DNA of 64,000 nucleotides from an uncultured Lacinutrix sp. (GTDB lineage Bacteria; Bacteroidota; Bacteroidia; Flavobacteriales; Flavobacteriaceae): contig NZ_CANMSJ010000002.1 in the NCBI RefSeq assembly GCF_947500605.1, positions 186,001-250,000 on the forward strand, in the 5' to 3' direction. How positions within the stretch are numbered: position 1 is the first letter of the stretch; the number at the start of each line of letters is the position of its first letter. The notes under the pieces were generated by a model. It did no database searches, was not told the DNA's origin, and saw only the letters and a list, made by a program, of their open reading frames with translations. Shown piece by piece: positions 1 through 64,000 of this stretch. The position numbers were made by a program, and so were the translations under genes.

Positions 1-1000
1 TATCTTGAGCTGGCGCTAAATACACCTCATAATTTTTACTTACAAGTAGGCGTTTATCATTATTAAGTAAATTCTCTACCTCCTTAATCATTGTAGCAGA
101 ATCGACAGGAGTTACAATCTTTTTAGGTGTTTTTGGCACTTTTAAACTAGACGAAATACTACTTATTCTATTTTCTTTTGGCTCGAAAGCATTAGACAAC
201 ATGTAAGTTTTACGTCTAATAAAATCTGTAAATTCTCCTAGTGTTTTATGTTCGTCTTGAGCTTTAACAGTAATTGGTTTTCCTACTCTTACTTTTATTG
301 TACGGTGCTTTTGTGTTAGTAACTCCGAAGGCAGTTTTGCTGTTCTAAAGATGTCACTAATTTTAGATAACTTATAAAATAACTTACTATTTTGAGCATG
401 AAAATAAATAGGAACAATAGGAACATTAGCTTTTTGGGCTAATTTCATGGCCGCTTCTTCCCATGGCTTATCTACCATTAATTTTCCATCTTTATAAGTA
501 GAAACTTCTCCAGCAGGAAATATTCCTAATGGATGACCTTCTCTTAAATGCATGATTGCATTTTTAAAACCAGCAATGCTTGACTTTACATCCTTACGAT
601 CCTCAAAAGGATTAACGGGCATTATATATGGCTTCATCGGCTCTATACGATGTAATAAAAAGTTCGCTATTATTTTAAAATCGGCTCTTTGTTCTAGCAT
701 TAATTTTAATAATAATATACCATCTATTCCTCCTAGCGGGTGATTAGAAACTGTAATGTATGCACCATCTTTTGGAAGTCTTTTTAAATCTTCTTCAGGA
801 ATTTCAAATTTAATTTGAAACTCACCTAAAATAGCATCTAAAAACTTTATACCGCTTAAATGCTTGTTACGATTGTAGATTCTATTAAGTGTAGATATTT
901 TTAAAACTTTCATCAATAGCCAGCCTATAAACGTTCCAAATACTCCGTATTTTTCTAAGTTTATAGCTTTTGAAACTTCTTTTGCAGAGACTAAAGACAT
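1..1000 (-). CDS. Lysophospholipid acyltransferase-like protein, OlsF-like N-terminal part (partial, runs off left edge)
   Basis: The reading frame starts at the ATG at 1000 and is still open at base 1, so only the first 333 residues are visible. The acyltransferase motif NHPLGGID lies at residues 86-93 (His and Asp separated by five residues) and the substrate-binding block FPAGEVS at 161-167, as in PlsC/hemolysin-type acyltransferases. Family knowledge: in Flavobacteriia such proteins often carry a second, GNAT-like acyltransferase half and make ornithine lipids (OlsF type); that half would lie outside the window, so this is inference. It is the last of three minus-strand genes, 44 bases after the aspartate kinase stop. 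The lipid product cannot be told from the visible part. Confidence 0.8.
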   Translation of the reverse strand, partial: MSLVSAKEVSKAINLEKYGVFGTFIGWLLMKVLKISTLNRIYNRNKHLSGIKFLDAILGEFQIKFEIPEEDLKRLPKDGAYITVSNHPLGGIDGILLLKLMLEQRADFKIIANFLLHRIEPMKPYIMPVNPFEDRKDVKSSIAGFKNAIMHLREGHPLGIFPAGEVSTYKDGKLMVDKPWEEAAMKLAQKANVPIVPIYFHAQNSKLFYKLSKISDIFRTAKLPSELLTQKHRTIKVRVGKPITVKAQDEHKTLGEFTDFIRRKTYMLSNAFEPKENRISSISSSLKVPKTPKKIVTPVDSATMIKEVENLLNNDKRLLVSKNYEVYLAPAQD

Positions 1001-1044
1001 AGTTGTTTTTTCTGTTTTTTTAGCTTACAAATGTAAGCAATAGA

Positions 1045-2295
1045 TTATTGAGTTACAATTTGTACTGTTTCTTGAAACAACTGCTTCAATAACACGGTTT
1101 TATCTTGCTCTAAATTTTTTATTGCTGCTTCGTTGTAATGCCTAATGGTATATAATGAAACATTTTCATGACACTCGACCTTAAATTTAGCTTTTAAGTG
1201 TAACAGCAGTTTTTCTAAATTATCGTAAGTGTTTTCAAAACACACCGAAAAACTAATTGCCGAATTCTGAATCACATCTACCTTCATTTTATAAAGCGCT
1301 AGTAAGTTAAAAATCTCGCTTATATTTTCTTCAACTACATAAGAGAAATCTAAAGTAGATAAAGATAATAATACTTGTTTTTGTTTTAAAATAAAACACG
1401 GCACTTTAGGCTCAATACCTTGAGATTTATTAACCGTTGTTCCAGCATTTTCTGGATTTAAAAAAGATTTTACATGTAAAGGAATCTCCTTACGCTGCAA
1501 TGGCTGTAATGTTTTTGGATGAATAACAGATGCGCCATAAAAAGCAAGTTCTATAGCCTCTGTATATGAGATAGTATTTAATAATTGTGTATTATTAAAA
1601 TGACGTGGATCTCCATTTAAAACTCCAGGAACGTCTTTCCATATTGTAACACTTTGTGCATTTAAACAATATGCAAAAATAGCGGCCGTATAATCACTAC
1701 CTTCTCTACCTAATGTGGTTGTAAAGTTATTACTATCGCTAGCTATAAAACCTTGGGTAATATATAAAGTAGACTCTTTAACTTTACTAATAATATTATG
1801 TTGTGTGGTTTCCCAATTTACATTTGCACGACGATAATAATCGTCTGTTTTAATACATTGCCTAACATCTAGCCATGTATTATTTAGGTGTAAACTATTT
1901 AAATAATGACTAATAATAGTTGTAGAAACTAATTCGCCATAACCAATAACTTGATCGTATATAAAATTATAATTTGGAGACTTATTACTTTTAAAAAACT
2001 GTATTAATTCATTAAAAAGGGCATCAACCGTAACAAAAACTTGATGTTGTTGGTTGTTAAACAAATCCATCATAATAGTTTGATGGTAGTTTTTTACGGT
2101 ATCTAATTCTGCTATAAAAGTATTTTTTTCGTTTAAATATTTATCTATTACAACTTCTAGAGCGTTTGTAGTTTTGCCCATTGCAGAAACTACAATAAGC
2201 GTGTTTTCATGACCTACTTTTTCAAGTACTTTTACTACATTTTTTACGCCATTAGCATCTTTTACAGAAGCTCCACCAAACTTAAATACTTGCAC
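1045..2295 (-). CDS. lysC: Aspartate kinase (monofunctional)
   Basis: Catalyses ATP-dependent phosphorylation of aspartate, the first step towards lysine, threonine, methionine and diaminopimelate. The 416-residue protein has the N-terminal KFGGASV motif (residues 5-11), the GREGSDYTA signature at 196-204, the WKDVPGV segment after it and a C-terminal ACT-like regulatory region of about 130 residues. No homoserine dehydrogenase domain follows. The start is a GTG at 2295 whose G is also the last base of the TAG stop of the upstream GNAT gene (TAGTG), so translation is probably coupled. Feedback control by an end product is expected for the family but the inhibitor cannot be read from sequence. 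Confidence 0.93.
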   Translation of the reverse strand: MQVFKFGGASVKDANGVKNVVKVLEKVGHENTLIVVSAMGKTTNALEVVIDKYLNEKNTFIAELDTVKNYHQTIMMDLFNNQQHQVFVTVDALFNELIQFFKSNKSPNYNFIYDQVIGYGELVSTTIISHYLNSLHLNNTWLDVRQCIKTDDYYRRANVNWETTQHNIISKVKESTLYITQGFIASDSNNFTTTLGREGSDYTAAIFAYCLNAQSVTIWKDVPGVLNGDPRHFNNTQLLNTISYTEAIELAFYGASVIHPKTLQPLQRKEIPLHVKSFLNPENAGTTVNKSQGIEPKVPCFILKQKQVLLSLSTLDFSYVVEENISEIFNLLALYKMKVDVIQNSAISFSVCFENTYDNLEKLLLHLKAKFKVECHENVSLYTIRHYNEAAIKNLEQDKTVLLKQLFQETVQIVTQ

Positions 2296-2774
2296 TATAT
2301 ATTGATTAAATAATTTTTAATTCCATTTTCATTTAAATGTACAACATCCCAATCTCTCATAACATTTGCTCCCTTTTTTTCGTAGAAAGTAATTGCAGGT
2401 TCGTTCCAATCTATAACTTCCCAACTTATGCGCTTAACACCCATTGCATTACCATGTTTTACAACCTCATTTAAAAGTTCGGTTCCTAAACCACTACCTC
2501 TCATGCTTTTTCTTACAATTAAATCTTCAAGATGTAAAACTTCTCCTTTCCAAGTAGAATAACGCTTATAAACTAGTGCCGCGCCAACTATTTCATTCTC
2601 GTTTTCGGCAACAAAACAAGTAAATTTTGGCTCTTTCCCATAACCATCTTCTTCAAGATTACCTACTGTAACTTCAACAGCATCAGGTTCTTTTTCAAAA
2701 ATAGCGAGTTCTACGATTAGGTCGTGAACATTTTTCATATCATTTTTAGTTGCTAGACGTATTGAGCTCTTCAT
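2295..2774 (-). CDS. GNAT family N-acetyltransferase
   Basis: A 159-residue GCN5-related acetyltransferase. The acetyl-CoA loop is seen in LEDLIVRKSMRGSGLGTELL (R/Q-x-x-G-x-G/A type) and is followed by WEVIDWNEPAITFYEKKGA, the usual beta-6/alpha-4 region. The frame can be extended upstream to 2912, but the ATG at 2774 opens a standard GNAT N-terminus (RLATKNDMKNVHDLI) and a promoter-like CAAATATA (TATATTTG on the minus strand) sits at 2794-2801, so the longer form is rejected. It is the first gene of the minus-strand set GNAT - aspartate kinase - acyltransferase. The sequence resembles diamine/amino-acid acetyltransferases of the SAT1-like branch, but the substrate is unknown. Confidence 0.85.
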   Translation of the reverse strand: MKSSIRLATKNDMKNVHDLIVELAIFEKEPDAVEVTVGNLEEDGYGKEPKFTCFVAENENEIVGAALVYKRYSTWKGEVLHLEDLIVRKSMRGSGLGTELLNEVVKHGNAMGVKRISWEVIDWNEPAITFYEKKGANVMRDWDVVHLNENGIKNYLINI

Positions 2775-2793
2775 ATTAAAACAATTTGGAAAC

Positions 2794-2801
2794 CAAATAT
2801 A
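2794..2801 (-). promoter_or_regulatory. Promoter -7 element for the GNAT/aspartate kinase genes
   Basis: TATATTTG read on the minus strand matches the Bacteroidota -7 consensus TANNTTTG exactly and lies about 20 bases before the GNAT ATG. No clear TTG -33 box was found at the proper spacing, so this rests on the -7 element and position only. Confidence 0.45.
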
Positions 2802-2894
2802 GTTTAAAGTTAAATAAGGTAAGATATTAAGTTTTACGAAAACGCAATAGTTTGCTAAAAAAAACGATATTTGCAAAAGCGAAAGTCTAAAACT

Positions 2895-3908
2895 ATGTCT
2901 AGAAAAAACCAAACGTTAGGAGAATTTATTATCGAAAACCAATCGTCTTTTAAATACACTTCTGGTGAATTATCAAGATTAATAAACTCTATTCGTCTAG
3001 CTGCGAAAGTGGTAAACCACGAAGTAAATAAAGCTGGTTTAGTAGACATAATTGGAGCTGCCGGAGACACTAACATTCAAGGTGAGGACCAACAAAAATT
3101 AGACGTATACGCTAACGAGAAATTTATTCAAACCTTAACAAATAGAAATATCGTTTGTGGTATTGCTAGTGAGGAAGAAGATGATTTTATCTCAATAAAT
3201 AGTCAAGACGAAAATAACCAAAACAAATATGTAGTATTAATAGATCCTTTAGATGGTTCTAGTAATATTGATGTTAATGTTTCTGTAGGTACTATTTTCT
3301 CAATTTATAGGCGTGTTACACCTGTTGGAACACCTGTAACTATAGAGGATTTTCTTCAAAAAGGAAATCAGCAAGTAGCAGCTGGTTATGTTGTTTATGG
3401 AACTTCTACAATGTTAGTTTATACAACTGGAGATGGCGTAAACGGATTTACATTAAATCCAGCTTTAGGAACACTTTATTTATCGCATCCAAACATGCAA
3501 TTCCCAGAAGATGGAAACATCTACTCTATTAACGAAGGTAATTACAACCATTTTCCACAAGGCGTTAAAGATTATTTAAAGTATTGCCAAAAAGAAGAAG
3601 ATAACAGACCATACACCTCAAGATATATTGGTTCTTTAGTTTCAGATTTTCATAGAAATATGATAAAAGGTGGTATCTACATCTACCCAAAAAGTTCTAA
3701 AAATGCAGCTGGTAAACTACGTTTACTTTACGAATGTAACCCTATGGCTTACATTGCAGAACAAGCTAATGGTAAAGCTAGTGATGGTTTTACAAGAATT
3801 CTAGATATAGAGCCAACAGAGCTGCACCAACGAGTTCCTTTTTTCTGCGGAAGTAAAAATATGGTAGAAAAAGCCGAGGACTTTATGCAAAATGCTCAAG
3901 AAGCATAG
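2895..3908 (+). CDS. fbp: Fructose-1,6-bisphosphatase, class 1
   Basis: Hydrolyses fructose-1,6-bisphosphate to fructose-6-phosphate, the committed gluconeogenic step. The 337-residue protein carries the metal-binding acidic cluster ASEEED, the signature [20 protein letters not shown], and the C-terminal substrate-binding region with [18 protein letters not shown]. The length is that of bacterial FBPase I. I chose the ATG at 2895 ([11 protein letters not shown]); the frame is open eight codons further upstream without a better start. A near-consensus -7 box (GATATTTG) lies about 20 bases upstream. It is divergent from the GNAT gene and 45 bases ahead of the coiled-coil gene, so read-through into the signalling genes downstream is possible. 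Confidence 0.96.
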
Positions 3909-3953
3909 TATTCTAATAAATTTTGCTATTTTTACCGTAGTTTATTAAACTAA

Positions 3954-4307
3954 ATGGCAATGGCAAAGAACGACAATAGCACAAATAACAACGTAAACGA
4001 TTCTACTTCTAAAATTGATGCGATAAAGCAGCTTATTTTTGGTGAAAACATCCAAGAATATAATCATGAATTTGAAGCTGTAAAACTAGACATCCTTAAA
4101 AAGAAAAAAGAACTAGAAAGCTTACTTGATGATGTTAAGGCGGAATTACTTCAAAATATTGATAACTTAAGTACAGATATTAATATAAGAATTACCGAAT
4201 TAGAAAACACCTTAGAAGACAAGGCAGATGCTCTTGAAGAGAAAAAATTAGACCGCAAACTTTTTGGCGATTTACTAATTAAACTTGGCGAGAAAATAAG
4301 TAACTAA
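3954..4307 (+). CDS. Small coiled-coil protein, first gene of the GTPase/histidine-kinase locus
   Basis: I do not recognise a named family. The 117-residue protein is soluble and highly charged. A low-complexity Asn/Ser/Thr N-terminus (about 20 residues) precedes a conserved-looking segment (IDAIKQLIFGENIQEY) and then heptad-rich helices (DILKKKKELESLLDDVKAEL and a second run to about residue 100) that should form a coiled coil. It ends with a short amphipathic helix (DRKLFGDLLIKLGEKIS). Two ATGs, two codons apart, compete for the start. Only 15 bases separate it from the Roadblock-like gene, implying co-translation. The ending DLLIKLGEKI recalls cytoplasmic adaptor proteins, but no function is claimed. 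Confidence 0.7.
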   Translation: MAMAKNDNSTNNNVNDSTSKIDAIKQLIFGENIQEYNHEFEAVKLDILKKKKELESLLDDVKAELLQNIDNLSTDINIRITELENTLEDKADALEEKKLDRKLFGDLLIKLGEKISN

Positions 4308-4322
4308 TTTGATTCTCACGCC

Positions 4323-5129
4323 ATGAATCAAGACGAAAAACTTTCTATTTTAAAAGACATCTTACTAACAGATGAGCGTGAGTATGCAAAAAAAGTAGAA
4401 GAAAAGCTTAAAGTTGTTGAAGACATTATAAACAAACAGAAGCAATTGTCTGAGCGTGTAGATCCAATAATAGATCAAAAACTCGATGATTTTGTTTCAC
4501 AAATACCAAAAACTTTAGGACCTGTAATTACAGAAGCATTAAAAAGTGAAATTAAAAACTCTCAAGATGCTGTTGTAGAAGCTTTATTTCCAATTATTGG
4601 GAAAATGATAAAAAAGTATGTACAGCAGGAGATGCAAATTCTATCTGAACAGATAAACGCAAAAATGAATAGTGCGTTTTCTTTTGAAGGTTTAAAACGT
4701 AAGTTTAAATCTAAAAGAACGGGCGTAAGCGAAGCAGATTTAATGTTACAAGAACTAGCTCAACCTGTTATAGAACAAATTATGGTTATTGAGAAAGGTT
4801 CTGGAATAATCATTTCAGAATATTCTAAAACACAAGCTATAGACGAAGACATGGTCTCTGGTATGCTTACTGCAATTAAAAGTTTTGCAGAAGATGCATT
4901 TGAGAAAGAAAACCAAGAATTAAACTATATAGAATACGACAGTTTCCATATACACCTTCAAAATTTCTCAGAATATTACATTGCAGTAATTATTTCTGGC
5001 CCTTATAATGTTGTTTTTAAAAGTAAACTTGAAGACAAATTATTAGATTTTGCGCAAAATTATATTAATAAAGAGGATATTAATGATCACGATTTATTTT
5101 CTAAAAAATTGAAATCGTTTTTCGAGTAA
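4323..5129 (+). CDS. Coiled-coil protein with C-terminal Roadblock/LC7-like domain, candidate GTPase partner
   Basis: A 268-residue soluble protein without signal peptide or membrane segment. Residues 1-130 are helical and charged (for example EEKLKVVEDIINKQKQLSE, then KSEIKNSQDAVVEALFPIIGK). From about residue 150 the pattern changes to a compact alpha/beta domain: PVIEQIMVIEKGSGIIISEY (two strands with a turn), a helix DEDMVSGMLTAIKSFAEDAF, then strands IEYDSFHIHLQNFSEYYIAV and a final helix. That order resembles Roadblock/LC7 (MglB-like) domains that bind or regulate small GTPases. The gene immediately 3' is such a GTPase. The fold assignment is by eye and is inference. Some databases label relatives as OmpA-type proteins; nothing of an OmpA domain is visible here. 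Confidence 0.65.
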   Translation: MNQDEKLSILKDILLTDEREYAKKVEEKLKVVEDIINKQKQLSERVDPIIDQKLDDFVSQIPKTLGPVITEALKSEIKNSQDAVVEALFPIIGKMIKKYVQQEMQILSEQINAKMNSAFSFEGLKRKFKSKRTGVSEADLMLQELAQPVIEQIMVIEKGSGIIISEYSKTQAIDEDMVSGMLTAIKSFAEDAFEKENQELNYIEYDSFHIHLQNFSEYYIAVIISGPYNVVFKSKLEDKLLDFAQNYINKEDINDHDLFSKKLKSFFE

Positions 5130-5168
5130 CTATTTCTATATATAAGTAATTATACTATATCCTTTTCT

Positions 5169-5176
5169 TATTTTTG
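5169..5176 (+). promoter_or_regulatory. Promoter -7 element ahead of the small GTPase gene
   Basis: TATTTTTG matches TANNTTTG exactly, 56 bases before the GTPase ATG inside the only sizeable gap (102 bases) of the locus. It suggests that the GTPase and both kinases can be transcribed separately from the two upstream coiled-coil genes. No TTG -33 box is apparent. Confidence 0.4.
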
Positions 5177-5231
5177 CCCAGCTATATCTATAGCACTTTT
5201 TTAATTAAAAAATTAAAGTTATATTTCTAAA

Positions 5232-5726
5232 ATGAAAATTTCTAAAAAAATAGTTTTATTAGGTCATTTTGGTGTTGGTAAATCTTCACTTATTAGACGT
5301 TTTGTAGAAAACACATTTTCTGAAGATTATAAAGTAACTATTGGTGTACACATTTTTAAGAAAAATGTAACTATTCCAGAAAAAGGAACAGACGTTTCTT
5401 TAGTTATTTGGGATTTAGAAGGAAACGATGATATAAGTAACACTAGGCTATCTTATCTTTTAGGTACACATGCCTTTATTTATGTGTACGATGTAACAAG
5501 ACCTGCAACATACGAGAAGTTAGAAAGCGAACTAAATTTCCTTAAAGAAAAGCAAAAAAACACACCTATTACTGTTGTTGGTAACAAAGAAGATTTGGTT
5601 ACCAAAGCATATATAAAGCAGAACAGCGATAATTTTGGTCGTTTAACAGATTTTTATGTCAGTGCAAAGACAGGAGATAAAGTTGACTTTCTTTTTTCTA
5701 ATTTAGCTGAATCGCTTATTAAATAA
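5232..5726 (+). CDS. Rab/Ras-like small GTPase with Asn at the catalytic Gln position
   Basis: A 164-residue single-domain GTPase. All five G motifs are present: G1 GHFGVGKS (residues 11-18), G2 Thr36 within YKVTIGVHIF, G3 WDLEG with Asp61 and Gly64, G4 NKED (118-121) and G5 SAK (144-146). The switch I segment is strikingly like eukaryotic Rab proteins (YxxTIGVxF). The residue after the G3 glycine, equivalent to Ras Gln61, is Asn65, which should lower intrinsic hydrolysis or require a partner in trans. There is no C-terminal Cys prenylation motif or membrane anchor, so it is probably cytosolic. It sits between the Roadblock-like protein and two hybrid histidine kinases (18 bases to the first), suggesting a shared pathway. 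The biological output is unknown. Confidence 0.88.
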   Translation: MKISKKIVLLGHFGVGKSSLIRRFVENTFSEDYKVTIGVHIFKKNVTIPEKGTDVSLVIWDLEGNDDISNTRLSYLLGTHAFIYVYDVTRPATYEKLESELNFLKEKQKNTPITVVGNKEDLVTKAYIKQNSDNFGRLTDFYVSAKTGDKVDFLFSNLAESLIK

Positions 5727-5744
5727 GCAAAAAACAGCTTTACA

Positions 5745-7268
5745 ATGTTAGAAGTTTACAAGAAAAAGTATATAAAACCAGTTCTACAATATTCAATATT
5801 AGATTTCGAAGGAAACATAATAGAATCTGATAACGCACTATTTTTAAATTTTAAGAATCAGTACGTAGGAGATATTCATCCTTTTTTTGAAACAATAACC
5901 TCTCTTTTAACTGCAGAGGAAAATGAAACTGTTTTTTCTTGTATTCATTTAAATATTGAAGGCAAAGCAATTACTGCAGATATAATTTTACAAACCTTTG
6001 GTGATGCTAAAAACCCGTTATTAATCATTCACGATTTAACGTCTCACTATAATAACTATCAAACTACTGCACAGGTTAGAAATGAGTCTGTTATCAACTC
6101 TCAAATTTTAGAGTTAAAAAACACATATTTAAAAGAAAAAGAAGTTTTTAAAAACAGTTTTATCGCAAACTTTAGTCATGAGTTGCGAGATCCACTAACT
6201 GGTATTTTAACGTTTACAGATATATTAAGCAAAACCAATTTAGACTTAAAGCAGAAAGATTATATTCAAATATTAAACTCTTCATCAAATTTTTTAAAGA
6301 AAATGATTGATGATATTCTAGACATTTCTAAAATTGAATCTGGAAACTTAGAACTCTCTATAGAACCTTTTTATCTTTTAGATTTATTAAATGAAATTAA
6401 GTTTAATTATAAGCTTAAAGCTGAACAAAAAGGATTAGAGTTTAGCTTTAATTTTGATGATAAATTACCAGAGATTGTAGGTGGCGATGCTAAAAGATTA
6501 CAACAAGTTTTAACAAACTTATTAGATAACGCATTAAAATTCACAGATAGTGGTAGCATAAGCTTTAACGCATCTTTAAACCAGCTTAGAGCGCAAAAAG
6601 CAAGTATTCACTTTGAAATAGTTGATACTGGGATAGGTATAAAAGAGGAAAACTTTGAAACTATTTTTTCAAGTTTCTCTCAAGTAAGCAACAACCACTC
6701 GTACAAAGGCACAGGACTTGGACTTGCTATTGTAAAGTATTTAGTAGAATTAACCAATAGTAAAATAAGTGTTTCTTCTAACTATGGAAAAGGCTCTATT
6801 TTTTCTACAAATATTAATTTTGTAGCAAACTCAACGTTAGTTGTTAATAAGCCAAAAAATAAAAAAGAAATAAAATTTGACGTTTCAAGAAAATACAACA
6901 TTTTACTAGTTGAAGATTCTGAAATCACACAACTCTCTGTTTTAAAAATCTTAGCATCACAAGGTCATTTTTTCCTAGATATTGTTACTAAACCAGACGA
7001 TGTACTTGCAAGAATATCGAATATAGACAGTGAGATTGATTTGGTACTAATGGATATAAAGTTGAAAGAATTTCGTGGAGACGAAATTGCAAAACAAATA
7101 AGAAAACTTCCAGAACGTCACCAGAAAAAAGTGCCAATTGTAGCTATGACGGCTAAAATTTTTAAAGAAGACTTAAAACGTTATAAAAAAGCGGGAATAA
7201 ACGATGTTTTAAAAAAACCGTTTAACGAAAGTCAGCTATTAGAAATAATTGCAAATAACCTGAAATAA
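5745..7268 (+). CDS. Hybrid sensor histidine kinase (PAS-like sensor, HisKA, HATPase, receiver), catalytically intact
   Basis: A 507-residue cytoplasmic hybrid kinase. Residues 1-110 form a PAS-like sensor (SILDFEGNIIESD ... IHPFFETI ... LLIIHDLT), followed by a short coiled coil. The HisKA H-box is FSHELRDPL with His145. The ATPase domain has an N-box (NLLDNALKFTD), G1 (DTGIGIKEEN), F-box and G2 (GTGLGLAIVK). The C-terminal receiver has the acidic pair in LLVEDSE, phosphorylatable Asp437 (LMDIK), the Thr of VAMTA and Lys in KKPF. No membrane segments are visible, so it senses a cytosolic cue or a protein partner. It follows the small GTPase by 18 bases and precedes a paralogue of the same architecture and nearly identical length. 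Confidence 0.92.
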   Translation: MLEVYKKKYIKPVLQYSILDFEGNIIESDNALFLNFKNQYVGDIHPFFETITSLLTAEENETVFSCIHLNIEGKAITADIILQTFGDAKNPLLIIHDLTSHYNNYQTTAQVRNESVINSQILELKNTYLKEKEVFKNSFIANFSHELRDPLTGILTFTDILSKTNLDLKQKDYIQILNSSSNFLKKMIDDILDISKIESGNLELSIEPFYLLDLLNEIKFNYKLKAEQKGLEFSFNFDDKLPEIVGGDAKRLQQVLTNLLDNALKFTDSGSISFNASLNQLRAQKASIHFEIVDTGIGIKEENFETIFSSFSQVSNNHSYKGTGLGLAIVKYLVELTNSKISVSSNYGKGSIFSTNINFVANSTLVVNKPKNKKEIKFDVSRKYNILLVEDSEITQLSVLKILASQGHFFLDIVTKPDDVLARISNIDSEIDLVLMDIKLKEFRGDEIAKQIRKLPERHQKKVPIVAMTAKIFKEDLKRYKKAGINDVLKKPFNESQLLEIIANNLK

Positions 7269-7344
7269 GCAAAAGAACTCCGCTTATTCGTGTTTTAAAA
7301 TACTGTATCTTTATATTTAATAAAATTATTGCCAATAATTATAC

Positions 7345-8871
7345 ATGCTCGAGAATTACACTATTCCTTATAACGAAACCACAAATCAAATATTACTTAT
7401 TAGTGATGATGGAGTTATTATAGATGCTGAATCTATACTTTTTAAAAATTGTATCGGTAAATCTATAGACAAACTACATCCTTTTTTCTATAGTATATTC
7501 GCTTTATTAACTCAAAATAATAAAACCTTCAATTTTGAATGTGTCAATCTAGATTTAGATGGCACTAACTATACTATTGATGCGACTTTACACATTAACA
7601 ACGAAAACGAACCTTCTGTTTTTGTATTTCAAGAACTAACAAAACAATATGTTTTGCTACAAAAAGCGGCTCAAAAAAGAAATGTTGCCGAAATAAAATC
7701 TCAGCTATTAAGTTTCAACAATACTATTCTACAGGAAAAAGAAGCATTTAAAAATACATTTATAGCAAATTTTAGCAACGAAATAAAAACACCTGTTAAT
7801 ACTATAAATGGTTTTGTTTCTCTTCTAGAAAATACAAATCTAGAACAAAGTCAGCGTTATAATCTTGATGTTATTAAAAACACTAACGACAAGTTAAAAA
7901 CAATGATTAGCGATATTATAGATATTTCTAAAATTGAGGCAGACTATTTCCCAATACGCCCAATACGTTATAACCTTCTCGAAGAATTAAACCTAATTAC
8001 TCAAATATTTACTCAAAAATGTAAAGAGAAAGGCTTAACATTAAAATATAGTATTGATCCAGAATGTCCTAAATATGTTATTGCAGACAAGTACAGGTTA
8101 GCACAAATTGTAAACAATATTATTGGTAATGCTATTAAATTTACTCCATCTGGAAGCATCGAATTAACAACCGAATGCGTTAAAAAAACCGAAGATTCTG
8201 CTACATTATTATTTAAAGTAAAAGATACTGGAGTTGGTATTGAAAAAAAGGAAATCGATTCTATTTTTAATAGTTTTCATCAAATCACAAATAGCTTAGT
8301 TAATAATGGTGTTGGATTAGGACTTTCCATAACAAAAAAGCTTATTCATGCTTTAAAAGGTACAATAACATTAAAAAGTGAAGTTGGAGTAGGCTCTACC
8401 TTTTGCATAGCATTAGATTTTAAAATAGCTCCAGACCAAAAGGACGACGTTATTATAACTAAAACCTCGAAAACGACTTCTAAAAACGATTTTAAAATTT
8501 TACTTGCAGATCCTTTACGCGATAATCAAGAAAAACTTTTAAATATTATTAGTAAACTAAAAAACTGTGATGTTGTTGTTATAGAAGATGGAGACCAAGT
8601 TATAGAGGAGCTTTACAAGACTACTTTCGATCTTGTAATACTAAACCTTAAACTACCAACTACAGATGGCTTAGATACTACGCGCTATATAAGGCACTCA
8701 GAATATAAAGACATTAATAAAATTCCTATTGTTGTAATAAGCGAAAATCCTTCTAAAGAAGAAGAGGCCTATTGCAAACAAAGAAGAGTAAATAGTTATA
8801 TTGGGAAACCTTTTGTTAAGGCCGAAATACTAAGAAAACTAAAATATATTATACAAAAAAAGCAAGCTTAA
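7345..8871 (+). CDS. Degenerate hybrid histidine kinase paralogue (phospho-acceptor His and Asp both replaced by Asn)
   Basis: A 508-residue protein with the same domain order as the preceding kinase: PAS-like sensor (including the shared HPFF segment), H-box helix, HATPase and receiver. The H-box reads FSNEIKTPV, so Asn145 stands exactly where the neighbour has His145. The receiver reads VILNLKLP, so Asn434 replaces the phospho-acceptor Asp, and the beta-1 acidic pair is reduced to LADP. The nucleotide-binding boxes look intact (NNIIGNAIKFT, DTGVGIEKKEID, GVGLGLSITKK), as does the receiver Lys (GKPF). It should bind ATP but neither autophosphorylate nor accept phosphate by the usual route, arguing for a pseudokinase or allosteric partner of the upstream kinase. 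The open frame shows no sign of decay. Confidence 0.9.
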   Translation: MLENYTIPYNETTNQILLISDDGVIIDAESILFKNCIGKSIDKLHPFFYSIFALLTQNNKTFNFECVNLDLDGTNYTIDATLHINNENEPSVFVFQELTKQYVLLQKAAQKRNVAEIKSQLLSFNNTILQEKEAFKNTFIANFSNEIKTPVNTINGFVSLLENTNLEQSQRYNLDVIKNTNDKLKTMISDIIDISKIEADYFPIRPIRYNLLEELNLITQIFTQKCKEKGLTLKYSIDPECPKYVIADKYRLAQIVNNIIGNAIKFTPSGSIELTTECVKKTEDSATLLFKVKDTGVGIEKKEIDSIFNSFHQITNSLVNNGVGLGLSITKKLIHALKGTITLKSEVGVGSTFCIALDFKIAPDQKDDVIITKTSKTTSKNDFKILLADPLRDNQEKLLNIISKLKNCDVVVIEDGDQVIEELYKTTFDLVILNLKLPTTDGLDTTRYIRHSEYKDINKIPIVVISENPSKEEEAYCKQRRVNSYIGKPFVKAEILRKLKYIIQKKQA

Positions 8872-8885
8872 TAGCTTGCTTTTTT
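8855..8885 (+). terminator. Intrinsic terminator of the GTPase/kinase locus
   Basis: An 8-bp stem AGCAAGCT/AGCTTGCT with a 4-base TAAT loop, flanked by A6 on the left and T5 on the right. The TAA stop of the second kinase lies at the end of the left arm and loop. The A and T tracts make it usable from both strands, suiting the convergent TerB-like gene. Confidence 0.85.
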
Positions 8886-8904
8886 AATCATGTAAAAGAA
8901 GGAA

Positions 8905-9336
8905 TTATCTATTCATTCCTTTTATTTCTTCTGTAAAAGTATCTAAATCCACACCATTACTTACTAAAGTTAATGCTTTATCTATTACGTACTTTACGTT
9001 CTCTGGATTAAAACCTAAACCAACAGCAATTTTACGTAATAAAACCTCTTCGTGATCTCCCTTAATATGATCTACATAAACCATACGAGATAAATCGAAT
9101 AAACGCTCTAAACGACTATCGTAAGATGTTGGAGGATTAATTGGGTGCGATTGGTAATCCTTTAATATAGTTTTATAATCGTTTTCACCAATGTCTAAAT
9201 TACGAGCTAAACGATCTAAGAATGTTTTTTCTTCATCGCTAATAATTCCGTCGTCCATTGCCACTCTTACAATAGATGCAAAATGGTCTTCGTTACGCTT
9301 CTTAAATCCGCTATCAAATAAATCTGAAAATGACAT
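8905..9336 (-). CDS. TerB family tellurite-resistance-like protein
   Basis: A 143-residue all-helical cytoplasmic protein. The pattern DHFASIVRVAMDDGIISDEE followed by FLDRLARNLDIGENDY is typical of TerB-like domains, with acidic residues that bind divalent metal in TerB proteins. Resistance to tellurite is not implied: in Bacteroidota single TerB-domain proteins are mostly uncharacterised and no other ter genes are nearby. It is a single-gene unit, convergent with the kinase genes and divergent from mfd, with a promoter-like TATCTTTG on the minus strand at 9360-9367. Start chosen at the ATG 9336. Confidence 0.75.
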   Translation of the reverse strand: MSFSDLFDSGFKKRNEDHFASIVRVAMDDGIISDEEKTFLDRLARNLDIGENDYKTILKDYQSHPINPPTSYDSRLERLFDLSRMVYVDHIKGDHEEVLLRKIAVGLGFNPENVKYVIDKALTLVSNGVDLDTFTEEIKGMNR

Positions 9337-9359
9337 ATATTTTATATTTTTTAGAGCGT

Positions 9360-9367
9360 CAAAGATA
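9360..9367 (-). promoter_or_regulatory. Promoter -7 element for the TerB-like gene
   Basis: TATCTTTG on the minus strand, an exact TANNTTTG match, 24 bases before the ATG. The -33 TTG is not evident. The rest of the 236-base gap to mfd is AT-rich, with a short inverted repeat (AAACGTT/AACGTTT) near 9475-9500 and no open frame of note. Confidence 0.45.
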
Positions 9368-9545
9368 GTTAAACTTCAAATCTTTTGAAATGAAATCTTT
9401 CTTTTTTTAGACTTTCATTTTACGCTTTTTAACTTAAAGTAAAATACCATACTTCAACGATTAGTTTACATCTTAAAAACGTTATAAAACAAAACGTTTA
9501 TTGATAATTATAATTTCATAATTACCAATTCAAAAATCTATCTCT

Positions 9546-9553
9546 TATATTTG
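9546..9553 (+). promoter_or_regulatory. Promoter -7 element for mfd
   Basis: TATATTTG, an exact match to TANNTTTG, ends 19 bases before the GTG start of mfd. No TTG was found at the -33 spacing. Confidence 0.45.
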
Positions 9554-9572
9554 TTGTCCAATACTTTTATAC

Positions 9573-12500
9573 GTGAGCAAATCTCTAATCTCGCAAACTT
9601 ATGCACAGTCTTTGCAAATGCAAAAACTGAACTCTGCTATTGCCAAAACTCAAGAAAAAACAAATAAAACGCATATAAAAGGCCTTATTGGCTCTGCACT
9701 TTCATTTGTTATAAACGAAAGCTTTAAAACAGCCGAAAAACCTTTTCTTTTAATTTTTAACGACAAGGAAGAAGCCGCTTTTTATCTTAACGATTTAGAA
9801 CAACTTATAAATGGTAAAGATGTTTTATTCTATCCTGGAAGCTATAGGAGACCTTATCAAATTGAAGAAACAGACAATGCAAATATACTTTTACGTGCAG
9901 AGGTTTTAAACCGAATTAATTCACGTAAAAAACCTGCTATAATTGTTACTTATCCAGATGCCCTTTTCGAAAAAGTAGTAACTAGAAAAGAACTAGATCG
10001 AAATACTTTAAAAATTAATGTAGGAGACGATCTTAATATCGACTTTGTAAATGAAGTACTTTTTGAATACAAATTTAAACGTGTAGATTTCGTTACAGAA
10101 CCTGGCGAATTTTCTGTTAGAGGTGGTATTGTAGATGTATTCTCGTTTTCACACGATGAACCATACAGGATTGAGTTTTTTGGAGACGAAGTAGATAGTA
10201 TTAGAACCTTCGATGTAGAGACACAACTCTCTAATCAACAGATTAAAAAAATTGGCATTATTCCAAATGTCGAAAAAAAGTTTTTAAACGAGACTCGTGA
10301 GAGTTTCTTAAAATACATAGCCTCTAAAACAGTTGTTTTTACTAAAAACGTAGAGGTTCTTTTTTCAAGAATAGACGAATTTTATACAAAGGCTGAAGAT
10401 GCTTTTAAAACCCTTTCAACCGAAGTACAACATTCTGAACCCGAAGAACTCTTTTGTAATTCTTCATTATTAAAACGTCAACTATTAGATTTCAATGTCG
10501 TAGAATTTGGTACAGATTCTTGGTTAAAACCTCAAGAAGAAATAGTATTTAATACTACGCCACAACCTGCGTTTAATAAACAGTTCGATTTACTTATCGA
10601 TAACTTAAACAAAAGCCATAACAATGGTTTTACAAATTATATTGCTTGTGTTAGCGAACAACAAGCAAAGCGTTTTCACGACATTTTTAACGATGTAGAG
10701 CAAGATGTAAAATACCAAACCATTACATTATCGCTTTTTCAAGGTTTTGTAGACCATGAAAACAAAATGGTGGTTTACACAGATCATCAAATTTTTGAAC
10801 GTTACCATAAGTTTCATCTTAAAAATGGTTACGCCAAAAAGCAAGCCATTACCTTAAAAGAGATTACTAATCTTGATATTGGAGATTATGTAACACATAT
10901 AGATCACGGTATTGGAAAATTTGGTGGCCTTAAAAAAATAGATGTCGAAGGTAAATTGCAAGAAGCTATAAAATTAGTTTATGGCGAACGCGATATTTTA
11001 TATTTAAGTATCCATTCTTTACATAAAATTACCAAATTTAATGGTAAAGATGGTAAACCGCCAAAGGTTTACAAATTAGGTAGCAAAGCATGGAAAGTAC
11101 TTAAAGAGAAAACCAAATCTAGAGTTAAACATGTTGCCTTTAATTTAATAAAACTATACGCTAAACGTAAACTTGAAAAAGGTTACCAATACAAACAGGA
11201 TAGTTATTTACAACACGAACTAGAAGCGTCTTTTATTTACGAAGACACGCCAGACCAAATTACTGCAACTGCAGATATTAAAGCAGATATGGAAAGCGAG
11301 CGACCAATGGATCGTTTAATTTGTGGAGATGTAGGTTTTGGTAAAACAGAGGTTGCTATACGTGCCGCTTTTAAGGCCGTAGATAATGGCAAACAAGTAG
11401 CCGTTTTAGTACCAACAACTATATTAGCATTCCAACACCATAAAACCTTTACAGAACGTTTAAAGGAGTTTCCTGTAACTGTAGATTATGTTAATCGTTT
11501 TCGTACTGCAAAACAAAAACGCGAGACTTTAGAGAGGTTAGAAAAAGGGCATGTAGATATTATTATTGGCACACACCAGCTAGTAAATAAAAAGGTGAAA
11601 TTTAAAGATTTAGGTCTATTAATTGTAGATGAAGAACAAAAATTTGGTGTTGCTGTAAAAGAAAAATTAAAAACCTTAAAAGACAATGTAGATGTCTTGA
11701 CTTTAACTGCCACTCCTATTCCAAGGACGCTTCAGTTTAGTTTAATGGCTGCACGAGATTTATCGGTAATTACCACTGCTCCACCTAATCGTTATCCTAT
11801 AGAAAGTAATGTTATTCGCTTTAGCGAAGATGCTATTAGAGATGCGGTGAGTTATGAGATACAACGTGGCGGACAAATATTTTTTATCCACAATCGTATA
11901 GAGAATATTAAAGAAGTTGCCGGTATGATTCAACGTTTAGTCCCAGACGCAAAAGTTGGTATTGGACATGGACAAATGGATGGTAAAAAGCTAGAAGAGC
12001 TTATGCTTGCCTTTATGGATGGTGCTTTCGATGTTCTGGTAAGTACAACCATTATAGAAAGCGGACTAGATGTACCAAATGCAAACACCATATTTATTAA
12101 TAACGCTAATAATTTTGGATTAAGCGATTTACACCAAATGCGTGGTCGTGTAGGACGTAGCAATAAGAAAGCATTCTGTTATTTTATTACACCAGAGTAT
12201 TCTGCAATGACAGACGATGCCAGAAAACGTATTCAAGCCTTAGAGCAATTTACCGCTTTAGGAAGTGGTTTTAATATTGCTATGAAGGATTTAGAAATTA
12301 GAGGTGCAGGAGATTTATTGGGTGGTGAGCAAAGTGGTTTTATAAATGAAATTGGCTTCGACACCTACCAGAAAATACTTAATGAAGCTATTGAAGAGCT
12401 TAAAGAAAATGAATTCAAGGATTTATATGACGAAGATCCCGAAGGCAAAGAATACGTAAAAGACATGACTATTGATAGTGATTTAGAGTTACTATTTCCA

Positions 12501-12920
12501 GATGATTATATTAATAATATAGCCGAAAGACTAAGCCTTTACACACAGCTTAATAATTTTAAAACTGAAGAAGAATTAGCCAAATTTGAAACTGAACTAA
12601 TAGATAGATTTGGAGAACTGCCAACACAAGTAGTAGATTTATTAGACAGTGTAAGATTAAAATGGATTGCTATTAAATTAGGAATCGAAAAGGTTATTAT
12701 GAAAAATGGTAAACTTACAGGTTACTTTATTAACGATCAACAAAGTCGCTTTTACCAAAGTACAAACTTTAATAAATTATTAAAATATGTACAACAAAAC
12801 CCTAGAGCTGGAAAAATGAAAGAAAAACAAACCAGAAAAGGATTGCGTTTATTACTTACCTTTGAAAATATTAAAACGGTAGAACAAGCGTTAGCAGTAC
12901 TTAAACCCATATTAAATTAA
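9573..12920 (+). CDS. mfd: Transcription-repair coupling factor Mfd
   Basis: ATP-dependent translocase that removes RNA polymerase stalled at DNA lesions and recruits the UvrABC excision system. The 1115-residue protein has the UvrB-like N-terminal module, the RNA polymerase interaction region (LDIGDYVTHIDHGIGKFGG), then the RecG-like helicase: Walker A GDVGFGKTE, Walker B with DEEQ (many Mfd have DEEH), TATPIPRTL, and motif VI MRGRVGRS, and the C-terminal TRCF domain. The start is taken as the GTG at 9573; the next in-frame Met is 16 codons inside and would shorten the usual N-terminus. It is monocistronic, with a promoter element just upstream. Confidence 0.97.
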   Translation: MSKSLISQTYAQSLQMQKLNSAIAKTQEKTNKTHIKGLIGSALSFVINESFKTAEKPFLLIFNDKEEAAFYLNDLEQLINGKDVLFYPGSYRRPYQIEETDNANILLRAEVLNRINSRKKPAIIVTYPDALFEKVVTRKELDRNTLKINVGDDLNIDFVNEVLFEYKFKRVDFVTEPGEFSVRGGIVDVFSFSHDEPYRIEFFGDEVDSIRTFDVETQLSNQQIKKIGIIPNVEKKFLNETRESFLKYIASKTVVFTKNVEVLFSRIDEFYTKAEDAFKTLSTEVQHSEPEELFCNSSLLKRQLLDFNVVEFGTDSWLKPQEEIVFNTTPQPAFNKQFDLLIDNLNKSHNNGFTNYIACVSEQQAKRFHDIFNDVEQDVKYQTITLSLFQGFVDHENKMVVYTDHQIFERYHKFHLKNGYAKKQAITLKEITNLDIGDYVTHIDHGIGKFGGLKKIDVEGKLQEAIKLVYGERDILYLSIHSLHKITKFNGKDGKPPKVYKLGSKAWKVLKEKTKSRVKHVAFNLIKLYAKRKLEKGYQYKQDSYLQHELEASFIYEDTPDQITATADIKADMESERPMDRLICGDVGFGKTEVAIRAAFKAVDNGKQVAVLVPTTILAFQHHKTFTERLKEFPVTVDYVNRFRTAKQKRETLERLEKGHVDIIIGTHQLVNKKVKFKDLGLLIVDEEQKFGVAVKEKLKTLKDNVDVLTLTATPIPRTLQFSLMAARDLSVITTAPPNRYPIESNVIRFSEDAIRDAVSYEIQRGGQIFFIHNRIENIKEVAGMIQRLVPDAKVGIGHGQMDGKKLEELMLAFMDGAFDVLVSTTIIESGLDVPNANTIFINNANNFGLSDLHQMRGRVGRSNKKAFCYFITPEYSAMTDDARKRIQALEQFTALGSGFNIAMKDLEIRGAGDLLGGEQSGFINEIGFDTYQKILNEAIEELKENEFKDLYDEDPEGKEYVKDMTIDSDLELLFPDDYINNIAERLSLYTQLNNFKTEEELAKFETELIDRFGELPTQVVDLLDSVRLKWIAIKLGIEKVIMKNGKLTGYFINDQQSRFYQSTNFNKLLKYVQQNPRAGKMKEKQTRKGLRLLLTFENIKTVEQALAVLKPILN

Positions 12921-12925
12921 AAAAT

Positions 12926-12933
12926 TATCTTTG
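12926..12933 (+). promoter_or_regulatory. Promoter -7 element for the TlpA-like gene
   Basis: TATCTTTG, an exact TANNTTTG match, 38 bases before the ATG at 12972 and only a few bases after the mfd stop. A 6-bp inverted repeat (GGCAAA/TTTGCC) overlaps the transcription start region. Confidence 0.4.
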
Positions 12934-12971
12934 GCAAAGTTTTTGCCTTACATGATATAAAACCATTAACA

Positions 12972-14318
12972 ATGACTAGAAAAATACTTTTTTTACTCGC
13001 TATATTACCTTCGGTATTATTCGCACAACATACCATTAAAGGCACTTTTACTCCTGCCGAAGATTTTAAATTTGCATTCCTATATCGTGTTACAGCAGAA
13101 ACTTCATTATTTGTTGCAAATGCAGATGTGGCAGAAGATGGTACTTTCGAAATAGCACTAGATAAAGCGACTATTCCAGGAACTTATCGTTTGGTTTATT
13201 CGCAACCTCAAGATCAATTTAATTTCGATTTTATTGTAAACAACAAAGAAGATATTGTTTTAAAGTTTGACTTACAAGAAGGTTTATCTTTCGATAAATC
13301 TACAGAAAACAAACTATACAACTCTTATAATAGAAGCATGGCTTTGGTAAACAAAAGCATCCGTAACTATTATGGAGCTGGAAAAGAAGACAAAAGTGGT
13401 TATTCTAAGATTTTTAATATTCTAAAAAATACGCAAGAAGAGTTTGAAAAAGCTTCAAAAGGTATGATTGCTAATAACTTTATAAAAGCTTGTAGTCCAT
13501 ACATACCAAACGAATTAGAAGATGTTTCTACATTTTCTAAAAACATAAAAACTAATTATTTTTCAAATATCGATTTTGGAAATAAAATGCTTCAAGACTC
13601 TAACTTCTTAATTAAAACTACAATAGATTATGTTATTGGTTTTATAAACAGAAAAAATCCTGATGCTTCATATATAGAAAACATAGATACGGTTGTAAAA
13701 GCGATTGGAGACAATCCGAAAATTAAAGGAATTCTTTTAGAGATATTATGGAATCAGTTTTCAGTAGAAAATAACGAAGTAGTGGCCAACTACATTGGTT
13801 CTAAATATTTATTAGACATCGCTCGCGCTAATAACGATAACGAATTAGCTAATAGTATTATCTATTTTAAAAACGCATCTATAGGAAATATAGGTCCAGA
13901 TTTTAATATTGAAATAAAAGGTGAAAACGATAAAACAGAAGTTTCAAAACTTAGCAAATTAGAAGGCTCTAGCAACTATTTATTATTCTTTTGGAGTACA
14001 ACATGTTCTCATTGTTTAGACGAAATACCAGTGCTAAAAGAGTACATACAATCTAAAACAAAAGAAAATATAAAGGTTGTTGCCATAGCTTTAGACAACG
14101 ATCTATACCGTTGGAAAGATATGACTTACGAATATCCAGATTTTTTACACGTTTTTGGAGAAGGCAAATGGGAGAACCCAATTGGAGACCAATACAATGT
14201 AACAGGAACACCTAGTTATTTTGTACTAGATAAAGACAAAAAAATTATTGCTAAGCCTGATGACATTAACGCTTTTAAGAAATACTTTGATGGTTTAATT
14301 AAAGCTAAAAAAGAGTAG
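12972..14318 (+). CDS. TlpA-like thiol-disulfide oxidoreductase with N-terminal DUF4369-type domain
   Basis: A 448-residue exported protein. Residues 1-18 are a signal peptide (ILFLLAILPSVLFAQ). A beta-rich DUF4369-like domain follows (HTIKGTFTPAEDF and the strands after it), then a helical linker, and from about residue 310 a thioredoxin-fold domain with the redox motif Cys345-Ser-His-Cys348 (TTCSHCLDEIP) and the cis-Pro region GTPSYFVLD. Members of this group are periplasmic or surface thiol reductases in Bacteroidota, thought to keep cysteines or haem sites of exported proteins reduced; the partner here is unknown. It has its own promoter-like element and ends at a strong bidirectional terminator. 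Confidence 0.85.
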   Translation: MTRKILFLLAILPSVLFAQHTIKGTFTPAEDFKFAFLYRVTAETSLFVANADVAEDGTFEIALDKATIPGTYRLVYSQPQDQFNFDFIVNNKEDIVLKFDLQEGLSFDKSTENKLYNSYNRSMALVNKSIRNYYGAGKEDKSGYSKIFNILKNTQEEFEKASKGMIANNFIKACSPYIPNELEDVSTFSKNIKTNYFSNIDFGNKMLQDSNFLIKTTIDYVIGFINRKNPDASYIENIDTVVKAIGDNPKIKGILLEILWNQFSVENNEVVANYIGSKYLLDIARANNDNELANSIIYFKNASIGNIGPDFNIEIKGENDKTEVSKLSKLEGSSNYLLFFWSTTCSHCLDEIPVLKEYIQSKTKENIKVVAIALDNDLYRWKDMTYEYPDFLHVFGEGKWENPIGDQYNVTGTPSYFVLDKDKKIIAKPDDINAFKKYFDGLIKAKKE

Positions 14319-14343
14319 TTTCTATAACTAAAATATATAACAT

Positions 14344-14375
14344 AAAAAATGCGAAGCAGGTGCTTCGCATTTTTT
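14344..14375. terminator. Bidirectional intrinsic terminator
   Basis: A 14-bp perfect stem (six A/T pairs plus TGCGAAGC/GCTTCGCA) with a 4-base AGGT loop between the converging TlpA-like and M61 genes. A- and T-tracts on both sides allow function in both directions. Confidence 0.9.
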
Positions 14376-14408
14376 ATTTAAAGTATACTCTATAATTTAA
14401 TTACAATA

Positions 14409-16169
14409 CTATTGCTTTAACCAAGAGTCTCTGTTTTTTAAAAGCTCTTTGTTTTTATCTTCCGAAATACTAATAGTATATCTTGGATTAGCAACTAAAG
14501 TTAACGTTGTTGTTTTTGTTTCCTTATTTCTAATAAACTCAATAGTTATTGTTTTCTTTTCTGAAGTATTAATTATTGACTCAACCGTATTTGTTTCAGC
14601 TATTTTAAGACCATTTACACTTACTAGCTCATCTCCTTTCTCTAATCCTGAAAGATAAGCTGGAGAGCCAATTTTAGCACTCCTAGACACTATATTATTA
14701 TTTAACGAAAGACCAGAGAAATTACTTTTAGAATCCTGTTCAATTTTTAATCCTACCGTTTTAAATAATGCATTATAATCTGGCATGTTACTCTTATAAA
14801 TATAATTATTGAAGAAGTTGTTTCCAAAATCTTCACCAGCGTAAGCATTTAATAAGTCGTTAAGATTTTGAATAGTATATGGTGTTTCAGTTTTTCCGTA
14901 CGTACTCCAAACCATCTTCATATAATCATCTAAATTCAAGTATTTTTCGCGTAAAGACAAGTCTAAAGCCAAGCCTAAAACACTTCCGTAAGAATAATAA
15001 GAGATAAATGTATTGTCTCTATTTACAGGATCTATTGACGATGCAGCATCTACAAATGGTGCTTGATAGCTCATTTCAATAGGATTAAAGAACTGTCTTG
15101 CAGGAGAGTTCCATACGTAATTAAAAGTACCGTTTAATCCATTTACATAATCTTCTGGAGTAATAACTCCTGCCCTACACAAAATAAGATTGGTGTAGTA
15201 ACTTGTAAAACCTTCTGCAAACCAAAGTTCTCCACTCATGTTTGCTTCTTCAAAATTAAAAGGCTCTAAAGATTGTGGACGAATACGCTCTACATTCCAT
15301 GCATGGAAAAACTCATGAGAAACAGTACCTATGTTTCCTTTCATTCCGCCTTCGGCTAAACCTTCTTTATCTGTTAAAATAGTAGAGTTTCTATGTTCCA
15401 TACCATCTCCACTTACATTACCAATATAGCAAGCTAAAAACGTGTATTTTCCATAATCGAAACTTGGCAATTCGCCATAAACAGCTTCTTCGGCTAAAAC
15501 AACTTTCTTAACTTTTTCGAAGTAAGTGTCTAAATCTTCTTCCGATCCTTTGTGGTGTAATACAAATTCAATGTCTTGATTCTTAACTTTAAAACTCCTT
15601 TTACTATAATTACTTATCTCTGTTGGACTATCCATAAAATACTGCAAGTTTGGCGCAGTATAAGTTGTTCCAATTTTTAAAGGTAATTGCGTAGCCACTT
15701 TCCAGTTTAAATCTGTTCTTGGCTTAAAGGTAATTTCTATTGGGTTATCACTTAAACTTGGCGCATACATAAATGTAGCAGGAATATTAAGGTGTGCATG
15801 CGTCTCGTCTACTTGACTGTAAGTTCCATCTGCTCTATTGGCAAATAAAGTATAAGAAATATGTACGGTTTTATCATGATTTAAAACTTCCCAAGCTTGT
15901 GGGCTTAATCGTTTTATTTCTAAAACTTCACCTTTACTATTAAATGCTTTTACATTATACACATTTTTAGCAAAATCATGAATAGCATAACGTCCTGGCG
16001 AAGTACGACTCATTTGTACTAAAAGAGAATTTCCTTTTAAGTTTTTATATGAAATATCAATACTCGCTTCGTGATGCACTGCATTCTCGAAACCTATGGA
16101 GTAGCTTATATTTTGAGCGAAAATTACTGTTGTAAAAAAAAGGGCAAGAATAGAAAAAACTGATTTCAT
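14409..16169 (-). CDS. M61 family metallopeptidase with PDZ domain (glycyl aminopeptidase-like)
   Basis: A 586-residue exported zinc peptidase. The signal peptide ends near FAQ at about residue 18. An N-terminal beta-rich M61 domain precedes the zinc motif HEFFH (His285, His289) in the context SHEFFHAWNVERIRP, and an ELWFAEGFTSYYT segment supplies the third metal ligand (Glu). A PDZ domain follows at about residues 480-560 (IGSPAYLSGLEKGDELVSVNG). Family knowledge: M61 enzymes release N-terminal Gly/Ala from peptides. It is the last minus-strand gene after umuC and umuD, 36 bases from umuD, but functionally unrelated to them. It ends at the shared terminator. Confidence 0.93.
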   Translation of the reverse strand: MKSVFSILALFFTTVIFAQNISYSIGFENAVHHEASIDISYKNLKGNSLLVQMSRTSPGRYAIHDFAKNVYNVKAFNSKGEVLEIKRLSPQAWEVLNHDKTVHISYTLFANRADGTYSQVDETHAHLNIPATFMYAPSLSDNPIEITFKPRTDLNWKVATQLPLKIGTTYTAPNLQYFMDSPTEISNYSKRSFKVKNQDIEFVLHHKGSEEDLDTYFEKVKKVVLAEEAVYGELPSFDYGKYTFLACYIGNVSGDGMEHRNSTILTDKEGLAEGGMKGNIGTVSHEFFHAWNVERIRPQSLEPFNFEEANMSGELWFAEGFTSYYTNLILCRAGVITPEDYVNGLNGTFNYVWNSPARQFFNPIEMSYQAPFVDAASSIDPVNRDNTFISYYSYGSVLGLALDLSLREKYLNLDDYMKMVWSTYGKTETPYTIQNLNDLLNAYAGEDFGNNFFNNYIYKSNMPDYNALFKTVGLKIEQDSKSNFSGLSLNNNIVSRSAKIGSPAYLSGLEKGDELVSVNGLKIAETNTVESIINTSEKKTITIEFIRNKETKTTTLTLVANPRYTISISEDKNKELLKNRDSWLKQ

Positions 16170-16205
16170 TTTTAAAGTAATATAGACGTTAGAATAGTAA
16201 TTAAG

Positions 16206-16646
16206 TTATACCTTTTTAATTACATTAGTTACAATACCCCAAATTAGGAAGTTGTTATCTTCGGTAATATTTATAATAGGATAATCTGGATTTTCTGGCT
16301 GTAACCAAACCTCATCTTTAGAAACTCTTAGACGTTTTACAGTAAACTCGCCATCTAGAAAGCAAACAGCAATTTTGTTGTTTTGTGGCTCTAAGCTTCT
16401 ATCTATTACCAATAAATCGTTATCATCTAGTCCAGCACCAATCATAGATTGTCCGCTTACTCTAGCATAAAAGGTTGCTTCTTTATTTTTTACAAGCTCT
16501 TCATCTAAAGACAAACGGTGTTCTTTAAAATCTTCTGCTGGCGATGGAAATCCTGCCGAAATACCTGTATCGAAAAACTGACCTGCAGTTCCGTCTATTG
16601 TTTCTGGTGTAAAGAAGGTTAAGCTTCCTTGTTTGTGCGCTATCAT
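16206..16646 (-). CDS. umuD: UmuD-like autoproteolytic subunit of DNA polymerase V (S24 family)
   Basis: A 146-residue LexA/UmuD-type protein without a DNA-binding domain. The self-cleavage site is SAGFPSPA, with the scissile bond expected at Ala31-Gly32. The catalytic dyad is Ser67 (SGQSM) and Lys104 (FTVKRLR). RecA-stimulated cleavage would give active UmuD' for translesion synthesis with UmuC. It lies downstream of umuC on the same strand (order umuC-umuD), with a 105-base gap that contains a 19-base repeat (16663-16681), so it may have its own promoter. That order is opposite to the well-known enterobacterial operon. Confidence 0.92.
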   Translation of the reverse strand: MIAHKQGSLTFFTPETIDGTAGQFFDTGISAGFPSPAEDFKEHRLSLDEELVKNKEATFYARVSGQSMIGAGLDDNDLLVIDRSLEPQNNKIAVCFLDGEFTVKRLRVSKDEVWLQPENPDYPIINITEDNNFLIWGIVTNVIKKV

Positions 16647-16662
16647 AGGCTGTATATTTATT

Positions 16663-16681
16663 ATTTCCGCGGAAGCGAAAA
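16663..16681. repeat. 19-base dispersed repeat, copy 1
   Basis: ATTTCCGCGGAAGCGAAAA, containing the palindrome TTCCGCGGAA, lies upstream of umuD. An identical 19-base copy occurs at 35051-35069 inside the C-terminal part of a secreted-protein gene. The GC-rich core stands out from the AT-rich surroundings. Confidence 0.55.
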
Positions 16682-16751
16682 AACCTTTAGTTTTATTTCT
16701 TTATAAATTTAGTGCTTTTCGCGAGATTTTTCACGGTACACTAAGTAACAT

Positions 16752-18011
16752 TTATTTAACCACTATAATATCGTTAATATTCGTGGTGTATTTTGGCGAT
16801 AAACGCTCTTGACGCATTTTCCAAGTGCGTTTTAAATCTTGACTTCCTAATTTTATTTTATTGCCTTTAAACTTAGCATTTAAAAAATCTATAGACTGCA
16901 TTAATGGTTGATGTTTTGGGTTTTGCGTATCGAATAAATTTAGCTGAAAACTATCCTCTGAAACCAAACCTGTAACCACAACTCCTGCGCGTTTGTATTT
17001 TATACCTTCCTTAAAAATTGACTTAACAGCACTAACTGCGCAGCTACTTATAATTAAAGATGAATTTGTTGGACTCGATAAATTAACACTCACACTTGCA
17101 CTATGTTGCTCCACACCTGCTTTGTGCCTGTCGCTACTTATACTTACAACAATAACATGGCAACTGGAGCCTTGTTTGCGCAATTTTTCGGCACAACTGG
17201 TTGCAAAAGTCGATACGCGCTCTTTTATATTATCGATATCGGAATACGTATACTCGAAACTTCGTGTGGTAGCAATTGCTTTTTTTACGGTATCGTACTC
17301 GTCTAACTTAAGTGTTGGAATACCTTCTAAATCTCGTTTTAATCGGGATTCTATAATAGAAAAATTACTTTTCACCCAAGCATCTGGTAATTGAGTAAAA
17401 TCGTAAGCAGTATTACAGCCTTTTGCTTTTAAACGTTTGCTTAAACGACGTCCAATACCCCAAACAGCATCTATTTTAATCCATTTAAGCGCTTTAATTC
17501 TTTTCTCGTCAGAATCTATAACATAAACGCCATTGGTCTCTTTTGGGAATTTTCTAGCAACCTTATTTGCTACTTTACAAAGCGCTTTTGTTGGCGCAAC
17601 ACCAACACAGGTTGGAATACCTGTCCATTTTAAAATGCGCTTTCGCATTTGGTTTCCGTAATCGTTAAAATCGTAATTATCGAAGCCTTTAAATTCTAAA
17701 AAAGATTCGTCTATACTATACACCTCGATGTCTGGCGTAAACTGTTTTAATATCTCCATAACACGACTGCTCATGTCTCCATACAAGGGATAATTTGAGG
17801 ATAAAACATGGACACCATTAGCCTTACAAAAGCTTTCCCATTTAAAAATAGGTGCTCCCATTGGCAGGTTTAAGTCTTTGGCTTCGTCACTTCGTGCGAT
17901 AACACAACCGTCGTTATTACTTAAAATAGCAACTGGTTTACCTTGTAAATTAGGGTTAAAAACACGTTCGCAAGAAGCATAGAAATTATTACAATCTACA
18001 AGTGCAAACAT
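16752..18011 (-). CDS. umuC: UmuC, catalytic subunit of DNA polymerase V (Y family)
   Basis: A 419-residue translesion polymerase. The palm motifs are FALVDCNNFYASCERVF (first catalytic Asp) and YSIDESFLEF (Asp-Glu pair). A helix-hairpin-helix (WGIGRRLSKRL) and the little-finger domain follow, then the UmuC-specific C-terminal segment QPLMQSIDFLNAKF. The ATG at 18011 is chosen: a TTG three codons upstream would overlap the promoter-like TACCTTTG (minus strand, 18018-18025), and homologues start at MFALVDCNN. It precedes umuD. Together with dinB 600 bases away it gives this genome two Y-family polymerases side by side. SOS induction is likely, but no LexA box could be recognised. Confidence 0.95.
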   Translation of the reverse strand: MFALVDCNNFYASCERVFNPNLQGKPVAILSNNDGCVIARSDEAKDLNLPMGAPIFKWESFCKANGVHVLSSNYPLYGDMSSRVMEILKQFTPDIEVYSIDESFLEFKGFDNYDFNDYGNQMRKRILKWTGIPTCVGVAPTKALCKVANKVARKFPKETNGVYVIDSDEKRIKALKWIKIDAVWGIGRRLSKRLKAKGCNTAYDFTQLPDAWVKSNFSIIESRLKRDLEGIPTLKLDEYDTVKKAIATTRSFEYTYSDIDNIKERVSTFATSCAEKLRKQGSSCHVIVVSISSDRHKAGVEQHSASVSVNLSSPTNSSLIISSCAVSAVKSIFKEGIKYKRAGVVVTGLVSEDSFQLNLFDTQNPKHQPLMQSIDFLNAKFKGNKIKLGSQDLKRTWKMRQERLSPKYTTNINDIIVVK

Positions 18012-18017
18012 AGACTG

Positions 18018-18025
18018 CAAAGGTA
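18018..18025 (-). promoter_or_regulatory. Promoter -7 element for umuC
   Basis: TACCTTTG on the minus strand, an exact TANNTTTG match, ends seven bases before the ATG at 18011. A transcript starting at the usual distance would have almost no leader. No TTG -33 box is evident, which would fit a regulated promoter. Confidence 0.45.
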
Positions 18026-18081
18026 TAGCAAAAGTGATTTGTGTTTTGGTTGGAAAAAAAATCTTATTAACTAAAAGCTTT

Positions 18082-18549
18082 TTACCACTTACAATATGGA
18101 TTTTTACTTAATTGTGAATTATAATATTTAGTATCTCCTGTTACTTCTTCTCCTAACCATTGTGGCTTGGTAAAGGTTTCTGTTTCATTGTTTAATTCTA
18201 CCTCAGCAACAATTAATCCTACGTTTTTACCAAAAAATTCATCGACTTCGAACATATGCTTATCGACTTTAACCTCATATCGTATTTTATCGATCATGCC
18301 TTTTTTACATAGCTTTAAAAGTGATTCTGCTTCGGTTTTAGGAATTTCTTTTTCCCATTCAAAACGAGACAATCCGTTTTTAGAAGATTCGCCTTTTATT
18401 GTTAAAAAACCTATGTCACCTTTTAGTCTTACACGAACTGTTCGTTTTTTATCTGTGCTTAAAAAACCTTGCACAATTCTAGTTTGTTTAAACGCTTCAC
18501 TTTTAAAAGCATTAGATTGGACTAAAAATTTACGTTCTATTTCTATCAT
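18082..18549 (-). CDS. CYTH domain protein (triphosphate tunnel metalloenzyme)
   Basis: A 155-residue protein that starts with the diagnostic ExExK motif (EIERKF, residues 3-8). Alternating charged strands follow (RVRLKGDIGFLTIKG, RFEWEKEIP, KIRYEVKVDKHMFEVDEFFG, LIVAEVEL) and build the eight-stranded tunnel that binds triphosphate and two metals. Bacterial single-domain CYTH proteins are usually inorganic triphosphatases; class IV adenylate cyclases share the fold. Which activity applies cannot be decided here. It is single, between umuC and the divergent dinB. Confidence 0.88.
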   Translation of the reverse strand: MIEIERKFLVQSNAFKSEAFKQTRIVQGFLSTDKKRTVRVRLKGDIGFLTIKGESSKNGLSRFEWEKEIPKTEAESLLKLCKKGMIDKIRYEVKVDKHMFEVDEFFGKNVGLIVAEVELNNETETFTKPQWLGEEVTGDTKYYNSQLSKNPYCKW

Positions 18550-18577
18550 ATTTATTTAAACTCATTAGGTATTAGAG

Positions 18578-18597
18578 ATTCCTGCGTGCTCAGGAAT
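18578..18597. repeat. Short palindromic repeat (ATTCCTG...CAGGAAT)
   Basis: A perfect 7-bp inverted repeat with a 6-base loop in the dinB leader region. Its core CAGGAAT recurs at the end of the larger element at 22680-22746. It resembles small palindromes scattered through Flavobacteriaceae genomes (from memory, not searched). No T tract follows, so it is not a terminator. Confidence 0.45.
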
Positions 18598-18612
18598 TAG
18601 TAAATTTACAGC

Positions 18613-19713
18613 ATGCTAAACGATTTACCAATAAGAAAGATAATTCATGTAGATATGGATGCGTTTTACGCATCTGTAGAGCAATTGGATAATCCAGAAC
18701 TTATAGGCAAACCATTGGCTGTTGGTGGTAGTGGAACACGAGGTGTTGTTAGTGCTGCTAGTTACGAAGCTCGAAAATTTGGAGTACGCAGTGCAATAAG
18801 TGGTGTAAAAGCAAGGCGTTTATGCCCAGAATTAATATTTGTACCACCAAGATTTGATCGTTACAAAGAAATTTCTAAAAAAATTAGAGCCATCTTTTTA
18901 GACTATACCGATCTTGTAGAACCTTTATCGCTTGATGAAGCTTATTTAGATGTTACCGAAAACAAAAAAGGAAATCCTAGTGCTTCGCTTATTGCCGAAG
19001 AAATAAGAACTCGTATTTTTAATGAGGTTGGTTTAACTGCATCTGCGGGAATTTCTGTAAATAAATTTGTTGCCAAAATTGCTAGTGATTACAATAAACC
19101 TAATGGACAAAAAACAGTAAATCCCGAAGAAGTTCTAGACTTTTTAGAAGCACTCGATATTAGAAAATTTTATGGTATTGGTAAAGTTACTGCAGAAAAA
19201 ATGTACCAAAAAGGTGTGTATACAGGTCTCGATTTAAAGAATAAATCTTTAGAGTTTCTAGAGAAAAACTTCGGAAAATCTGGCACACACTATTATTACA
19301 TTGTTCGTGGTATACATAATAGCGAGGTTAGACCAAATAGAATAAGAAAGAGCTTAGCTGCCGAGCGTACTTTTAATAAAAATTTATCTTCGGAAGTATT
19401 TATGCTCGAAAAACTAGAGCATATTGCCGAAGAAGTTTCTAAGCGTTTAACTAGAAGTAAAGTTGCTGGAAAAACAGTAACACTAAAAATTAAATACAGT
19501 GATTTTACATTACAAACACGTAGTAAAACATTGCCTTACTTTATTAGCGATAAAAGTGTGGTTTTAGAAACTGCTAAAGAATTACTCTATCAAGAAAAAC
19601 TAAACAACTCTGTTCGGCTTTTGGGTATTTCGTTATCGAATTTAAATACCGAGAAAAAGACTAAAAAGGTGGAACAAAAAAGTATTAGTGCTCAGTTAAA
19701 GATTAACTTTTAG
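18613..19713 (+). CDS. dinB: DNA polymerase IV (Y family)
   Basis: A 366-residue error-prone polymerase. Motifs are IIHVDMDAFYASVEQ (first catalytic Asp), SLDEAYLDVT (Asp-Glu pair), AGISVNKFVAKIASD, the HhH element (FYGIGKVTAEKM) and the little finger with RKSLAAERTF. There is no obvious C-terminal clamp-binding consensus except QLKINF at the very end. It is divergent from the CYTH gene. Its 3' end overlaps the convergent HTH gene by 11 bases, without an intervening terminator. Confidence 0.96.
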   Translation: MLNDLPIRKIIHVDMDAFYASVEQLDNPELIGKPLAVGGSGTRGVVSAASYEARKFGVRSAISGVKARRLCPELIFVPPRFDRYKEISKKIRAIFLDYTDLVEPLSLDEAYLDVTENKKGNPSASLIAEEIRTRIFNEVGLTASAGISVNKFVAKIASDYNKPNGQKTVNPEEVLDFLEALDIRKFYGIGKVTAEKMYQKGVYTGLDLKNKSLEFLEKNFGKSGTHYYYIVRGIHNSEVRPNRIRKSLAAERTFNKNLSSEVFMLEKLEHIAEEVSKRLTRSKVAGKTVTLKIKYSDFTLQTRSKTLPYFISDKSVVLETAKELLYQEKLNNSVRLLGISLSNLNTEKKTKKVEQKSISAQLKINF

Positions 19714-19909
19714 AATATTCTAAAATATCACTTGGCTGGCATTCTAAAGCTTCGCAAATGGCTTCTAAAGTAGAAAATCTTACCGCTTTTGCCTTACCCG
19801 ATTTTAATATGGATAGATTCGCTGTTGTTATACCTATAATGGCTGCCAAGTCCTTGCTTTTCATCTTGCGTTTAGCAAGCATAACGTCTAAGTTTACTAT
19901 TATTGGCAT
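19703..19909 (-). CDS. XRE/YdcN-type helix-turn-helix regulator
   Basis: A 68-residue protein consisting of one HTH domain: KMKSKDLAAIIGITTANLSILKSGKAKAVRF provides the two recognition helices, followed by LEAICEALECQPSDILEY, the hallmark end of the Cro/C1 YdcN subgroup. It is the last gene of a three-gene unit with two DUF2975 membrane proteins (2 bases between stop and start). Such small regulators are commonly paired with DUF2975 proteins. Targets are unknown; autoregulation is likely but no operator was identified. Confidence 0.88.
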   Translation of the reverse strand: MPIIVNLDVMLAKRKMKSKDLAAIIGITTANLSILKSGKAKAVRFSTLEAICEALECQPSDILEYSKS

Positions 19910-19911
19910 AG

Positions 19912-20421
19912 TTATATAGTTAAGTCGTTTTCTTGTTGGATTTGTCTGCCTTTATTTAGAGCTTTCGAAAAGATAATTAAAAATAGTCCTAAAATCATAA
20001 GTAAAATATATAAAGGTTTTGAATCTATATTTAAATAGTCTTGACCATAAACGTCTTTTAAAATCACAAAATTAATTAACTCAAAAATTGATGTAATAAA
20101 TCCAATTATCCCTGATATTAAAAAAACCCTTCCCGATTGTAGGAAACAATTAATTAGTTTAAGATTGAAAAAATCTCTTTTTATTAAAAGTCCTAGTTTT
20201 CTTATTAAAATAAAAATAGCAGAAATAAAAATTAATAATGCAATTGCTTTAAAAATAAATAATAATTTAATGTTTAAAGATACTCCAACTGCAGAAGGCA
20301 GCATTGCGCTAGAAACATCTTGATTAAAGAATAAACCAAGTGTACACAAAATAATGTCACCAATATTAAATATTGCAAGAGATATAAAAAGTACTGTTAT
20401 TATTGTTCTAGTTGTTTTCAT
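19912..20421 (-). CDS. DUF2975 family membrane protein, copy 2
   Basis: A 169-residue integral membrane protein with four predicted transmembrane helices (around residues 8-30, 52-75, 97-120 and 135-158) and the family-typical C-terminus QQENDLTI. It lies two bases downstream of a paralogue and two bases upstream of the HTH gene. Its last seven codons plus stop (26 bases, 19912-19937) are identical to those of the paralogue, pointing to tandem duplication with local sequence homogenisation. Its role is unknown; by context it may be a membrane sensor for, or target of, the HTH protein. Confidence 0.78.
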   Translation of the reverse strand: MKTTRTIITVLFISLAIFNIGDIILCTLGLFFNQDVSSAMLPSAVGVSLNIKLLFIFKAIALLIFISAIFILIRKLGLLIKRDFFNLKLINCFLQSGRVFLISGIIGFITSIFELINFVILKDVYGQDYLNIDSKPLYILLMILGLFLIIFSKALNKGRQIQQENDLTI

Positions 20422-20423
20422 AA

Positions 20424-20933
20424 TTATATAGTTAAGTCGTTTTCTTGTTTTGCAGTCTTTGCTATTTTAAATATCTCACTTAACACCATAAAGAATAAAC
20501 CCAAACACACAATAAATACATAAGGAGTCAAGCCTAAATGGATTTCGAATCTTGATTCGAATATTAATTTAATTACAAAAAACAAAACTGTAGCTACAAT
20601 ACCAGTTGCTACTAATAAGTTTCCCATTTTATGATACGTAGCAATTACATAATCGTGAAAAGGTTTTCGTTGTTGAAAATAACGCAGTGTTTTTCTAAAA
20701 AGATAAAAACAGTAAATACCTATTAATAATACAGTCGCCAAAACAAGAGTAGTTATAATTACTGAAGCACTAGAATTTGCAACTTCAGATGTATCCACAT
20801 TTAAAACAGCTTCTGTAATTGACGAGTCTATAAACACAAATACTGAAACAAATAAGAGTAATAGAATTAAAGGAATACAAGTAAAAATCCAGATAAAATC
20901 TACCAATGATTTTAGAATATTTAGTTTTTTCAT
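20424..20933 (-). CDS. DUF2975 family membrane protein, copy 1
   Basis: A 169-residue paralogue of the next gene, the same length and with four predicted membrane helices (LVDFIWIFTCIPLILLLLFV; SASVIITTLVLATVLLIGIY; LLVATGIVATVLFFVIKLIF; LTPYVFIVCLGLFFMVLSEI), ending in KQENDLTI. The frame can be extended to 21062, but that would run into the divergent gene and its promoter, so the ATG at 20933 is used. It is the first gene of the DUF2975-DUF2975-HTH unit. Function unknown. Confidence 0.78.
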   Translation of the reverse strand: MKKLNILKSLVDFIWIFTCIPLILLLLFVSVFVFIDSSITEAVLNVDTSEVANSSASVIITTLVLATVLLIGIYCFYLFRKTLRYFQQRKPFHDYVIATYHKMGNLLVATGIVATVLFFVIKLIFESRFEIHLGLTPYVFIVCLGLFFMVLSEIFKIAKTAKQENDLTI

Positions 20934-21035
20934 TTTTATATAATTATTGTTTAACGATAACAAATATATAAAAATTATTGATAAACAATAATAAATTATT
21001 AAAAAACATAAAATCCTTATTACAAAAGCTTTATT

Positions 21036-21043
21036 TATATTTG
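21036..21043 (+). promoter_or_regulatory. Promoter -7 element, possibly for a leaderless transcript
   Basis: TATATTTG (exact TANNTTTG match) ends only four bases before the ATG at 21048, so transcription would begin at or next to the start codon. No -33 TTG is apparent. Confidence 0.4.
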
Positions 21044-21047
21044 AACA

Positions 21048-22055
21048 ATGGACAAAAAACACATTATCGTTTCTGAAAGTCCTAGACCTTTTTGGAAACT
21101 AATAATTGCATCTTTAATATTTACTGCCGCAATTGGAATAATTATTTATTTAACTATTAATAATTTGTGGAAAGTTGAATTAACAAAAGGTAACAAATCA
21201 GGAATAATTAATATCATTTATTTAATAGGGATTGGTATTCTTTTATGTCTTCATAAAAAAGTACATATAGATTTAGAACTTTCAAGATTTAAACCAACAA
21301 TAGAAGTTGGTTCTATTAAAATAGGGAAATGGAAAAAAATTAACAACTACGAATATGTTTCTGTTTTTTTCGACCCTTCTAAAAGCAAAGCAGAAATTTT
21401 TGAAGTGAATTTATGGTACGATAGGAACAAGCATTTCGAATTATACACAAGAAATAATTTTGAAGATGCTGTTTCTGTTGGGTTTGATATTTCTGAAGCA
21501 TTAAACATCGACTTATTAGATGCAACAATTCCAAATGATTTTAAATGGATAGATAAAGAAAACCTAAAACAAAACAAATCTGAAATAAAAAAAAGACTAA
21601 CTTTAATTAAACATAAGCTTCCTGTTTTCAAGACAACCAAAATGAGCGATACTTTTAAAACCATAGCAAGATTTCAATATTCTACTGAAGCTCAAATAAT
21701 AAAAGGTCGTTTGGAAGCCGATGGTATTCAAGTATTTTTAAGCGATAATTTCACTATAGATACAGATCCATTAGTTAGTAATGCGATAGGTGGTGTAAAA
21801 TTAAAAGTATTAGCAAAGGATGCTATGGAAGCGCAACATATATTGGAATCTATTTCTAAGTACTCTATAGACGACGATGGCAATACCATACATTGTCCAA
21901 ACTGTAATGGCGAGAAAATAGAATTATTCTCAACCATAAAAGACTTTAAATCTTTCTTCGGCTTTATTTTTGGAGTACTATTTGGCACCTTACCAATAAG
22001 CGCAAAACACAAGTACAAATGTGAAACCTGTAAAACTGAATTTGAAATTAAATAG
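21048..22055 (+). CDS. Membrane protein fused to a DUF2007 domain and a C-terminal zinc ribbon
   Basis: A 335-residue protein in three parts. Residues 1-70 hold two transmembrane helices (FWKLIIASLIFTAAIGIIIY and IINIIYLIGIGILLCL), followed by a soluble beta-rich region to about 195. From Met199 (MSDTFKTIARFQYSTEAQII) a DUF2007-like domain of about 70 residues begins (GRLEADGIQVFLSDN ... GGVKLKVLAKDAMEAQHIL). The C-terminus has two CxxC pairs (CPNCNG and CETCKT) around a hydrophobic stretch (FFGFIFGVLFGTLPI). DUF2007 proteins are usually separate genes, so this looks like a fusion of two neighbouring genes; an independent internal start at 21642 is also possible. Function unknown. Confidence 0.7.
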   Translation: MDKKHIIVSESPRPFWKLIIASLIFTAAIGIIIYLTINNLWKVELTKGNKSGIINIIYLIGIGILLCLHKKVHIDLELSRFKPTIEVGSIKIGKWKKINNYEYVSVFFDPSKSKAEIFEVNLWYDRNKHFELYTRNNFEDAVSVGFDISEALNIDLLDATIPNDFKWIDKENLKQNKSEIKKRLTLIKHKLPVFKTTKMSDTFKTIARFQYSTEAQIIKGRLEADGIQVFLSDNFTIDTDPLVSNAIGGVKLKVLAKDAMEAQHILESISKYSIDDDGNTIHCPNCNGEKIELFSTIKDFKSFFGFIFGVLFGTLPISAKHKYKCETCKTEFEIK

Positions 22056-22098
22056 TATATTATTAATTCATATTTAAAATCGCATTTTTGCAATACTA

Positions 22099-22536
22099 TT
22101 AATTATCGTATAATTCCGGATAAACTGGATCTAGTAAATTAATAATCTCTGTACTTGAATCTTCTAAAAAATAAAGTTGACTATACTGCCATTCTTCATC
22201 TACTTTTTCTGCATTAACAACAATTACACCTTCTCCATTAGGTCCTTTAATAGGTATATTTAATTCTGCAATGCTATATCCGTTTTTATAGCTGTAATTT
22301 GTACTTCCCATACCATCACTCTCGATTGGTTCACCTAAAAAGCCAATAACTTCTTCGTTTTCTATAGCTTGAGAAAAGGCATAAGTATAAGGTTCAGATC
22401 CTGAAATAGAATCTGATATTTTATAAAACGCTCCAACAATTACTAATATTACAACAACAATTATAGATAAGCAACCACCACCAAGTAACCATCCCCAATT
22501 TCTACTAAACCAACTTCTTTGTTCTGTATTTTCCAT
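22099..22536 (-). CDS. Coa1-like (cytochrome c oxidase assembly factor 1 family) membrane protein
   Basis: A 145-residue protein with one N-terminal transmembrane helix after a tryptophan-rich segment (WFSRNWGWLLGGGCLSIIVV) and an extracytoplasmic domain. The pattern YAFSQAIENEEVIGFLGEPI followed by SYKNGYSIAELNIPIKGPNG and a strand ending GVIVVNAEK is that of Coa1/TIM21-like domains. In mitochondria Coa1 helps early Cox1 assembly, but bacterial members are untested and no oxidase gene is near. It is a single gene, convergent with the DUF2007 fusion. Confidence 0.65.
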   Translation of the reverse strand: MENTEQRSWFSRNWGWLLGGGCLSIIVVVILVIVGAFYKISDSISGSEPYTYAFSQAIENEEVIGFLGEPIESDGMGSTNYSYKNGYSIAELNIPIKGPNGEGVIVVNAEKVDEEWQYSQLYFLEDSSTEIINLLDPVYPELYDN

Positions 22537-22863
22537 ATTAATTTCTATTAAAAGTGCTTCCGAATGTATCAGAATTAATAATTACAATCTTCAATATAAG
22601 TATTCATTTTTAAGATTTTGTTACAGGAATAAGAATAAATTTCTAAACACTGGGAAACATATTTTGTTATAGCCTATTAATCATTCCTAATAAAGGGAAA
22701 AATCTAGAATCTGTAAAAAGTAGATTCAAGCCTTCGCAGGAATGATAGAAAATATTTTGTAACAAAACACCTACATTAACTACATATAAATAGAGTGCGG
22801 ATAAAACGCTCTTTACTTTTCAAAAAGTAGTATATTTCATTTTTTAACTAACAACGCTTTATT
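22537..22863. other. Gene-free intergenic stretch
   Basis: The 327 bases between the divergent Coa1-like and NfeD-like genes hold no credible open frame. They contain a palindromic element (22680-22746) and a near-consensus -7 box (TATATTTC) close to the NfeD start. Beyond that I see nothing but AT-rich sequence. Confidence 0.6.
22680..22746. repeat. 67-base nested inverted repeat, MITE-like or REP-like
   Basis: The ends are the perfect 9-bp inverted repeat ATCATTCCT/AGGAATGAT, and inside lies a second inverted repeat AATCTA/TAGATT around a 14-base loop. The right end TTCGCAGGAATGAT shares its GCAGGAAT core with common flavobacterial palindromes and, less exactly, with the repeat at 18578. 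It has no coding potential. Confidence 0.5.
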
Positions 22864-23436
22864 ATGACAGATTGGTTCTTTAGCCTAGAATTATTTCCAA
22901 AAATATATTGGAGTATAGCATTATTAGGTTCAGTTATTTTCATTTTTACAACAATTTCTACTTTTATTGGTGGTGATGCAGAAGATTTTGGTGATGTAGA
23001 TTCAGACATTGAAGCAGATACTGGTATTGGTTTTCAGTTTATAACTTTTAGAAACTTGGTTGGCTTTTTTACGCTTTTTGGATGGAGTGGTATTGCTTGT
23101 ATAGACGCTGGTTTCTCAAAACCATTAACAATAATTATCTCTTTAATTTGCGGATTAATTATGATGACTATAATGGCTGCCATGTTTTTTTACATGAACA
23201 AACTTAGCGATAGTGGAACCATGAAATTTAAAAATGCTATAAATGAAGTTGGCGAAGTATATTTAACTGTTGGAGCAAAACGCTCTTCTATAGGAAAAGC
23301 ACACGTTAAAATTCAAGGTGCACTAAGAGAATTAGAAGCCTTAACAGATGCTGAAACCGATTTAAAATCTGGCACAGTAATTAAAGTAAAAAGCATTACC
23401 GATAACGGAATACTAATAATAGAAAAACTTAACTAA
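22864..23436 (+). CDS. NfeD-like membrane protein with OB-fold
   Basis: A 190-residue membrane protein with helices around residues 15-37, 60-80 and 85-110, then a C-terminal OB-fold domain (INEVGEVYLTVGAKRSSIGKAHV ... SGTVIKVKSITDNGILIIEKL). It is located 13 bases upstream of a flotillin gene; NfeD-like proteins are regularly paired with flotillins and thought to act with them in functional membrane microdomains. It lacks the N-terminal ClpP-like protease domain of long NfeD forms, so it is the short type. Start at ATG 22864. Confidence 0.82.
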   Translation: MTDWFFSLELFPKIYWSIALLGSVIFIFTTISTFIGGDAEDFGDVDSDIEADTGIGFQFITFRNLVGFFTLFGWSGIACIDAGFSKPLTIIISLICGLIMMTIMAAMFFYMNKLSDSGTMKFKNAINEVGEVYLTVGAKRSSIGKAHVKIQGALRELEALTDAETDLKSGTVIKVKSITDNGILIIEKLN

Positions 23437-23449
23437 AAACCATAAACCT

Positions 23450-24868
23450 ATGTTTCTAATCACTCAAGATGCCTTTAATTTTGGCTTCCCAATTGCAATT
23501 ATTTTTGCAATATTATTTGTTTTTGTCTTTTTAATTGTACTTGTTAAACGCTACAAACGTTGTCCATCGGACAGAATTCTAGTTGTTTATGGTAAAGTAG
23601 GTGGCGGACAATCTGCCAAATGTATCCATGGTGGAGCAGCCTTTATTTATCCTGTAATTCAAGATTACCAATTTCTAGATTTAACGCCAATTTCTATTGA
23701 GGTAAATTTAGTAAATGCCTTATCTAAGCAAAACATTCGTGTTAATGTACCATCGCGTTTTACTATTGGTGTCTCTACAGAACCTGGTATTATGCAAAAT
23801 GCTGCCGAAAGACTTTTAGGTCTTAACCAAAGCGACATTCAAGAATTAGCACAAGAAATTATTTTTGGTCAGTTACGTTTGGTTGTTGCTTCTATGGATA
23901 TTGAAGAAATTAACAACGATAGAGATAAGTTTTTAACTAACATCTCTCAAAGTGTAGAATCTGAACTTAAAAAAGTAGGTTTAAAACTAATTAACGTAAA
24001 CATTACAGATATTGTAGATGAGTCTGGATACATTGAAGCTTTAGGTAAGGAAGCAGCAGCACATGCAATAAATGCGGCTCGTAAATCGGTTGCCGAAAAA
24101 ACTAGAGATGGATCTATTGGTGAAGCAAACGCTGTTCAAGATGAAAGAACCCAAGTTGCCGCAGCAAATGCACAAGCAGTAGAAGGAGAAAATGCCGCTA
24201 AAATTTCGGTAGCAAATTCAGATTCTTTACGTCGTCAACGTGAAGCTGAAGCGGAACGTGTAGCAATAGCATCAGAAAAAGTACAAACAGCAAAAGCTTT
24301 ACAAGAGTCTTATGCTGCAGAAAAAGAAGCAGAAACGGCAAGAGCAGATAGAGAACGTTCTTCTCAAGAAGCAGATATTATTGTACCTGCAGAAATTGAT
24401 AAACGAAAAGTAGAAATTGATGCTGAAGCTGAAGCTGAACAAATAAGAAGACGTGCAAAAGGTGAAGCAGATGCAATATTATTTAAAGCGCAAGCCGAAG
24501 CACAAGGTCAGTTTGAAATTTTAACTAAGCAAGCAGCTGGTATGGAACAAATTGTTAAAGCAGCTGGTAACAACTCTAAAGATGCGGTGTTATTATTAAT
24601 TGCAGATAAATTACCAGAGTTAGTAAAAATGCAATCTGATGCCATTAAAAATATTAAAATCGATAAAGTTACTGTTTGGGAAAATGGTGGTGGAAAAGAC
24701 GGAAAATCGTCTACTGCCAACTTCCTTTCTGGAATGTACAAATCGGTTCCACCTTTACAAGAAATGTTTAACATGGCAGGAATGGAATTGCCAGAATATT
24801 TAAAAGGTAAAAATGTAAAAAGTGATGCAGAAGCAGAGGTTATAGAAGATAACAAGCCTAATGCATAA
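23450..24868 (+). CDS. floA: Flotillin family (SPFH domain) protein
   Basis: A 472-residue YqiK/FloT-type flotillin. One N-terminal membrane helix (residues 9-32, FPIAIIFAILFVFVFLIVLV) precedes the SPFH domain (KCIHGGAAFIYPVIQDYQFL ... NVNITDIVDESGYIEALGKE). A long Ala/Glu-rich coiled coil follows (about residues 200-370, with repeats such as EAEAERVAIASEK and ADAILFKAQAEA) and mediates oligomerisation. The C-terminal tail mentions a typical FLSGMYKSVPPLQEMFNMAG segment. With the NfeD-like partner it should organise membrane domains. The gene symbol is approximate. It ends at a strong terminator. Confidence 0.9.
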   Translation: MFLITQDAFNFGFPIAIIFAILFVFVFLIVLVKRYKRCPSDRILVVYGKVGGGQSAKCIHGGAAFIYPVIQDYQFLDLTPISIEVNLVNALSKQNIRVNVPSRFTIGVSTEPGIMQNAAERLLGLNQSDIQELAQEIIFGQLRLVVASMDIEEINNDRDKFLTNISQSVESELKKVGLKLINVNITDIVDESGYIEALGKEAAAHAINAARKSVAEKTRDGSIGEANAVQDERTQVAAANAQAVEGENAAKISVANSDSLRRQREAEAERVAIASEKVQTAKALQESYAAEKEAETARADRERSSQEADIIVPAEIDKRKVEIDAEAEAEQIRRRAKGEADAILFKAQAEAQGQFEILTKQAAGMEQIVKAAGNNSKDAVLLLIADKLPELVKMQSDAIKNIKIDKVTVWENGGGKDGKSSTANFLSGMYKSVPPLQEMFNMAGMELPEYLKGKNVKSDAEAEVIEDNKPNA

Positions 24869-24909
24869 CATATAGTGAGTAAACACTTTGTTTACCCATT
24901 AATTAAAAT

Positions 24910-24945
24910 AAAAAATGCTTCGATTTTCATCGAAGCATTTTTTTT
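24910..24945 (+). terminator. Intrinsic terminator after the NfeD-flotillin operon
   Basis: Stem AATGCTTCGAT/ATCGAAGCATT with a TTTC loop, extended by A/T pairs and followed by a run of eight or more T. The A tract on the left makes it usable from the other strand too. Confidence 0.9.
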
Positions 24946-24991
24946 ATGAAACAGGATAAACTTATTTACAGTTTCCTGACATTTCTAATTT

Positions 24992-25237
24992 TTAAAATCC
25001 TACAATAAAAGCAGTTGCAGATACTGTAGTAGTAATATTTGTTACACCATTAGTACATTTACCGTTTAATTCTGTCATAGCAGTTTTTGCCTCTTGTTGA
25101 GTATCCATTGGCGTCAAACCAAAAATGTTAGTTGATTTTTTCACAACTTTTACTTCTTTTCCTGCAGACACATACTCTGAAGGTGTTGAAACTAAACCTG
25201 CAACTCCACAACTTGACATCATAACTGCAATGGCCAT
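24992..25237 (-). pseudogene. Small lipoprotein gene with altered start codon and early stop (possibly decaying)
   Basis: From the first ATG (25237) the frame encodes 81 residues beginning MAIAVMMSSCG, a lipobox but an unusually short signal sequence. Upstream in frame the codons read I-K-K-V-L-G-L, so an ATA occupies the place (25256-25258) where a standard MKKVLGL... signal peptide would begin. Downstream, the TAA at 24992-24994 is followed in frame by nine more sense codons (KLEMSGNCK) and a second TAA at 24962-24964; a Cys in that tail could pair with the internal Cys. Both features look like single-base losses in a small secreted lipoprotein gene, but ATA initiation and natural truncation are alternatives. 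Conserved segment: STNIFGLTPMDTQQEA. Confidence 0.55.
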
Positions 25238-25372
25238 TAATCCTAATACTTTTTTTATTTTAAAAATTTTGATTTGTTAATATTGATGATCAACATAATT
25301 CTTTTCTGTTAAATAAATGAGTAAAAATAAATGTTATTAATTGGTTTATTTTCACACTAAATAACAAACCGA

Positions 25373-26863
25373 CTACACTACCTCATCAAAAGCCATTTTT
25401 AGAATTTTAACAACACTTTCTATTTCATCTTCATTTAAATGTCCAAATCCTAACCTAATAGCACACAAATCTTTATTTTGATACAGTATGGTTTTAGGTA
25501 AAAACAAATCGTGTGCTTTAGCCTTTTCTGCTAATTTTATAAGCGATATTCTAGGTTCAAAATTTAACCAAACTGCTAAACCTCCTGTTGGTACTTGCCA
25601 AGTGGCATAGTCTTTAAAATAAACACTTAAACAAGCGCATAAATAATCGCGTCTTTGCTTATAAATAGTAATGTTCTTTTTAATTAATCGGTGTATTTCA
25701 CCTTCACTAATAAGTTCGGTTAGTATTTGCTTCTGAATTAAATCGCCTTGCTTATCTAATATTTGCAAATAGTTTTTGGCTTCATTAATAATGTTTTCTG
25801 GAGCGACTACAAATCCTATTTGAAAACTAGGAAAAAACGACTGCCCTAATCGTCCTAAATAAATAACCACACCTTGACCATCTGCACTTGCCATAGGCAC
25901 CATCGCAGAACCACTAAACTGAAAATCGTAATCAAAATCGTCCTCTATAATAGCAAACTTATAAGCCTTTGCGAGCTGCAATAATTTCAAACGCCTTTCC
26001 GCTGTAAGCGTTACCGTTGTTGGATATTGTCTATGTGCGCAAACATACACACAACGAATACTGTTTTTCGTGAAGTTTTTTTCAATAAAATCAACATCAA
26101 TACCATGCGCATCTACAGGAATCGTTATAATATTAGCTCCTGCTTGCTGAAAAATCATGTTAGATTTATAATGACTTAAATTACCAACAAGCACAACATC
26201 ATTTTCCTGTACTAAAAGTTGAGAGACAATATATAAGCTCATTTCGGTACTACGCGTACTTACAATGTTGCTTGGTTTTATATGAAATCCTCTCGTGGCA
26301 TTTAAATAATTACATAACTGTTTACTAAAGGTAGTATTAGACTGCGCTTGTGTTTGATTCCATTTCGAAATTAACGATGCACGTTTCATAGACGCACTAT
26401 ACCATTTAGAAAACTGATGTGTAGGATGTAATCTTAAATCGGGCTTCCCATCATTAATTACATATTTACGTATCGAAAATTCTTCGGTAGAAGCTAAATT
26501 AAAAGACGATTGAAACGGAAATCCAGCTATTTCTGGATACGCTTTTAGTTTTTCTAAGCCTTGAACCACAGCTTTTATAGCAACTGTTTTTTTTTCTGGC
26601 ATTAAAACAAACGTTCCTTTATTAGCAACAATATCTACCCAACCTTGCGATGCCAACTCATCGTACACAGCAACTGCAGTATTTCTATTAATAGACATCA
26701 ACGTACTAAATTTCCTAGTTCCTGGCAGCGCAGTTCCTTCTGGTAAATAGCCACGTTGTATGGCATTAATAATTTCTTGAGCTATTTGAATATAGATTGA
26801 GGTATTCGGAGATTTTTCGAAATGAATTAAAGATTTTAATATGTCGTCAACCGGACTACTCAT
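25373..26863 (-). CDS. MocR-type regulator (GntR HTH plus aminotransferase-like domain) lacking the PLP lysine
   Basis: A 496-residue protein. Residues 15-85 are a GntR winged helix (IYIQIAQEIINAIQRGYLPE ... GTRKFSTLMSINRNTAVAVYDELASQGW). From about residue 130 follows a class I aminotransferase fold. The Asp that contacts the pyridine nitrogen is present (IIEDDFDYDF), as is the C-terminal Arg (AIRLGFGH). However, the position of the Schiff-base lysine, normally SK in this context, is Gln341 (GRLGQSFFPS). Such a protein cannot form the internal aldimine, so PLP chemistry is lost or ligand sensing is altered. It is divergent from a TonB receptor gene and shares with it an 80-base control region containing direct repeats. 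Confidence 0.88.
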   Translation of the reverse strand: MSSPVDDILKSLIHFEKSPNTSIYIQIAQEIINAIQRGYLPEGTALPGTRKFSTLMSINRNTAVAVYDELASQGWVDIVANKGTFVLMPEKKTVAIKAVVQGLEKLKAYPEIAGFPFQSSFNLASTEEFSIRKYVINDGKPDLRLHPTHQFSKWYSASMKRASLISKWNQTQAQSNTTFSKQLCNYLNATRGFHIKPSNIVSTRSTEMSLYIVSQLLVQENDVVLVGNLSHYKSNMIFQQAGANIITIPVDAHGIDVDFIEKNFTKNSIRCVYVCAHRQYPTTVTLTAERRLKLLQLAKAYKFAIIEDDFDYDFQFSGSAMVPMASADGQGVVIYLGRLGQSFFPSFQIGFVVAPENIINEAKNYLQILDKQGDLIQKQILTELISEGEIHRLIKKNITIYKQRRDYLCACLSVYFKDYATWQVPTGGLAVWLNFEPRISLIKLAEKAKAHDLFLPKTILYQNKDLCAIRLGFGHLNEDEIESVVKILKMAFDEVV

Positions 26864-26895
26864 TGTTTTAAAACTGGACTACTTTAATGATCCGG
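26851..26895. promoter_or_regulatory. Candidate MocR operator: direct repeats plus inverted half site
   Basis: CCGGACTACT (26851-26860) and CTGGACTACT (26874-26883) are 10-base direct repeats differing at one position, 23 bases apart. An inverted half site TCCGG follows at 26891-26895. Near-consensus -7 boxes for the two divergent genes abut just beyond (TAACTTTC on minus at 26895-26902; GAATTTTG on plus at 26904-26911). Direct repeats at about two helical turns are typical targets of MocR dimers. The first copy overlaps the start of the regulator's own coding region. Confidence 0.4.
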
Positions 26896-26941
26896 AAAGT
26901 TACGAATTTTGCAGCGTTAAAAAACACCTATATATTTTATT

Positions 26942-28756
26942 ATGAAATTAAACCCTTTTTTTATTTTACTTGCCATGTTCGCTATTACAACGCAAGCACA
27001 AGAATTCCAAAATCAAAAACTAGATTCTGTAATTATTACCTCTACAAGAATAGATTTACCATTCTCTGAAAATTCTAGAACCATAACAGTAATTAACCAA
27101 GAAGACATTAAAAAAAGCGCAACAACTAACGTTGCCGATTTATTACAACAAGTTGCAGGAGTAGACGTAAGACGTCGTGGCACTTCTGGTATGCAAGCAG
27201 ATTTATACATTCGTGGTGGTGGTTTTGACCAGACATTATTATTAGTAGATGGTATAAAGGTTGAAGATTCTCAAACAGGACATCATACCATGAATATGGC
27301 TTTACCTATTGAAGTTATCGAACGTATAGAAATTATTAAAGGTCCAGCAGCAAGAGTATTTGGGCAAAATGCATTTACAGGAGCTGTTAACATAGTAACC
27401 AAAAAAAATATTGGAGATTTAGTTTCTTTAGGTGTACAGTCAGGATCTTATGGACAACTTAATGGTTCTGTTATGGTTGGAAGTCAATTAGAAAAATCTT
27501 CACATATAATTCAAGTTTCTAGAAATACTTCTCAAGGTTATAGACATAATACAGATTATGATAATCAGAATTATTTTCTAAAAAGCTCATTCGATACAAA
27601 CAAAGCACCTATAAATGTAATTGCTTCGTTTCAAGAAAGAAAATTTGGTGCAAATGGATTTTATGCTAGTCCAACAGCAATTAACCAATACGAAGAAACA
27701 CAAGCTAGTTTAATAGGTGTTACCACCGAAATTAAAAAAGAAAACTTAACTCTTAAACCAAAATTATATTGGAAACGTAACCAAGACATGTATGTTTTTA
27801 TAAGAGATAATCCTTCAGTTTACAGAAACTTGCATATTACTAATAAAGTTGGAGCTGCGTTAGATGCTTCTTACAAGTCTAACCTTGGTGTAACAGGTTT
27901 TGGAGTAGATGTTGCAAAAGTATACTTATCTAGTAACAATTTAGGATCTAGAAATAGATTTATGACAACCTTATTTTTAGAACACCGTTTTAAATTAGCT
28001 GATGATAAATTAGATATCACTCCAGGTGTTGCTGTAAATTATTTTTCAGATTTCAAATTTCATGCTTTTCCAGGTTTAGACATTGGTTATAAAATAAACG
28101 ATGAGATAAAAATTTACGGAAACATTGGTTACACGTATAGAATACCTACATATACCGATTTGTTTTATAGCGACCCAACAACATTAGGTGACGAAAACTT
28201 AGATCCAGAAGAAGCTATTGCTCAAGAATTAGGTATAAAGTACAATAATGGAAACTTTAATGCTTCTCTTGCTGCTTTTAATAGAGATTCTAAAAAACTG
28301 ATAGATTTTGTAAAAGAAAACGAATCAGATTTATGGCAAGCAACCAACATTAGAGATTTAAACACAAAAGGAATTGAAGTAAATGCATCCTACGGTTTTA
28401 AGCTTGCTGGCTATAATCAAGCAATAAAAACAGGATATACTTTTTTAGAAGATGATTTAAAAGCAGTACCGAGTAACTTTTCTAGATACTCTATCAATTC
28501 TTTAAAACATCATGCAACAACTAGTTTACAAACACAATTTTTAAAAAACCTTTCTCAAAATATTATTTACAAATATGCAGAAAGAACTTCTGGAGAGAGC
28601 TATGCTGTTGTAGATGCTAGTGTAAATTATAATTTAAAAGCTTTTGAAATTTCTGTAATTGCAAATAACATTTTCAATACAGAATACACAGAAACCAATT
28701 TGGTACCAATGCCAAAAGGAAACTTATTATTTGGTTTAAAATATAACCTTAAATAA
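26942..28756 (+). CDS. TonB-dependent receptor, BtuB-like
   Basis: A 604-residue outer-membrane receptor with a signal peptide (FFILLAMFAITTQAQ). The plug domain includes SVIITSTRIDLPFSENSRTI and VADLLQQVAGVDVRRRG ... LYIRGGGFDQTLLLVDGIKV, then GPAARVFGQNAFTGAVNIVT, and a beta-barrel ends in the aromatic-terminated strand GNLLFGLKYNLK. There is no carboxypeptidase-regulatory extension. The small size resembles vitamin B12 (BtuB) receptors. Its substrate is not determined: bioB follows after a terminator and no cobalamin riboswitch is visible upstream. The divergent MocR gene and the direct repeats upstream suggest it is a regulatory target. Confidence 0.87.
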   Translation: MKLNPFFILLAMFAITTQAQEFQNQKLDSVIITSTRIDLPFSENSRTITVINQEDIKKSATTNVADLLQQVAGVDVRRRGTSGMQADLYIRGGGFDQTLLLVDGIKVEDSQTGHHTMNMALPIEVIERIEIIKGPAARVFGQNAFTGAVNIVTKKNIGDLVSLGVQSGSYGQLNGSVMVGSQLEKSSHIIQVSRNTSQGYRHNTDYDNQNYFLKSSFDTNKAPINVIASFQERKFGANGFYASPTAINQYEETQASLIGVTTEIKKENLTLKPKLYWKRNQDMYVFIRDNPSVYRNLHITNKVGAALDASYKSNLGVTGFGVDVAKVYLSSNNLGSRNRFMTTLFLEHRFKLADDKLDITPGVAVNYFSDFKFHAFPGLDIGYKINDEIKIYGNIGYTYRIPTYTDLFYSDPTTLGDENLDPEEAIAQELGIKYNNGNFNASLAAFNRDSKKLIDFVKENESDLWQATNIRDLNTKGIEVNASYGFKLAGYNQAIKTGYTFLEDDLKAVPSNFSRYSINSLKHHATTSLQTQFLKNLSQNIIYKYAERTSGESYAVVDASVNYNLKAFEISVIANNIFNTEYTETNLVPMPKGNLLFGLKYNLK

Positions 28757-28787
28757 AGGGCACACTATAAATTAATTAAACCACTTT

Positions 28788-28826
28788 AAGCCCTATCGTT
28801 TTAAAAACTATAGGGCTTATTTTTTT
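28788..28826 (+). terminator. Intrinsic terminator after the TonB receptor gene
   Basis: Stem AAGCCCTAT/ATAGGGCTT (9 bp) with a 13-base AT loop, followed by A and a run of eight T. Confidence 0.85.
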
Positions 28827-28864
28827 TCATATAGGAACAAAACCTTAAAATTATTTTATTTCCA

Positions 28865-29959
28865 ATGAGTAAGATTCGACACAACTGGACAACAGCTCAA
28901 ATTTTAGATATTTACAACAAACCAATGATGGAATTGCTTTATGAAGCGGCAACTGTACACCGACTGCATCACGATCCAAATACAGTCCAAGTTAGTACTT
29001 TAATATCTATTAAAACCGGTGGTTGTTCAGAAGATTGTGGTTACTGCCCACAAGCAGCGAGATATCATACAGATGTAGAAGGAAACGACTTAATGACAAT
29101 ACAGCAAGTTAAGGCACAAGCCTTACGAGCTAAGTCTGGAGGAAGCTCTCGAGTATGCATGGGTGCTGCTTGGAGAAATATTAAAGACGGACCGGAATTT
29201 GATCAGGTTTTAGAAATGGTTCGGACTATTAACAAACTAGATATGGAGGTTTGCTGTACCTTAGGGATGGTTACTGAAAATCAAGCTAAAAGACTAGCCG
29301 AATCAGGTTTATATGCTTACAACCATAATTTAGATTCTTCTGAGGAATACTATAAAGAAGTTATTTCAACTCGTGGTTTTGAAGACCGTTTAAAAACAAT
29401 AGATAACGTTAGAAAAACAAATGTAACAGTATGTTCTGGCGGAATTATTGGCATGGGAGAAAAAACCGAAGACCGTGCAGGAATGCTAGTCGCACTTTCT
29501 ACATTAAACCCTCAACCAGAATCTACTCCAATAAATGCATTAGTAGCCGTAGAAGGAACACCACTAGAAAACCAAAAACCTATCGAAATTTGGGATATGG
29601 TTAGAATGGTAGCTACCACTAGAATTGTTCTGCCAGAAACGCAAGTACGCTTAAGCGCAGGAAGAACACAAATGTCTAGAGAAGGACAGGCAATGTGCTT
29701 TTTTGCTGGAGCGAATTCTATCTTTGCAGGTGATAAATTACTAACAACTCCTAATCCTGAAATTGAAGGAGATATGGAACTGTTTAAAACTCTAGGTTTA
29801 AAACCGCAAAAACCATTTACAAAAAAAGAACAACCACAAACTATTGAAGCAAAGGATTCTAAATTTGAAGCCTTGGGTGAAAAACCAAAATGGACCAGAC
29901 CAGACCACATAATAGAACGTAATGAATTGGCTAAACAAAATAGAAAACCCTTAAAATAG
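28865..29959 (+). CDS. bioB: Biotin synthase (radical SAM)
   Basis: Inserts sulfur into dethiobiotin to give biotin. The 364-residue protein has the radical SAM cluster motif Cys54-x3-Cys58-x2-Cys61 (GGCSEDCGYCPQ), the residues for the auxiliary [2Fe-2S] cluster (Cys in SRVCMGAAW, DMEVCCTLGM and NVTVCSGG) and Arg in RLSAGRTQMS. The C-terminal 40 residues beyond the core are Lys-rich and longer than in E. coli. No other bio genes adjoin; it is a single gene between a terminator and the TTG-started JmjC-like gene. Confidence 0.96.
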   Translation: MSKIRHNWTTAQILDIYNKPMMELLYEAATVHRLHHDPNTVQVSTLISIKTGGCSEDCGYCPQAARYHTDVEGNDLMTIQQVKAQALRAKSGGSSRVCMGAAWRNIKDGPEFDQVLEMVRTINKLDMEVCCTLGMVTENQAKRLAESGLYAYNHNLDSSEEYYKEVISTRGFEDRLKTIDNVRKTNVTVCSGGIIGMGEKTEDRAGMLVALSTLNPQPESTPINALVAVEGTPLENQKPIEIWDMVRMVATTRIVLPETQVRLSAGRTQMSREGQAMCFFAGANSIFAGDKLLTTPNPEIEGDMELFKTLGLKPQKPFTKKEQPQTIEAKDSKFEALGEKPKWTRPDHIIERNELAKQNRKPLK

Positions 29960-29990
29960 TTAAAGTGCTGTAATAGACTTTTAGTTTTGT

Positions 29991-29998
29991 TAACTTTG
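29991..29998 (+). promoter_or_regulatory. Promoter -7 element for the JmjC-like gene
   Basis: TAACTTTG matches TANNTTTG exactly, 27 bases before the TTG start at 30025. No -33 TTG at the right spacing. Confidence 0.4.
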
Positions 29999-30024
29999 TA
30001 GGCTAAATTAACAATACTTTAAAC

Positions 30025-30870
30025 TTGAATCTTAAGAATATACCACGTGTAAAAACTATTTCTAAAGACGACTTTATACGTCTTTATTTTAAACCACAGA
30101 AACCTGTGGTAATAGAACGTTGTATAGAAGATTGGCCTGCTTTTACTAAATGGAATTTAGACTACATGAAGCAAGTTGCGGGAGATAAAACCGTACCACT
30201 TTATGATGATAGACCTGTCGATTATAAAGATGGATTTAATGAACCACATGCTAAAATGAAAATGAAAGATTATGTAGACTTGCTTAAAAGCGAGCCTACA
30301 AAATTTCGAATTTTTTTGTGGAACATTCTAAAAGAAGTACCTCAGCTTCAACAAGACTTTAAATTCCCTGATTTTGGTTTACGCTTAATGAAAGGTTTGC
30401 CCATGTTATTTTTTGGTGGAACAAACTCTCATACCTTTATGCATTATGATATTGATTTAGCTAATATTTTTCATTTTCATTTTGAAGGAAAAAAACAAGT
30501 TATTCTATTCGATCAAGAGCAAAGCAAACATTTATACAAAATACCGCATTCATTAATTGTTAGAGAAGATATCGATTTTTCTAATCCCGATTTTAAAAAA
30601 TGGCCGGCCTTACAAAAGGCTAAAGGTTGGGAATGCGAACTTAAGCATGGAGAAACCTTATACATGCCAGAAGGTTATTGGCACTACATGAGATATATAA
30701 CACCCGGATTCTCAATGAGTTTACGAGCTATTGCAAGGCGTCCAAAAAACTTAACAAAAGCCATTTATAATATAATTGTAATGCGTAATTTTGACAACTT
30801 AATGCGAAGTCTAAAAGGTCAAAAATGGATTGACTGGAAAAACAGACAAGCAGTAAAAAATACTAAATAA
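30025..30870 (+). CDS. JmjC/cupin-like Fe(II)/2-oxoglutarate oxygenase family protein
   Basis: A 281-residue cytoplasmic protein of the cupin_8/JmjC type. N-terminal KPVVIERCIEDWPAFTKW is the standard family opening. The metal triad appears as His-x-Asp in FMHYDIDLAN plus the distal His in MPEGYWHYM. Relatives are protein or small-molecule hydroxylases; the substrate here is unknown. The start is a TTG at 30025, since the first ATG (about residue 49) would remove the conserved N-terminus. Only seven bases separate its stop from the small barrel protein gene, so both are probably one operon. Confidence 0.82.
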   Translation: MNLKNIPRVKTISKDDFIRLYFKPQKPVVIERCIEDWPAFTKWNLDYMKQVAGDKTVPLYDDRPVDYKDGFNEPHAKMKMKDYVDLLKSEPTKFRIFLWNILKEVPQLQQDFKFPDFGLRLMKGLPMLFFGGTNSHTFMHYDIDLANIFHFHFEGKKQVILFDQEQSKHLYKIPHSLIVREDIDFSNPDFKKWPALQKAKGWECELKHGETLYMPEGYWHYMRYITPGFSMSLRAIARRPKNLTKAIYNIIVMRNFDNLMRSLKGQKWIDWKNRQAVKNTK

Positions 30871-30877
30871 ATTAAAA

Positions 30878-31372
30878 ATGAAAAAAGTACTATTTGTATT
30901 AGCGATATTGAGTGTTTCGCTAATTAACGCACAAGTGTTTGAAGGTAAAGGAGATCAGAAATTTCAAATTGGTGCTAACCTTCAGGATTATGCCTCTGGA
31001 TTAAATATTAGTTACGACTATGGCCTTGGAGAAAACATTTCGGTAGGTGTATCTACAACATATGCTTTAAATGTTAAAAACAACAACATTATTGATGCCG
31101 ATTTTGGAGATCGTTTTGATATTAAAGCACGTTTTAATGCTAATTTAGGTAACGTTATTAATATTGATGATAACTTTGATGTATATCCAGGTTTAAGTTT
31201 AAGTACTAAAAACTTTGGTGGACACTTAGGTTTCCGTTACTTATTTACTAATGGATTTGGAGTCTACACAGAGTTTAATACACCATTAGCAAAATATAAA
31301 GAAACGCCTATTGGTGCAGAAAATATTCACAACCAATTTACAGTAAATTTAGGAGCTGTTTTTAACCTATAA
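30878..31372 (+). CDS. Small outer-membrane beta-barrel protein (DUF6646-like)
   Basis: A 164-residue exported protein with a signal peptide (VLFVLAILSVSLINAQ) and about eight amphipathic strands (KFQIGANLQDYASGLNISYDY, ISVGVSTTYAL, FDIKARFNANLG, and so on), ending in FTVNLGAVFNL with a C-terminal hydrophobic residue as in small outer-membrane barrels. It is the second gene after the JmjC-like gene. Its function is unknown; the family name is from memory. Confidence 0.75.
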   Translation: MKKVLFVLAILSVSLINAQVFEGKGDQKFQIGANLQDYASGLNISYDYGLGENISVGVSTTYALNVKNNNIIDADFGDRFDIKARFNANLGNVINIDDNFDVYPGLSLSTKNFGGHLGFRYLFTNGFGVYTEFNTPLAKYKETPIGAENIHNQFTVNLGAVFNL

Positions 31373-31390
31373 AACAGACTTTATTTCTAC

Positions 31391-31428
31391 AAAAAAGCCT
31401 TTCAGTTTTAATTCTGAAAGGCTTTTTT
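31391..31428. terminator. Bidirectional intrinsic terminator
   Basis: A 15-bp stem (A6 plus GCCTTTCAG/CTGAAAGGC plus T6) with an 8-base AT loop between the barrel protein gene and the convergent recX. Confidence 0.92.
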
Positions 31429-31433
31429 ATGCT

Positions 31434-31910
31434 CTATTTCACCAACTCGTTTGCCTTTTGGTAAACCAAATGCGACTCCCACCCTCTATACAATAAGTAG
31501 TCAATTAGCTTCTTCTTTTTTTTCAATTTATTGGTTTCCAATATCATATTCGCTCTTTTTTCGGCTAAATCATTAAAAACACCGATGTACTCATCATCTG
31601 AAATTTCTCTAAGCGCAGCATTTATATTAATTTTGGAAATGTCCTTTCTCTTGAGTTCTTGAGTTAAACGAAAGCGTCCCCATTTTTTAATGTGGAACTT
31701 TCCTCGAACAAAGATTTTGGCAAAACGTTCCTCGTTTAAAAAGTTGTGCTCCAAAAGATGAACTATGATAATATCCATTGCTTCTGGTATCATATTTAAA
31801 TCTTTTAATTTTTGCCTAACTTCTTTATGACAACGTTCTTGATAAGCACAGTAATGTTCTAGCTTTTTTTGAGCTTCGGCAACTGTATATGATTTAAGTT
31901 TTTGGTGCAT
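31434..31910 (-). CDS. recX: RecX, regulator of RecA
   Basis: A 158-residue helical repeat protein that binds and modulates RecA filaments. The opening YTVAEAQKKLEHYCAYQERC and the three-helix repeats (EVRQKLKDLNMIPEAMDIII, HNFLNEERFAKIFVRGKFHIKKWG, RLTQELKRKDISKININAAL) are standard for RecX. It is encoded alone, not next to recA. A full promoter (TTG-N18-TATTTTTG) lies immediately upstream, with the -7 box ending four bases before the ATG, so the mRNA may be leaderless. Confidence 0.93.
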   Translation of the reverse strand: MHQKLKSYTVAEAQKKLEHYCAYQERCHKEVRQKLKDLNMIPEAMDIIIVHLLEHNFLNEERFAKIFVRGKFHIKKWGRFRLTQELKRKDISKININAALREISDDEYIGVFNDLAEKRANMILETNKLKKKKKLIDYLLYRGWESHLVYQKANELVK

Positions 31911-31914
31911 GCAT

Positions 31915-31943
31915 CAAAAATACGCTATTAATTAATAATCCAA
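31915..31943 (-). promoter_or_regulatory. Complete Bacteroidota-type promoter of recX
   Basis: On the minus strand TTG (31941-31943), an 18-base spacer and TATTTTTG (31915-31922), matching both the -33 and -7 consensus. The start codon of recX begins four bases after the -7 box, so the transcript probably starts at or near the ATG. Confidence 0.6.
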
Positions 31944-31944
31944 A

Positions 31945-34900
31945 ATGCCCTCTATTATGAAACAACTAAACTCCCTCTTAATTCTACTATTTGTATGTAG
32001 TTTTGGTTTTAGCCAAACTACTATTTATAGCGAAGATTTTTCTGGCCAATTAAACAAAGGAGCTTATTACAACAACACCACTAACTCAACAGAAATAAAT
32101 CTTACAGGAGTAAACTGGACTGTTGATGTATCTGCAACAACCTTTCAAAGTGGTGATAGACTTCAAGTAGTTAATGCTGCACGTTTTCTTGAAGCTAGAG
32201 ATTTAGATGGTCCCGGAATATGGTACTCTCCAATAATTAACATAAGTGCTTTTACAGATATACAATTCTCTCTAGATGCTACTGAAGGCTCTCCTGTAGG
32301 TGACAATCTTGAAGATGCAGATACTCTTACAACAGAATATCGCTTAGATGGTGGTGCATGGGTACAAGCTGGAAATAATGGTTTTATTCAAAATGATTAC
32401 TTAAACACTGTAGTATCTCACAATGCTTTATTAAACGGCTCGACATTAGAGTTAAGAGTTACTTTTGTAAATAATGGAGATGGTGAGCGTATGCGAATAG
32501 ATAATATTTTAGTTGAAGGTATTGCTCCAACATCACCAACAATTACAATCAACCCTAACTCTAACATTATTTCTCCATTAAGTGTGGTTGAAAACAATGT
32601 TTCTTTAACTGCTGAAACATTTACCGTACAAGGTTCTGCATTAACTAATAATATTGTTTTAACATCTTCTGCAGATTTTGTTATTTCTACAACATTAGCT
32701 GGTCCATACTCTAATTCTATTACACTAACGCAAACCGGAGGAACAATAAATTCTACCACAATATATACACAACTCATCTTTGGTCTAGCTATTAATACTT
32801 ATAGCGGAAACATAGCAGTTAGTAGCACTGGAGCAACAACTGTAAATGTAGCAGCATCAGGAACCGTAATTGCGCACACACCTGTTGCAAATTGTAGCGA
32901 ATTATTTATTTCGGAATATCATGAAGGTATTCTTGGCTCCGCAAACGAACGCTATATTGAGCTTTACAACCCTACAAGTAATGCTATAAATCTATCGAAC
33001 TATAGAATTGCTAGATTTAGAAACGGTAGAGTTAACCAACGTCCAGACTTAAGAACGATACCTGCTGGACAAGGAACAATAGCACCATACTCTACTTTTT
33101 TAATTTCTAAAAGCAATTCTACTTTATGTACAAGCGGCGTAGCTGATTATTGTACTGCAAGTGCAGCAATGAGCTTTGATGGTAACGATGTTGTTGCTTT
33201 ACAGAACTCTAGTAATGTAAATATAGATATAATTGGAGAATTAAACACTAATAATTCATTTGGTCAAGATATAGATTTAACTAGAAACCCGGACATACAA
33301 GCACCTACAGCTACATACAATGCTGTAGATTGGGCATCAACAGCTGCAAATAACACAGTAATGTTAGGGTGGCACAATAATGAATGCCTATGTACATCGA
33401 CTACAACTTGGGAAACTACAGGTTGGAGTAACGGCGCTCCTAACGCATCTACAGCCGCTATCATAAATGCATCTTATAACTCTTTTAATGATGGAAGTAT
33501 AACAGCATGCTCACTAACTGTTAATACTAACGCTATTTTAACTGTTCAAGATCTTTCTTTTATAGATATAGAAACTAACATTATTGTATACGATAATGGA
33601 AAAATTCTTGTTCAAAAAAATGGTTCTGTTGTACAAAATAATCCTAATGGAAAAACGGTGATTATAGATCCTACATTAGGAGAAATTAGTGTTACAAAAG
33701 AAACGGCACCAATTAATAACTGGTACGAATACACATATTGGTCTTCACCTGTGCAAGGTGCAATAGTACAAGATGTGTTTTTTCAAACAAATGCTAATAG
33801 ACGTTTTTGGTATGATGCAAATAATTTTCAAGACTCTACAATGGAAACAGGAAACAACAATGGAACCGCTCCAGGACAAGACGATGTAGATGATAATGGA
33901 GATGTTTGGCAAATTGCTACAGGTACCGATGTTTTGTTGCCTGGTGTAGGTTATGCAGCAACACTATCTCCTACGAGCTTTAATGCCGTTCCTGGCAGTC
34001 AATACTCTCATATTTTTGAAGGTCCTTTTAATACTGGAACTATTAACGTTCCTGTAGTTAGAAATGATACAGAACTAAACGATTTTAATAACAACTTTAT
34101 TGGTAATCCATATCCTTCTGCGGTAGATGCAGATCTGTTTTTTGCAGAGAATGTAACATCAACAGGCATTTTAGAAGGTCCTATTTATTTATGGTCGCAA
34201 AACACAACTCCTTCTGGAACTACTAATGGAAACTCTAATCTAAATTTTGATACTTCAGATTATGCTGAAATTAATGGAACAGCAGAAATAGCGGGTGGAG
34301 ATGGCGTTACACCAAGTCGATTTATACCTTCTGGACAAGGCTTCTTTGCAAATTTTTCTGACACTTACCCAACGACTTCCGGTAACGTTGTTTTTAATAA
34401 TAGCATGCGTGTAACTGGTAATAACGACCAATTCTTTAAAACTTCTAGCAGTCAAAATCCAAATACTAGAGACGTAATATGGCTTGATTTAACATCGGAC
34501 AATGGTGTAAGAAACCAAATTTCTATTGGTTACCTAGATGGAGCTACTGCTGGTTTTGATGGAACTTTTTACGATTCTGTTAAAAGAACACCTATTGGTT
34601 TATATGCTGTTTTATATTCTATAATCCCTAGTGATACTAAAAAAATATCTATACAAGGTAAAGCTAGTAGCGACTTAAATTTAGATGAAGAAATCCCAAT
34701 TGGAATAAGTACAAGTATAGATGTTCCAACAATATACTCTATTTCTATTCCTCAATTAGAAGGCGATTTCTTTAATAACAACACCATTTATTTAGAAGAT
34801 TCGTTAATGAATACTGTACACGATTTATCTAACAGTACTTATACTTTTACATCTACTCCAGGAGAGTTTAATGATCGTTTTAAAATTGTTTTTACAAACA

Positions 34901-35172
34901 ATACACTTTCAACAGTTGATTTAGAATCTAATCCTGAAAACTTCTCTATTGTTGAGCTTCAAAATAATAATGTAAAGTTCTCTATAAACTCAAATAACTT
35001 AACTATTAAAAGCGTTGAAATATTAGATCTATTAGGTCGCAAGGTTTATAATTTCCGCGGAAGCGAAAACACAGAAACTTACAACTTATCAAACTTAAGC
35101 AGTTCGGTTTATATTGCTAAAATTGAATTATCTAATGGTACAGTAATAACTAAGAAGGCTGTAAAGAAATAA
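31945..35172 (+). CDS. Large secreted protein with lamin-tail domain and type IX secretion sorting domain
   Basis: A 1075-residue exported protein. The signal peptide is MKQLNSLLILLFVCSFGFSQ, so the true start may be the ATG at 31957. Residues 25-195 are a jelly-roll-like adhesion region (SPIINISAFTDIQFSLDATE), followed by a beta-sandwich near 200-310. A lamin-tail domain starts near 316 (ELFISEYHEG ... ANERYIELYNPTSNAINLSN). A long middle region follows, and the C-terminal 80 residues form a type A sorting domain (VEILDLLGRKVYNF ... SVYIAKIELSNGTVITKKAV) for export by the type IX system. No nuclease or hydrolase motif is recognised. A 19-base repeat identical to that upstream of umuD lies in the sorting-domain codons. 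Confidence 0.85.
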   Translation: MPSIMKQLNSLLILLFVCSFGFSQTTIYSEDFSGQLNKGAYYNNTTNSTEINLTGVNWTVDVSATTFQSGDRLQVVNAARFLEARDLDGPGIWYSPIINISAFTDIQFSLDATEGSPVGDNLEDADTLTTEYRLDGGAWVQAGNNGFIQNDYLNTVVSHNALLNGSTLELRVTFVNNGDGERMRIDNILVEGIAPTSPTITINPNSNIISPLSVVENNVSLTAETFTVQGSALTNNIVLTSSADFVISTTLAGPYSNSITLTQTGGTINSTTIYTQLIFGLAINTYSGNIAVSSTGATTVNVAASGTVIAHTPVANCSELFISEYHEGILGSANERYIELYNPTSNAINLSNYRIARFRNGRVNQRPDLRTIPAGQGTIAPYSTFLISKSNSTLCTSGVADYCTASAAMSFDGNDVVALQNSSNVNIDIIGELNTNNSFGQDIDLTRNPDIQAPTATYNAVDWASTAANNTVMLGWHNNECLCTSTTTWETTGWSNGAPNASTAAIINASYNSFNDGSITACSLTVNTNAILTVQDLSFIDIETNIIVYDNGKILVQKNGSVVQNNPNGKTVIIDPTLGEISVTKETAPINNWYEYTYWSSPVQGAIVQDVFFQTNANRRFWYDANNFQDSTMETGNNNGTAPGQDDVDDNGDVWQIATGTDVLLPGVGYAATLSPTSFNAVPGSQYSHIFEGPFNTGTINVPVVRNDTELNDFNNNFIGNPYPSAVDADLFFAENVTSTGILEGPIYLWSQNTTPSGTTNGNSNLNFDTSDYAEINGTAEIAGGDGVTPSRFIPSGQGFFANFSDTYPTTSGNVVFNNSMRVTGNNDQFFKTSSSQNPNTRDVIWLDLTSDNGVRNQISIGYLDGATAGFDGTFYDSVKRTPIGLYAVLYSIIPSDTKKISIQGKASSDLNLDEEIPIGISTSIDVPTIYSISIPQLEGDFFNNNTIYLEDSLMNTVHDLSNSTYTFTSTPGEFNDRFKIVFTNNTLSTVDLESNPENFSIVELQNNNVKFSINSNNLTIKSVEILDLLGRKVYNFRGSENTETYNLSNLSSSVYIAKIELSNGTVITKKAVKK
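35051..35069. repeat. 19-base dispersed repeat, copy 2 (within coding sequence)
   Basis: Identical to 16663-16681. Here it encodes the residues around NFRGSEN within the type IX sorting domain and does not break the frame. Confidence 0.5.
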
Positions 35173-35190
35173 CAAATACAATGCATATAA

Positions 35191-35220
35191 AAAAAAGCTC
35201 CTTAATTGGAGCTTTTTTTT
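35191..35220. terminator. Bidirectional intrinsic terminator
   Basis: Stem AAAAAAGCTCC/GGAGCTTTTTT with a TTAATT loop, between the type IX cargo gene and the convergent TonB receptor gene, whose stop codon touches its edge. Confidence 0.9.
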
Positions 35221-37648
35221 ATATGCTATATTTTAATGCCACTATTAAATTTCTACCAGAGGCTGAAATTCCCGAAGAATATGGCCTGTAACGTTGGTCT
35301 GTAATATTCTCAAGGCTTGCACTTACACTTGTAGATTTGTTAAGTTGGTATTGTGTTCTAAAATTTAAAGTGTACCAAGAAGGTGAATATGGATTACCGT
35401 CACCATCTAAAGCATATAAATAATCTTTTTCCTGCTCTGAAGGCGCTAACTGATTAAACGATAATGTATTATTATAATTAACAAAAGCATCTGCTTTTAA
35501 GGCCTTGTTTTGCCATACTAAATGTGTATTCCCAAAGTTAGGAGACACATGCCTTACAGGCACTTCTACTCCATCGGTCTCTTCTGTTCCTCCAATAACA
35601 TTGTATTGAGAAGTTAGTTTAAATGTGTCGCTAAAATTAACTTTGGCTCCAATTTCAAAACCATAAATCCAAGATTTTGATGCATTTTGAATAGACTGCA
35701 CATTACTCAATTCTCCATTGTAAAAAATCTCTGTCTCACCATTTAAGTCTCCATCTCTGCGTACTAAAGCATTATCTAAATAGGTATAATATGTTGCAGT
35801 ATCTAAAATGAAAACATTACCGAAATTTAAGGTTAAACCTAATTCTCCACCATAGGCATATTCCGGATTTAAATTATTATTTGGTACAACAACAGAACCT
35901 GGCTCAGAATCGAATACTTTACCAATATCGTCTATGTTTGGTGCTCTAAATGCTGAAGAAAAATTAAGTTTCCATTGCAAAGTCTTGTTAGGAGACCAAC
36001 TTACACCTGCGGTACTTGTTAAAGCACTTGAGTTATTATTTGCTTCGGTAAATGGTAGGTTAAGAAATACATTGTTTTTAGTAAAATCTGCATTTGAGGT
36101 TACGTTGTTATAACGCAAACCTGTTTGAAATACAACTTTAGTATTTGGCTTATACTTTAAACTAGCATACACAGCTGCAGATTGCCATGTTGAACCATCT
36201 GGATAACGCGTAACCGTTGGCTGAGTAGTATTGTTTACGATATTTTCTTCGACTGCGACAGAATTAACAGTATTATGAATATACTCTAAACCATAGAAAA
36301 GTGCAGTTTTATCTGTTAAACGTTTTTCTAAATCTAGATTAAATGAAAAGGCATCTACAGCTTCTTCCTTTACGTTTCTAGTATCTGATTGAAAATCTCT
36401 ATCTACCCTACTTTCTTGAAAATTTTGATAAGCTACTGTTGCTTTAATTTTATCGTAAAGATTAGAGTTACTGCTTAATTTTGTTACATTTAAATTTGTC
36501 ATGAACCATTTTTGAGGTCCATAATACCACTCTGCAGAACGTAAATTCTCATCCCTGTAACGAATTAACCTATCATATCGTGGTGTATTTGAAGTCTCTG
36601 TATAGAAAAGCCCCAGATCGAAAGTTAAATTTTCTTGAGCTTCGTACCTTGCTTTTTGCATGATATTAAACTGGCTATAACCTGAAAATTTTTGAATGTT
36701 AGGATTACTATTTTCTACAATAACATCTTCATTATTACTTGTAACAACATATTCTGGTCTTAAATAATCTTCTGGACCATGACTTCCCATTCTTAAATCT
36801 CCAAAGTCTGTATAACTTCCACTGGTTACAAATGCCCATTTTTTAAAACCATAGTTAACATCTAAATGTGCAGTTTTTTCTTCGCTGGCAGAGGCGTATC
36901 TTAATACTGCATTCGTTTTAATATATGTAGAATCTGTAAAAGATACTTTTGGTGTCTTAGTATAAAAACTCATAACACCTCCAATAGCATCACTACCATA
37001 TATTACGTTTCCGGCACCTAAAGAAACTTCAGTAGATTGAATAGAAAATGGATCGATAGATATAACGTTTTGTATGTTTCCGCCTCTAAAAATAGCATTA
37101 TTCATTCTAACACCATCTACTGTTATGAGTAGTCTATTGGTAGAAAAACCTCTAATCATTGGACTACCACCACCCAATTGACTTTTTTGAATATAAACCT
37201 GACCTGTAGATTTTAAAAGATCGGCACTAGTTTGCGGGTTTGCGAAAGCAATTTCCGAAGCACTAACACTAGATATTTTTTTAGGAATATCTCTTTTGCT
37301 TTCTTTAAATTTAGATGCTGAAATTACAATTTCTTCTAATCCCTGAGCAGTAGGATTTAGTGAAACTTTAGCGTTAGCAATTAATATCTTTTTAACAGAA
37401 AATAGTTTAAACGATAAATGTTTAAAATAGACAACTTCTGAAGCCTTGAAGGCATCTAAATTAGCTTTTCCATCAAAATCTGTAACAACACTTTTGGACT
37501 TTGTTTTGTTATAAATTGCAACTCCTATAATTGGTTCTTGTGTTTGCTTGTTTACAACTGTAATATCTTGTGCTAAGGCTAAGGAACTAATGCAGAAAGC
37601 AATAAAAGAAACTAATAAATACTTATTATTTTTAACTAAATACGTCAT
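35219..37648 (-). CDS. TonB-dependent receptor with carboxypeptidase-regulatory-like N-terminal domain
   Basis: An 809-residue outer-membrane receptor. A signal peptide (YLLVSFIAFCISSLALAQ) precedes a CarboxypepD_reg-like domain of about 80 residues (DITVVNKQTQEPIIGVAIYN), then the plug (TSADLLKSTGQVYIQKSQLG, GGSPMIRGFSTNRLLITVDG, VIYGSDAIGGVMSFYT) and a 22-strand barrel ending in SASGRNLIVALKYSI. The combined motifs resemble haem/iron-type receptors, but the ligand is not determined. The ATG at 37648 is used since the frame upstream lies within recO. It overlaps the 3' end of recO by 17 bases, so the two are co-transcribed. Confidence 0.88.
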   Translation of the reverse strand: MTYLVKNNKYLLVSFIAFCISSLALAQDITVVNKQTQEPIIGVAIYNKTKSKSVVTDFDGKANLDAFKASEVVYFKHLSFKLFSVKKILIANAKVSLNPTAQGLEEIVISASKFKESKRDIPKKISSVSASEIAFANPQTSADLLKSTGQVYIQKSQLGGGSPMIRGFSTNRLLITVDGVRMNNAIFRGGNIQNVISIDPFSIQSTEVSLGAGNVIYGSDAIGGVMSFYTKTPKVSFTDSTYIKTNAVLRYASASEEKTAHLDVNYGFKKWAFVTSGSYTDFGDLRMGSHGPEDYLRPEYVVTSNNEDVIVENSNPNIQKFSGYSQFNIMQKARYEAQENLTFDLGLFYTETSNTPRYDRLIRYRDENLRSAEWYYGPQKWFMTNLNVTKLSSNSNLYDKIKATVAYQNFQESRVDRDFQSDTRNVKEEAVDAFSFNLDLEKRLTDKTALFYGLEYIHNTVNSVAVEENIVNNTTQPTVTRYPDGSTWQSAAVYASLKYKPNTKVVFQTGLRYNNVTSNADFTKNNVFLNLPFTEANNNSSALTSTAGVSWSPNKTLQWKLNFSSAFRAPNIDDIGKVFDSEPGSVVVPNNNLNPEYAYGGELGLTLNFGNVFILDTATYYTYLDNALVRRDGDLNGETEIFYNGELSNVQSIQNASKSWIYGFEIGAKVNFSDTFKLTSQYNVIGGTEETDGVEVPVRHVSPNFGNTHLVWQNKALKADAFVNYNNTLSFNQLAPSEQEKDYLYALDGDGNPYSPSWYTLNFRTQYQLNKSTSVSASLENITDQRYRPYSSGISASGRNLIVALKYSI

Positions 37649-38348
37649 TAAATATTTGTAGTGATTTTGGCTTTTTAAAACTACCCAAATGTAATTCAAA
37701 ATATACTAAGATGAGGTTTAAAAAAGATTGTCTTTGTTTGGCGTTTATTTTTACTTTTTCTAAAGCATCAAATGTTGTGCCTAACAACTGTTTTAGGAGT
37801 GTTAAATTTTCGTTTGAAATGGAATATTTATTCTGTTGCTCATCTTCAAATTTGCCTGCTTCTAAATTAAAATATGGTGCTTCAATTTTTGAAATGTCGG
37901 GATAAAAACCTAGATGTTTTGTAAGATTTAATAAGAATAATAAATGAAAATTAGAAAAATGTTCTTGCTCATCTAGCCATTGTAATGTGGCTTCTAAATA
38001 ATTAAACAAAGTATCGTTTTGTTCTTCTTCTTGAAGTGAGCTCGAAAGCACCTCGGCTAGAAACATAACGATTGCGCTTTTTAAAACATTTGTATGTAAA
38101 CTGGAATAGAGATGATTAACTTTTACTTCCTTTATATATTGAAGTCCTCTTGATGGTTTAAAATCTGTTTCTAATTTTAGTTGTGTTAATAATTGATAAT
38201 ACGCAACTTTAGAACCTTTTTTAGATTTTAAAACACCTCTTAATAAATAACTTACTATACCTTCTTTTTGGGTATAGCATTTAATTATTAAATCGTTATC
38301 GCTATACTTAATTTTTGAAAGTACAATTGCATTTGTAGATAACAGCAT
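37632..38348 (-). CDS. recO: DNA repair protein RecO
   Basis: A 238-residue recombination mediator that helps RecA load on SSB-coated DNA with RecF/RecR. The N-terminal OB-fold (NAIVLSKIKYSDNDLIIKCY, EGIVSYLLRGVLKSKKGSK) is followed by a helical region typical of Bacteroidota RecO. No zinc-finger Cys cluster is visible. Its start codon overlaps the stop of porZ by one base (38348), so porZ-recO-TonB receptor form one minus-strand unit. Proximity of porZ and recO is common in Bacteroidota (from memory). Confidence 0.92.
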   Translation of the reverse strand: MLLSTNAIVLSKIKYSDNDLIIKCYTQKEGIVSYLLRGVLKSKKGSKVAYYQLLTQLKLETDFKPSRGLQYIKEVKVNHLYSSLHTNVLKSAIVMFLAEVLSSSLQEEEQNDTLFNYLEATLQWLDEQEHFSNFHLLFLLNLTKHLGFYPDISKIEAPYFNLEAGKFEDEQQNKYSISNENLTLLKQLLGTTFDALEKVKINAKQRQSFLNLILVYFELHLGSFKKPKSLQIFNDVFS

Positions 38349-40711
38349 TATCTCACAATCATTAGTTTAAGCACTTTTGTTTCGAATGAATCTAAATCTG
38401 AAAGCATTACTAAATATACTCCAGTTGCTACCGTTCTACCAGACATGTTTTTTCCATTCCAAAGTGCAGTACCTCCATCTATTTCAAGATTGTAACCACG
38501 AAATTTTGTATTGGTTCTAGTCTCTGCTTCGGTTACTAAATTGCCTTCAATATCTGTAATTTTTATATTTACGTTACCTGTGATTCCCTTAATTTTAATT
38601 TTTTTGTCGTTAATATTAAAGTTTGGTCTAACTGGATTTGGATAAACATAAGCTTCTTCAAGAGTACTATCTGGAACAGAAGTTTCACTATTAAAAGCTA
38701 CCATACCTTGATCTGTTGCCAGATAAACTAAACCATTAATATCGTCAATCTCTATATCTAAAACATCGTTGGTAGGTAGTGGAGAATTATCTTTTGTAAA
38801 GTGATAAATTGTTTCTTGACCATCACTAGACATATAATAAGCTCCTGTATCTAATGTAGCTACCCATTTATTATTAGCGCCATCAACTTCAATATCTGTT
38901 ACATATTGTTGAAAAAACAGCTCTCTAGGTGTACCATCGTCTAAAATAATAATCTCTGAAGGCTCATAATCTGGATCTTCAAAAAACTCCTCTGTATTAT
39001 AAATTACTCTAACACCTTTATATGTACCAAACCAAAGTTGGTTTTGCTTATCTAAAACAACAGAAGTAATACCTGTAGATGGTACATTAGCTTCTTCTCT
39101 AAAAATATTTTTTACTATTGGATTACCATTGTTTTCTTTAAAACCTATTAAACCATAGTTATGACTCCCTATAAATACATTATTATCAGGATCGAATTCT
39201 ATCGAAGAGAATCCCAAATTACTTGTTGCAGGATCGATAACATCTAGTAAACTGTAGGAACTCCAAACGTCATTAGAAAACTTATTTAAAGCAAAATTTG
39301 TTCTACCATTCATTACCCATAAATCTCCAAAAGGATCGTAATTACTAGCTAATGCAAGATGGAAACTCCCTGCAAAAGGTACTATTGTACTGTTGTTTTG
39401 ATTATACAATGTCAATGCTTCTGATGTTCTTTCTATAAGCCCTGAATAGTAAGAACTAAAATAAACTTCTTCTGAATTAAAAGGATTAATAGATAAATAA
39501 GATAAATACCATGGTCTTGTACTGATAGTCGTAAGCGAATCGTAAGAAATATTTTTCCATTCATTTTCAACTAAATGACTAACACCACTTCTGCTCGTAC
39601 CTCCACTTAAATTATAAGTTATGGAGTGTCCTCCATGTACAGCCCAAAGCTGATTAGATTGGTAGCCAATTTGAAAAAACTTATTAGAAAGTGGGCTTTC
39701 AGGATGAATTTCTTGAAAAGATTCTATATTACTAATTTCTGTTTTAAGAATACCGAAACCGGATTTACCAAGACTTGCTTGATTTTTAGTTCCGATAAAT
39801 ATTTCATCTTCTAAAGAAACTACGGCTGAAGAAAATTTGGTGCTAAATTCATCATTAGGAACCGATAAAGCTATTTCAACAAATTGATCTACACTATAAA
39901 CATGAACCTCATCTAATGTAGTAACCACTAATCTACCTTCTGAATCCCTAATATCTTGAATTAATGCACTATAATTTTCAAGTAACGTTGGGTTATCTGC
40001 AACAATTTCATACAATACAGTATTATTATTAGCGACAAAAAGTTTATTGTTTGAAGATTGAATGCCTACCCAATTTCCATTTGAAAAAGAAGACCATTGT
40101 TGATAATCTATTAAGTTTGCGTTGTCTACATCTGCTTTAAAAATAGCCATTTCTGTCGCGGCATAAATATCACCTTCAAAAATTGTTGTTTGATTTACTA
40201 TAATTTGAGAACCATTTGCTCCAATAAAATAAGTATCTCCAAATTCTAAATTATTTATATCGTATAAAGAAATACCGTAATTAGTAGAAATATATGCGTA
40301 ACCATTATGAATATTAAAGTGGTTTATCCTCTTGTTAACCGAAGGAATAGTTGGTTTTTCTAAAATATCTACAACAGTTTTAACCTCTTGGCTAGACTCT
40401 ATATATATTTGGATTAATCCATTTTCGAAACCAATAAGTAACAATCCTGTTTCTTCTACATAGTGAATATTTGAAATTGTCTCACCAGACAAGCCATTAA
40501 CAGTAGACAGTTTTTGTATTTCATTAGATTGCTTATCGTAAATAAAAATAGCATTTTCTGCAGCACCAAAAACCTTAAAACTTCCTTGAGATACATCTTT
40601 AATATCTAAATAAGAAAAATGTCCAACCCAAGACTCTACAAAGTCTTGCCCAATTACCAATTGAGAAAGCACTAGAAATATTAATGTTATAATTAATTTA
40701 ATTTGGCGCAT
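38348..40711 (-). CDS. porZ: PorZ-like type IX secretion system protein (two-propeller, sorting-domain protein)
   Basis: A 787-residue exported protein with a signal peptide (LIITLIFLVLSQLVIGQ). Two beta-propeller regions are seen as repeated blades (VNGLSGETISNIHYVEETG, DVLDIEIDDINGLVYLATDQ), with a C-terminal sorting-type domain (EAYVYPNPVRPNF ... GRTVATGVYLVMLSDLDSFE). In Porphyromonas gingivalis PorZ is a surface part of the attachment complex that supplies anionic LPS to sortase PorU. Length and position next to recO support the same protein. A promoter-like TATTTTTG (minus strand, 40746-40753) precedes it. Confidence 0.88.
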   Translation of the reverse strand: MRQIKLIITLIFLVLSQLVIGQDFVESWVGHFSYLDIKDVSQGSFKVFGAAENAIFIYDKQSNEIQKLSTVNGLSGETISNIHYVEETGLLLIGFENGLIQIYIESSQEVKTVVDILEKPTIPSVNKRINHFNIHNGYAYISTNYGISLYDINNLEFGDTYFIGANGSQIIVNQTTIFEGDIYAATEMAIFKADVDNANLIDYQQWSSFSNGNWVGIQSSNNKLFVANNNTVLYEIVADNPTLLENYSALIQDIRDSEGRLVVTTLDEVHVYSVDQFVEIALSVPNDEFSTKFSSAVVSLEDEIFIGTKNQASLGKSGFGILKTEISNIESFQEIHPESPLSNKFFQIGYQSNQLWAVHGGHSITYNLSGGTSRSGVSHLVENEWKNISYDSLTTISTRPWYLSYLSINPFNSEEVYFSSYYSGLIERTSEALTLYNQNNSTIVPFAGSFHLALASNYDPFGDLWVMNGRTNFALNKFSNDVWSSYSLLDVIDPATSNLGFSSIEFDPDNNVFIGSHNYGLIGFKENNGNPIVKNIFREEANVPSTGITSVVLDKQNQLWFGTYKGVRVIYNTEEFFEDPDYEPSEIIILDDGTPRELFFQQYVTDIEVDGANNKWVATLDTGAYYMSSDGQETIYHFTKDNSPLPTNDVLDIEIDDINGLVYLATDQGMVAFNSETSVPDSTLEEAYVYPNPVRPNFNINDKKIKIKGITGNVNIKITDIEGNLVTEAETRTNTKFRGYNLEIDGGTALWNGKNMSGRTVATGVYLVMLSDLDSFETKVLKLMIVR

Positions 40712-40745
40712 TTAAAGAAACTTTGTGAGTAGTAATAATAAAAAC

Positions 40746-40753
40746 CAAAAATA
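40746..40753 (-). promoter_or_regulatory. Promoter -7 element for porZ-recO
   Basis: TATTTTTG on the minus strand (exact TANNTTTG), 34 bases before the porZ ATG. No -33 TTG at proper spacing. Confidence 0.4.
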
Positions 40754-40799
40754 CTATATTTTATTGTATTTTGGGCCTTGTTAATTTTTATGATGCTCG

Positions 40800-42215
40800 A
40801 TGCTATTTAGTAGTCCAATTTTTTTATTTGTTTTTCTACCGCTATGCTTATTTGTTTATTATTTATCTCCCAAAAAGTTTAAAAACTTTATATTACTATT
40901 CTTTAGTCTCTCTTTCTATACTTGGGGAGAACAAGAATTAGTTCTTTTAATATTAATCTCTGCAATTATAGATTATTCGTGCGGAATTATAATAAGTAAA
41001 GGCCTGAGAAAATTAGGGTTGACACTATCTATTATATTTAATTTATCTATTCTTTTCTATTTTAAATACTCGAATTTTGTTTACACTAATCTTACATCTT
41101 TATTTGAGATATATGATGTAACCTCAAAAAACGCTCAATACTTTTCCAATATTATTTTGCCAATAGGTATTAGTTTTTATACTTTCCAAACAATGTCTTA
41201 TACCATAGACGTTTACAAAGGAAATGTAAAGGCTAACAAAAATTTTATAAATTTTGTAACCTACGTTACTTTGTTTCCACAATTAATAGCCGGCCCAATT
41301 GTAAGGTACTCACAAATTGAAAAAGAATTAAATCACAGAAAAACTTCTATTAATCAGTTTTCTGAAGGTATAGAACGTTTTATTATAGGTTTAGCAAAAA
41401 AAGTAATAATTGCAAACAACACTGCTTTTTTAGTAGATGGTATTTTTAGCTTACCTGTTTCAGAAATGTCCTCTTTACTAGGATGGATTGGTGTTTTTGC
41501 ATTTGGAATTCAAATTTATTATGATTTTTCCGGATATTCAGATATGGCAATTGGTTTAGGGAAAATGTTTGGTTTTAACTTTCCAGAAAACTTTAAGTAC
41601 CCTTATACAGCACAATCTATTCAAGAGTTCTGGAAAAGATGGCATATTACTTTATCTACCTGGTTTAGAGATTATATTTATATTCCTTTAGGCTTAAAAA
41701 GCAGTTCTAAATTCTACCGAATGCTTATACTAATGTTTGTATTCTTTTTAACAGGATTCTGGCATGGTGCTAATTGGAATTTCATAGTTTGGGGATTAAT
41801 ACACGGTCTGTTTATAATTTTCGAACGTTTTGGTTTAATAAAAGCGTTAAAGAAAGTACATATATCACTTACACATGTCTATGCCATGTTTGTAATTTTT
41901 GTTACTTTTCCTTTCTTTCGATGCTCTAATATTACAGAGGCATCTAAGTATATAATGAATCTATTTACTTTCTCTACTCCTACTAATTTTAACTATTTAA
42001 GTTTTTATCTGTCTAAAGAAATTATTGCTTGCCTATTTATAGGGTTTATATTTTTCTTTCCTGTATATCACAAAGTAGGAGCTTATTTAAAACCTTTTAA
42101 TAATCAATACAAGCTAAGTTATTTCAAGGTTATTGGATTATTTAGCATCTATATATTATGTTTCATATACATATCGAAAGGCAATTATAGCCCATTTATT
42201 TATTTCAATTTCTAA
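40800..42215 (+). CDS. MBOAT family O-acyltransferase (AlgI-like)
   Basis: A 471-residue polytopic membrane protein with about 11 hydrophobic helices. Typical AlgI/DltB motifs are present: PIGISFYTFQTMSYTIDVYK, LFPQLIAGPIVRYSQ, YDFSGYSDMAIGLGKMFGF, NFKYPYTAQSIQEFWKRWHI and FWHGANWNFIVWGLIHG with the catalytic His. It transfers acyl groups, usually acetyl, across the membrane to an exported polysaccharide. It is two bases from an AlgJ/AlgX-like gene, its expected partner. No polysaccharide polymerase genes are nearby, so the target glycan is unknown. Confidence 0.92.
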   Translation: MLFSSPIFLFVFLPLCLFVYYLSPKKFKNFILLFFSLSFYTWGEQELVLLILISAIIDYSCGIIISKGLRKLGLTLSIIFNLSILFYFKYSNFVYTNLTSLFEIYDVTSKNAQYFSNIILPIGISFYTFQTMSYTIDVYKGNVKANKNFINFVTYVTLFPQLIAGPIVRYSQIEKELNHRKTSINQFSEGIERFIIGLAKKVIIANNTAFLVDGIFSLPVSEMSSLLGWIGVFAFGIQIYYDFSGYSDMAIGLGKMFGFNFPENFKYPYTAQSIQEFWKRWHITLSTWFRDYIYIPLGLKSSSKFYRMLILMFVFFLTGFWHGANWNFIVWGLIHGLFIIFERFGLIKALKKVHISLTHVYAMFVIFVTFPFFRCSNITEASKYIMNLFTFSTPTNFNYLSFYLSKEIIACLFIGFIFFFPVYHKVGAYLKPFNNQYKLSYFKVIGLFSIYILCFIYISKGNYSPFIYFNF

Positions 42216-42217
42216 TT

Positions 42218-43318
42218 ATGAAACAAAAAAATATCAAAAATAAGAACATTGTAATATTTACAATTATTGGCTTTTTAGTGCTTACATTAATTCCAAATGT
42301 TTTGATGTTTTCTGGCTTAGAAAAAAAATCTAAATTCTCTAGAAATATTCTCTATCCTGAAATAAATATAAAAGCACCTGCAAGAACAATTTCCAAAATA
42401 AAATCTTATTATTTAGACAACTATGGTCTTAAAAATACATTTATAAATACTTACATCAATTTTAAAAAAAACACACTACATGAAGACCCAATTCCTTACA
42501 GGGTTGTAGAAGGTGATGAACAATGGTTCTTTTTAGGCAACTTTAATAATAAGGTTTTAGATAATTCTTTTGGAATGAATAAATATTCTGATATCGATTT
42601 ACACCAGATGAAACAAAATATTTTAGATTTAAAAACCTACTTAAAAAGTATAGGTGTAGATTTCTACTGTGTTGTGGTTCCAGATAAGAGTACAATTTAC
42701 AGAGATAAACTGCCTTACAAACTAACAGATAGAAAAACACCGCTTTCTCAGTTTTTATCAATTATAAAACCAAAAGACAGCCTAAACATGGTCGACTTAA
42801 GGCAAACATTAGCGAAAGCCAAAGACTCAACAATACTCTACCACAAAACTGATACACATTGGAATCATACTGGTGCTTATTTAGCCTATTTAGATGTCAT
42901 TAAGCATTTAAAGAAAACAGATAGACAAATAGAAGCAATACCTTTAAATCGCCTTAAAAAAAGAGAAGATTCTATACATGGAGATATTATAAGAATGTTA
43001 AATACTAATGCTAAAGAAAAAATGACTCGATATGAAAAAAGTGAGTCTTCATTAGTAGAGAACATAGAAACCAATGATGCCTCAATCCATTTTATTAATA
43101 GTAAGAAAGAACTAAAATTATTAATGTATAGAGACTCTTATTCTAATTATTGGTTAGATTATTTTAATGAAAGTTTTAATGAAACTGTTTACTATAGATA
43201 TAATAGTGGTGCAATTAAAAAAAGAGATCTTATTAAAGCACAAACAGATGTTTTTATTCTAGAAGTTGGCGAACGCCATTTTGATATATTATTAAAAAAC
43301 CTGAAACTAATTAATTAG
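42218..43318 (+). CDS. AlgJ/AlgX-like O-acetyltransferase (SGNH-type)
   Basis: A 366-residue protein anchored by one N-terminal helix (IVIFTIIGFLVLTLIPNVLM) with an extracytoplasmic SGNH-like domain. The Asp-x-His catalytic pair is in KTDTHWNHTGAY and the nucleophile Ser in MYRDSYSNYW, in line with AlgJ/AlgX. It would take acetyl groups delivered by the MBOAT partner and put them on a polysaccharide. It starts two bases after that gene. Its stop is inside the following terminator hairpin. Confidence 0.87.
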   Translation: MKQKNIKNKNIVIFTIIGFLVLTLIPNVLMFSGLEKKSKFSRNILYPEINIKAPARTISKIKSYYLDNYGLKNTFINTYINFKKNTLHEDPIPYRVVEGDEQWFFLGNFNNKVLDNSFGMNKYSDIDLHQMKQNILDLKTYLKSIGVDFYCVVVPDKSTIYRDKLPYKLTDRKTPLSQFLSIIKPKDSLNMVDLRQTLAKAKDSTILYHKTDTHWNHTGAYLAYLDVIKHLKKTDRQIEAIPLNRLKKREDSIHGDIIRMLNTNAKEKMTRYEKSESSLVENIETNDASIHFINSKKELKLLMYRDSYSNYWLDYFNESFNETVYYRYNSGAIKKRDLIKAQTDVFILEVGERHFDILLKNLKLIN

Positions 43319-43330
43319 CTTCAGGTTTTT
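43294..43330 (+). terminator. Intrinsic terminator of the acetylation gene pair
   Basis: Outer stem AAAACCTGAA/TTCAGGTTTT continued, after one mismatch, by CTAA/TTAG; a T tract follows. The TAG stop of the AlgJ-like gene lies in the right inner arm. Confidence 0.82.
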
Positions 43331-43354
43331 AATTTATCTTTTGTAAAACAATAA

Positions 43355-44698
43355 CTACACTACACCTTGTGCTAACATAGCATCTGCTACCTTAACAAAA
43401 CCTGCAATATTTGCACCTTTTACGTAATCGACACTCCCGTCTTTTGCTGTTCCGTATTTAACACAAGATTCATGAATATCATTCATAATTTGGTTAAGCT
43501 TAGCATCTACCTCTTCTCTTGTCCAATTATATCTCAAAGAGTTTTGGCTCATTTCTAAACCAGAAGTTGCAACACCACCAGCATTAGATGCTTTTCCTGG
43601 TGCAAATAACACTTTTGCTTTTTGTAAAACTTCAATAGCTTCTGGCGTTGTAGGCATATTAGCTCCTTCTGCAACAGCAATAACATTATTTTTAACTAAA
43701 GCTTCCGCTTCTTCTTTATTTAGTTCGTTTTGTGTAGCACATGGCATAGCCACATCACAATTAACACTCCAAGGTCTTTCACCTGCAAAGAATTTAGCTG
43801 AAGAATATGTATCTACATACTCGCTTATTCTTCCACGTTTTTCGTTTTTCAATTCCATAATAAATGCTAATTTTTCAGCATCTATTCCGTTTTCATCATA
43901 TATATATCCGGATGAATCAGACATTGTAACAACTTTACCACCTAATTCTGTTGCTTTTTCACATGCATACTGAGCAACATTTCCAGATCCAGAAATAACT
44001 ACAGTTTTACCTTTAAAAGAATCGTTTTTAGTTGCAAGCATATTTTTTGCAAAATATACACAACCGTATCCTGTTGCTTCTGGTCTAATTAAAGAACCTC
44101 CATAACTTATTCCTTTCCCAGTTAATATTCCTGTAAATTCGTTTGCTAATCGTTTGTATTGTCCAAACATGTAACCAATTTCACGACCTCCAACACCTAT
44201 ATCACCAGCTGGAACATCTGTATTTGCTCCAATATGGCGAAATAACTCAGACATGAATGATTGGCAAAAACGCATTACTTCGTTATCACTTTTTCCTTTA
44301 GGGTTGAAATCACTTCCTCCTTTTCCTCCACCCATAGGTAAAGTTGTTAGAGAGTTTTTAAACACTTGTTCGAAACCTAAAAACTTAAGAATACTTAAGT
44401 TTACAGAAGGGTGAAAACGTAAACCTCCTTTATATGGTCCTATTGCAGAGTTAAACTCTACTCTAAAAGCTCTGTTTACTTGCACATCTCCTTTATCATC
44501 GATCCAAGGCACTCTAAATATTATAGTGCGCTCAGGTTCTACCATACGCTCTAGTAACATTTTTCCTTGATACTTAGGATTCTCTTCAATAAATGGGATT
44601 ACAGTTTCTGCAACCTCATGAACAGCTTGTAAAAATTCTGGCTCTTGACCATTTTTTTCTTTTACTAAATCTAAAAATGCTTGAATTTTATTTTCCAT
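43355..44698 (-). CDS. gdhA: NADP-type glutamate dehydrogenase
   Basis: A 447-residue hexameric-type enzyme interconverting 2-oxoglutarate plus ammonia and glutamate. Signatures are KGGLRFHPSVNLSILKFLGFEQ, the catalytic lysine block LPMGGGKGGSDF, DVPAGDIGVGGREIGYM, and the Rossmann GSGNVAQYA. The length fits the NADP-dependent short class. A promoter-like TATCTTTG (minus strand 44748-44755) lies about 50 bases upstream. It is a single gene. Confidence 0.95.
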   Translation of the reverse strand: MENKIQAFLDLVKEKNGQEPEFLQAVHEVAETVIPFIEENPKYQGKMLLERMVEPERTIIFRVPWIDDKGDVQVNRAFRVEFNSAIGPYKGGLRFHPSVNLSILKFLGFEQVFKNSLTTLPMGGGKGGSDFNPKGKSDNEVMRFCQSFMSELFRHIGANTDVPAGDIGVGGREIGYMFGQYKRLANEFTGILTGKGISYGGSLIRPEATGYGCVYFAKNMLATKNDSFKGKTVVISGSGNVAQYACEKATELGGKVVTMSDSSGYIYDENGIDAEKLAFIMELKNEKRGRISEYVDTYSSAKFFAGERPWSVNCDVAMPCATQNELNKEEAEALVKNNVIAVAEGANMPTTPEAIEVLQKAKVLFAPGKASNAGGVATSGLEMSQNSLRYNWTREEVDAKLNQIMNDIHESCVKYGTAKDGSVDYVKGANIAGFVKVADAMLAQGVV

Positions 44699-44747
44699 CT
44701 AACTGGCTAATTATGTTTTTAATAATAGAGATACTTGATTTATAAGA

Positions 44748-44755
44748 CAAAGATA
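44748..44755 (-). promoter_or_regulatory. Promoter -7 element for gdhA
   Basis: TATCTTTG on the minus strand, an exact TANNTTTG match, 50 bases before the ATG. No -33 TTG seen. Confidence 0.4.
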
Positions 44756-44846
44756 CATTATCTTTAAAAAAGATGCTTATTTTTTTTCTTTTTCGCAACC
44801 TATAAATATCTTCTTATCTTTTTTTACCGCATTTTATCTATAATTG

Positions 44847-44876
44847 TTGTTTGTTTATCGGCTTTTCATATATTTG
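44847..44876 (+). promoter_or_regulatory. Complete Bacteroidota-type promoter for the THC0290_0291-like gene
   Basis: TTG (44847-44849), a 19-base spacer and TATATTTG (44869-44876), matching both boxes; the ATG follows at 44910, giving a leader of about 27 bases. Confidence 0.6.
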
Positions 44877-44909
44877 TTCGTTTAATGCCTCTAAATCTTG
44901 GACATAACC

Positions 44910-45695
44910 ATGCTTAATTCAAAACATTTAGCGAAGCTAATTATCATTATCCTTACTGCTCAAGTTTCTTTTGCGCAGCTAGGTTTCTCTCATGAAATAG
45001 GTGTAATCACTGGACCCGTAGCCTTTAAATCGGATTATGGATTAAGAAGTGAATTTGAAACAAATGCTGGAAACACAGGATTTGGTATTGGAATAGTACA
45101 CTACATAAATTTTGCCTATCAAGCAAGTTGTAATTGTTATACAACAGACAATTATTTTAACGACCACTTTAAATTAAGGACCGAAATTTCTTACAATAAA
45201 ACAAAACTTAAACATTTTGGAGAATTTGTAGACCCAGCAAGAACTAGTTTGAATGCCCAAAGATTGAGAGGTCATGAAGGTGAAGCAAACAATTTTGATA
45301 TTGGAATGCAAATTGAATACTTTCCTTTAAGTATTCGTTCTTTCCAGGCTTTCGCTTACAAACTAGCGCCTTTTGTTAGTTTTGGTGCTCACTATGTATC
45401 TTTTAACCCTAAAGTTAGTTCTACTTATACTGGCCCAGGAAGTACTTATTACGCACCATGGTTTGTAAATCGCGACTCGGAACCCATAGATGTTAGCGGT
45501 GGTAGCACATGGTCTGTAGTTTCTAGTATTGGAGCACGTTACAAACTAAGTACATCATCAGATTTAATGATAGACCTTAGAGGTCAATATTATTTTAACG
45601 ATTTAATTGATGGTTTAGATCATGATTTAGTTTACAACAAAAATAACGATTGGCTAGTATGGCTTAACTTCGGATATATATATTATTTAGATTAA
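44910..45695 (+). CDS. Outer-membrane beta-barrel protein, THC0290_0291 family-like
   Basis: A 261-residue exported protein. The signal peptide (LAKLIIIILTAQVSFAQ) is followed by an antiparallel barrel pattern (FGIGIVHYINFAYQ, KLRTEISYNKTKLKHFGEF, FDIGMQIEYFPLS, FVSFGAHYVSFNP, DLMIDLRGQYYFN) and a C-terminal aromatic strand WLVWLNFGYIYYL. The family label comes from memory of Flavobacteriia proteins. A CNC motif near residue 75 is unexplained. The start is set at the ATG 44910 rather than an upstream TTG, in agreement with the promoter. Function unknown. Confidence 0.78.
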   Translation: MLNSKHLAKLIIIILTAQVSFAQLGFSHEIGVITGPVAFKSDYGLRSEFETNAGNTGFGIGIVHYINFAYQASCNCYTTDNYFNDHFKLRTEISYNKTKLKHFGEFVDPARTSLNAQRLRGHEGEANNFDIGMQIEYFPLSIRSFQAFAYKLAPFVSFGAHYVSFNPKVSSTYTGPGSTYYAPWFVNRDSEPIDVSGGSTWSVVSSIGARYKLSTSSDLMIDLRGQYYFNDLIDGLDHDLVYNKNNDWLVWLNFGYIYYLD

Positions 45696-45714
45696 CCTCT
45701 AATAAAATTTTATA

Positions 45715-45748
45715 AAAAAGCTCAAGTTTTAAACTTGAGCTTTTTTTT
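45715..45748. terminator. Bidirectional intrinsic terminator
   Basis: The perfect palindrome GCTCAAGTTT/AAACTTGAGC is flanked by A6 and T8, between the convergent barrel protein and cystathionine gamma-synthase genes. Confidence 0.92.
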
Positions 45749-45765
45749 ATGCGTTAAATTAAATA

Positions 45766-46905
45766 TTATCCTAACGCCTGCTTTAAGTCATTTATTAAAT
45801 CTTCTTCATCCTCAATACCAACACTTAATCTAATTAAAGAATCTACAACACCTATTTTCTCGCGCTCTTCTTTCGGAATACTTGCATGCGTCATACTTGC
45901 AGGATGTCCGGCTAACGACTCTACTCCTCCTAATGATTCGGCTAATGTGAAAATTTTTAAACTCTTAACCACTTTTATAGCTTCTTCATAATTATTTCCT
46001 TTTGTATTAAACGATAACATACCTCCAAAATCTTTCATCTGGGCTTTTGCTATATCGTAATTAGGGTGGCTTTTAAAACCTGGCCAGTATACGCTTTCAA
46101 CTTTTGGGTGAGATGCTAAATATTCTGCTATGGCTCTTCCATTTTCACAATGGCGCTGCATTCTAACGTGTAGTGTTTTTATTCCGCGTAGCGCTAAAAA
46201 AGAATCTTGTGGACCACAAATAGCACCACTTGCATTTTGTATAAAATATAATCTATCTGCTAAATTTTTATCCTTCACTATTAAAGCACCCATTACCAAA
46301 TCGCTATGTCCGCCAATATATTTTGTTGCAGAATGCATAACAATATCTGCACCCAAATCTAAAGGCTGCTGTAAATAAGGCGTTGCAAAAGTATTATCGA
46401 CAGCCAACAAGACATTGTGCTTTTTTGCAATTGAAGCAGCAACTTTAATATCAATAATATTTAACATTGGGTTCGTGGGTGTTTCTACCCAAATTAGTTT
46501 TGTATTGCTATTTATATAATTTTCAATATTTACAGCATTTTCCATGCCTACAAAATGAAACCTAATGCCAAAACCTTCAAAAATTGAAGTAAACAAACGG
46601 TAAGTACCACCATACAAATCGTTAGTAGAAATAACCTCATCTCCAGGTTTTAATAATTTCATTACAGCATCTATAGCTGCTAAACCAGAACCAAAAGCCA
46701 AACCAAACTCTCCATTCTCTATACTTGCAAAAGCATTTTCCAAAGCATGCCTTGTAGGATTATGAGATCTAGAATACGCATAACCTTTATGTCCTCCAGG
46801 TGTTGTTTGTGCATAGGTAGAGGTTTGATAAATTGGTGGCATTACTGCTCCATAAGCTTTATCTGGATGCTGTTTACCGTGAATGGTTTTTGTATTGAAT
46901 TTCAT
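45766..46905 (-). CDS. metB: Cystathionine gamma-synthase/lyase (PLP Cys/Met metabolism family)
   Basis: A trans-sulfuration enzyme of 379 residues. It has the opening TKTIHGKQHPDKAYGAVMPP, YSRSHNPTRHALE, the substrate/phosphate-binding LYGGTYRLF, and the PLP lysine in HSATKYIGGHSD, followed by the conserved GGVESLAGHPASMTHAS. Synthase and lyase cannot be separated reliably by eye; gamma-synthase is preferred as homologues in this group are so named. The ATG at 46905 gives the usual MKFNTKTIHG start; an ATG six codons upstream (46923) is also possible. An inverted repeat (46936-46969) and a promoter-like TATTTTTG lie upstream. Confidence 0.9.
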   Translation of the reverse strand: MKFNTKTIHGKQHPDKAYGAVMPPIYQTSTYAQTTPGGHKGYAYSRSHNPTRHALENAFASIENGEFGLAFGSGLAAIDAVMKLLKPGDEVISTNDLYGGTYRLFTSIFEGFGIRFHFVGMENAVNIENYINSNTKLIWVETPTNPMLNIIDIKVAASIAKKHNVLLAVDNTFATPYLQQPLDLGADIVMHSATKYIGGHSDLVMGALIVKDKNLADRLYFIQNASGAICGPQDSFLALRGIKTLHVRMQRHCENGRAIAEYLASHPKVESVYWPGFKSHPNYDIAKAQMKDFGGMLSFNTKGNNYEEAIKVVKSLKIFTLAESLGGVESLAGHPASMTHASIPKEEREKIGVVDSLIRLSVGIEDEEDLINDLKQALG

Positions 46906-47028
46906 GTGTTTGATCTTTTTCATTTTTAAATTGTGTTAACCTTAATTATTAAAATATTAATAGGGTTAATTGATAATAACGGATTTTACTTCATCTAAAA
47001 ACAACTTTCAGTTTTCTTTTGATTACAA

Positions 47029-47036
47029 CAAAAATA
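47029..47036 (-). promoter_or_regulatory. Promoter -7 element for the cystathionine gamma-synthase gene
   Basis: TATTTTTG on the minus strand, an exact TANNTTTG match, about 106-124 bases before the start codons, leaving a leader that contains an inverted repeat TTAACC/GGTTAA (46936-46969). Confidence 0.38.
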
Positions 47037-47080
47037 GCCTTTAATTCGTTGTATATAAATTGCATTAAAACCTTTTATCA

Positions 47081-47824
47081 ATGTTTAACAATTCTTCCTT
47101 CAGATTAATAAAAATTTTTAGCTTAATCATTATTACAAGCATTTGTTTTTCTTGTAAAGATGATGTTGCACTTAATTTTACTGATACTTCTATTATAGAC
47201 GAAGGAGAAACAACCATAGAAATAAACATTCCAAAAGCCGATGGTAAAACTGAAGCTGCAAAACAAATTAACACAACCCTTACAAAATTTGTAACTGCAG
47301 CATTAAATATTGAAGCTGTTTCTGAAACAAAAACAACTACTCTAGAAAGTATTGTAGGTTTTAAAAAAGCATACACCGATTTTAAAACACAAATAGGAAA
47401 AACACTATATACTAATTTACCACCTTGGGAAGTGTTAGTAGACGGTGAAATAATTTACCAAAGTGAAACATTAATATCTATAGCCATGAACTCTAGCATT
47501 AATACTGGTGGAGCGCATAGTAATCTAATCTTTAAATTTTACAATTTTGATGCAAAAACAGGACTAGAATTAAAAACTAAAGATTTAATAAATGATGTAC
47601 CTTCATTTACATTATTAGCAAAAAAATATTACGACAAAGAGTTGCTTTCTGCAAACAACGATCGTATTGAAGCTTTTGAAAATGGCACTTTTAACCTGCC
47701 AGAAAATTTAGGTTTTAGCGAAGATGGTGTAATTGTTTTTTACGACACCTTTAATTCTTCTTCTAATAATGTAATAGAATTTACAATTCCTTATACTGTT
47801 GCAAACAACTATTTAAACTTTTAA
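47081..47824 (+). CDS. DUF4163/DUF3298-type lipoprotein
   Basis: A 247-residue lipoprotein: the signal sequence IFSLIIITSICFSC ends in a lipobox Cys near residue 24. The middle region LTKFVTAALNIEAVS to about 130 corresponds to DUF4163, and the segment with NTGGAHSNLIFKFYNFD to the end corresponds to DUF3298. Such proteins are related to RsiV-like lysozyme-binding anti-sigma domains, but no sigma factor gene adjoins. Its 3' end overlaps the convergent DinB-family gene by 12 bases. Confidence 0.8.
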   Translation: MFNNSSFRLIKIFSLIIITSICFSCKDDVALNFTDTSIIDEGETTIEINIPKADGKTEAAKQINTTLTKFVTAALNIEAVSETKTTTLESIVGFKKAYTDFKTQIGKTLYTNLPPWEVLVDGEIIYQSETLISIAMNSSINTGGAHSNLIFKFYNFDAKTGLELKTKDLINDVPSFTLLAKKYYDKELLSANNDRIEAFENGTFNLPENLGFSEDGVIVFYDTFNSSSNNVIEFTIPYTVANNYLNF

Positions 47825-48277
47825 AGCACGTAGCATTGCTAAAATATAACCAGCATGCATACCTTCGTGAATAAGAGCAAACTGTATCGCTTGGTTTACA
47901 TTTGTTAGTGTATTTCCTGTGGTAGACAATGTGTATTCATTAAAGGTACTAAAGACTTTAGAACTAAAATCTGCCTTTGTATGTTCTATTGTAGAAAACG
48001 CTAAAGCTTTTAACTCATCAACCTCTTCTTGTGTTGCTTTTCCGTCTGGTGTAGTTCCTTTTTTATATTTTTCAATTAGTGCTTCGCTTACATTAGGTTT
48101 TAACCCAGAAAGTTTATAAACTAAAATCTGCTCAGTTACTATACTGTGTCCAATATTCCAGATAATATTATTATTAAATCCATTTGGTATAGCATTAAGT
48201 TGCGCTAGCGACAACTCTTCTAAATAGGCTTTAAAAAAACCTCTTGTTTTTGCAAATACATCGAAAGTAAAATCCAT
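47813..48277 (-). CDS. DinB/DUF664 family putative metal-dependent protein
   Basis: A 154-residue four-helix-bundle protein of the DinB/YfiT superfamily (not DNA polymerase IV). The metal-binding His residues are in WNIGHSIVTEQ and the C-terminal HEGMHAGYILAMLRAL. In related families these bind metal and act in thiol-dependent transferases such as bacillithiol transferases. The substrate is unknown. It is divergent from the ArsC-like gene. Confidence 0.85.
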   Translation of the reverse strand: MDFTFDVFAKTRGFFKAYLEELSLAQLNAIPNGFNNNIIWNIGHSIVTEQILVYKLSGLKPNVSEALIEKYKKGTTPDGKATQEEVDELKALAFSTIEHTKADFSSKVFSTFNEYTLSTTGNTLTNVNQAIQFALIHEGMHAGYILAMLRALKV

Positions 48278-48349
48278 AGTTCAAATTTTTTATAAATATA
48301 GTAGAATCTACTTTAAATGATTTTAATTTGTACTACTAAAATTTTTGAG

Positions 48350-48706
48350 ATGACCAATAAAGTTTATTATTTAAAATCTTGCAGCACTTGTATTCGCATA
48401 CTAAAAGAGCTTGATTTACCAGAAAACGTAGTGCTTCAAAATATAAAAACCGAAGCTATTACCGAGGTTCAAATAGAAGAGATGAAAGACCTTGCTGGTA
48501 GTTACGAAGCCTTCTTTAGCAAAAGAGCAACACTTTACAAGCAACGCGATTTAAAAAACAAAAACTTAACCGAAACAGATTACAAAAATCTAATTCTAGA
48601 ACATTATACTTTTTTAAGCCGACCTGTTTTTATTTTAAATAACAAGATTTACATAGGTAACTCTAAGCAAAATGTTGAGGCTGTAAAAAACGCTTTAAAT
48701 AATTAA
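48350..48706 (+). CDS. Arsenate reductase family (ArsC/Spx-like) protein
   Basis: A 118-residue thioredoxin-fold protein. The N-terminal motif SCSTCIRILKEL holds a CxxC, followed by LQNIKTEAITEVQIEEM. The C-terminal RPVFILNNKIYIGN matches the ArsC/Spx family. There is no arsenic operon or RNA polymerase evidence, so it is better called an ArsC-like reductase of unknown substrate. The start is set at the ATG 48350, as upstream codons lack conservation; TTAATTTG, one mismatch from the -7 consensus, lies about 15 bases before it. It is followed 31 bases later by a DMT transporter gene. Confidence 0.82.
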   Translation: MTNKVYYLKSCSTCIRILKELDLPENVVLQNIKTEAITEVQIEEMKDLAGSYEAFFSKRATLYKQRDLKNKNLTETDYKNLILEHYTFLSRPVFILNNKIYIGNSKQNVEAVKNALNN

Positions 48707-48737
48707 ATTAACATGTGACCATTAATAAACAAAACAC

Positions 48738-49637
48738 ATGAAAACTAGATATTGGGCATTAATTGCCGCATTTATAGTTCAGTTACTTTATGGTTTAAAC
48801 TTCACGTTTGCCAAAGATGTTATAGCTGGTGGTTATATGAAACCTTTTGGTTTTATATTAGTTCGTATTACTGGAGCAACTATTTTATTTTGGTTGTTTA
48901 GTTTTTTAGGTCCTAAAGAAAAAATTGATCGTAAAGATTACCTAACCTTCTTCTGTGCTGCTATTTTTGGTGTTGCAATAAACATGCTTACCTTTTTTAA
49001 AGGGCTAGAGTTTACAACACCTATTCACGCTTCGGTAATAATGATAACTACGCCAATAATTGTATTGGTATTATCTACTTTTTACCTAAAAGAGCGCCTA
49101 ACTATTTTAAAAATTATGGGAGTAATATTGGGTTTCTCTGGAGCTTTAGTATTAAGCCTATATGGAAAATCGAACTTAGAAGGTGATAACGTGTTACTTG
49201 GTAATTTACTCGTTTTTATTAATGCTGTTTCTTATAGTATCTATATTATAATTATAAAAAAACTAACCTATAAATACCATCCATTTACCTTTATTCGTTG
49301 GTTGTTTTTGTTTGGATTAATTATGGTAATTCCGTTTGGATACAGCGAATTAGTTGCTACACAATTCTCAACCTTTACACCTTATATTATATTCTCGGTA
49401 CTATTTGTAGTTGTTGGTGCAACATTTGGAACTTACTTATTAAATCCTTTAGCACTAAAACACTTAAAAGCATCTACCGTAAGTACATTTATATACATAC
49501 AGCCGGTAATAGCCGGTATTTTTGCAATTACAATGGGAAGTGACAGTGTAACCTCTGTAAAACTAATAGCCTCCGCATTAATATTTGGAGGCGTATATTT
49601 AGTAACTAAAAAACCAAAAGAAAAACTAGAGCGCTAA
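48738..49637 (+). CDS. EamA/DMT superfamily transporter
   Basis: A 299-residue inner-membrane protein with ten predicted helices in two EamA repeats. The first has NFTFAKDVIAGGYMKPFGFI and TPIHASVIMITTPIIVLVLS; the second starts near residue 150 (LLGNLLVFINAVSYSIYIII) and has KHLKASTVSTFIYIQPVIAG. These are the usual drug/metabolite exporter features. The substrate is unknown. Its 3' end overlaps the convergent thioesterase gene by 12 bases. Confidence 0.9.
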   Translation: MKTRYWALIAAFIVQLLYGLNFTFAKDVIAGGYMKPFGFILVRITGATILFWLFSFLGPKEKIDRKDYLTFFCAAIFGVAINMLTFFKGLEFTTPIHASVIMITTPIIVLVLSTFYLKERLTILKIMGVILGFSGALVLSLYGKSNLEGDNVLLGNLLVFINAVSYSIYIIIIKKLTYKYHPFTFIRWLFLFGLIMVIPFGYSELVATQFSTFTPYIIFSVLFVVVGATFGTYLLNPLALKHLKASTVSTFIYIQPVIAGIFAITMGSDSVTSVKLIASALIFGGVYLVTKKPKEKLER

Positions 49638-50105
49638 GTTTTTTGGCGCTCTTCCATTTACTCTTGTATCTTCTTTAGTTAAAACTTTATAATCTTTAGA
49701 TTTTGGAAACTCATCTGCTAAATCCATAAGAACTTGTGGCAAATTGGTCATTTTTCTTGCTTTTAAATCTATCCAAGCACCAAACATTTCGCAAAATGCA
49801 ATGTTCTCACCTTTATGATTATAAAAATTATGATCAAATTTAAAGAACGTACCGTCTTCGCTCAATCCAGAAACCTCTAAAGAAACCGTAATAGGCTGTC
49901 CCATAAATGCTTCTTTAAAATAATGCATATGCTCGTAAAAAACGACTGGTCCAATATTATGCATGGCAAGTTCTTTCATGGTAAAACCATGCTCCATTAA
50001 AAAAGCCATTCTAGTATGACTCATAAAATTTGTGTAGGCAGAATTTGCTAAATGCCTATTAGCATCAACATCACTCCAACGTATTTCGAACTGTTTTTTG
50101 TACAT
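49626..50105 (-). CDS. Acyl-CoA thioesterase, 4HBT (hotdog) family
   Basis: A 160-residue hotdog-fold protein. The family opening is FEIRWSDVDANRHLANSAY, with the catalytic Asp of SDVDANRH followed by the long helix. Later KFDHNFYNHKGENIAFCEMF is the central sheet. Members hydrolyse acyl- or 4-hydroxybenzoyl-CoA thioesters. The ATG at 50105 is preferred; an extension to 50129 is possible. Single gene, divergent from yicC. Confidence 0.87.
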   Translation of the reverse strand: MYKKQFEIRWSDVDANRHLANSAYTNFMSHTRMAFLMEHGFTMKELAMHNIGPVVFYEHMHYFKEAFMGQPITVSLEVSGLSEDGTFFKFDHNFYNHKGENIAFCEMFGAWIDLKARKMTNLPQVLMDLADEFPKSKDYKVLTKEDTRVNGRAPKNLAL

Positions 50106-50160
50106 ATTTTTATAGATTTTGAAATACAAAAATACTATTTTCTAAGGATTCTGTTTTCAT

Positions 50161-50168
50161 TACCTTTG
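50161..50168 (+). promoter_or_regulatory. Promoter -7 element for yicC-gmk
   Basis: TACCTTTG, an exact TANNTTTG match, 21 bases before the yicC ATG. The -33 TTG is not clear. Confidence 0.45.
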
Positions 50169-50189
50169 CACATCTTTATAAATTATTTT

Positions 50190-51047
50190 ATGATACATTC
50201 AATGACAGGTTATGGTAAATCTGTATTACAATTACCAACAAAAAAAATTACAATTGAGCTAAAATCGCTTAATAGCAAAAATCTAGATTTGAATGCTAGA
50301 ATGCCCTCTATTTATAGAGAAAAAGAGCTTTACTTACGTAAGTTAATGGCTAAAGAGTTAGATCGTGGAAAAATAGATTTCTCTATTTATGTTGAAGCTA
50401 CTGCTGAAGACACCTCTACTAAAATTAACACTCCAGTTGTAAAACAATACATCCAGCAACTTAAAAATGTAGTTGATGGTAATGAGATTGAACTTCTTAA
50501 AATGGCTGTTCGTTTTCCAGATGCTTTAAACACAGAGCGCGAAGAGATAGACAATACCGAATGGGCAAAAATTGAAACTGAAATTAAAGTAGCAATTGCT
50601 TCTATTAAAGAGTACCGTTTAAATGAAGGTGAAGTTCTAGAAAGCGATTTTAAAAACCGCGTAGCAACTATAGAAAATTTATTAGACCAAGTAATCGCTA
50701 TAGACCCAGAACGTGTTGAAGGTGTTCGTGAGCGTTTAAAGAAAGGTGTTGAAGACCTTAGAGAAAAATACGACGAAAACCGTTTTGAACAAGAATTGGT
50801 TTACTACATAGAAAAATTCGATATTACAGAAGAGAAAGTACGTTTAAAAAACCATTTAAGCTATTTTATTGAAACGCTTAATTCTAATGATTCTAACGGA
50901 AAAAAATTAGCTTTTATTGGTCAAGAAATGGGAAGAGAAATCAATACCATTGGCTCTAAAAGCAATTATGCTCCAATGCAGCAGTTAGTTGTACAAATGA
51001 AAGACGAATTAGAGAAAATTAAAGAACAATTATTAAACGTTTTATAG
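50190..51047 (+). CDS. YicC family endoribonuclease
   Basis: A 285-residue YicC/YloC-type protein. MIHSMTGYGKSV is the hallmark start, followed by KSLNSKNLDLNARMPSIYRE. The C-terminal DUF1732 region has ITEEKVRLKNHLSYFIETL and KLAFIGQEMGREINTIGSKS. YicC is an RNA-degrading protein in E. coli and commonly sits next to gmk, as here (78 bases). The ATG at 50190 is favoured, with a -7 box 21 bases upstream; the open frame extends further but without conservation. Confidence 0.94.
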   Translation: MIHSMTGYGKSVLQLPTKKITIELKSLNSKNLDLNARMPSIYREKELYLRKLMAKELDRGKIDFSIYVEATAEDTSTKINTPVVKQYIQQLKNVVDGNEIELLKMAVRFPDALNTEREEIDNTEWAKIETEIKVAIASIKEYRLNEGEVLESDFKNRVATIENLLDQVIAIDPERVEGVRERLKKGVEDLREKYDENRFEQELVYYIEKFDITEEKVRLKNHLSYFIETLNSNDSNGKKLAFIGQEMGREINTIGSKSNYAPMQQLVVQMKDELEKIKEQLLNVL

Positions 51048-51125
51048 TCAATATAATTGACCTTTAATTTTATCGTTTGGTCGCGCTTAGTCAAGACCTT
51101 TTTTTAATATTTTAAGAATACCGAA

Positions 51126-51725
51126 GTGAATAAAGACACAACTAAACAAGGCAAACTAATTGTATTTTCTGCGCCTTCTGGCTCTGGAAAAACAACCATT
51201 GTTAGACATTTACTAAAGCAAGAAGCATTAAATTTAGCATTTTCTATTTCTGCTACCTCTCGCGAAAAACGAGGTACAGAAGTGCACGCAGAAGACTACT
51301 ACTTCTTATCTGCAAACGATTTTAAACAACATATTAAAGACGACGATTTTCTAGAATGGGAAGAAGTCTACAGAGATAATTTTTATGGTACTTTAAAAAC
51401 AGAGGTTGAACGCCTGTGGGCTTTAGGTAAAAATGTTATTTTCGATATTGATGTTTCTGGTGGCTTACGTATTAAACGAAAGTTTCCAGATCAAACTTTA
51501 GCTGTTTTTGTAAAACCGCCAAGTATAGACGAGTTAAAAATTAGGCTTAAAAAAAGAAAAACGGAAAGCGACGACAAAATAAACATGCGTGTAGCCAAAG
51601 CTAGTGCAGAACTTGCTACTGCTCCTCTTTTTGATGTTATTATTGAAAACGACCATTTAGAAAAAGCATTACAAGATGCCGAAAATATTGTTGGGCATTT
51701 TTTAATAACTGAAAACAAAAACTAA
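51126..51725 (+). CDS. gmk: Guanylate kinase
   Basis: Phosphorylates GMP to GDP. The 199-residue protein has the P-loop SAPSGSGKTT, the GMP-binding segment SATSREKRGTEVHAEDYYF, and the lid EVYRDNFYGTLKTEVERLW with the conserved Ser/Tyr/Glu contacts. The start is a GTG at 51126; no ATG is available near. It is the second gene of yicC-gmk-nadD. Confidence 0.95.
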   Translation: MNKDTTKQGKLIVFSAPSGSGKTTIVRHLLKQEALNLAFSISATSREKRGTEVHAEDYYFLSANDFKQHIKDDDFLEWEEVYRDNFYGTLKTEVERLWALGKNVIFDIDVSGGLRIKRKFPDQTLAVFVKPPSIDELKIRLKKRKTESDDKINMRVAKASAELATAPLFDVIIENDHLEKALQDAENIVGHFLITENKN

Positions 51726-51730
51726 ATATC

Positions 51731-51820
51731 ACTTAGAGTAATTTTTAAGGAACGAGAAAATTGTATCGAGAAGTAATTAAAAAAACCTCGGTAAAAAATT
51801 AATTTCTCTCGAACTGACAA
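51731..51820. repeat. Candidate dispersed element with imperfect inverted repeat
   Basis: The gmk-nadD gap contains GAACGAGAAAATTGTATCGAGAAG and, about 30 bases later, the imperfect complement of its end (AATTTCTCTCGAAC). The cgaga/tctcg arms can fold into a hairpin. It resembles a repeat I recall in related genomes, but only one copy is present here. Confidence 0.3.
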
Positions 51821-51836
51821 ATAACATTAAATTGAA

Positions 51837-52415
51837 ATGAATATAGGTCTCTATTTTGGCTCTTTTAATCCAATCCATATTGGACACTTAATTATTGCAA
51901 ATCAATTAGTAGAGAATAGCGATTTAGACCAAATTTGGTTTGTTGTTACACCACATAATCCTTTTAAAAAGAAAAGTTCTTTATTAGATAATTTTCAGCG
52001 TTTGGAAATGGTACATCTTGCTACTAAAGATTATGATAAATTAAAGGAAAGTAATATTGAATTTAATTTACCACAGCCAAATTACACTATAAATACGCTT
52101 ACCTATTTACAAGAAAAACATCCAAACCATGAGTTTTCTTTAATTATGGGAGAAGATAATTTAAAGAGTTTCCATAAATGGAAAAACTACGAAATTATCT
52201 TAGAAAACCATAACATCTATGTGTATCCAAGAATTTCTAAAGGCGCTGTAGATAATCAGTTTACTGGGCATGAAAAAATTAATAAAGTGGATGCTCCTAT
52301 CATGGAGATTTCTTCAACCTTAATTAGAAATGCAATTAAAGAAGGTAAAAACATTAAACCATTACTACCAAAAAACGTTTGGGAATATTTAGACTTGATG
52401 AATTTTTACAAATAA
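51837..52415 (+). CDS. nadD: Nicotinate-nucleotide adenylyltransferase
   Basis: Transfers AMP to nicotinate mononucleotide, forming deamido-NAD. The 192-residue protein carries the nucleotidyltransferase motif FGSFNPIHIGH (residues 7-17), ATP-binding segments VTPHNPFKKK and EFSLIMGEDNLKSFHKWKNY, and the C-terminal ISSTLIRNAI (SSTxxR). It ends the yicC-gmk-nadD gene set, separated from gmk by 111 bases with a repeat-like element. Confidence 0.95.
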   Translation: MNIGLYFGSFNPIHIGHLIIANQLVENSDLDQIWFVVTPHNPFKKKSSLLDNFQRLEMVHLATKDYDKLKESNIEFNLPQPNYTINTLTYLQEKHPNHEFSLIMGEDNLKSFHKWKNYEIILENHNIYVYPRISKGAVDNQFTGHEKINKVDAPIMEISSTLIRNAIKEGKNIKPLLPKNVWEYLDLMNFYK

Positions 52416-52585
52416 TTACCCACTTCAGCTTATAATTATACTATAATCGTTTTTTTAAAAGGTAAATTCCCTTTAAAAATCGATATAAATTCCTACAAGC
52501 ATAAAAAATTACGGTTTTTACCGTAACACAAATAGACTAAAAAGCTGTTTTTTCGATGAAATGCACAAAAACACAAAAAATAATT
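52416..52585. other. Gene-free stretch, first part, with a minus-strand terminator-like hairpin
   Basis: No credible coding frame. A perfect 7-bp hairpin TTACGGT/ACCGTAA (52509-52526) is preceded by A6, so that read on the minus strand it is a hairpin followed by T6, an intrinsic terminator without a nearby minus-strand gene. The rest is AT-rich. Confidence 0.5.
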
Positions 52586-52616
52586 TTGTGAGCACTCTTT
52601 CTTTATTCTAATTTTG
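52586..52616 (+). promoter_or_regulatory. Complete Bacteroidota-type promoter with no ORF downstream
   Basis: TTG (52586-52588), a 20-base spacer and TAATTTTG (52609-52616). A second -7-like TAATTTTG overlaps at 52581-52588. Transcription would start near 52623. Confidence 0.5.
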
Positions 52617-52622
52617 AAATAG

Positions 52623-52803
52623 AATTAGACATAACATCTACTGTTTTATCCCTTTTTTAGATGTTTAATAACAAAAATAAAACACTTTAATAATTAGGCA
52701 TTTCTAATCTATTTAAAGTATAGCCATAACAAATAATTTTTAGGTATTATTTGTTATTTTGATTAATAGCGTAAAAAGCCAACTCTCTCGAGTTGGCTTT
52801 TTT
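52623..52803 (+). ncRNA. Candidate structured small RNA (about 180 nt) ending at an intrinsic terminator
   Basis: Between the promoter above and the terminator at 52773-52803 there is no credible ORF, but four stem-loops: AACATCTA/TAGATGTT (52633-52665), ATTAG/CTAAT (52693-52708), a 12-bp stem ATAACAAATAAT/ATTATTTGTTAT (52726-52757), and the terminator stem AAAAAGCCAACT/AGTTGGCTTTTT with a CTCTCG loop. The size fits 6S-like or trans-acting sRNAs, but no known RNA family was recognised. An unannotated 3' leader or attenuator is less likely, as the next gene is on the other strand. Confidence 0.45.
52773..52803 (+). terminator. Intrinsic terminator of the candidate small RNA
   Basis: A 12-bp perfect stem with a 6-base loop CTCTCG and a T tract; nadD stops 358 bases upstream, so it is more probably the end of an independent RNA. 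Confidence 0.85.
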
Positions 52804-52833
52804 ATTTAATATATCTAATCAATAATATGCTAA

Positions 52834-52868
52834 AACAAAAAAACCAAAGAAGACAACTTCTCTGGTTT
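52834..52868 (-). terminator. Intrinsic terminator of the LysM/BON gene
   Basis: On the minus strand the stem AAACCA-AGAAG/CTTCT-TGGTTT (one internal mismatch, ACAA loop region) is followed by T7. A second small hairpin (CAATCC/GGATTG, 52891-52909) lies between it and the stop codon. Confidence 0.75.
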
Positions 52869-52925
52869 AATTTAATTTTATAAAATCTGTCAATCCGTTT
52901 TCAGGATTGTTTGTCTTATATATTT

Positions 52926-53411
52926 CTAGTCTAAAGTTGGGATACGTAACACTTGTCCTGGATAAATTTTATCTGGGTGCTCTAACATTGGCTTATTAGC
53001 TTCAAAAATTACAGGATATTTCATGGCATTACCATAAAATTTCTTAGCAATCTTACCTAAAGTATCTCCGCTCACAACTGTATGAAACTGTGCTTCTGGC
53101 TCTACGTGCTCTACAGTCATTTTATCATCTACAGTAGCAATACCATTACTATTACCAACTACTAATATCGCTTTTTCACGAGTAGCTTGATCATAAGCTA
53201 ATCCAGATATAGTTGCAGCATCATCATCAATATGGACACTTAGTCCTTCTACCTTTAAATCTAAATCTCTAATTGTTTCTTCTAATTTTCTTGCAGCAGC
53301 CTCTTCTACTTTTAATTCTGCAGCTACAGCTTCAGCAGCTTCTTCAGCATCAGTTTTTCCTATACCAAATACTTTAGCTCCTGCGTTTTTAATAAATGAA
53401 AATAATCCCAT
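52926..53411 (-). CDS. BON-LysM protein, Kbp/YgaU-like
   Basis: A 161-residue protein with no signal peptide. An Ala/Glu-rich helix (residues 20-45) is followed by a BON domain (DLKVEGLSVHIDDDAATISG to KAILVVGNSNGIATVDDKM, about residues 50-105) and a C-terminal LysM domain (FHTVVSGDTLGKIAKKFYGN ... YPGQVLRIP). The E. coli homologue Kbp (YgaU) of nearly the same length binds potassium in the cytoplasm. The same domain order and the lack of export signal support this role, but it is inference. It has its own terminator. Confidence 0.87.
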   Translation of the reverse strand: MGLFSFIKNAGAKVFGIGKTDAEEAAEAVAAELKVEEAAARKLEETIRDLDLKVEGLSVHIDDDAATISGLAYDQATREKAILVVGNSNGIATVDDKMTVEHVEPEAQFHTVVSGDTLGKIAKKFYGNAMKYPVIFEANKPMLEHPDKIYPGQVLRIPTLD

Positions 53412-53524
53412 AATTTGTTTTGTTTTTAATTGTTATTGGTTAATTCTACTATTGTAAAGTTGGACAAAATCTAAATCAATCACAACTTACGCATATTAAT
53501 ATAATTATAAAACTCGATATAAAG

Positions 53525-53562
53525 TTAAAAAAACTGCTTAATGTGTGCTTTTTAAGCAGTTT
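53525..53562 (-). terminator. Intrinsic terminator of the 53584-54540 lipoprotein gene
   Basis: Stem AAACTGCTTA/TAAGCAGTTT (10 bp) followed on the minus strand by a T7 tract. It lies about 20 bases after the stop codon. Confidence 0.85.
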
Positions 53563-53583
53563 ATCTTCTTACTTCTCTAGTTA

Positions 53584-54540
53584 TTACACTTGCTTTCGTG
53601 TATTCTCTCTAATGTTTTCTTTTTTTACACTATGCTGCTTACGTTTCTTTTGTGCTGAAGTTTTAGACTTATTTAACGTCGTTCCTTCTTTTAAATATTC
53701 TATATAACCTCTGCCAGTAAACTCGTAAACAGTTCCAGATCCTGTGTGATATAATTCAATTCTTTGATCATTAATAACACTAAGCTCAAAAGTTTCATTA
53801 CTAAAATAATCGTAATCTAGAACTAAAGACTTTAAGTACATATTACCACTTATGTTACCTACGTAATAATTACCTGTAAAATCCCAATACAAATTGTTAG
53901 GGTTAGCACCATACTGGTCTTGAGAGCTTCTAAAAGTATCATCATTACCACCAGATAAAAACTGCAAGAAGTTTTCATTATCAAACTCATTTAATGCACC
54001 ATATTGGCTTGTATACGTTTTTTCCCAAGCTTCGTATTCTTGCATAAAATATTGAATATTATCGTAAAAAACATAATCATAATCAAAGTTAGAGCGTTGG
54101 TATCCATTTAAAAAATACGATGTATCATTAAAAGGGTTGTATAATTCTATAGTGTTATTATCTACTTGATACACATCAAAACTATCATAACCATCTATAT
54201 CATGGTCAACATCTAAAATCATATTATAAGCATTGTAATTACCAATTGGAATACCATAACCGTTTCCTTGGCTACCAATACCAACTAGATTATTGTTTGC
54301 ATATAAAGTTCCATTTCTAAAAGAGACTGTAAATGCAATTTGCAAAAATGGAGATTCTCCATAACCTATAGTTTCATTAATATCCACATACCACAAATCG
54401 TAAGAATTAAGTAATTGATTTACCGATATGGCTGGAGCTGTATTATTTACATAATCGTCTTCTACAAGAACTTCTGTGTAGCAAGAGGTTAATAAAGTTG
54501 CCATTAAGGCAAATACCGAAAGTAGTTTTAATGTCTTCAT
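53584..54540 (-). CDS. Uncharacterised lipoprotein with basic C-terminal tail
   Basis: A 318-residue exported lipoprotein: signal FALMATLLTSC, lipobox Cys near 20. The mature part is Tyr/Asp/Asn-rich with repeated beta segments (LQIAFTVSFRNGTLYANNN, FDVYQVDNNTIELYNPFND, FELSVINDQRIELYHTGSG) as in extracytoplasmic beta-sandwich proteins. The last 30 residues are strongly basic (KSKTSAQKKRKQHSVKKENI), odd for an otherwise acidic protein. In some databases relatives are labelled as nicotinic acid mononucleotide adenylyltransferases, probably because of the nadD neighbourhood; no nucleotidyltransferase motif is visible. I set the start at MKTLKLL (54540). Confidence 0.72.
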   Translation of the reverse strand: MKTLKLLSVFALMATLLTSCYTEVLVEDDYVNNTAPAISVNQLLNSYDLWYVDINETIGYGESPFLQIAFTVSFRNGTLYANNNLVGIGSQGNGYGIPIGNYNAYNMILDVDHDIDGYDSFDVYQVDNNTIELYNPFNDTSYFLNGYQRSNFDYDYVFYDNIQYFMQEYEAWEKTYTSQYGALNEFDNENFLQFLSGGNDDTFRSSQDQYGANPNNLYWDFTGNYYVGNISGNMYLKSLVLDYDYFSNETFELSVINDQRIELYHTGSGTVYEFTGRGYIEYLKEGTTLNKSKTSAQKKRKQHSVKKENIRENTRKQV

Positions 54541-54642
54541 AATCATTTCGTTTTATGGATTGATACTAAACTAATTTCAAAAGCTGTGCCAAAATATTTA
54601 TTTCTATAGTTCTCAGTGTTTTACTAACAACTTATAATTGCG

Positions 54643-54650
54643 TAATTTTG
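54643..54650 (+). promoter_or_regulatory. Promoter -7 element for gpsA
   Basis: TAATTTTG, an exact TANNTTTG match, 24 bases before the ATG at 54674. No TTG at the -33 spacing. Confidence 0.42.
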
Positions 54651-54673
54651 TTTTATAATCGTACTGTTTATTT

Positions 54674-55675
54674 ATGAGTCAACAATTAAAATACGCTGTT
54701 TTTGGATCTGGAAGTTGGGCAACTGCAATTGTAAAAATGCTTTGCGAAAACTTAGACGAAGTAGGCTGGTATATGCGTAGCGTTTATACTAAAGAACACT
54801 TACTAAAAGAACAACACAATCCTGCATATTTAAGCTCTGTAGAGTTTCACTTAGAACAACTAAAACTAAGTAACGATATTAACGAAATGGCTGAGTATGC
54901 CGATGTACTTATTTTTGTAGTACCATCTGCCTTTATCCATTCCGAATTACAAAAGCTTACCGTAGACATTACCAACAAAACAGTTGTCTCTGCAGTAAAA
55001 GGTATTATACCAGAAACCGGAAAATTATTAGGCGAACATTTTCATGATAATTACAATATCCCTTTCGAGAATATTGGCGTTATCGCAGGACCATGTCATG
55101 CCGAAGAGGTTGCTTTAGAGCGTTTATCGTACCTAACAATATCATGTGCCGATCAAGACAAAGCGCAATCAATTGCAGATATGTTATCGAGCGATTACAT
55201 AAAAACAAAAATTAGCGACGACGTTATTGGTACAGAGTACGCCGTAATGCTTAAAAACATTTACGCTATTGCAGCAGGTATTGCACACGGCTTAGGCTAT
55301 GGAGACAATTTCCAAAGTGTTTTAATGAGTAATGCTATTCGCGAAATGAAGCGTTTCATCAAAAAAATGCACAAAATGAAACGTAACATCAATAACTCTG
55401 CTTATTTAGGCGATTTATTAGTTACCGGATACTCTACATTTTCCAGAAACCGCATGTTTGGCAACATGATTGGTAAAGGTTACACCGTAAAATCTGCACA
55501 AATGGAAATGAGCATGGTAGCCGAAGGTTATTACGCCACAAAAAGTGCACATTTACTAAACAAGAAAAATAAAAAGAAAACACGTTTACCAATAGTAGAT
55601 GCTGTTTACGATGTGTTATACGAAGGTAAGGATGCTAAAAAAGTATTTAAAAAACTAACCGATAAATTAGACTAA
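54674..55675 (+). CDS. gpsA: Glycerol-3-phosphate dehydrogenase [NAD(P)+]
   Basis: Reduces dihydroxyacetone phosphate to sn-glycerol-3-phosphate for membrane lipids. The 333-residue protein has the N-terminal Rossmann GSGSWATAIVKML, FVVPSAFIHSEL, SAVKGIIPETGKLLGEH, AGPCHAEEVALERLSYLTIS, and the catalytic Lys in AVMLKNIYAIAAGIAHGLGY. The C-terminal domain has YLGDLLVTGYSTFSRNRMFG. Flavobacterial GpsA has the same length. Single gene with its own promoter element and terminator. Confidence 0.95.
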   Translation: MSQQLKYAVFGSGSWATAIVKMLCENLDEVGWYMRSVYTKEHLLKEQHNPAYLSSVEFHLEQLKLSNDINEMAEYADVLIFVVPSAFIHSELQKLTVDITNKTVVSAVKGIIPETGKLLGEHFHDNYNIPFENIGVIAGPCHAEEVALERLSYLTISCADQDKAQSIADMLSSDYIKTKISDDVIGTEYAVMLKNIYAIAAGIAHGLGYGDNFQSVLMSNAIREMKRFIKKMHKMKRNINNSAYLGDLLVTGYSTFSRNRMFGNMIGKGYTVKSAQMEMSMVAEGYYATKSAHLLNKKNKKKTRLPIVDAVYDVLYEGKDAKKVFKKLTDKLD

Positions 55676-55677
55676 TT

Positions 55678-55701
55678 AAATCCCTTTGAAAAAAGGGATT
55701 T
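55678..55701 (+). terminator. Intrinsic terminator of gpsA
   Basis: Stem AAATCCCTTT/AAAGGGATTT (10 bp) with a GAAA tetraloop, just after the gpsA stop, followed by a mixed T-rich stretch. Confidence 0.78.
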
Positions 55702-55712
55702 CTTTGTTTTTG

Positions 55713-55792
55713 GCGTTACCTAAAGGTCGGGCTTTACACTATATCTTTTTTATCGTGCCTCAAAAAAAGGATGCCGTTTCAATCCCTAACGC
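55713..55792. repeat. 80-base dispersed element bounded by GCGTTA/TAACGC
   Basis: Begins GCGTTACCTAAAGGTCGGGC and ends TCAATCCCTAACGC, so the ends form a 6-bp inverted repeat. The core includes TATCTTTTTTATCGTGCCTC. I recall near-identical elements in intergenic regions of several flavobacteria, but could not search; only one copy is present in this window. Confidence 0.4.
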
Positions 55793-55874
55793 GAGCGAAA
55801 CTGTAACAAACATGTTATATCGTTATCCTTATTAAAAGCCATTACTTAACGCTTACATAAGAAACGTAATTATC

Positions 55875-57356
55875 ATGAAACTTAAAGCAATCCTATTATT
55901 CCTTATAGTAACCACTTTTAGCTGTAAATCTAACACAGAAAAGCAAGTAGACACCTTTAAAGAAATCACCAAGCTTGTCGATATTTATGCCAACCAAACC
56001 TTAGAGAAAAACAATATTAACTCCTTAGCGTTTGCTATTTATAAAGACGGAAAAGTCTATAAAAATTATTATGGTGAAATTGATAAAGGAGCCAACAACA
56101 CTCCAGACGATAATACTTTATACGAAATAGCATCTATAACCAAAGTATTTGCAGGATCCTTAGCTGCTAAAGCAGTTTTAGAAAACAAGATTACTCTTAA
56201 CGACGATATTAGAAAATACGTAAAAGGAGACTACGCTAATTTAGAATTTGAAGGCACACCAATAACCATTAAAAATCTGCTTACACACACCATAGGCTTA
56301 AAAAACAAAACACCAAAAAGACTTCAAGAAGTAACAGATAGTGTAAACAACGGTTATTTTGAAAACAAGCCATTTACCTACACCATTAAACATTTACTAG
56401 AAGAACTTAAAACCGTAACTATAAATAAAAAACCAGGAACTGTTTATGCGTACAACTCTGTTGGACCAGAATTAGTGGCTTATATTTTAGAACAAGTTTA
56501 CCAAAAACCTTATCATCTTTTACTACAAAATTTTCTAGATGAATTAAACATGAAGAACACCTATTTATTAGGTTCTAATTTTGATGACAGCCGAGTAGCA
56601 AACAGTTATAAAAATGGCAAATTAGCACCATTAGATAAAAACCCTTTACTTGGCGGAGCTGCTGGAATGATTACAACACTTCCTGATTTAATTACATTTA
56701 TGAAATTTCAACTAGAAAGCGATAATCCTATAGTAAAAGAATCTGTTAAACAGCTTTTTGAAGACAATGACGACAATCTTGTTGGTTACCTATGGGAAGG
56801 CTTAGGTGTTGGTGAAGAAGAAGGTTTTTACTACTCTAAAACAGGAACATCAAGTGGTGTACAAAGCGGACTTTTGTTATGTCCTGATAGTGATTACGGA
56901 TTAATTTTAATTATGAATAGCAATTCTGATGCAGCCTTAAATAATTGGCAAAATTTATTTTACGGTACAGAAAACGAACTCATTAAATACCCTAAATTAA
57001 ACAGTGCTGCCTTTCTAGAAAATACATTATTGCATGATACCGATAATGGCATTAAAAACTTAAGGCAACAGATTAAAGATACCCCTAATTATTATACAAA
57101 TAATGATAATCTAAATGCCATAGCATACCAACTTCTTAATAATAAAAAAACCGAAGAGGCTCTAAAAATATTCAATCTACAATTAGAGTTGTTTCCAAAT
57201 CATTTTAATTCTTATGATAGCTTGGGTGAATTCTATTTTACAACTAAAGATTACGATAAAGCCTTATTTAATTATAAAAAATCTTTAGAATTTAATCCGG
57301 AAAATGAAAACGCAAAAATATTTATTCAAAAAATAGAAGAAATTACCGCTAAATAA
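55875..57356 (+). CDS. Serine hydrolase (beta-lactamase/class C type) with C-terminal TPR region
   Basis: A 493-residue lipoprotein (lipobox Cys in TTFSCKSN near residue 17). The class C serine hydrolase domain (about 25-370) has the SxxK pair Ser87-x-x-Lys90 (ASITKVF), the Tyr-x-Asn triad in VYAYNSVGPE and a late KTG-like motif KTGTSSGVQSG. The last 110 residues are TPR-like (TEEALKIFNLQLELFPNHFN, SYDSLGEFYFTTKDYDKALF). The substrate is unknown; relatives are D-aminopeptidases, esterases and penicillin-binding enzymes. Single gene, near the repeat element. Confidence 0.88.
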   Translation: MKLKAILLFLIVTTFSCKSNTEKQVDTFKEITKLVDIYANQTLEKNNINSLAFAIYKDGKVYKNYYGEIDKGANNTPDDNTLYEIASITKVFAGSLAAKAVLENKITLNDDIRKYVKGDYANLEFEGTPITIKNLLTHTIGLKNKTPKRLQEVTDSVNNGYFENKPFTYTIKHLLEELKTVTINKKPGTVYAYNSVGPELVAYILEQVYQKPYHLLLQNFLDELNMKNTYLLGSNFDDSRVANSYKNGKLAPLDKNPLLGGAAGMITTLPDLITFMKFQLESDNPIVKESVKQLFEDNDDNLVGYLWEGLGVGEEEGFYYSKTGTSSGVQSGLLLCPDSDYGLILIMNSNSDAALNNWQNLFYGTENELIKYPKLNSAAFLENTLLHDTDNGIKNLRQQIKDTPNYYTNNDNLNAIAYQLLNNKKTEEALKIFNLQLELFPNHFNSYDSLGEFYFTTKDYDKALFNYKKSLEFNPENENAKIFIQKIEEITAK

Positions 57357-57361
57357 ATAAT

Positions 57362-57757
57362 CTACTTTACTAAAACACCACGTGCTTCCATTAAAGGAAG
57401 CTCTTGTAAAGCTTGAAGATTAACAGTGTTTTTTCTAAAGGTATATGTTTTGTCGAACATCTTATTATCCTGAAAGAAAGTGACCTTAAATTGATTATTA
57501 AGTGCAAATAAATCTTCTTGCATCAATTCTATTTTAGCGTAACTTTTTTTAGGAAGCAAATCTACTTTCTTTCTAAAAATAGAAGTCATTTTTTTTTCTG
57601 AATAACCACTAGTTACTATTAACACCATTTCTAAATCAACATCTTTATCGTTAATTATATAAGCGTTCCAATCTTGAGTTTTATAAATATCGTTGTACTC
57701 GTTTACAATTGCAACGTAAACGCCTTCAACTTTTGGAATGTCAATGTCTTTTTTCAT
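57362..57757 (-). CDS. Uncharacterised protein at the end of the RND efflux operon
   Basis: I do not recognise a family with certainty. A 131-residue soluble protein with no signal peptide or membrane helix. Alternating strands are visible (VYVAIVNEYNDIYKTQDWNA, LEMVLIVTSGYSEKKMTSIF, FKVTFFQDNKMFDKTYTFRK) with LLPKKSYAKIELM between. It starts 17 bases after the TetR stop, so it is part of the adaptor-RND-OMF-TetR operon. Possibly a cytoplasmic accessory or unrelated passenger. Confidence 0.65.
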   Translation of the reverse strand: MKKDIDIPKVEGVYVAIVNEYNDIYKTQDWNAYIINDKDVDLEMVLIVTSGYSEKKMTSIFRKKVDLLPKKSYAKIELMQEDLFALNNQFKVTFFQDNKMFDKTYTFRKNTVNLQALQELPLMEARGVLVK

Positions 57758-57774
57758 ATTGCAAAAATAGTAAA

Positions 57775-58368
57775 CTATTCAAAATAAGAATTAGAATAGT
57801 TACTTGTAATTATTCCTTTTAAATTATAAACCACTAAATGATTAAAAAGTTCTTCTTCTGGATATGTTTCGAATAAATTATTCTTCTTAAAAATCAGTTT
57901 ATCAATTCGTAAAAAATAAATACTAACTATCAATTCTAAATTAACGGCTTCTTTAATATCGCCAGCTTCTTGAGCCTGTTTAAGTAAATTGTAAACAATA
58001 TTATTACTTAGTTCTTCAACAAAATTATTAAAAACAGTACTTGCTTTAGGATAGTATTTTTCTAACCCAAAAAGAAAAGAGGGTTTAAAGTATTTTAAAT
58101 ACTCAAACCCTCTCTGGTAAATTAATATAACACACAAAATAGGATTTTTACCATTGCTATTAACAATCCCATTTATATCTTCTTTATACTCGTTTAATAA
58201 ATTTTCAACGCTAGCCGCAACTAGATCTTCTTTATTATCAAAAAACGTATAAATTGTTTTTTTAGAAATCCCAAGCGAACCTGCTATATCGTCTAAAGTT
58301 ACATGCTTACTTCCGCATTGCGTAAACTTTGCAATAGAGCACTTTAACAATTCGGCTTTGGTTATCAT
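57775..58368 (-). CDS. TetR/AcrR family transcriptional regulator
   Basis: A 197-residue regulator. The N-terminal HTH is CSIAKFTQCGSKHVTLDDIA GSLGISKKTIYTFFDNKEDL (residues 8-50), the standard TetR recognition region. The C-terminal ligand domain is all-helical. It is located 11 bases downstream of the outer-membrane factor gene and is in the same operon as the efflux genes, suggesting autorepression of the pump promoter, which lies outside the window. Ligand unknown. Confidence 0.92.
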   Translation of the reverse strand: MITKAELLKCSIAKFTQCGSKHVTLDDIAGSLGISKKTIYTFFDNKEDLVAASVENLLNEYKEDINGIVNSNGKNPILCVILIYQRGFEYLKYFKPSFLFGLEKYYPKASTVFNNFVEELSNNIVYNLLKQAQEAGDIKEAVNLELIVSIYFLRIDKLIFKKNNLFETYPEEELFNHLVVYNLKGIITSNYSNSYFE

Positions 58369-58379
58369 CTTAGTTTATT

Positions 58380-59798
58380 TTATCTCCATCCACCACCAAG
58401 TGCTTCATATAAATCTACAATAGAAACCAATTGTTGTAATTTGCTATCAATTATATTAAGCTCTGCACTTAATGCGCTTTGTCTTGCTGTTAATAAATCT
58501 AAGTAGTTAGCATATCCGTTTTTAAGTAAAATATCAGAGTTGCTTTCAGCTTGACGTAAAGCTTCAACTTCATTCTTTCTAAATTCGAATTTTTTAGTTT
58601 CAGATTCATAAGAAAATAAAGCATTAGACACTTCGATTCCAGCAATTAACAACGTCTTTTTAAACTGAAGTAAAGACTGTTCTTGTTGTGCAATAGCTAC
58701 CTCTTTTTGTGTTTTTAAAGCACGTTTATTAAATAACGGCTGCGTTAAGCCACCAACTATATTTGCGAATAAAGAGTTTGCACTAAACAGTTTGTCTATC
58801 TCTAAACTCTGTAATCCTCCCGAAGCTGTTAATTTTAAAGATGGATATAAGTTACTTTTAGCAACGTTAGTTAACTCAAAAGATTGAATTAAATTATACT
58901 CTGCCGCCATAACATCTGGCCTATTACTAAGTAATGTTGCCGCTACCCCTAGCTTAAGATCTTCCTCTATTTTCTGAATATCTAAACTACTTCTTTCAAA
59001 ATGTTGAGCAGATTTACCTAACAAAATACTAAGTGTATTTTCAGTTTTAAAAATAGCAGTTTCAATATCTACCTCTAATGCTTTTGCACTATTAAATTGT
59101 GCCACATTTTGATCTACAGCAACCTGTGTTACTTGTCCAGCATCCTTTAAAGCTTTAATAGTTTCTACACTACTTTCTCTGGTTGCAATGGTTTGCTTTG
59201 TTATTTCTAATTGCGCATCTAAAGCCAATAAACTGTAATACGTATTAGCAATACTTGAGATTAGTTGCGTTTTTACGGCTTGATGTCCTGCGACACTTTG
59301 TAAATAAGCTGCTTGAGTTGCTCTTTTATTACTACGAATTTTTCCCCAAATATCTGCTTCCCAAGATAGGTTTGCTGTTACATCAAACTGATCTGTAGAA
59401 GTATCACTTAAAAACGCTCCAAATTGAGTGTTTTTAGACAGTTCTTGGTGTGTCCAGTTTGTACCAACACTTACAGATGGTAAGTAACCTGCTTTGCCTT
59501 GTTTAGCATAAGCCTCTGCTGCTACCATTTGCTGTATTGCAATACGAACATCCATGTTATTTTGCAGACCTTCTTCTATATATTGTTGAAGATACTGGTC
59601 TGTAAATAAGTTTTTCCAAGATACATCTGCAATAGATACGCTGTCAGTTGGCAGGTTATCTGTTCTATAAAGTGTATCTTCAATTGGTAACTCTGGTCTT
59701 ACATAATCTTGTGCAACAAAACAACTTTGTAATGTTAACGCAACAACCAAAATTAGTGCTCCTTTACTAAAATTTCTATGTTTTATAATTGGTTTCAT
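58380..59798 (-). CDS. Outer-membrane factor of an RND efflux pump (TolC/OprM-like)
   Basis: A 472-residue NodT/OprM-type lipoprotein: signal FSKGALILVVALTLQSC with lipobox Cys near residue 26. Two repeats of long helices are visible (for example EEGLQNNMDVRIAIQQMVAA and KTQKEVAIAQQEQSLLQFKK) with the SVGTNW and NLYPSLKLTASGGLQSLE strands. The ATG at 59798 is favoured over the TTG at 59813, which overlaps the RND stop. It lies between the RND gene and the TetR gene. Confidence 0.92.
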   Translation of the reverse strand: MKPIIKHRNFSKGALILVVALTLQSCFVAQDYVRPELPIEDTLYRTDNLPTDSVSIADVSWKNLFTDQYLQQYIEEGLQNNMDVRIAIQQMVAAEAYAKQGKAGYLPSVSVGTNWTHQELSKNTQFGAFLSDTSTDQFDVTANLSWEADIWGKIRSNKRATQAAYLQSVAGHQAVKTQLISSIANTYYSLLALDAQLEITKQTIATRESSVETIKALKDAGQVTQVAVDQNVAQFNSAKALEVDIETAIFKTENTLSILLGKSAQHFERSSLDIQKIEEDLKLGVAATLLSNRPDVMAAEYNLIQSFELTNVAKSNLYPSLKLTASGGLQSLEIDKLFSANSLFANIVGGLTQPLFNKRALKTQKEVAIAQQEQSLLQFKKTLLIAGIEVSNALFSYESETKKFEFRKNEVEALRQAESNSDILLKNGYANYLDLLTARQSALSAELNIIDSKLQQLVSIVDLYEALGGGWR

Positions 59799-59802
59799 AT
59801 TC

Positions 59803-62800
59803 TTATGCTTCAATAGTTTGTACTGCTGGTTTACTAGACATTTTTTCTTGTAACCACTGAAATAATATAAACAGGATAGGAATAACGAATACTCCCAAAA
59901 TGGTTCCTATAAGCAATCCTCCCACTGCACCTGTACCAATAGATCTATTTCCTTCGGAACCTACACCTTTAGCTAATACCAATGGCATTAAACCTAGAAT
60001 AAAGGCAAATGAAGTCATCAATATTGGACGTAAACGTGACTTTGCTCCATCTATAGCAGCCTCGACAATGCTTTCTCCTTTTCGTCGTTTCTGCAATGCT
60101 ATTTCCACAATAAGTATGGCATTCTTGGCTAATAAACCAATAAGCATAATTAGAGAGATTTGGAAATAAATGTTGTTTTCTAATCCTAAAAACTTAGTAC
60201 TTATATAAGCCCCAAAGACTCCAAACGGTAATGATAAGATTACTGCAAATGGTAATAAGTAACTTTCATACTGCGCACTTAATAAGAAATACACAAATAG
60301 AATACTTAATCCAAAAATGAAGATAGTTTGGTTACCTGCACTTACTTCTTCTCTTGTTAAACCAGAATAAGCAACCGTATAATTATTAGGTAATTTTGCA
60401 ACTTCCTCTTCAATAACTCTAATAGCATCACCTGTACTAAACCCATCGTTTGTAGCACCAGTTATAGATGTAGAATTAAATAAGTTAAAACGTGTTACCG
60501 ATTGTGGACCATATACACGCTCTAATTTTACGAACTGTGTAATTGGCGTCATCTCACCAGAATCTGTACGAACGTACATGCTATTTAAATCGTCTACATC
60601 TGCTCTGTCATCTGGTAAAGCTTGAATATATACTCTAAATTGTTTCCCGAATCGAGAGAAATCTGAAGCGTAAATTCCACCAATATAACCTTGTAAAGTT
60701 GAGAAAATACTGTTAATAGGTACTCCTTTTTCTTTTGCTAATGGTACATTAACTTCCATTTCGTATTGTGGATAGTTTGTACTAAAAGATGATTGTGCAT
60801 ATTTTACTTCTGGATGCGACATTAAAGCCATTGCGAAATCTTTATTCGCTTGATCTAAATCTTTAAACTCGCCACCAAATTTATCTAATAAATTCACCTC
60901 GAAACCAGCTGAGTTACCAAAACCACGAATACTTGGTGGTGAAAAGAAGATAATATTTGCTTCTTTTATACCTGCGGCAACACCAAATAACTTACCAGTA
61001 ATTGATTGTACAGAGGTTGCAACATCTTCACGATCTGCCCAATCTGCAAGTTTTATAATACCAAAACCATAGTTACTACCAGTACCATTAATTAAACTTC
61101 TACCTTTAATAAAGTTTACTGCAACAATACCATCGATATCTTTTATTTTGCCATATAAATCTCTAGAAACAGCATCTGTTCTATCTAAAGATGACCCTTC
61201 TGGTAATGCTATGTTTGCAAAAATAATTCCTCTATCTTCATTTGGTACAAATCCTGTAGGTGTTGTACTAGATGCCCAGTAAATTCCAGCAAAAGCTAAA
61301 ATTAATAATAAAGGAGAAATCCATTTTACTTTGTATAAAAAATGAAGTGATTTTCCGTAACGCTCTATTGTTGCATTAAATCCGCGATTAAAAAGTTTAT
61401 AAAAACGCTTTAATGGACTCTTACCTTTTAACTCTTCGTCATCTTTATGAGGCTTTAATAATAACGCACATAATGCCGGGCTTAAAGTCAATGCATTTAC
61501 TGCTGAAATTAAAATAGCAATAATTAAAGTGACACCAAATTGCTCGTAGAATACACCTGTAGGTCCTGTTACAAACGTTACCGGAATAAATACCGCTGCC
61601 ATTACTAAAGTAATAGATATAATAGCTCCAGATATTTCATTCATGGCAGTAAGTGTCGCCTTTTTAGGATCCTTTTCGCCTTCATCTAATTTAGCATGTA
61701 CGGCTTCTACAACCACAATAGCATCATCCACCACAATACCAATGGCGAGGACTAACGCAAATAGCGTCAACAGGTTAATTGAGTATCCAAAAACATTTAA
61801 GAAAAAGAACGTACCAATAATAGAAACCGGAACCGCAATTGCCGGAATTAAAGTAGATCTAAAATCTTGCAAAAAGAGGAATACCACTAAGAATACTAAT
61901 AAGAAGGCTTCTAACAACGTACTAATTACCTTTTCTATAGAGGCATTTAAAAACAAACTTGTATCGTAAGGCACAAAAACATCTAATCCTTCTGGAAGGT
62001 CTTTTTTAACCGACTCTAAAGTCACTTTAATGTTTTCAATAATTTCTCTTGCATTAGATCCTTTGGTTTGGAAAATACCCATAAAAACCGCTGGATTACC
62101 CATACTCATGGCGTTAGCAGCATAAGACTGTGCATCTAATTCTATAGTTGCTACATCGTTTAGACGTAGAAACTCTCCATTTCCTAAAGCTTTAATAACA
62201 ATATCTGCATATTGCTGCTCATGTTTAAAACGACCACTATATGTTAATGTATATGAAAATGCTTCACCATTATTCTGACCTAAAGAACCTGCAGCTGCTT
62301 CCAAGTTTTGCTCAGCTAAAGCTGCTGTAATATCTGAAGGTATTAAACCATAGGTTGCTAATTTTTCTGGTTTTAACCAAATACGCATCGCATAATCTTG
62401 TTGAGAGAATAAACTAACATCTCCAACACCACTAATACGTTGCATTGCAGGTACTACGTTTATTTTTAAGTAATTCTGAATAAAAGTAGCATCGTAACTC
62501 TCATTTTCAGAATACATAGAAATAAACATTAAAGCACTTGTTTCTTGCTTTTGTGTTATTACTCCTGTCTGAAGCACCTCTTGAGGCAATAATGCACTTG
62601 CTCTTGATACACGGTTTTGAACGTTAACCGCTGCAATATCTGCATCTACATCTTGATCAAAATAAACTGTGATTTCTGCTGTACCTGTATTAGATGCTGT
62701 AGAAGTGATATAACTCATCCCTTCAACACCATTAATTTGTTCCTCTATAGGAATAATTACACTCTCTAAAACAGTTTCTGCATTGGCTCCAGCATAAGAT

Positions 62801-62940
62801 GCTGTTACCTTAATGGTTGGCGGTGCAATATCTGGATACTCTTCTATGGGTAGACTTGATATACTAATAAAACCAAGTACAACTATGATAATAGAAATTA
62901 CCGTTGAAAGAACGGGTCTTTCAATAAATGTTTTTAACAT
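59803..62940 (-). CDS. RND efflux transporter permease (AcrB/HAE1-like)
   Basis: A 1045-residue inner-membrane pump. The opening MLKTFIERPVLSTVISIIIV and SLPIEEYPDIAPPTIKVTAS are characteristic, followed by the porter motifs (QNRVSRASALLPQEVLQTGV), 12 membrane helices and the proton-relay segment ALVLAIGIVVDDAIVVVEAV with Asp pair in helix 4. The C-terminal part has ISLIMLIGLLAKNAILIVE. It uses proton flux to expel hydrophobic substrates; the substrate range is unknown. It is 21 bases after the adaptor gene. Confidence 0.96.
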   Translation of the reverse strand: MLKTFIERPVLSTVISIIIVVLGFISISSLPIEEYPDIAPPTIKVTASYAGANAETVLESVIIPIEEQINGVEGMSYITSTASNTGTAEITVYFDQDVDADIAAVNVQNRVSRASALLPQEVLQTGVITQKQETSALMFISMYSENESYDATFIQNYLKINVVPAMQRISGVGDVSLFSQQDYAMRIWLKPEKLATYGLIPSDITAALAEQNLEAAAGSLGQNNGEAFSYTLTYSGRFKHEQQYADIVIKALGNGEFLRLNDVATIELDAQSYAANAMSMGNPAVFMGIFQTKGSNAREIIENIKVTLESVKKDLPEGLDVFVPYDTSLFLNASIEKVISTLLEAFLLVFLVVFLFLQDFRSTLIPAIAVPVSIIGTFFFLNVFGYSINLLTLFALVLAIGIVVDDAIVVVEAVHAKLDEGEKDPKKATLTAMNEISGAIISITLVMAAVFIPVTFVTGPTGVFYEQFGVTLIIAILISAVNALTLSPALCALLLKPHKDDEELKGKSPLKRFYKLFNRGFNATIERYGKSLHFLYKVKWISPLLLILAFAGIYWASSTTPTGFVPNEDRGIIFANIALPEGSSLDRTDAVSRDLYGKIKDIDGIVAVNFIKGRSLINGTGSNYGFGIIKLADWADREDVATSVQSITGKLFGVAAGIKEANIIFFSPPSIRGFGNSAGFEVNLLDKFGGEFKDLDQANKDFAMALMSHPEVKYAQSSFSTNYPQYEMEVNVPLAKEKGVPINSIFSTLQGYIGGIYASDFSRFGKQFRVYIQALPDDRADVDDLNSMYVRTDSGEMTPITQFVKLERVYGPQSVTRFNLFNSTSITGATNDGFSTGDAIRVIEEEVAKLPNNYTVAYSGLTREEVSAGNQTIFIFGLSILFVYFLLSAQYESYLLPFAVILSLPFGVFGAYISTKFLGLENNIYFQISLIMLIGLLAKNAILIVEIALQKRRKGESIVEAAIDGAKSRLRPILMTSFAFILGLMPLVLAKGVGSEGNRSIGTGAVGGLLIGTILGVFVIPILFILFQWLQEKMSSKPAVQTIEA

Positions 62941-62961
62941 GACTAATATTTTTGTTAGTTA

Positions 62962-64000
62962 CTAGTTTTTAAATAATACAGCTACAGGCTTAATAGCCTC
63001 CTCAAAAGGTGTGTCTTTTGGAGCAATAGCCATTCCTGTTCTTAATTTTCCTACTCCAGATACAATAAGTTTATCACCTACCTTAAGTCCAGATTCTACA
63101 ACATATAAGTTCCCAACAGTACCTTGTACTTTTATAATAGTCGCTTTTGCTTTATTCTCTTTATCAACAGTAAAAACCATAATATCTTTTTGTTGTTCGA
63201 ACGTTGCAGATTGTGGTACTACAATAGCATCTTTATATTCTATTGGCAATCTAATTTTACCACTGTTTCCATTGGTTAAAATTTCGTTTGGATTATCAAA
63301 AGCAGCTCTAATTTTTATAGTTCCAGTACTTTCGTTAATTTGACCTGTACTTGTTTGAATACGTCCAGTTTCAGAATATACTTTCCCATTAGCTAATACC
63401 AAGCTAACATCTGGTGAGTTTTTAATACGTTCGGCTTTGTTTTGTCCTTCGTACCTTTGTAAGTGATCTATGTATTGCGCTTCGTTAAAACTGAAAAAAG
63501 CATATACTTCACTAATATCACTAACAGTAGTTAATGGATTGCTATCGTTAGGGCTAATTAAAGCACCTTCTCTAAAATTAATAGCACCAACATAACCATC
63601 TACAGGACTTTTAATAGTAGCATAACCAATATTAGCAGAAACACCACTTAAGTTTGCTTTCGCTTGTGCTAGATTAGCTTTCGCTGTCTCTAATTGCACA
63701 CCACTAATAATGTTTTTTTCTACTAAAGGAATCAATTTATCTACCTCAACCTGTGCTACATTAACACGTGCTCTTGCAGCTCCGGCGTCTTGACTTAACG
63801 ATTGTGTTTCTAATTTAAATAAAGTTTGTCCTTTACGTACTTTTTGACCTTCGTCTACTAATACGTTTTGAATGTACCCAGAAACCTTAGCTCTTACGTC
63901 ACTATTTACAACGCCTTCTATATTTGTTGGGTATTCTTGGTAGCCTGTTACCGTTTTTGTTTGCATACTTACTACAGGAAAAGATGCTGGAGGTGCTGCT
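62962..64000 (-). CDS. RND efflux periplasmic adaptor (AcrA/MexA-like), partial at right edge
   Basis: The frame is open to base 64000 and continues outside the window; upstream residues read AAPPASFPVVS before the Met at 63966, which matches the region after a lipoprotein signal, so that Met is not the start. Visible parts are the lipoyl half-motif NSDVRAKVSGYIQNVLVDEG QKVRKGQTL, a helical hairpin (about 340 residues total visible), the second lipoyl half IGYATIKSPVDGYVGAINFR and the beta-barrel/membrane-proximal domain. It is the first gene of the efflux operon in this window. Confidence 0.92.
   Translation of the reverse strand, partial: AAPPASFPVVSMQTKTVTGYQEYPTNIEGVVNSDVRAKVSGYIQNVLVDEGQKVRKGQTLFKLETQSLSQDAGAARARVNVAQVEVDKLIPLVEKNIISGVQLETAKANLAQAKANLSGVSANIGYATIKSPVDGYVGAINFREGALISPNDSNPLTTVSDISEVYAFFSFNEAQYIDHLQRYEGQNKAERIKNSPDVSLVLANGKVYSETGRIQTSTGQINESTGTIKIRAAFDNPNEILTNGNSGKIRLPIEYKDAIVVPQSATFEQQKDIMVFTVDKENKAKATIIKVQGTVGNLYVVESGLKVGDKLIVSGVGKLRTGMAIAPKDTPFEEAIKPVAVLFKN

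What the first reader, a model, noticed from the sequence alone, without database searches (positions are those of the whole stretch)
3954..8885. Candidate undescribed signalling module: coiled-coil protein, Roadblock-like protein, Rab-like GTPase and two hybrid kinases
Seen: five consecutive plus-strand genes end at one strong terminator (8855-8885); the GTPase and kinases follow a -7 element at 5169. Known: Roadblock proteins (MglB, Ragulator) regulate small GTPases, and hybrid kinases relay phosphate. Inference: the GTPase with its coiled-coil/Roadblock-like partners couples to the two cytosolic kinases; this combination is not one I recognise as a named bacterial system. The nearest analogue, MglA/MglB polarity control, lacks adjacent hybrid kinases.
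Basis: partly seen in the sequence, partly recalled or inferred. Interest (0 to 1): 0.78.

Follow-up and report, generated by a model that had tools for sequence, protein, structure and literature searches.

The report
Flavobacterial Rab-like GTPase signalling operon
A marine flavobacterium carries a conserved set of genes in which a small Rab-like switch protein, a predicted Roadblock-type regulator and a histidine kinase sit side by side; this kind of gene set was predicted from genomes in 2014 and, as far as our searches show, has not been studied in the laboratory.

Summary
In detail: five plus-strand genes (coiled coil P1, Roadblock-like P2, Rab-like GTPase, two hybrid kinases) end at one strong hairpin. 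'Undescribed' does not hold: Wuichet and Søgaard-Andersen (2014, PMC4316618) described this neighbourhood for 'Group 1 Rup' GTPases and likened it to actinobacterial conservons; my searches found no experimental follow-up. In 395 Bacteroidota genomes P2 and the GTPase occur in the same 14 (four marginal matches set aside). Splits fall between P2 and GTPase. Beyond the 2014 text: P2's unknown domain is predicted to have a Roadblock/longin fold (structure only; sequence tests failed); flavobacterial P2 lacks the membrane helix and OmpA tail; one glutamine after the PAS domain is the only invariant column among 16 output proteins of several architectures; the second kinase has a dead receiver and here no phosphoacceptor histidine, so cannot relay phosphate. 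Most likely: P1-P2 sets the GTPase's nucleotide state and the GTPase gates HK1 through its PAS-glutamine region. No interface was tested.

The parts
3954..4307 (+). P1: small soluble coiled-coil protein, 117 aa; conserved core around KIxAIKxLIFGEN and IDxLSTDxNIRIT
   Evidence: found upstream of P2 in 80 of 80 named loci
4323..5129 (+). P2: 268 aa; N-terminal helical part plus C-terminal Roadblock/longin-like domain; no membrane helix, no OmpA tail
4731..5072 (+). Roadblock/longin-like domain of P2 (residues about 137-250; helix-2 strands-helix-3 strands-helix)
   Evidence: AlphaFold block means of pLDDT 67-90 here, 57 in block 191-200; Foldseek matches to AP sigma, Rag, Ego3, MglB
5169..5176 (+). 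TATTTTTG, Bacteroidota -7-like element (motif recalled) in the P2/GTPase gap; lineage-specific internal promoter candidate
5232..5726 (+). Rab-like small GTPase of Group 1 Rup type, 164 aa; GHFGVGKSS, WDLEGN (Asn at the Ras Gln61 position), NKED, SAK
5745..7268 (+). HK1: PAS-like N-terminal domain, HisKA, HATPase_c, receiver; soluble hybrid histidine kinase, 507 aa
6072..6074 (+). Gln110 codon of HK1, the only invariant column across 16 diverse output proteins
6177..6179 (+). HK1 phosphoacceptor His145
7053..7055 (+). HK1 receiver phosphoacceptor Asp437
7345..8871 (+). HK2: tandem paralogue of HK1, 508 aa, with the PAS Gln and ATP-binding motifs kept but both phosphoacceptors lost
7777..7779 (+). 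HK2 codon 145, Asn in place of the phosphoacceptor His
8644..8646 (+). HK2 codon 434, Asn in place of the receiver Asp
8856..8885 (+). Strong intrinsic terminator, A-run before and T-run after the stem, so probably serving the convergent gene too

Best explanation
The locus is a Group 1 Rup-type small-GTPase signalling module in a Lacinutrix species. P1 (coiled coil) and P2 (Roadblock/longin-like) form the regulator half, which sets the nucleotide state of the Rab-like GTPase. The GTPase is the switch. Its GTP form binds the PAS-glutamine region at the N-terminus of the output protein and gates it: here the soluble hybrid kinase HK1, which has the residues to phosphorylate His145 and then Asp437 and hand phosphate to an Hpt/regulator encoded elsewhere. 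HK2 is a duplicated output that keeps the PAS-glutamine region and ATP pocket but cannot relay phosphate; it most likely acts as a dimer partner or competitor of HK1. Shown: the genes, conservation of order, co-occurrence, catalytic residues, the invariant glutamine. Predicted by structure only: the P2 and PAS folds. Inferred: P1-P2 as GAP/GEF, GTPase-PAS binding, direction of signal, the role of HK2.
For: The same 14 of 395 Bacteroidota genomes hold P2 (marginal G428 left out) and the GTPase (three f18 matches near 1e-12 in ~900-aa frames left out). P2 and GTPase hit the same 4 plasmids of 72,556. In the 5 genomes seen with the unit split, P1-P2 lie apart from GTPase-output. The output changes (hybrid kinase, kinase with Hpt, plain kinase, sigma-54 activator, nucleotide cyclase) but its N-terminal region keeps one invariant Gln (16 of 16 outputs; 113 of 113 kinase rows). 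Because sigma-54 activators and cyclases are end points, the GTPase is likely upstream of the output. That PAS type is found only in HK1 and HK2 in this genome. Extra GTPases come with an extra PAS-only protein in L056-L058. P2 fold. HK1 His in 100 of 100 rows.
Against: No interface was modelled or measured. P2 is not found by Robl_LC7, and profile-profile comparison with 16 Bacteroidota Roadblock proteins is inconclusive (probability 3%, E 0.014, colinear over 101 columns; the GTPase control gave a better score, probability 27%, over a chance 17-column match). The best Foldseek hits are AP sigma subunits (longin), with MglB at rank 19. The P2 model as a whole is poor (mean pLDDT 64, pTM 0.47). 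23 of 100 HK1-type rows lack the receiver Asp, so phosphorelay is not universal. 13 of 78 named GTPases carry Gln in G3 while the output keeps its Gln (77 of 77), which weakens the idea that the output's Gln replaces it. In L060 a PAS-only gene lies between P2 and the GTPase, and its Gln seems to be lost.
Confidence: 0.66

Rival explanations
1. Conservon-like flow in the other direction: the kinase senses a signal and controls the GTPase, and GTP-GTPase is the output acting on unknown targets.
For: In actinobacterial conservons the kinase-like CvnA is upstream and the GTPase is posited to be the output (PMC4316618 section 18; PMC13343842 passages). Lost receiver Asp in 23 of 100 HK1-type rows would matter less.
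Against: In related loci the protein after the GTPase is a sigma-54 activator (L167-L169) or a nucleotide cyclase (L201), which are end points. HK1 carries an intact receiver; in L173 a receiver-sigma-54 regulator follows the GTPase-kinase pair.
Confidence: 0.2
2. P2's alpha/beta domain has a Roadblock/longin-like shape but acts as a dimerisation scaffold with P1, not as a GTPase regulator.
For: [P1-P2] stands apart from the GTPase in L105, L111 and three f19 genomes; no Robl_LC7 signal.
Against: P2 and the GTPase still co-occur in each of those five genomes and in the same 14 of 395 genomes.
Confidence: 0.2
3. A member of the MglA/MglB polarity system.
For: Small GTPase next to a Roadblock-like protein.
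Against: The GTPase keeps the G3 Asp (WDLEG), where nine Bacteroidota MglA-like GTPases have T or G (VPGQ/TPGQ), and it separates from them with 100/94 support; no Robl_LC7 match in the genome.
Confidence: 0.02
4. The genes are merely neighbours in a housekeeping region (FBPase, TerB-like, Mfd).
For: FBPase lies directly upstream in 64 of 78 named loci with enough upstream sequence.
Against: Order is kept without FBPase upstream (14 of those 78) and with other flanks (e.g. L063-L065, L069), and in other phyla.
Confidence: 0.02

Closest known systems
Group 1 Rup GTPase neighbourhood (Wuichet and Søgaard-Andersen 2014, PMC4316618)
   Same: GTPase close to the Rab/Ras/Rho group without G3 Gln; coiled-coil protein; protein with an unassigned conserved domain; output protein with an invariant N-terminal Gln; Bacteroidetes among the hosts; prediction of a conservon-like complex
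   Different: Here P2 lacks the membrane helix and OmpA tail, its domain is given a predicted Roadblock/longin fold, the output N-terminus is predicted as PAS, and HK2 is an added receiver-dead copy; sigma-54 activators and a nucleotide cyclase appear as further outputs in relatives
Actinobacterial conservon / AGPS (CvnA-D; PMC13343842)
   Same: Operon of a histidine kinase(-like) protein, a Roadblock-type protein, a further protein and a small GTPase
   Different: CvnD is MglA-type and CvnB MglB-type; CvnA is described as membrane-spanning with HAMP, and the conservon without a response regulator; here the GTPase is Rup-type, the kinases are soluble with receivers, and there is no Robl_LC7 match
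MglA/MglB polarity system
   Same: Small GTPase with a Roadblock-family regulator
   Different: Different GTPase branch and G3 motif; no adjacent kinase (recalled)
Ragulator/Rag, AP sigma and other Roadblock/longin proteins of eukaryotes
   Same: Predicted fold of P2's C-terminal domain
   Different: No sequence match in the PDB search; biological context

Membership tests
Group 1 Rup GTPase system | Ras-superfamily GTPase under 240 aa | tested here: met
   164 aa, Pfam Ras 1.6e-31
Group 1 Rup GTPase system | Not of MglA type (G3 Asp retained) | tested here: met
   WD..G in 78 of 78 named and 27 of 27 A2 rows; nine MglA-like rows have T or G; tree split 100/94
Group 1 Rup GTPase system | Conserved G3 Gln absent | tested here: met
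   Asn65 in the window; in named relatives H 28, N 27, Q 13, T 6, L 2, S 1, Y 1 of 78; no Gln in 23 outgroup rows
Group 1 Rup GTPase system | Not coupled to an MglB homologue | tested here: met
   No Robl_LC7 match at E 1 in the genome
Group 1 Rup GTPase system | Three neighbours: coiled coil, unknown-domain protein (often TM+OmpA), output protein | tested here: met
   OmpA version in outgroups
Group 1 Rup GTPase system | Invariant Gln in N-terminal region of the output | tested here: met
   Gln110: 16 of 16, 113 of 113 rows; that it is the paper's residue is my inference, the figure is not held
Group 1 Rup GTPase system | Placement in the published Rup tree | tested here: inconclusive
   Own tree sets it with Nostoc and other non-MglA rows; the paper's own sequences were not at hand
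Roadblock/LC7 superfamily (P2) | Roadblock/longin fold | tested here: inconclusive
   Predicted model only: topology, Foldseek; Roadblock and longin not told apart
Roadblock/LC7 superfamily (P2) | Sequence match to Robl_LC7 profile | tested here: not met
   hhalign inconclusive
Actinobacterial conservon | MglA-type GTPase and MglB-type Roadblock protein | tested here: not met
Actinobacterial conservon | Membrane-spanning kinase | tested here: not met
   hydropathy of HK1 and HK2
Phosphorelay-competent hybrid histidine kinase (HK2) | Phosphoacceptor His and receiver Asp | tested here: not met
   Asn at both places

The most novel reading that the evidence does not exclude
The P2 domain is a divergent Roadblock that regulates the Rab-like GTPase, so the second major branch of bacterial small GTPases (Rup), reported as not coupled to MglB, also runs on a GTPase-Roadblock pair; the GTPase-Roadblock partnership would then be common to MglA, Rup and eukaryotic Rag/Rab regulation, with a PAS-glutamine module as a standard bacterial effector adaptor that plugs one GTPase into many outputs.
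Probability: 0.5. Interest if true: 0.75.

Novelty: new variant of a known kind. Interest (0 to 1): 0.5.

Why it matters
Group 1 Rup proteins are described as very similar to the Rab/Ran/Ras/Rho group (PMC4316618, passages), and my searches found no experimental study of them beyond that paper's mention that one is transcribed. If P2 is a Roadblock-type regulator and the PAS-glutamine region the effector, the proteins of the flavobacterial version are all soluble and small enough to rebuild in vitro, which would make an uncharacterised branch of bacterial G-protein signalling directly testable, and would bear on how old the GTPase-Roadblock partnership is.

Tried and rejected
Rejected: MglA/MglB membership; conservon membership; anti-phage defence (PADLOC gave only stray matches near 6e-4, ZorA3 for P2 and LeoA for the GTPase); 'GTPase and kinase lost' in L105 and L111, which searches suggested and disproved (both sit together elsewhere in those genomes). 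Profile-profile comparison of P2 with Roadblock proteins gave no significant score. P2 against PDB sequences gave only chance matches, HK1's N-terminus none. The general promoter/terminator scan was no better than shuffles and did not list the terminator, I think because its stem takes up the T-run. Not done: complex prediction (only single chains are offered), coevolution of GTPase with PAS or P2.

Left out of counts: G428's weak P2 match (E 0.0037) and three f18 GTPase matches near 1e-12 inside ~900-aa frames; 2 of the 26 family genomes with P2 fragments only (G062, G079). Of 411 confirmed relatives in named genomes the tool kept 80, and these 80 are what I examined. Of 78 named loci with a kinase 77 entered the residue count (L092 is cut by its contig end). 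In one search the flavobacterial outputs were sampled (every fifth of 76). Of four plasmid hits three were opened. P1 was not found beside P2 in L178 even at low threshold, and was missed at first in L169. A first G3 count missed two rows and was replaced. The two 395-genome draws list the same handles, and I take them to be one draw.
Full report
What is there. Five plus-strand genes lie at 3954-8871 and end in a strong hairpin at 8856-8885. In order: P1, a 117-aa soluble coiled coil; P2, 268 aa; a 164-aa Ras-superfamily GTPase (Pfam Ras 1.6e-31; nearest solved structures are Rabs); and two kinases of 507 and 508 aa, each with HisKA, HATPase_c and receiver domains. By hydropathy none of the five has a membrane helix. 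The window belongs to a Lacinutrix relative (P2 is 97% identical to that of L. algicola).

Conservation. In 120 genomes of the family P2 was found in 26 (2 of them fragments) and the GTPase in 24, always within about 2 kb of P2, with no match elsewhere at E 1e-5. The 23 loci other than the window all have P1, P2, GTPase and HK in that order; in L056-L058 a PAS-only gene and a second GTPase lie between the first GTPase and the kinase, and in L060 a PAS-only gene lies between P2 and the GTPase. Of 411 confirmed relatives in named genomes 80 were kept by the tool and examined: 78 have the four genes in order; 4 genomes are in both sets. In the other two (L105, L111) P1-P2 stand alone, and the GTPase with its kinase lies elsewhere in the same genome. 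Over 395 Bacteroidota genomes P2 and the GTPase occur in the same 14 (four marginal matches set aside as told under Tried and rejected). Three f19 genomes hold P1-P2 on one contig and GTPase-output on another, and in L170, L173 and L254 the two halves are divergent (L178 too, but without a P1 match). Outside the phylum, P2 and GTPase hit the same four of 72,556 plasmid records: Nostoc, Mesorhizobium and two Rhizobium. Three were opened and have P1-P2-GTPase-output; OmpA was confirmed in the two P2 proteins scanned. So the unit consists of two half-modules, [P1-P2] and [GTPase-output]. The internal gap and TATTTTTG at 5169 in the window lie at that seam; the gap is a Lacinutrix feature (5 of 78 named loci besides the window; the Lacinutrix genome L075 lacks it), and TA..TT.G is kept in 6 of 6 aligned gaps, full TAnnTTTG in 4.

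P2. No Pfam or NCBIfam family names its C-terminal domain. AlphaFold on 80 sequences gives helix-2 strands-helix-3 strands-helix at residues 137-247, with block means of pLDDT 67-90 there except one block at 57, and a mean of 64 overall. Foldseek returns clathrin-adaptor sigma subunits (best 3.9e-5), Rag proteins, Ego3, Ykt6, Mon1-Ccz1 and Myxococcus MglB (6.3e-4 and weaker). From recall, these share the Roadblock or longin fold, often in proteins that bind small GTPases. Roadblock and longin cannot be told apart from this. Sequence does not confirm it: Pfam is silent and the profile-profile score is not significant. In outgroup P2 proteins the same region is followed by a membrane helix (6 of 6 looked at) and OmpA (above Pfam's cut-off in 6 of 7 scanned, just under it in L175), with BON in three (L167, L169, L200). 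The flavobacterial P2 ends right after the domain, and so does that of G436 of the same class (280 aa).

GTPase. It keeps the G3 Asp, carries Asn where Ras has Gln61, and separates from nine Bacteroidota MglA-like proteins with 100/94 support. The G3 position varies among 78 named relatives (H 28, N 27, Q 13, T 6, L 2, S 1, Y 1) and is not Gln in 23 outgroup rows. The genome has no other match to the Ras family near this strength; the next best is 8.4e-8.

Output proteins. HK1's first 100 residues are predicted as a PAS fold (mean pLDDT 86.8 over residues 1-130; the listed Foldseek hits are nearly all PAS or PAS-like domains, though only one has E under 0.001). This PAS type matches twice in the genome, in HK1 and HK2. 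In three genomes with a second GTPase (L056-L058) the first GTPase is followed by a PAS-only protein. In relatives the output is a hybrid kinase, a kinase with Hpt (L166, L200), a plain kinase (L253, L173, L254), a PAS-sigma-54 activator (L167-L169), a nucleotide cyclase (L201; L202 by likeness), or a 307-aa protein without a Pfam match (L250). Across 16 such proteins one column alone is invariant: Gln110 of HK1, in the helix after the PAS domain. It is present in 113 of 113 kinase rows (4 genomes counted twice). Wuichet and Søgaard-Andersen noted an invariant Gln in this region and linked it to the missing G3 Gln; that 13 of 78 GTPases have their own Gln while the output keeps Gln110 speaks against a strict replacement.

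HK1 and HK2. The phosphoacceptor His is present in 100 of 100 HK1-type rows and the receiver Asp in 77 of 100. HK2 occurs in 11 of 80 named loci and the window. In all 13 HK2 rows (12 distinct genomes, the window among them) the receiver Asp is Asn; the His is lost in the window (Asn) and in L071 (Ser). The ATP-binding residues checked and Gln110 are kept. HK2 of this genome therefore cannot autophosphorylate at that site or use its receiver.

Literature. I read passages and the whole of section 18 of PMC4316618: it describes Group 1 Rup GTPases with three conserved neighbours (coiled coil; unknown domain often with membrane helix and OmpA; output protein with invariant N-terminal Gln), in Bacteroidetes among others, and proposes a conservon-like system. 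It reports 0 of 121 Rup proteins coupled to MglB. Of PMC13343842 (conservons) I read passages. Searches for later work on Rup, or for a GTPase-Roadblock-OmpA link (open-licence library only; listings and abstract starts seen), returned no experimental paper on Rup; this does not show that none exists.

Mechanism, with what is shown and what is inferred. Shown: linkage, order, split point, residues. Predicted: folds. Inferred: P1-P2 as regulator of the nucleotide state; GTP-GTPase binding to the PAS-glutamine region; signal running from GTPase to output, because in relatives the output is a terminal enzyme or a DNA-binding activator; HK2 as non-relaying partner. In other bacteria the envelope-anchored P2 could feed in an envelope signal; the flavobacterial version, soluble throughout, would take its input inside the cell or through the PAS domain.

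Noticed in passing
window 7345-8871 and L071, L072, L074-L082: Tandem kinase paralogue with a receiver that has lost its Asp in every copy seen (13 rows), and the phosphoacceptor His lost in the window and its closest named relative: a pseudokinase in the making.
   Followed up: yes
L056 7296-7895, L057 8435-9028 (-), L058 7921-8514 (-), L060 7248-7637: Stand-alone PAS-like protein of about 130-200 aa after an additional GTPase (L056-L058) or without one (L060), resembling the N-terminus of HK1.
   Followed up: partly
L173 2472-3932 (-), L255 3351-4751 (-): A receiver-sigma-54 activator gene lies beyond the GTPase-kinase pair (L173) or on the same strand beyond the GTPase (L255, kinase not checked), a likely partner regulator.
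   Followed up: partly
L250 5523-6446, L251, L252: 307-aa output protein after the GTPase; L250 has no Pfam match, and L250 and L251 carry the invariant Gln (L252 not aligned).
   Followed up: partly
L179 7635-8300 (G428): Weak P2-like match in a 221-aa protein, no P1 or GTPase match seen beside it; may be chance.
   Followed up: no
window 8905-9336 (-): Convergent TerB-domain gene shares the hairpin at 8856-8885; a TerB-like match is present in 58 of 74 named loci with enough downstream sequence.
   Followed up: partly
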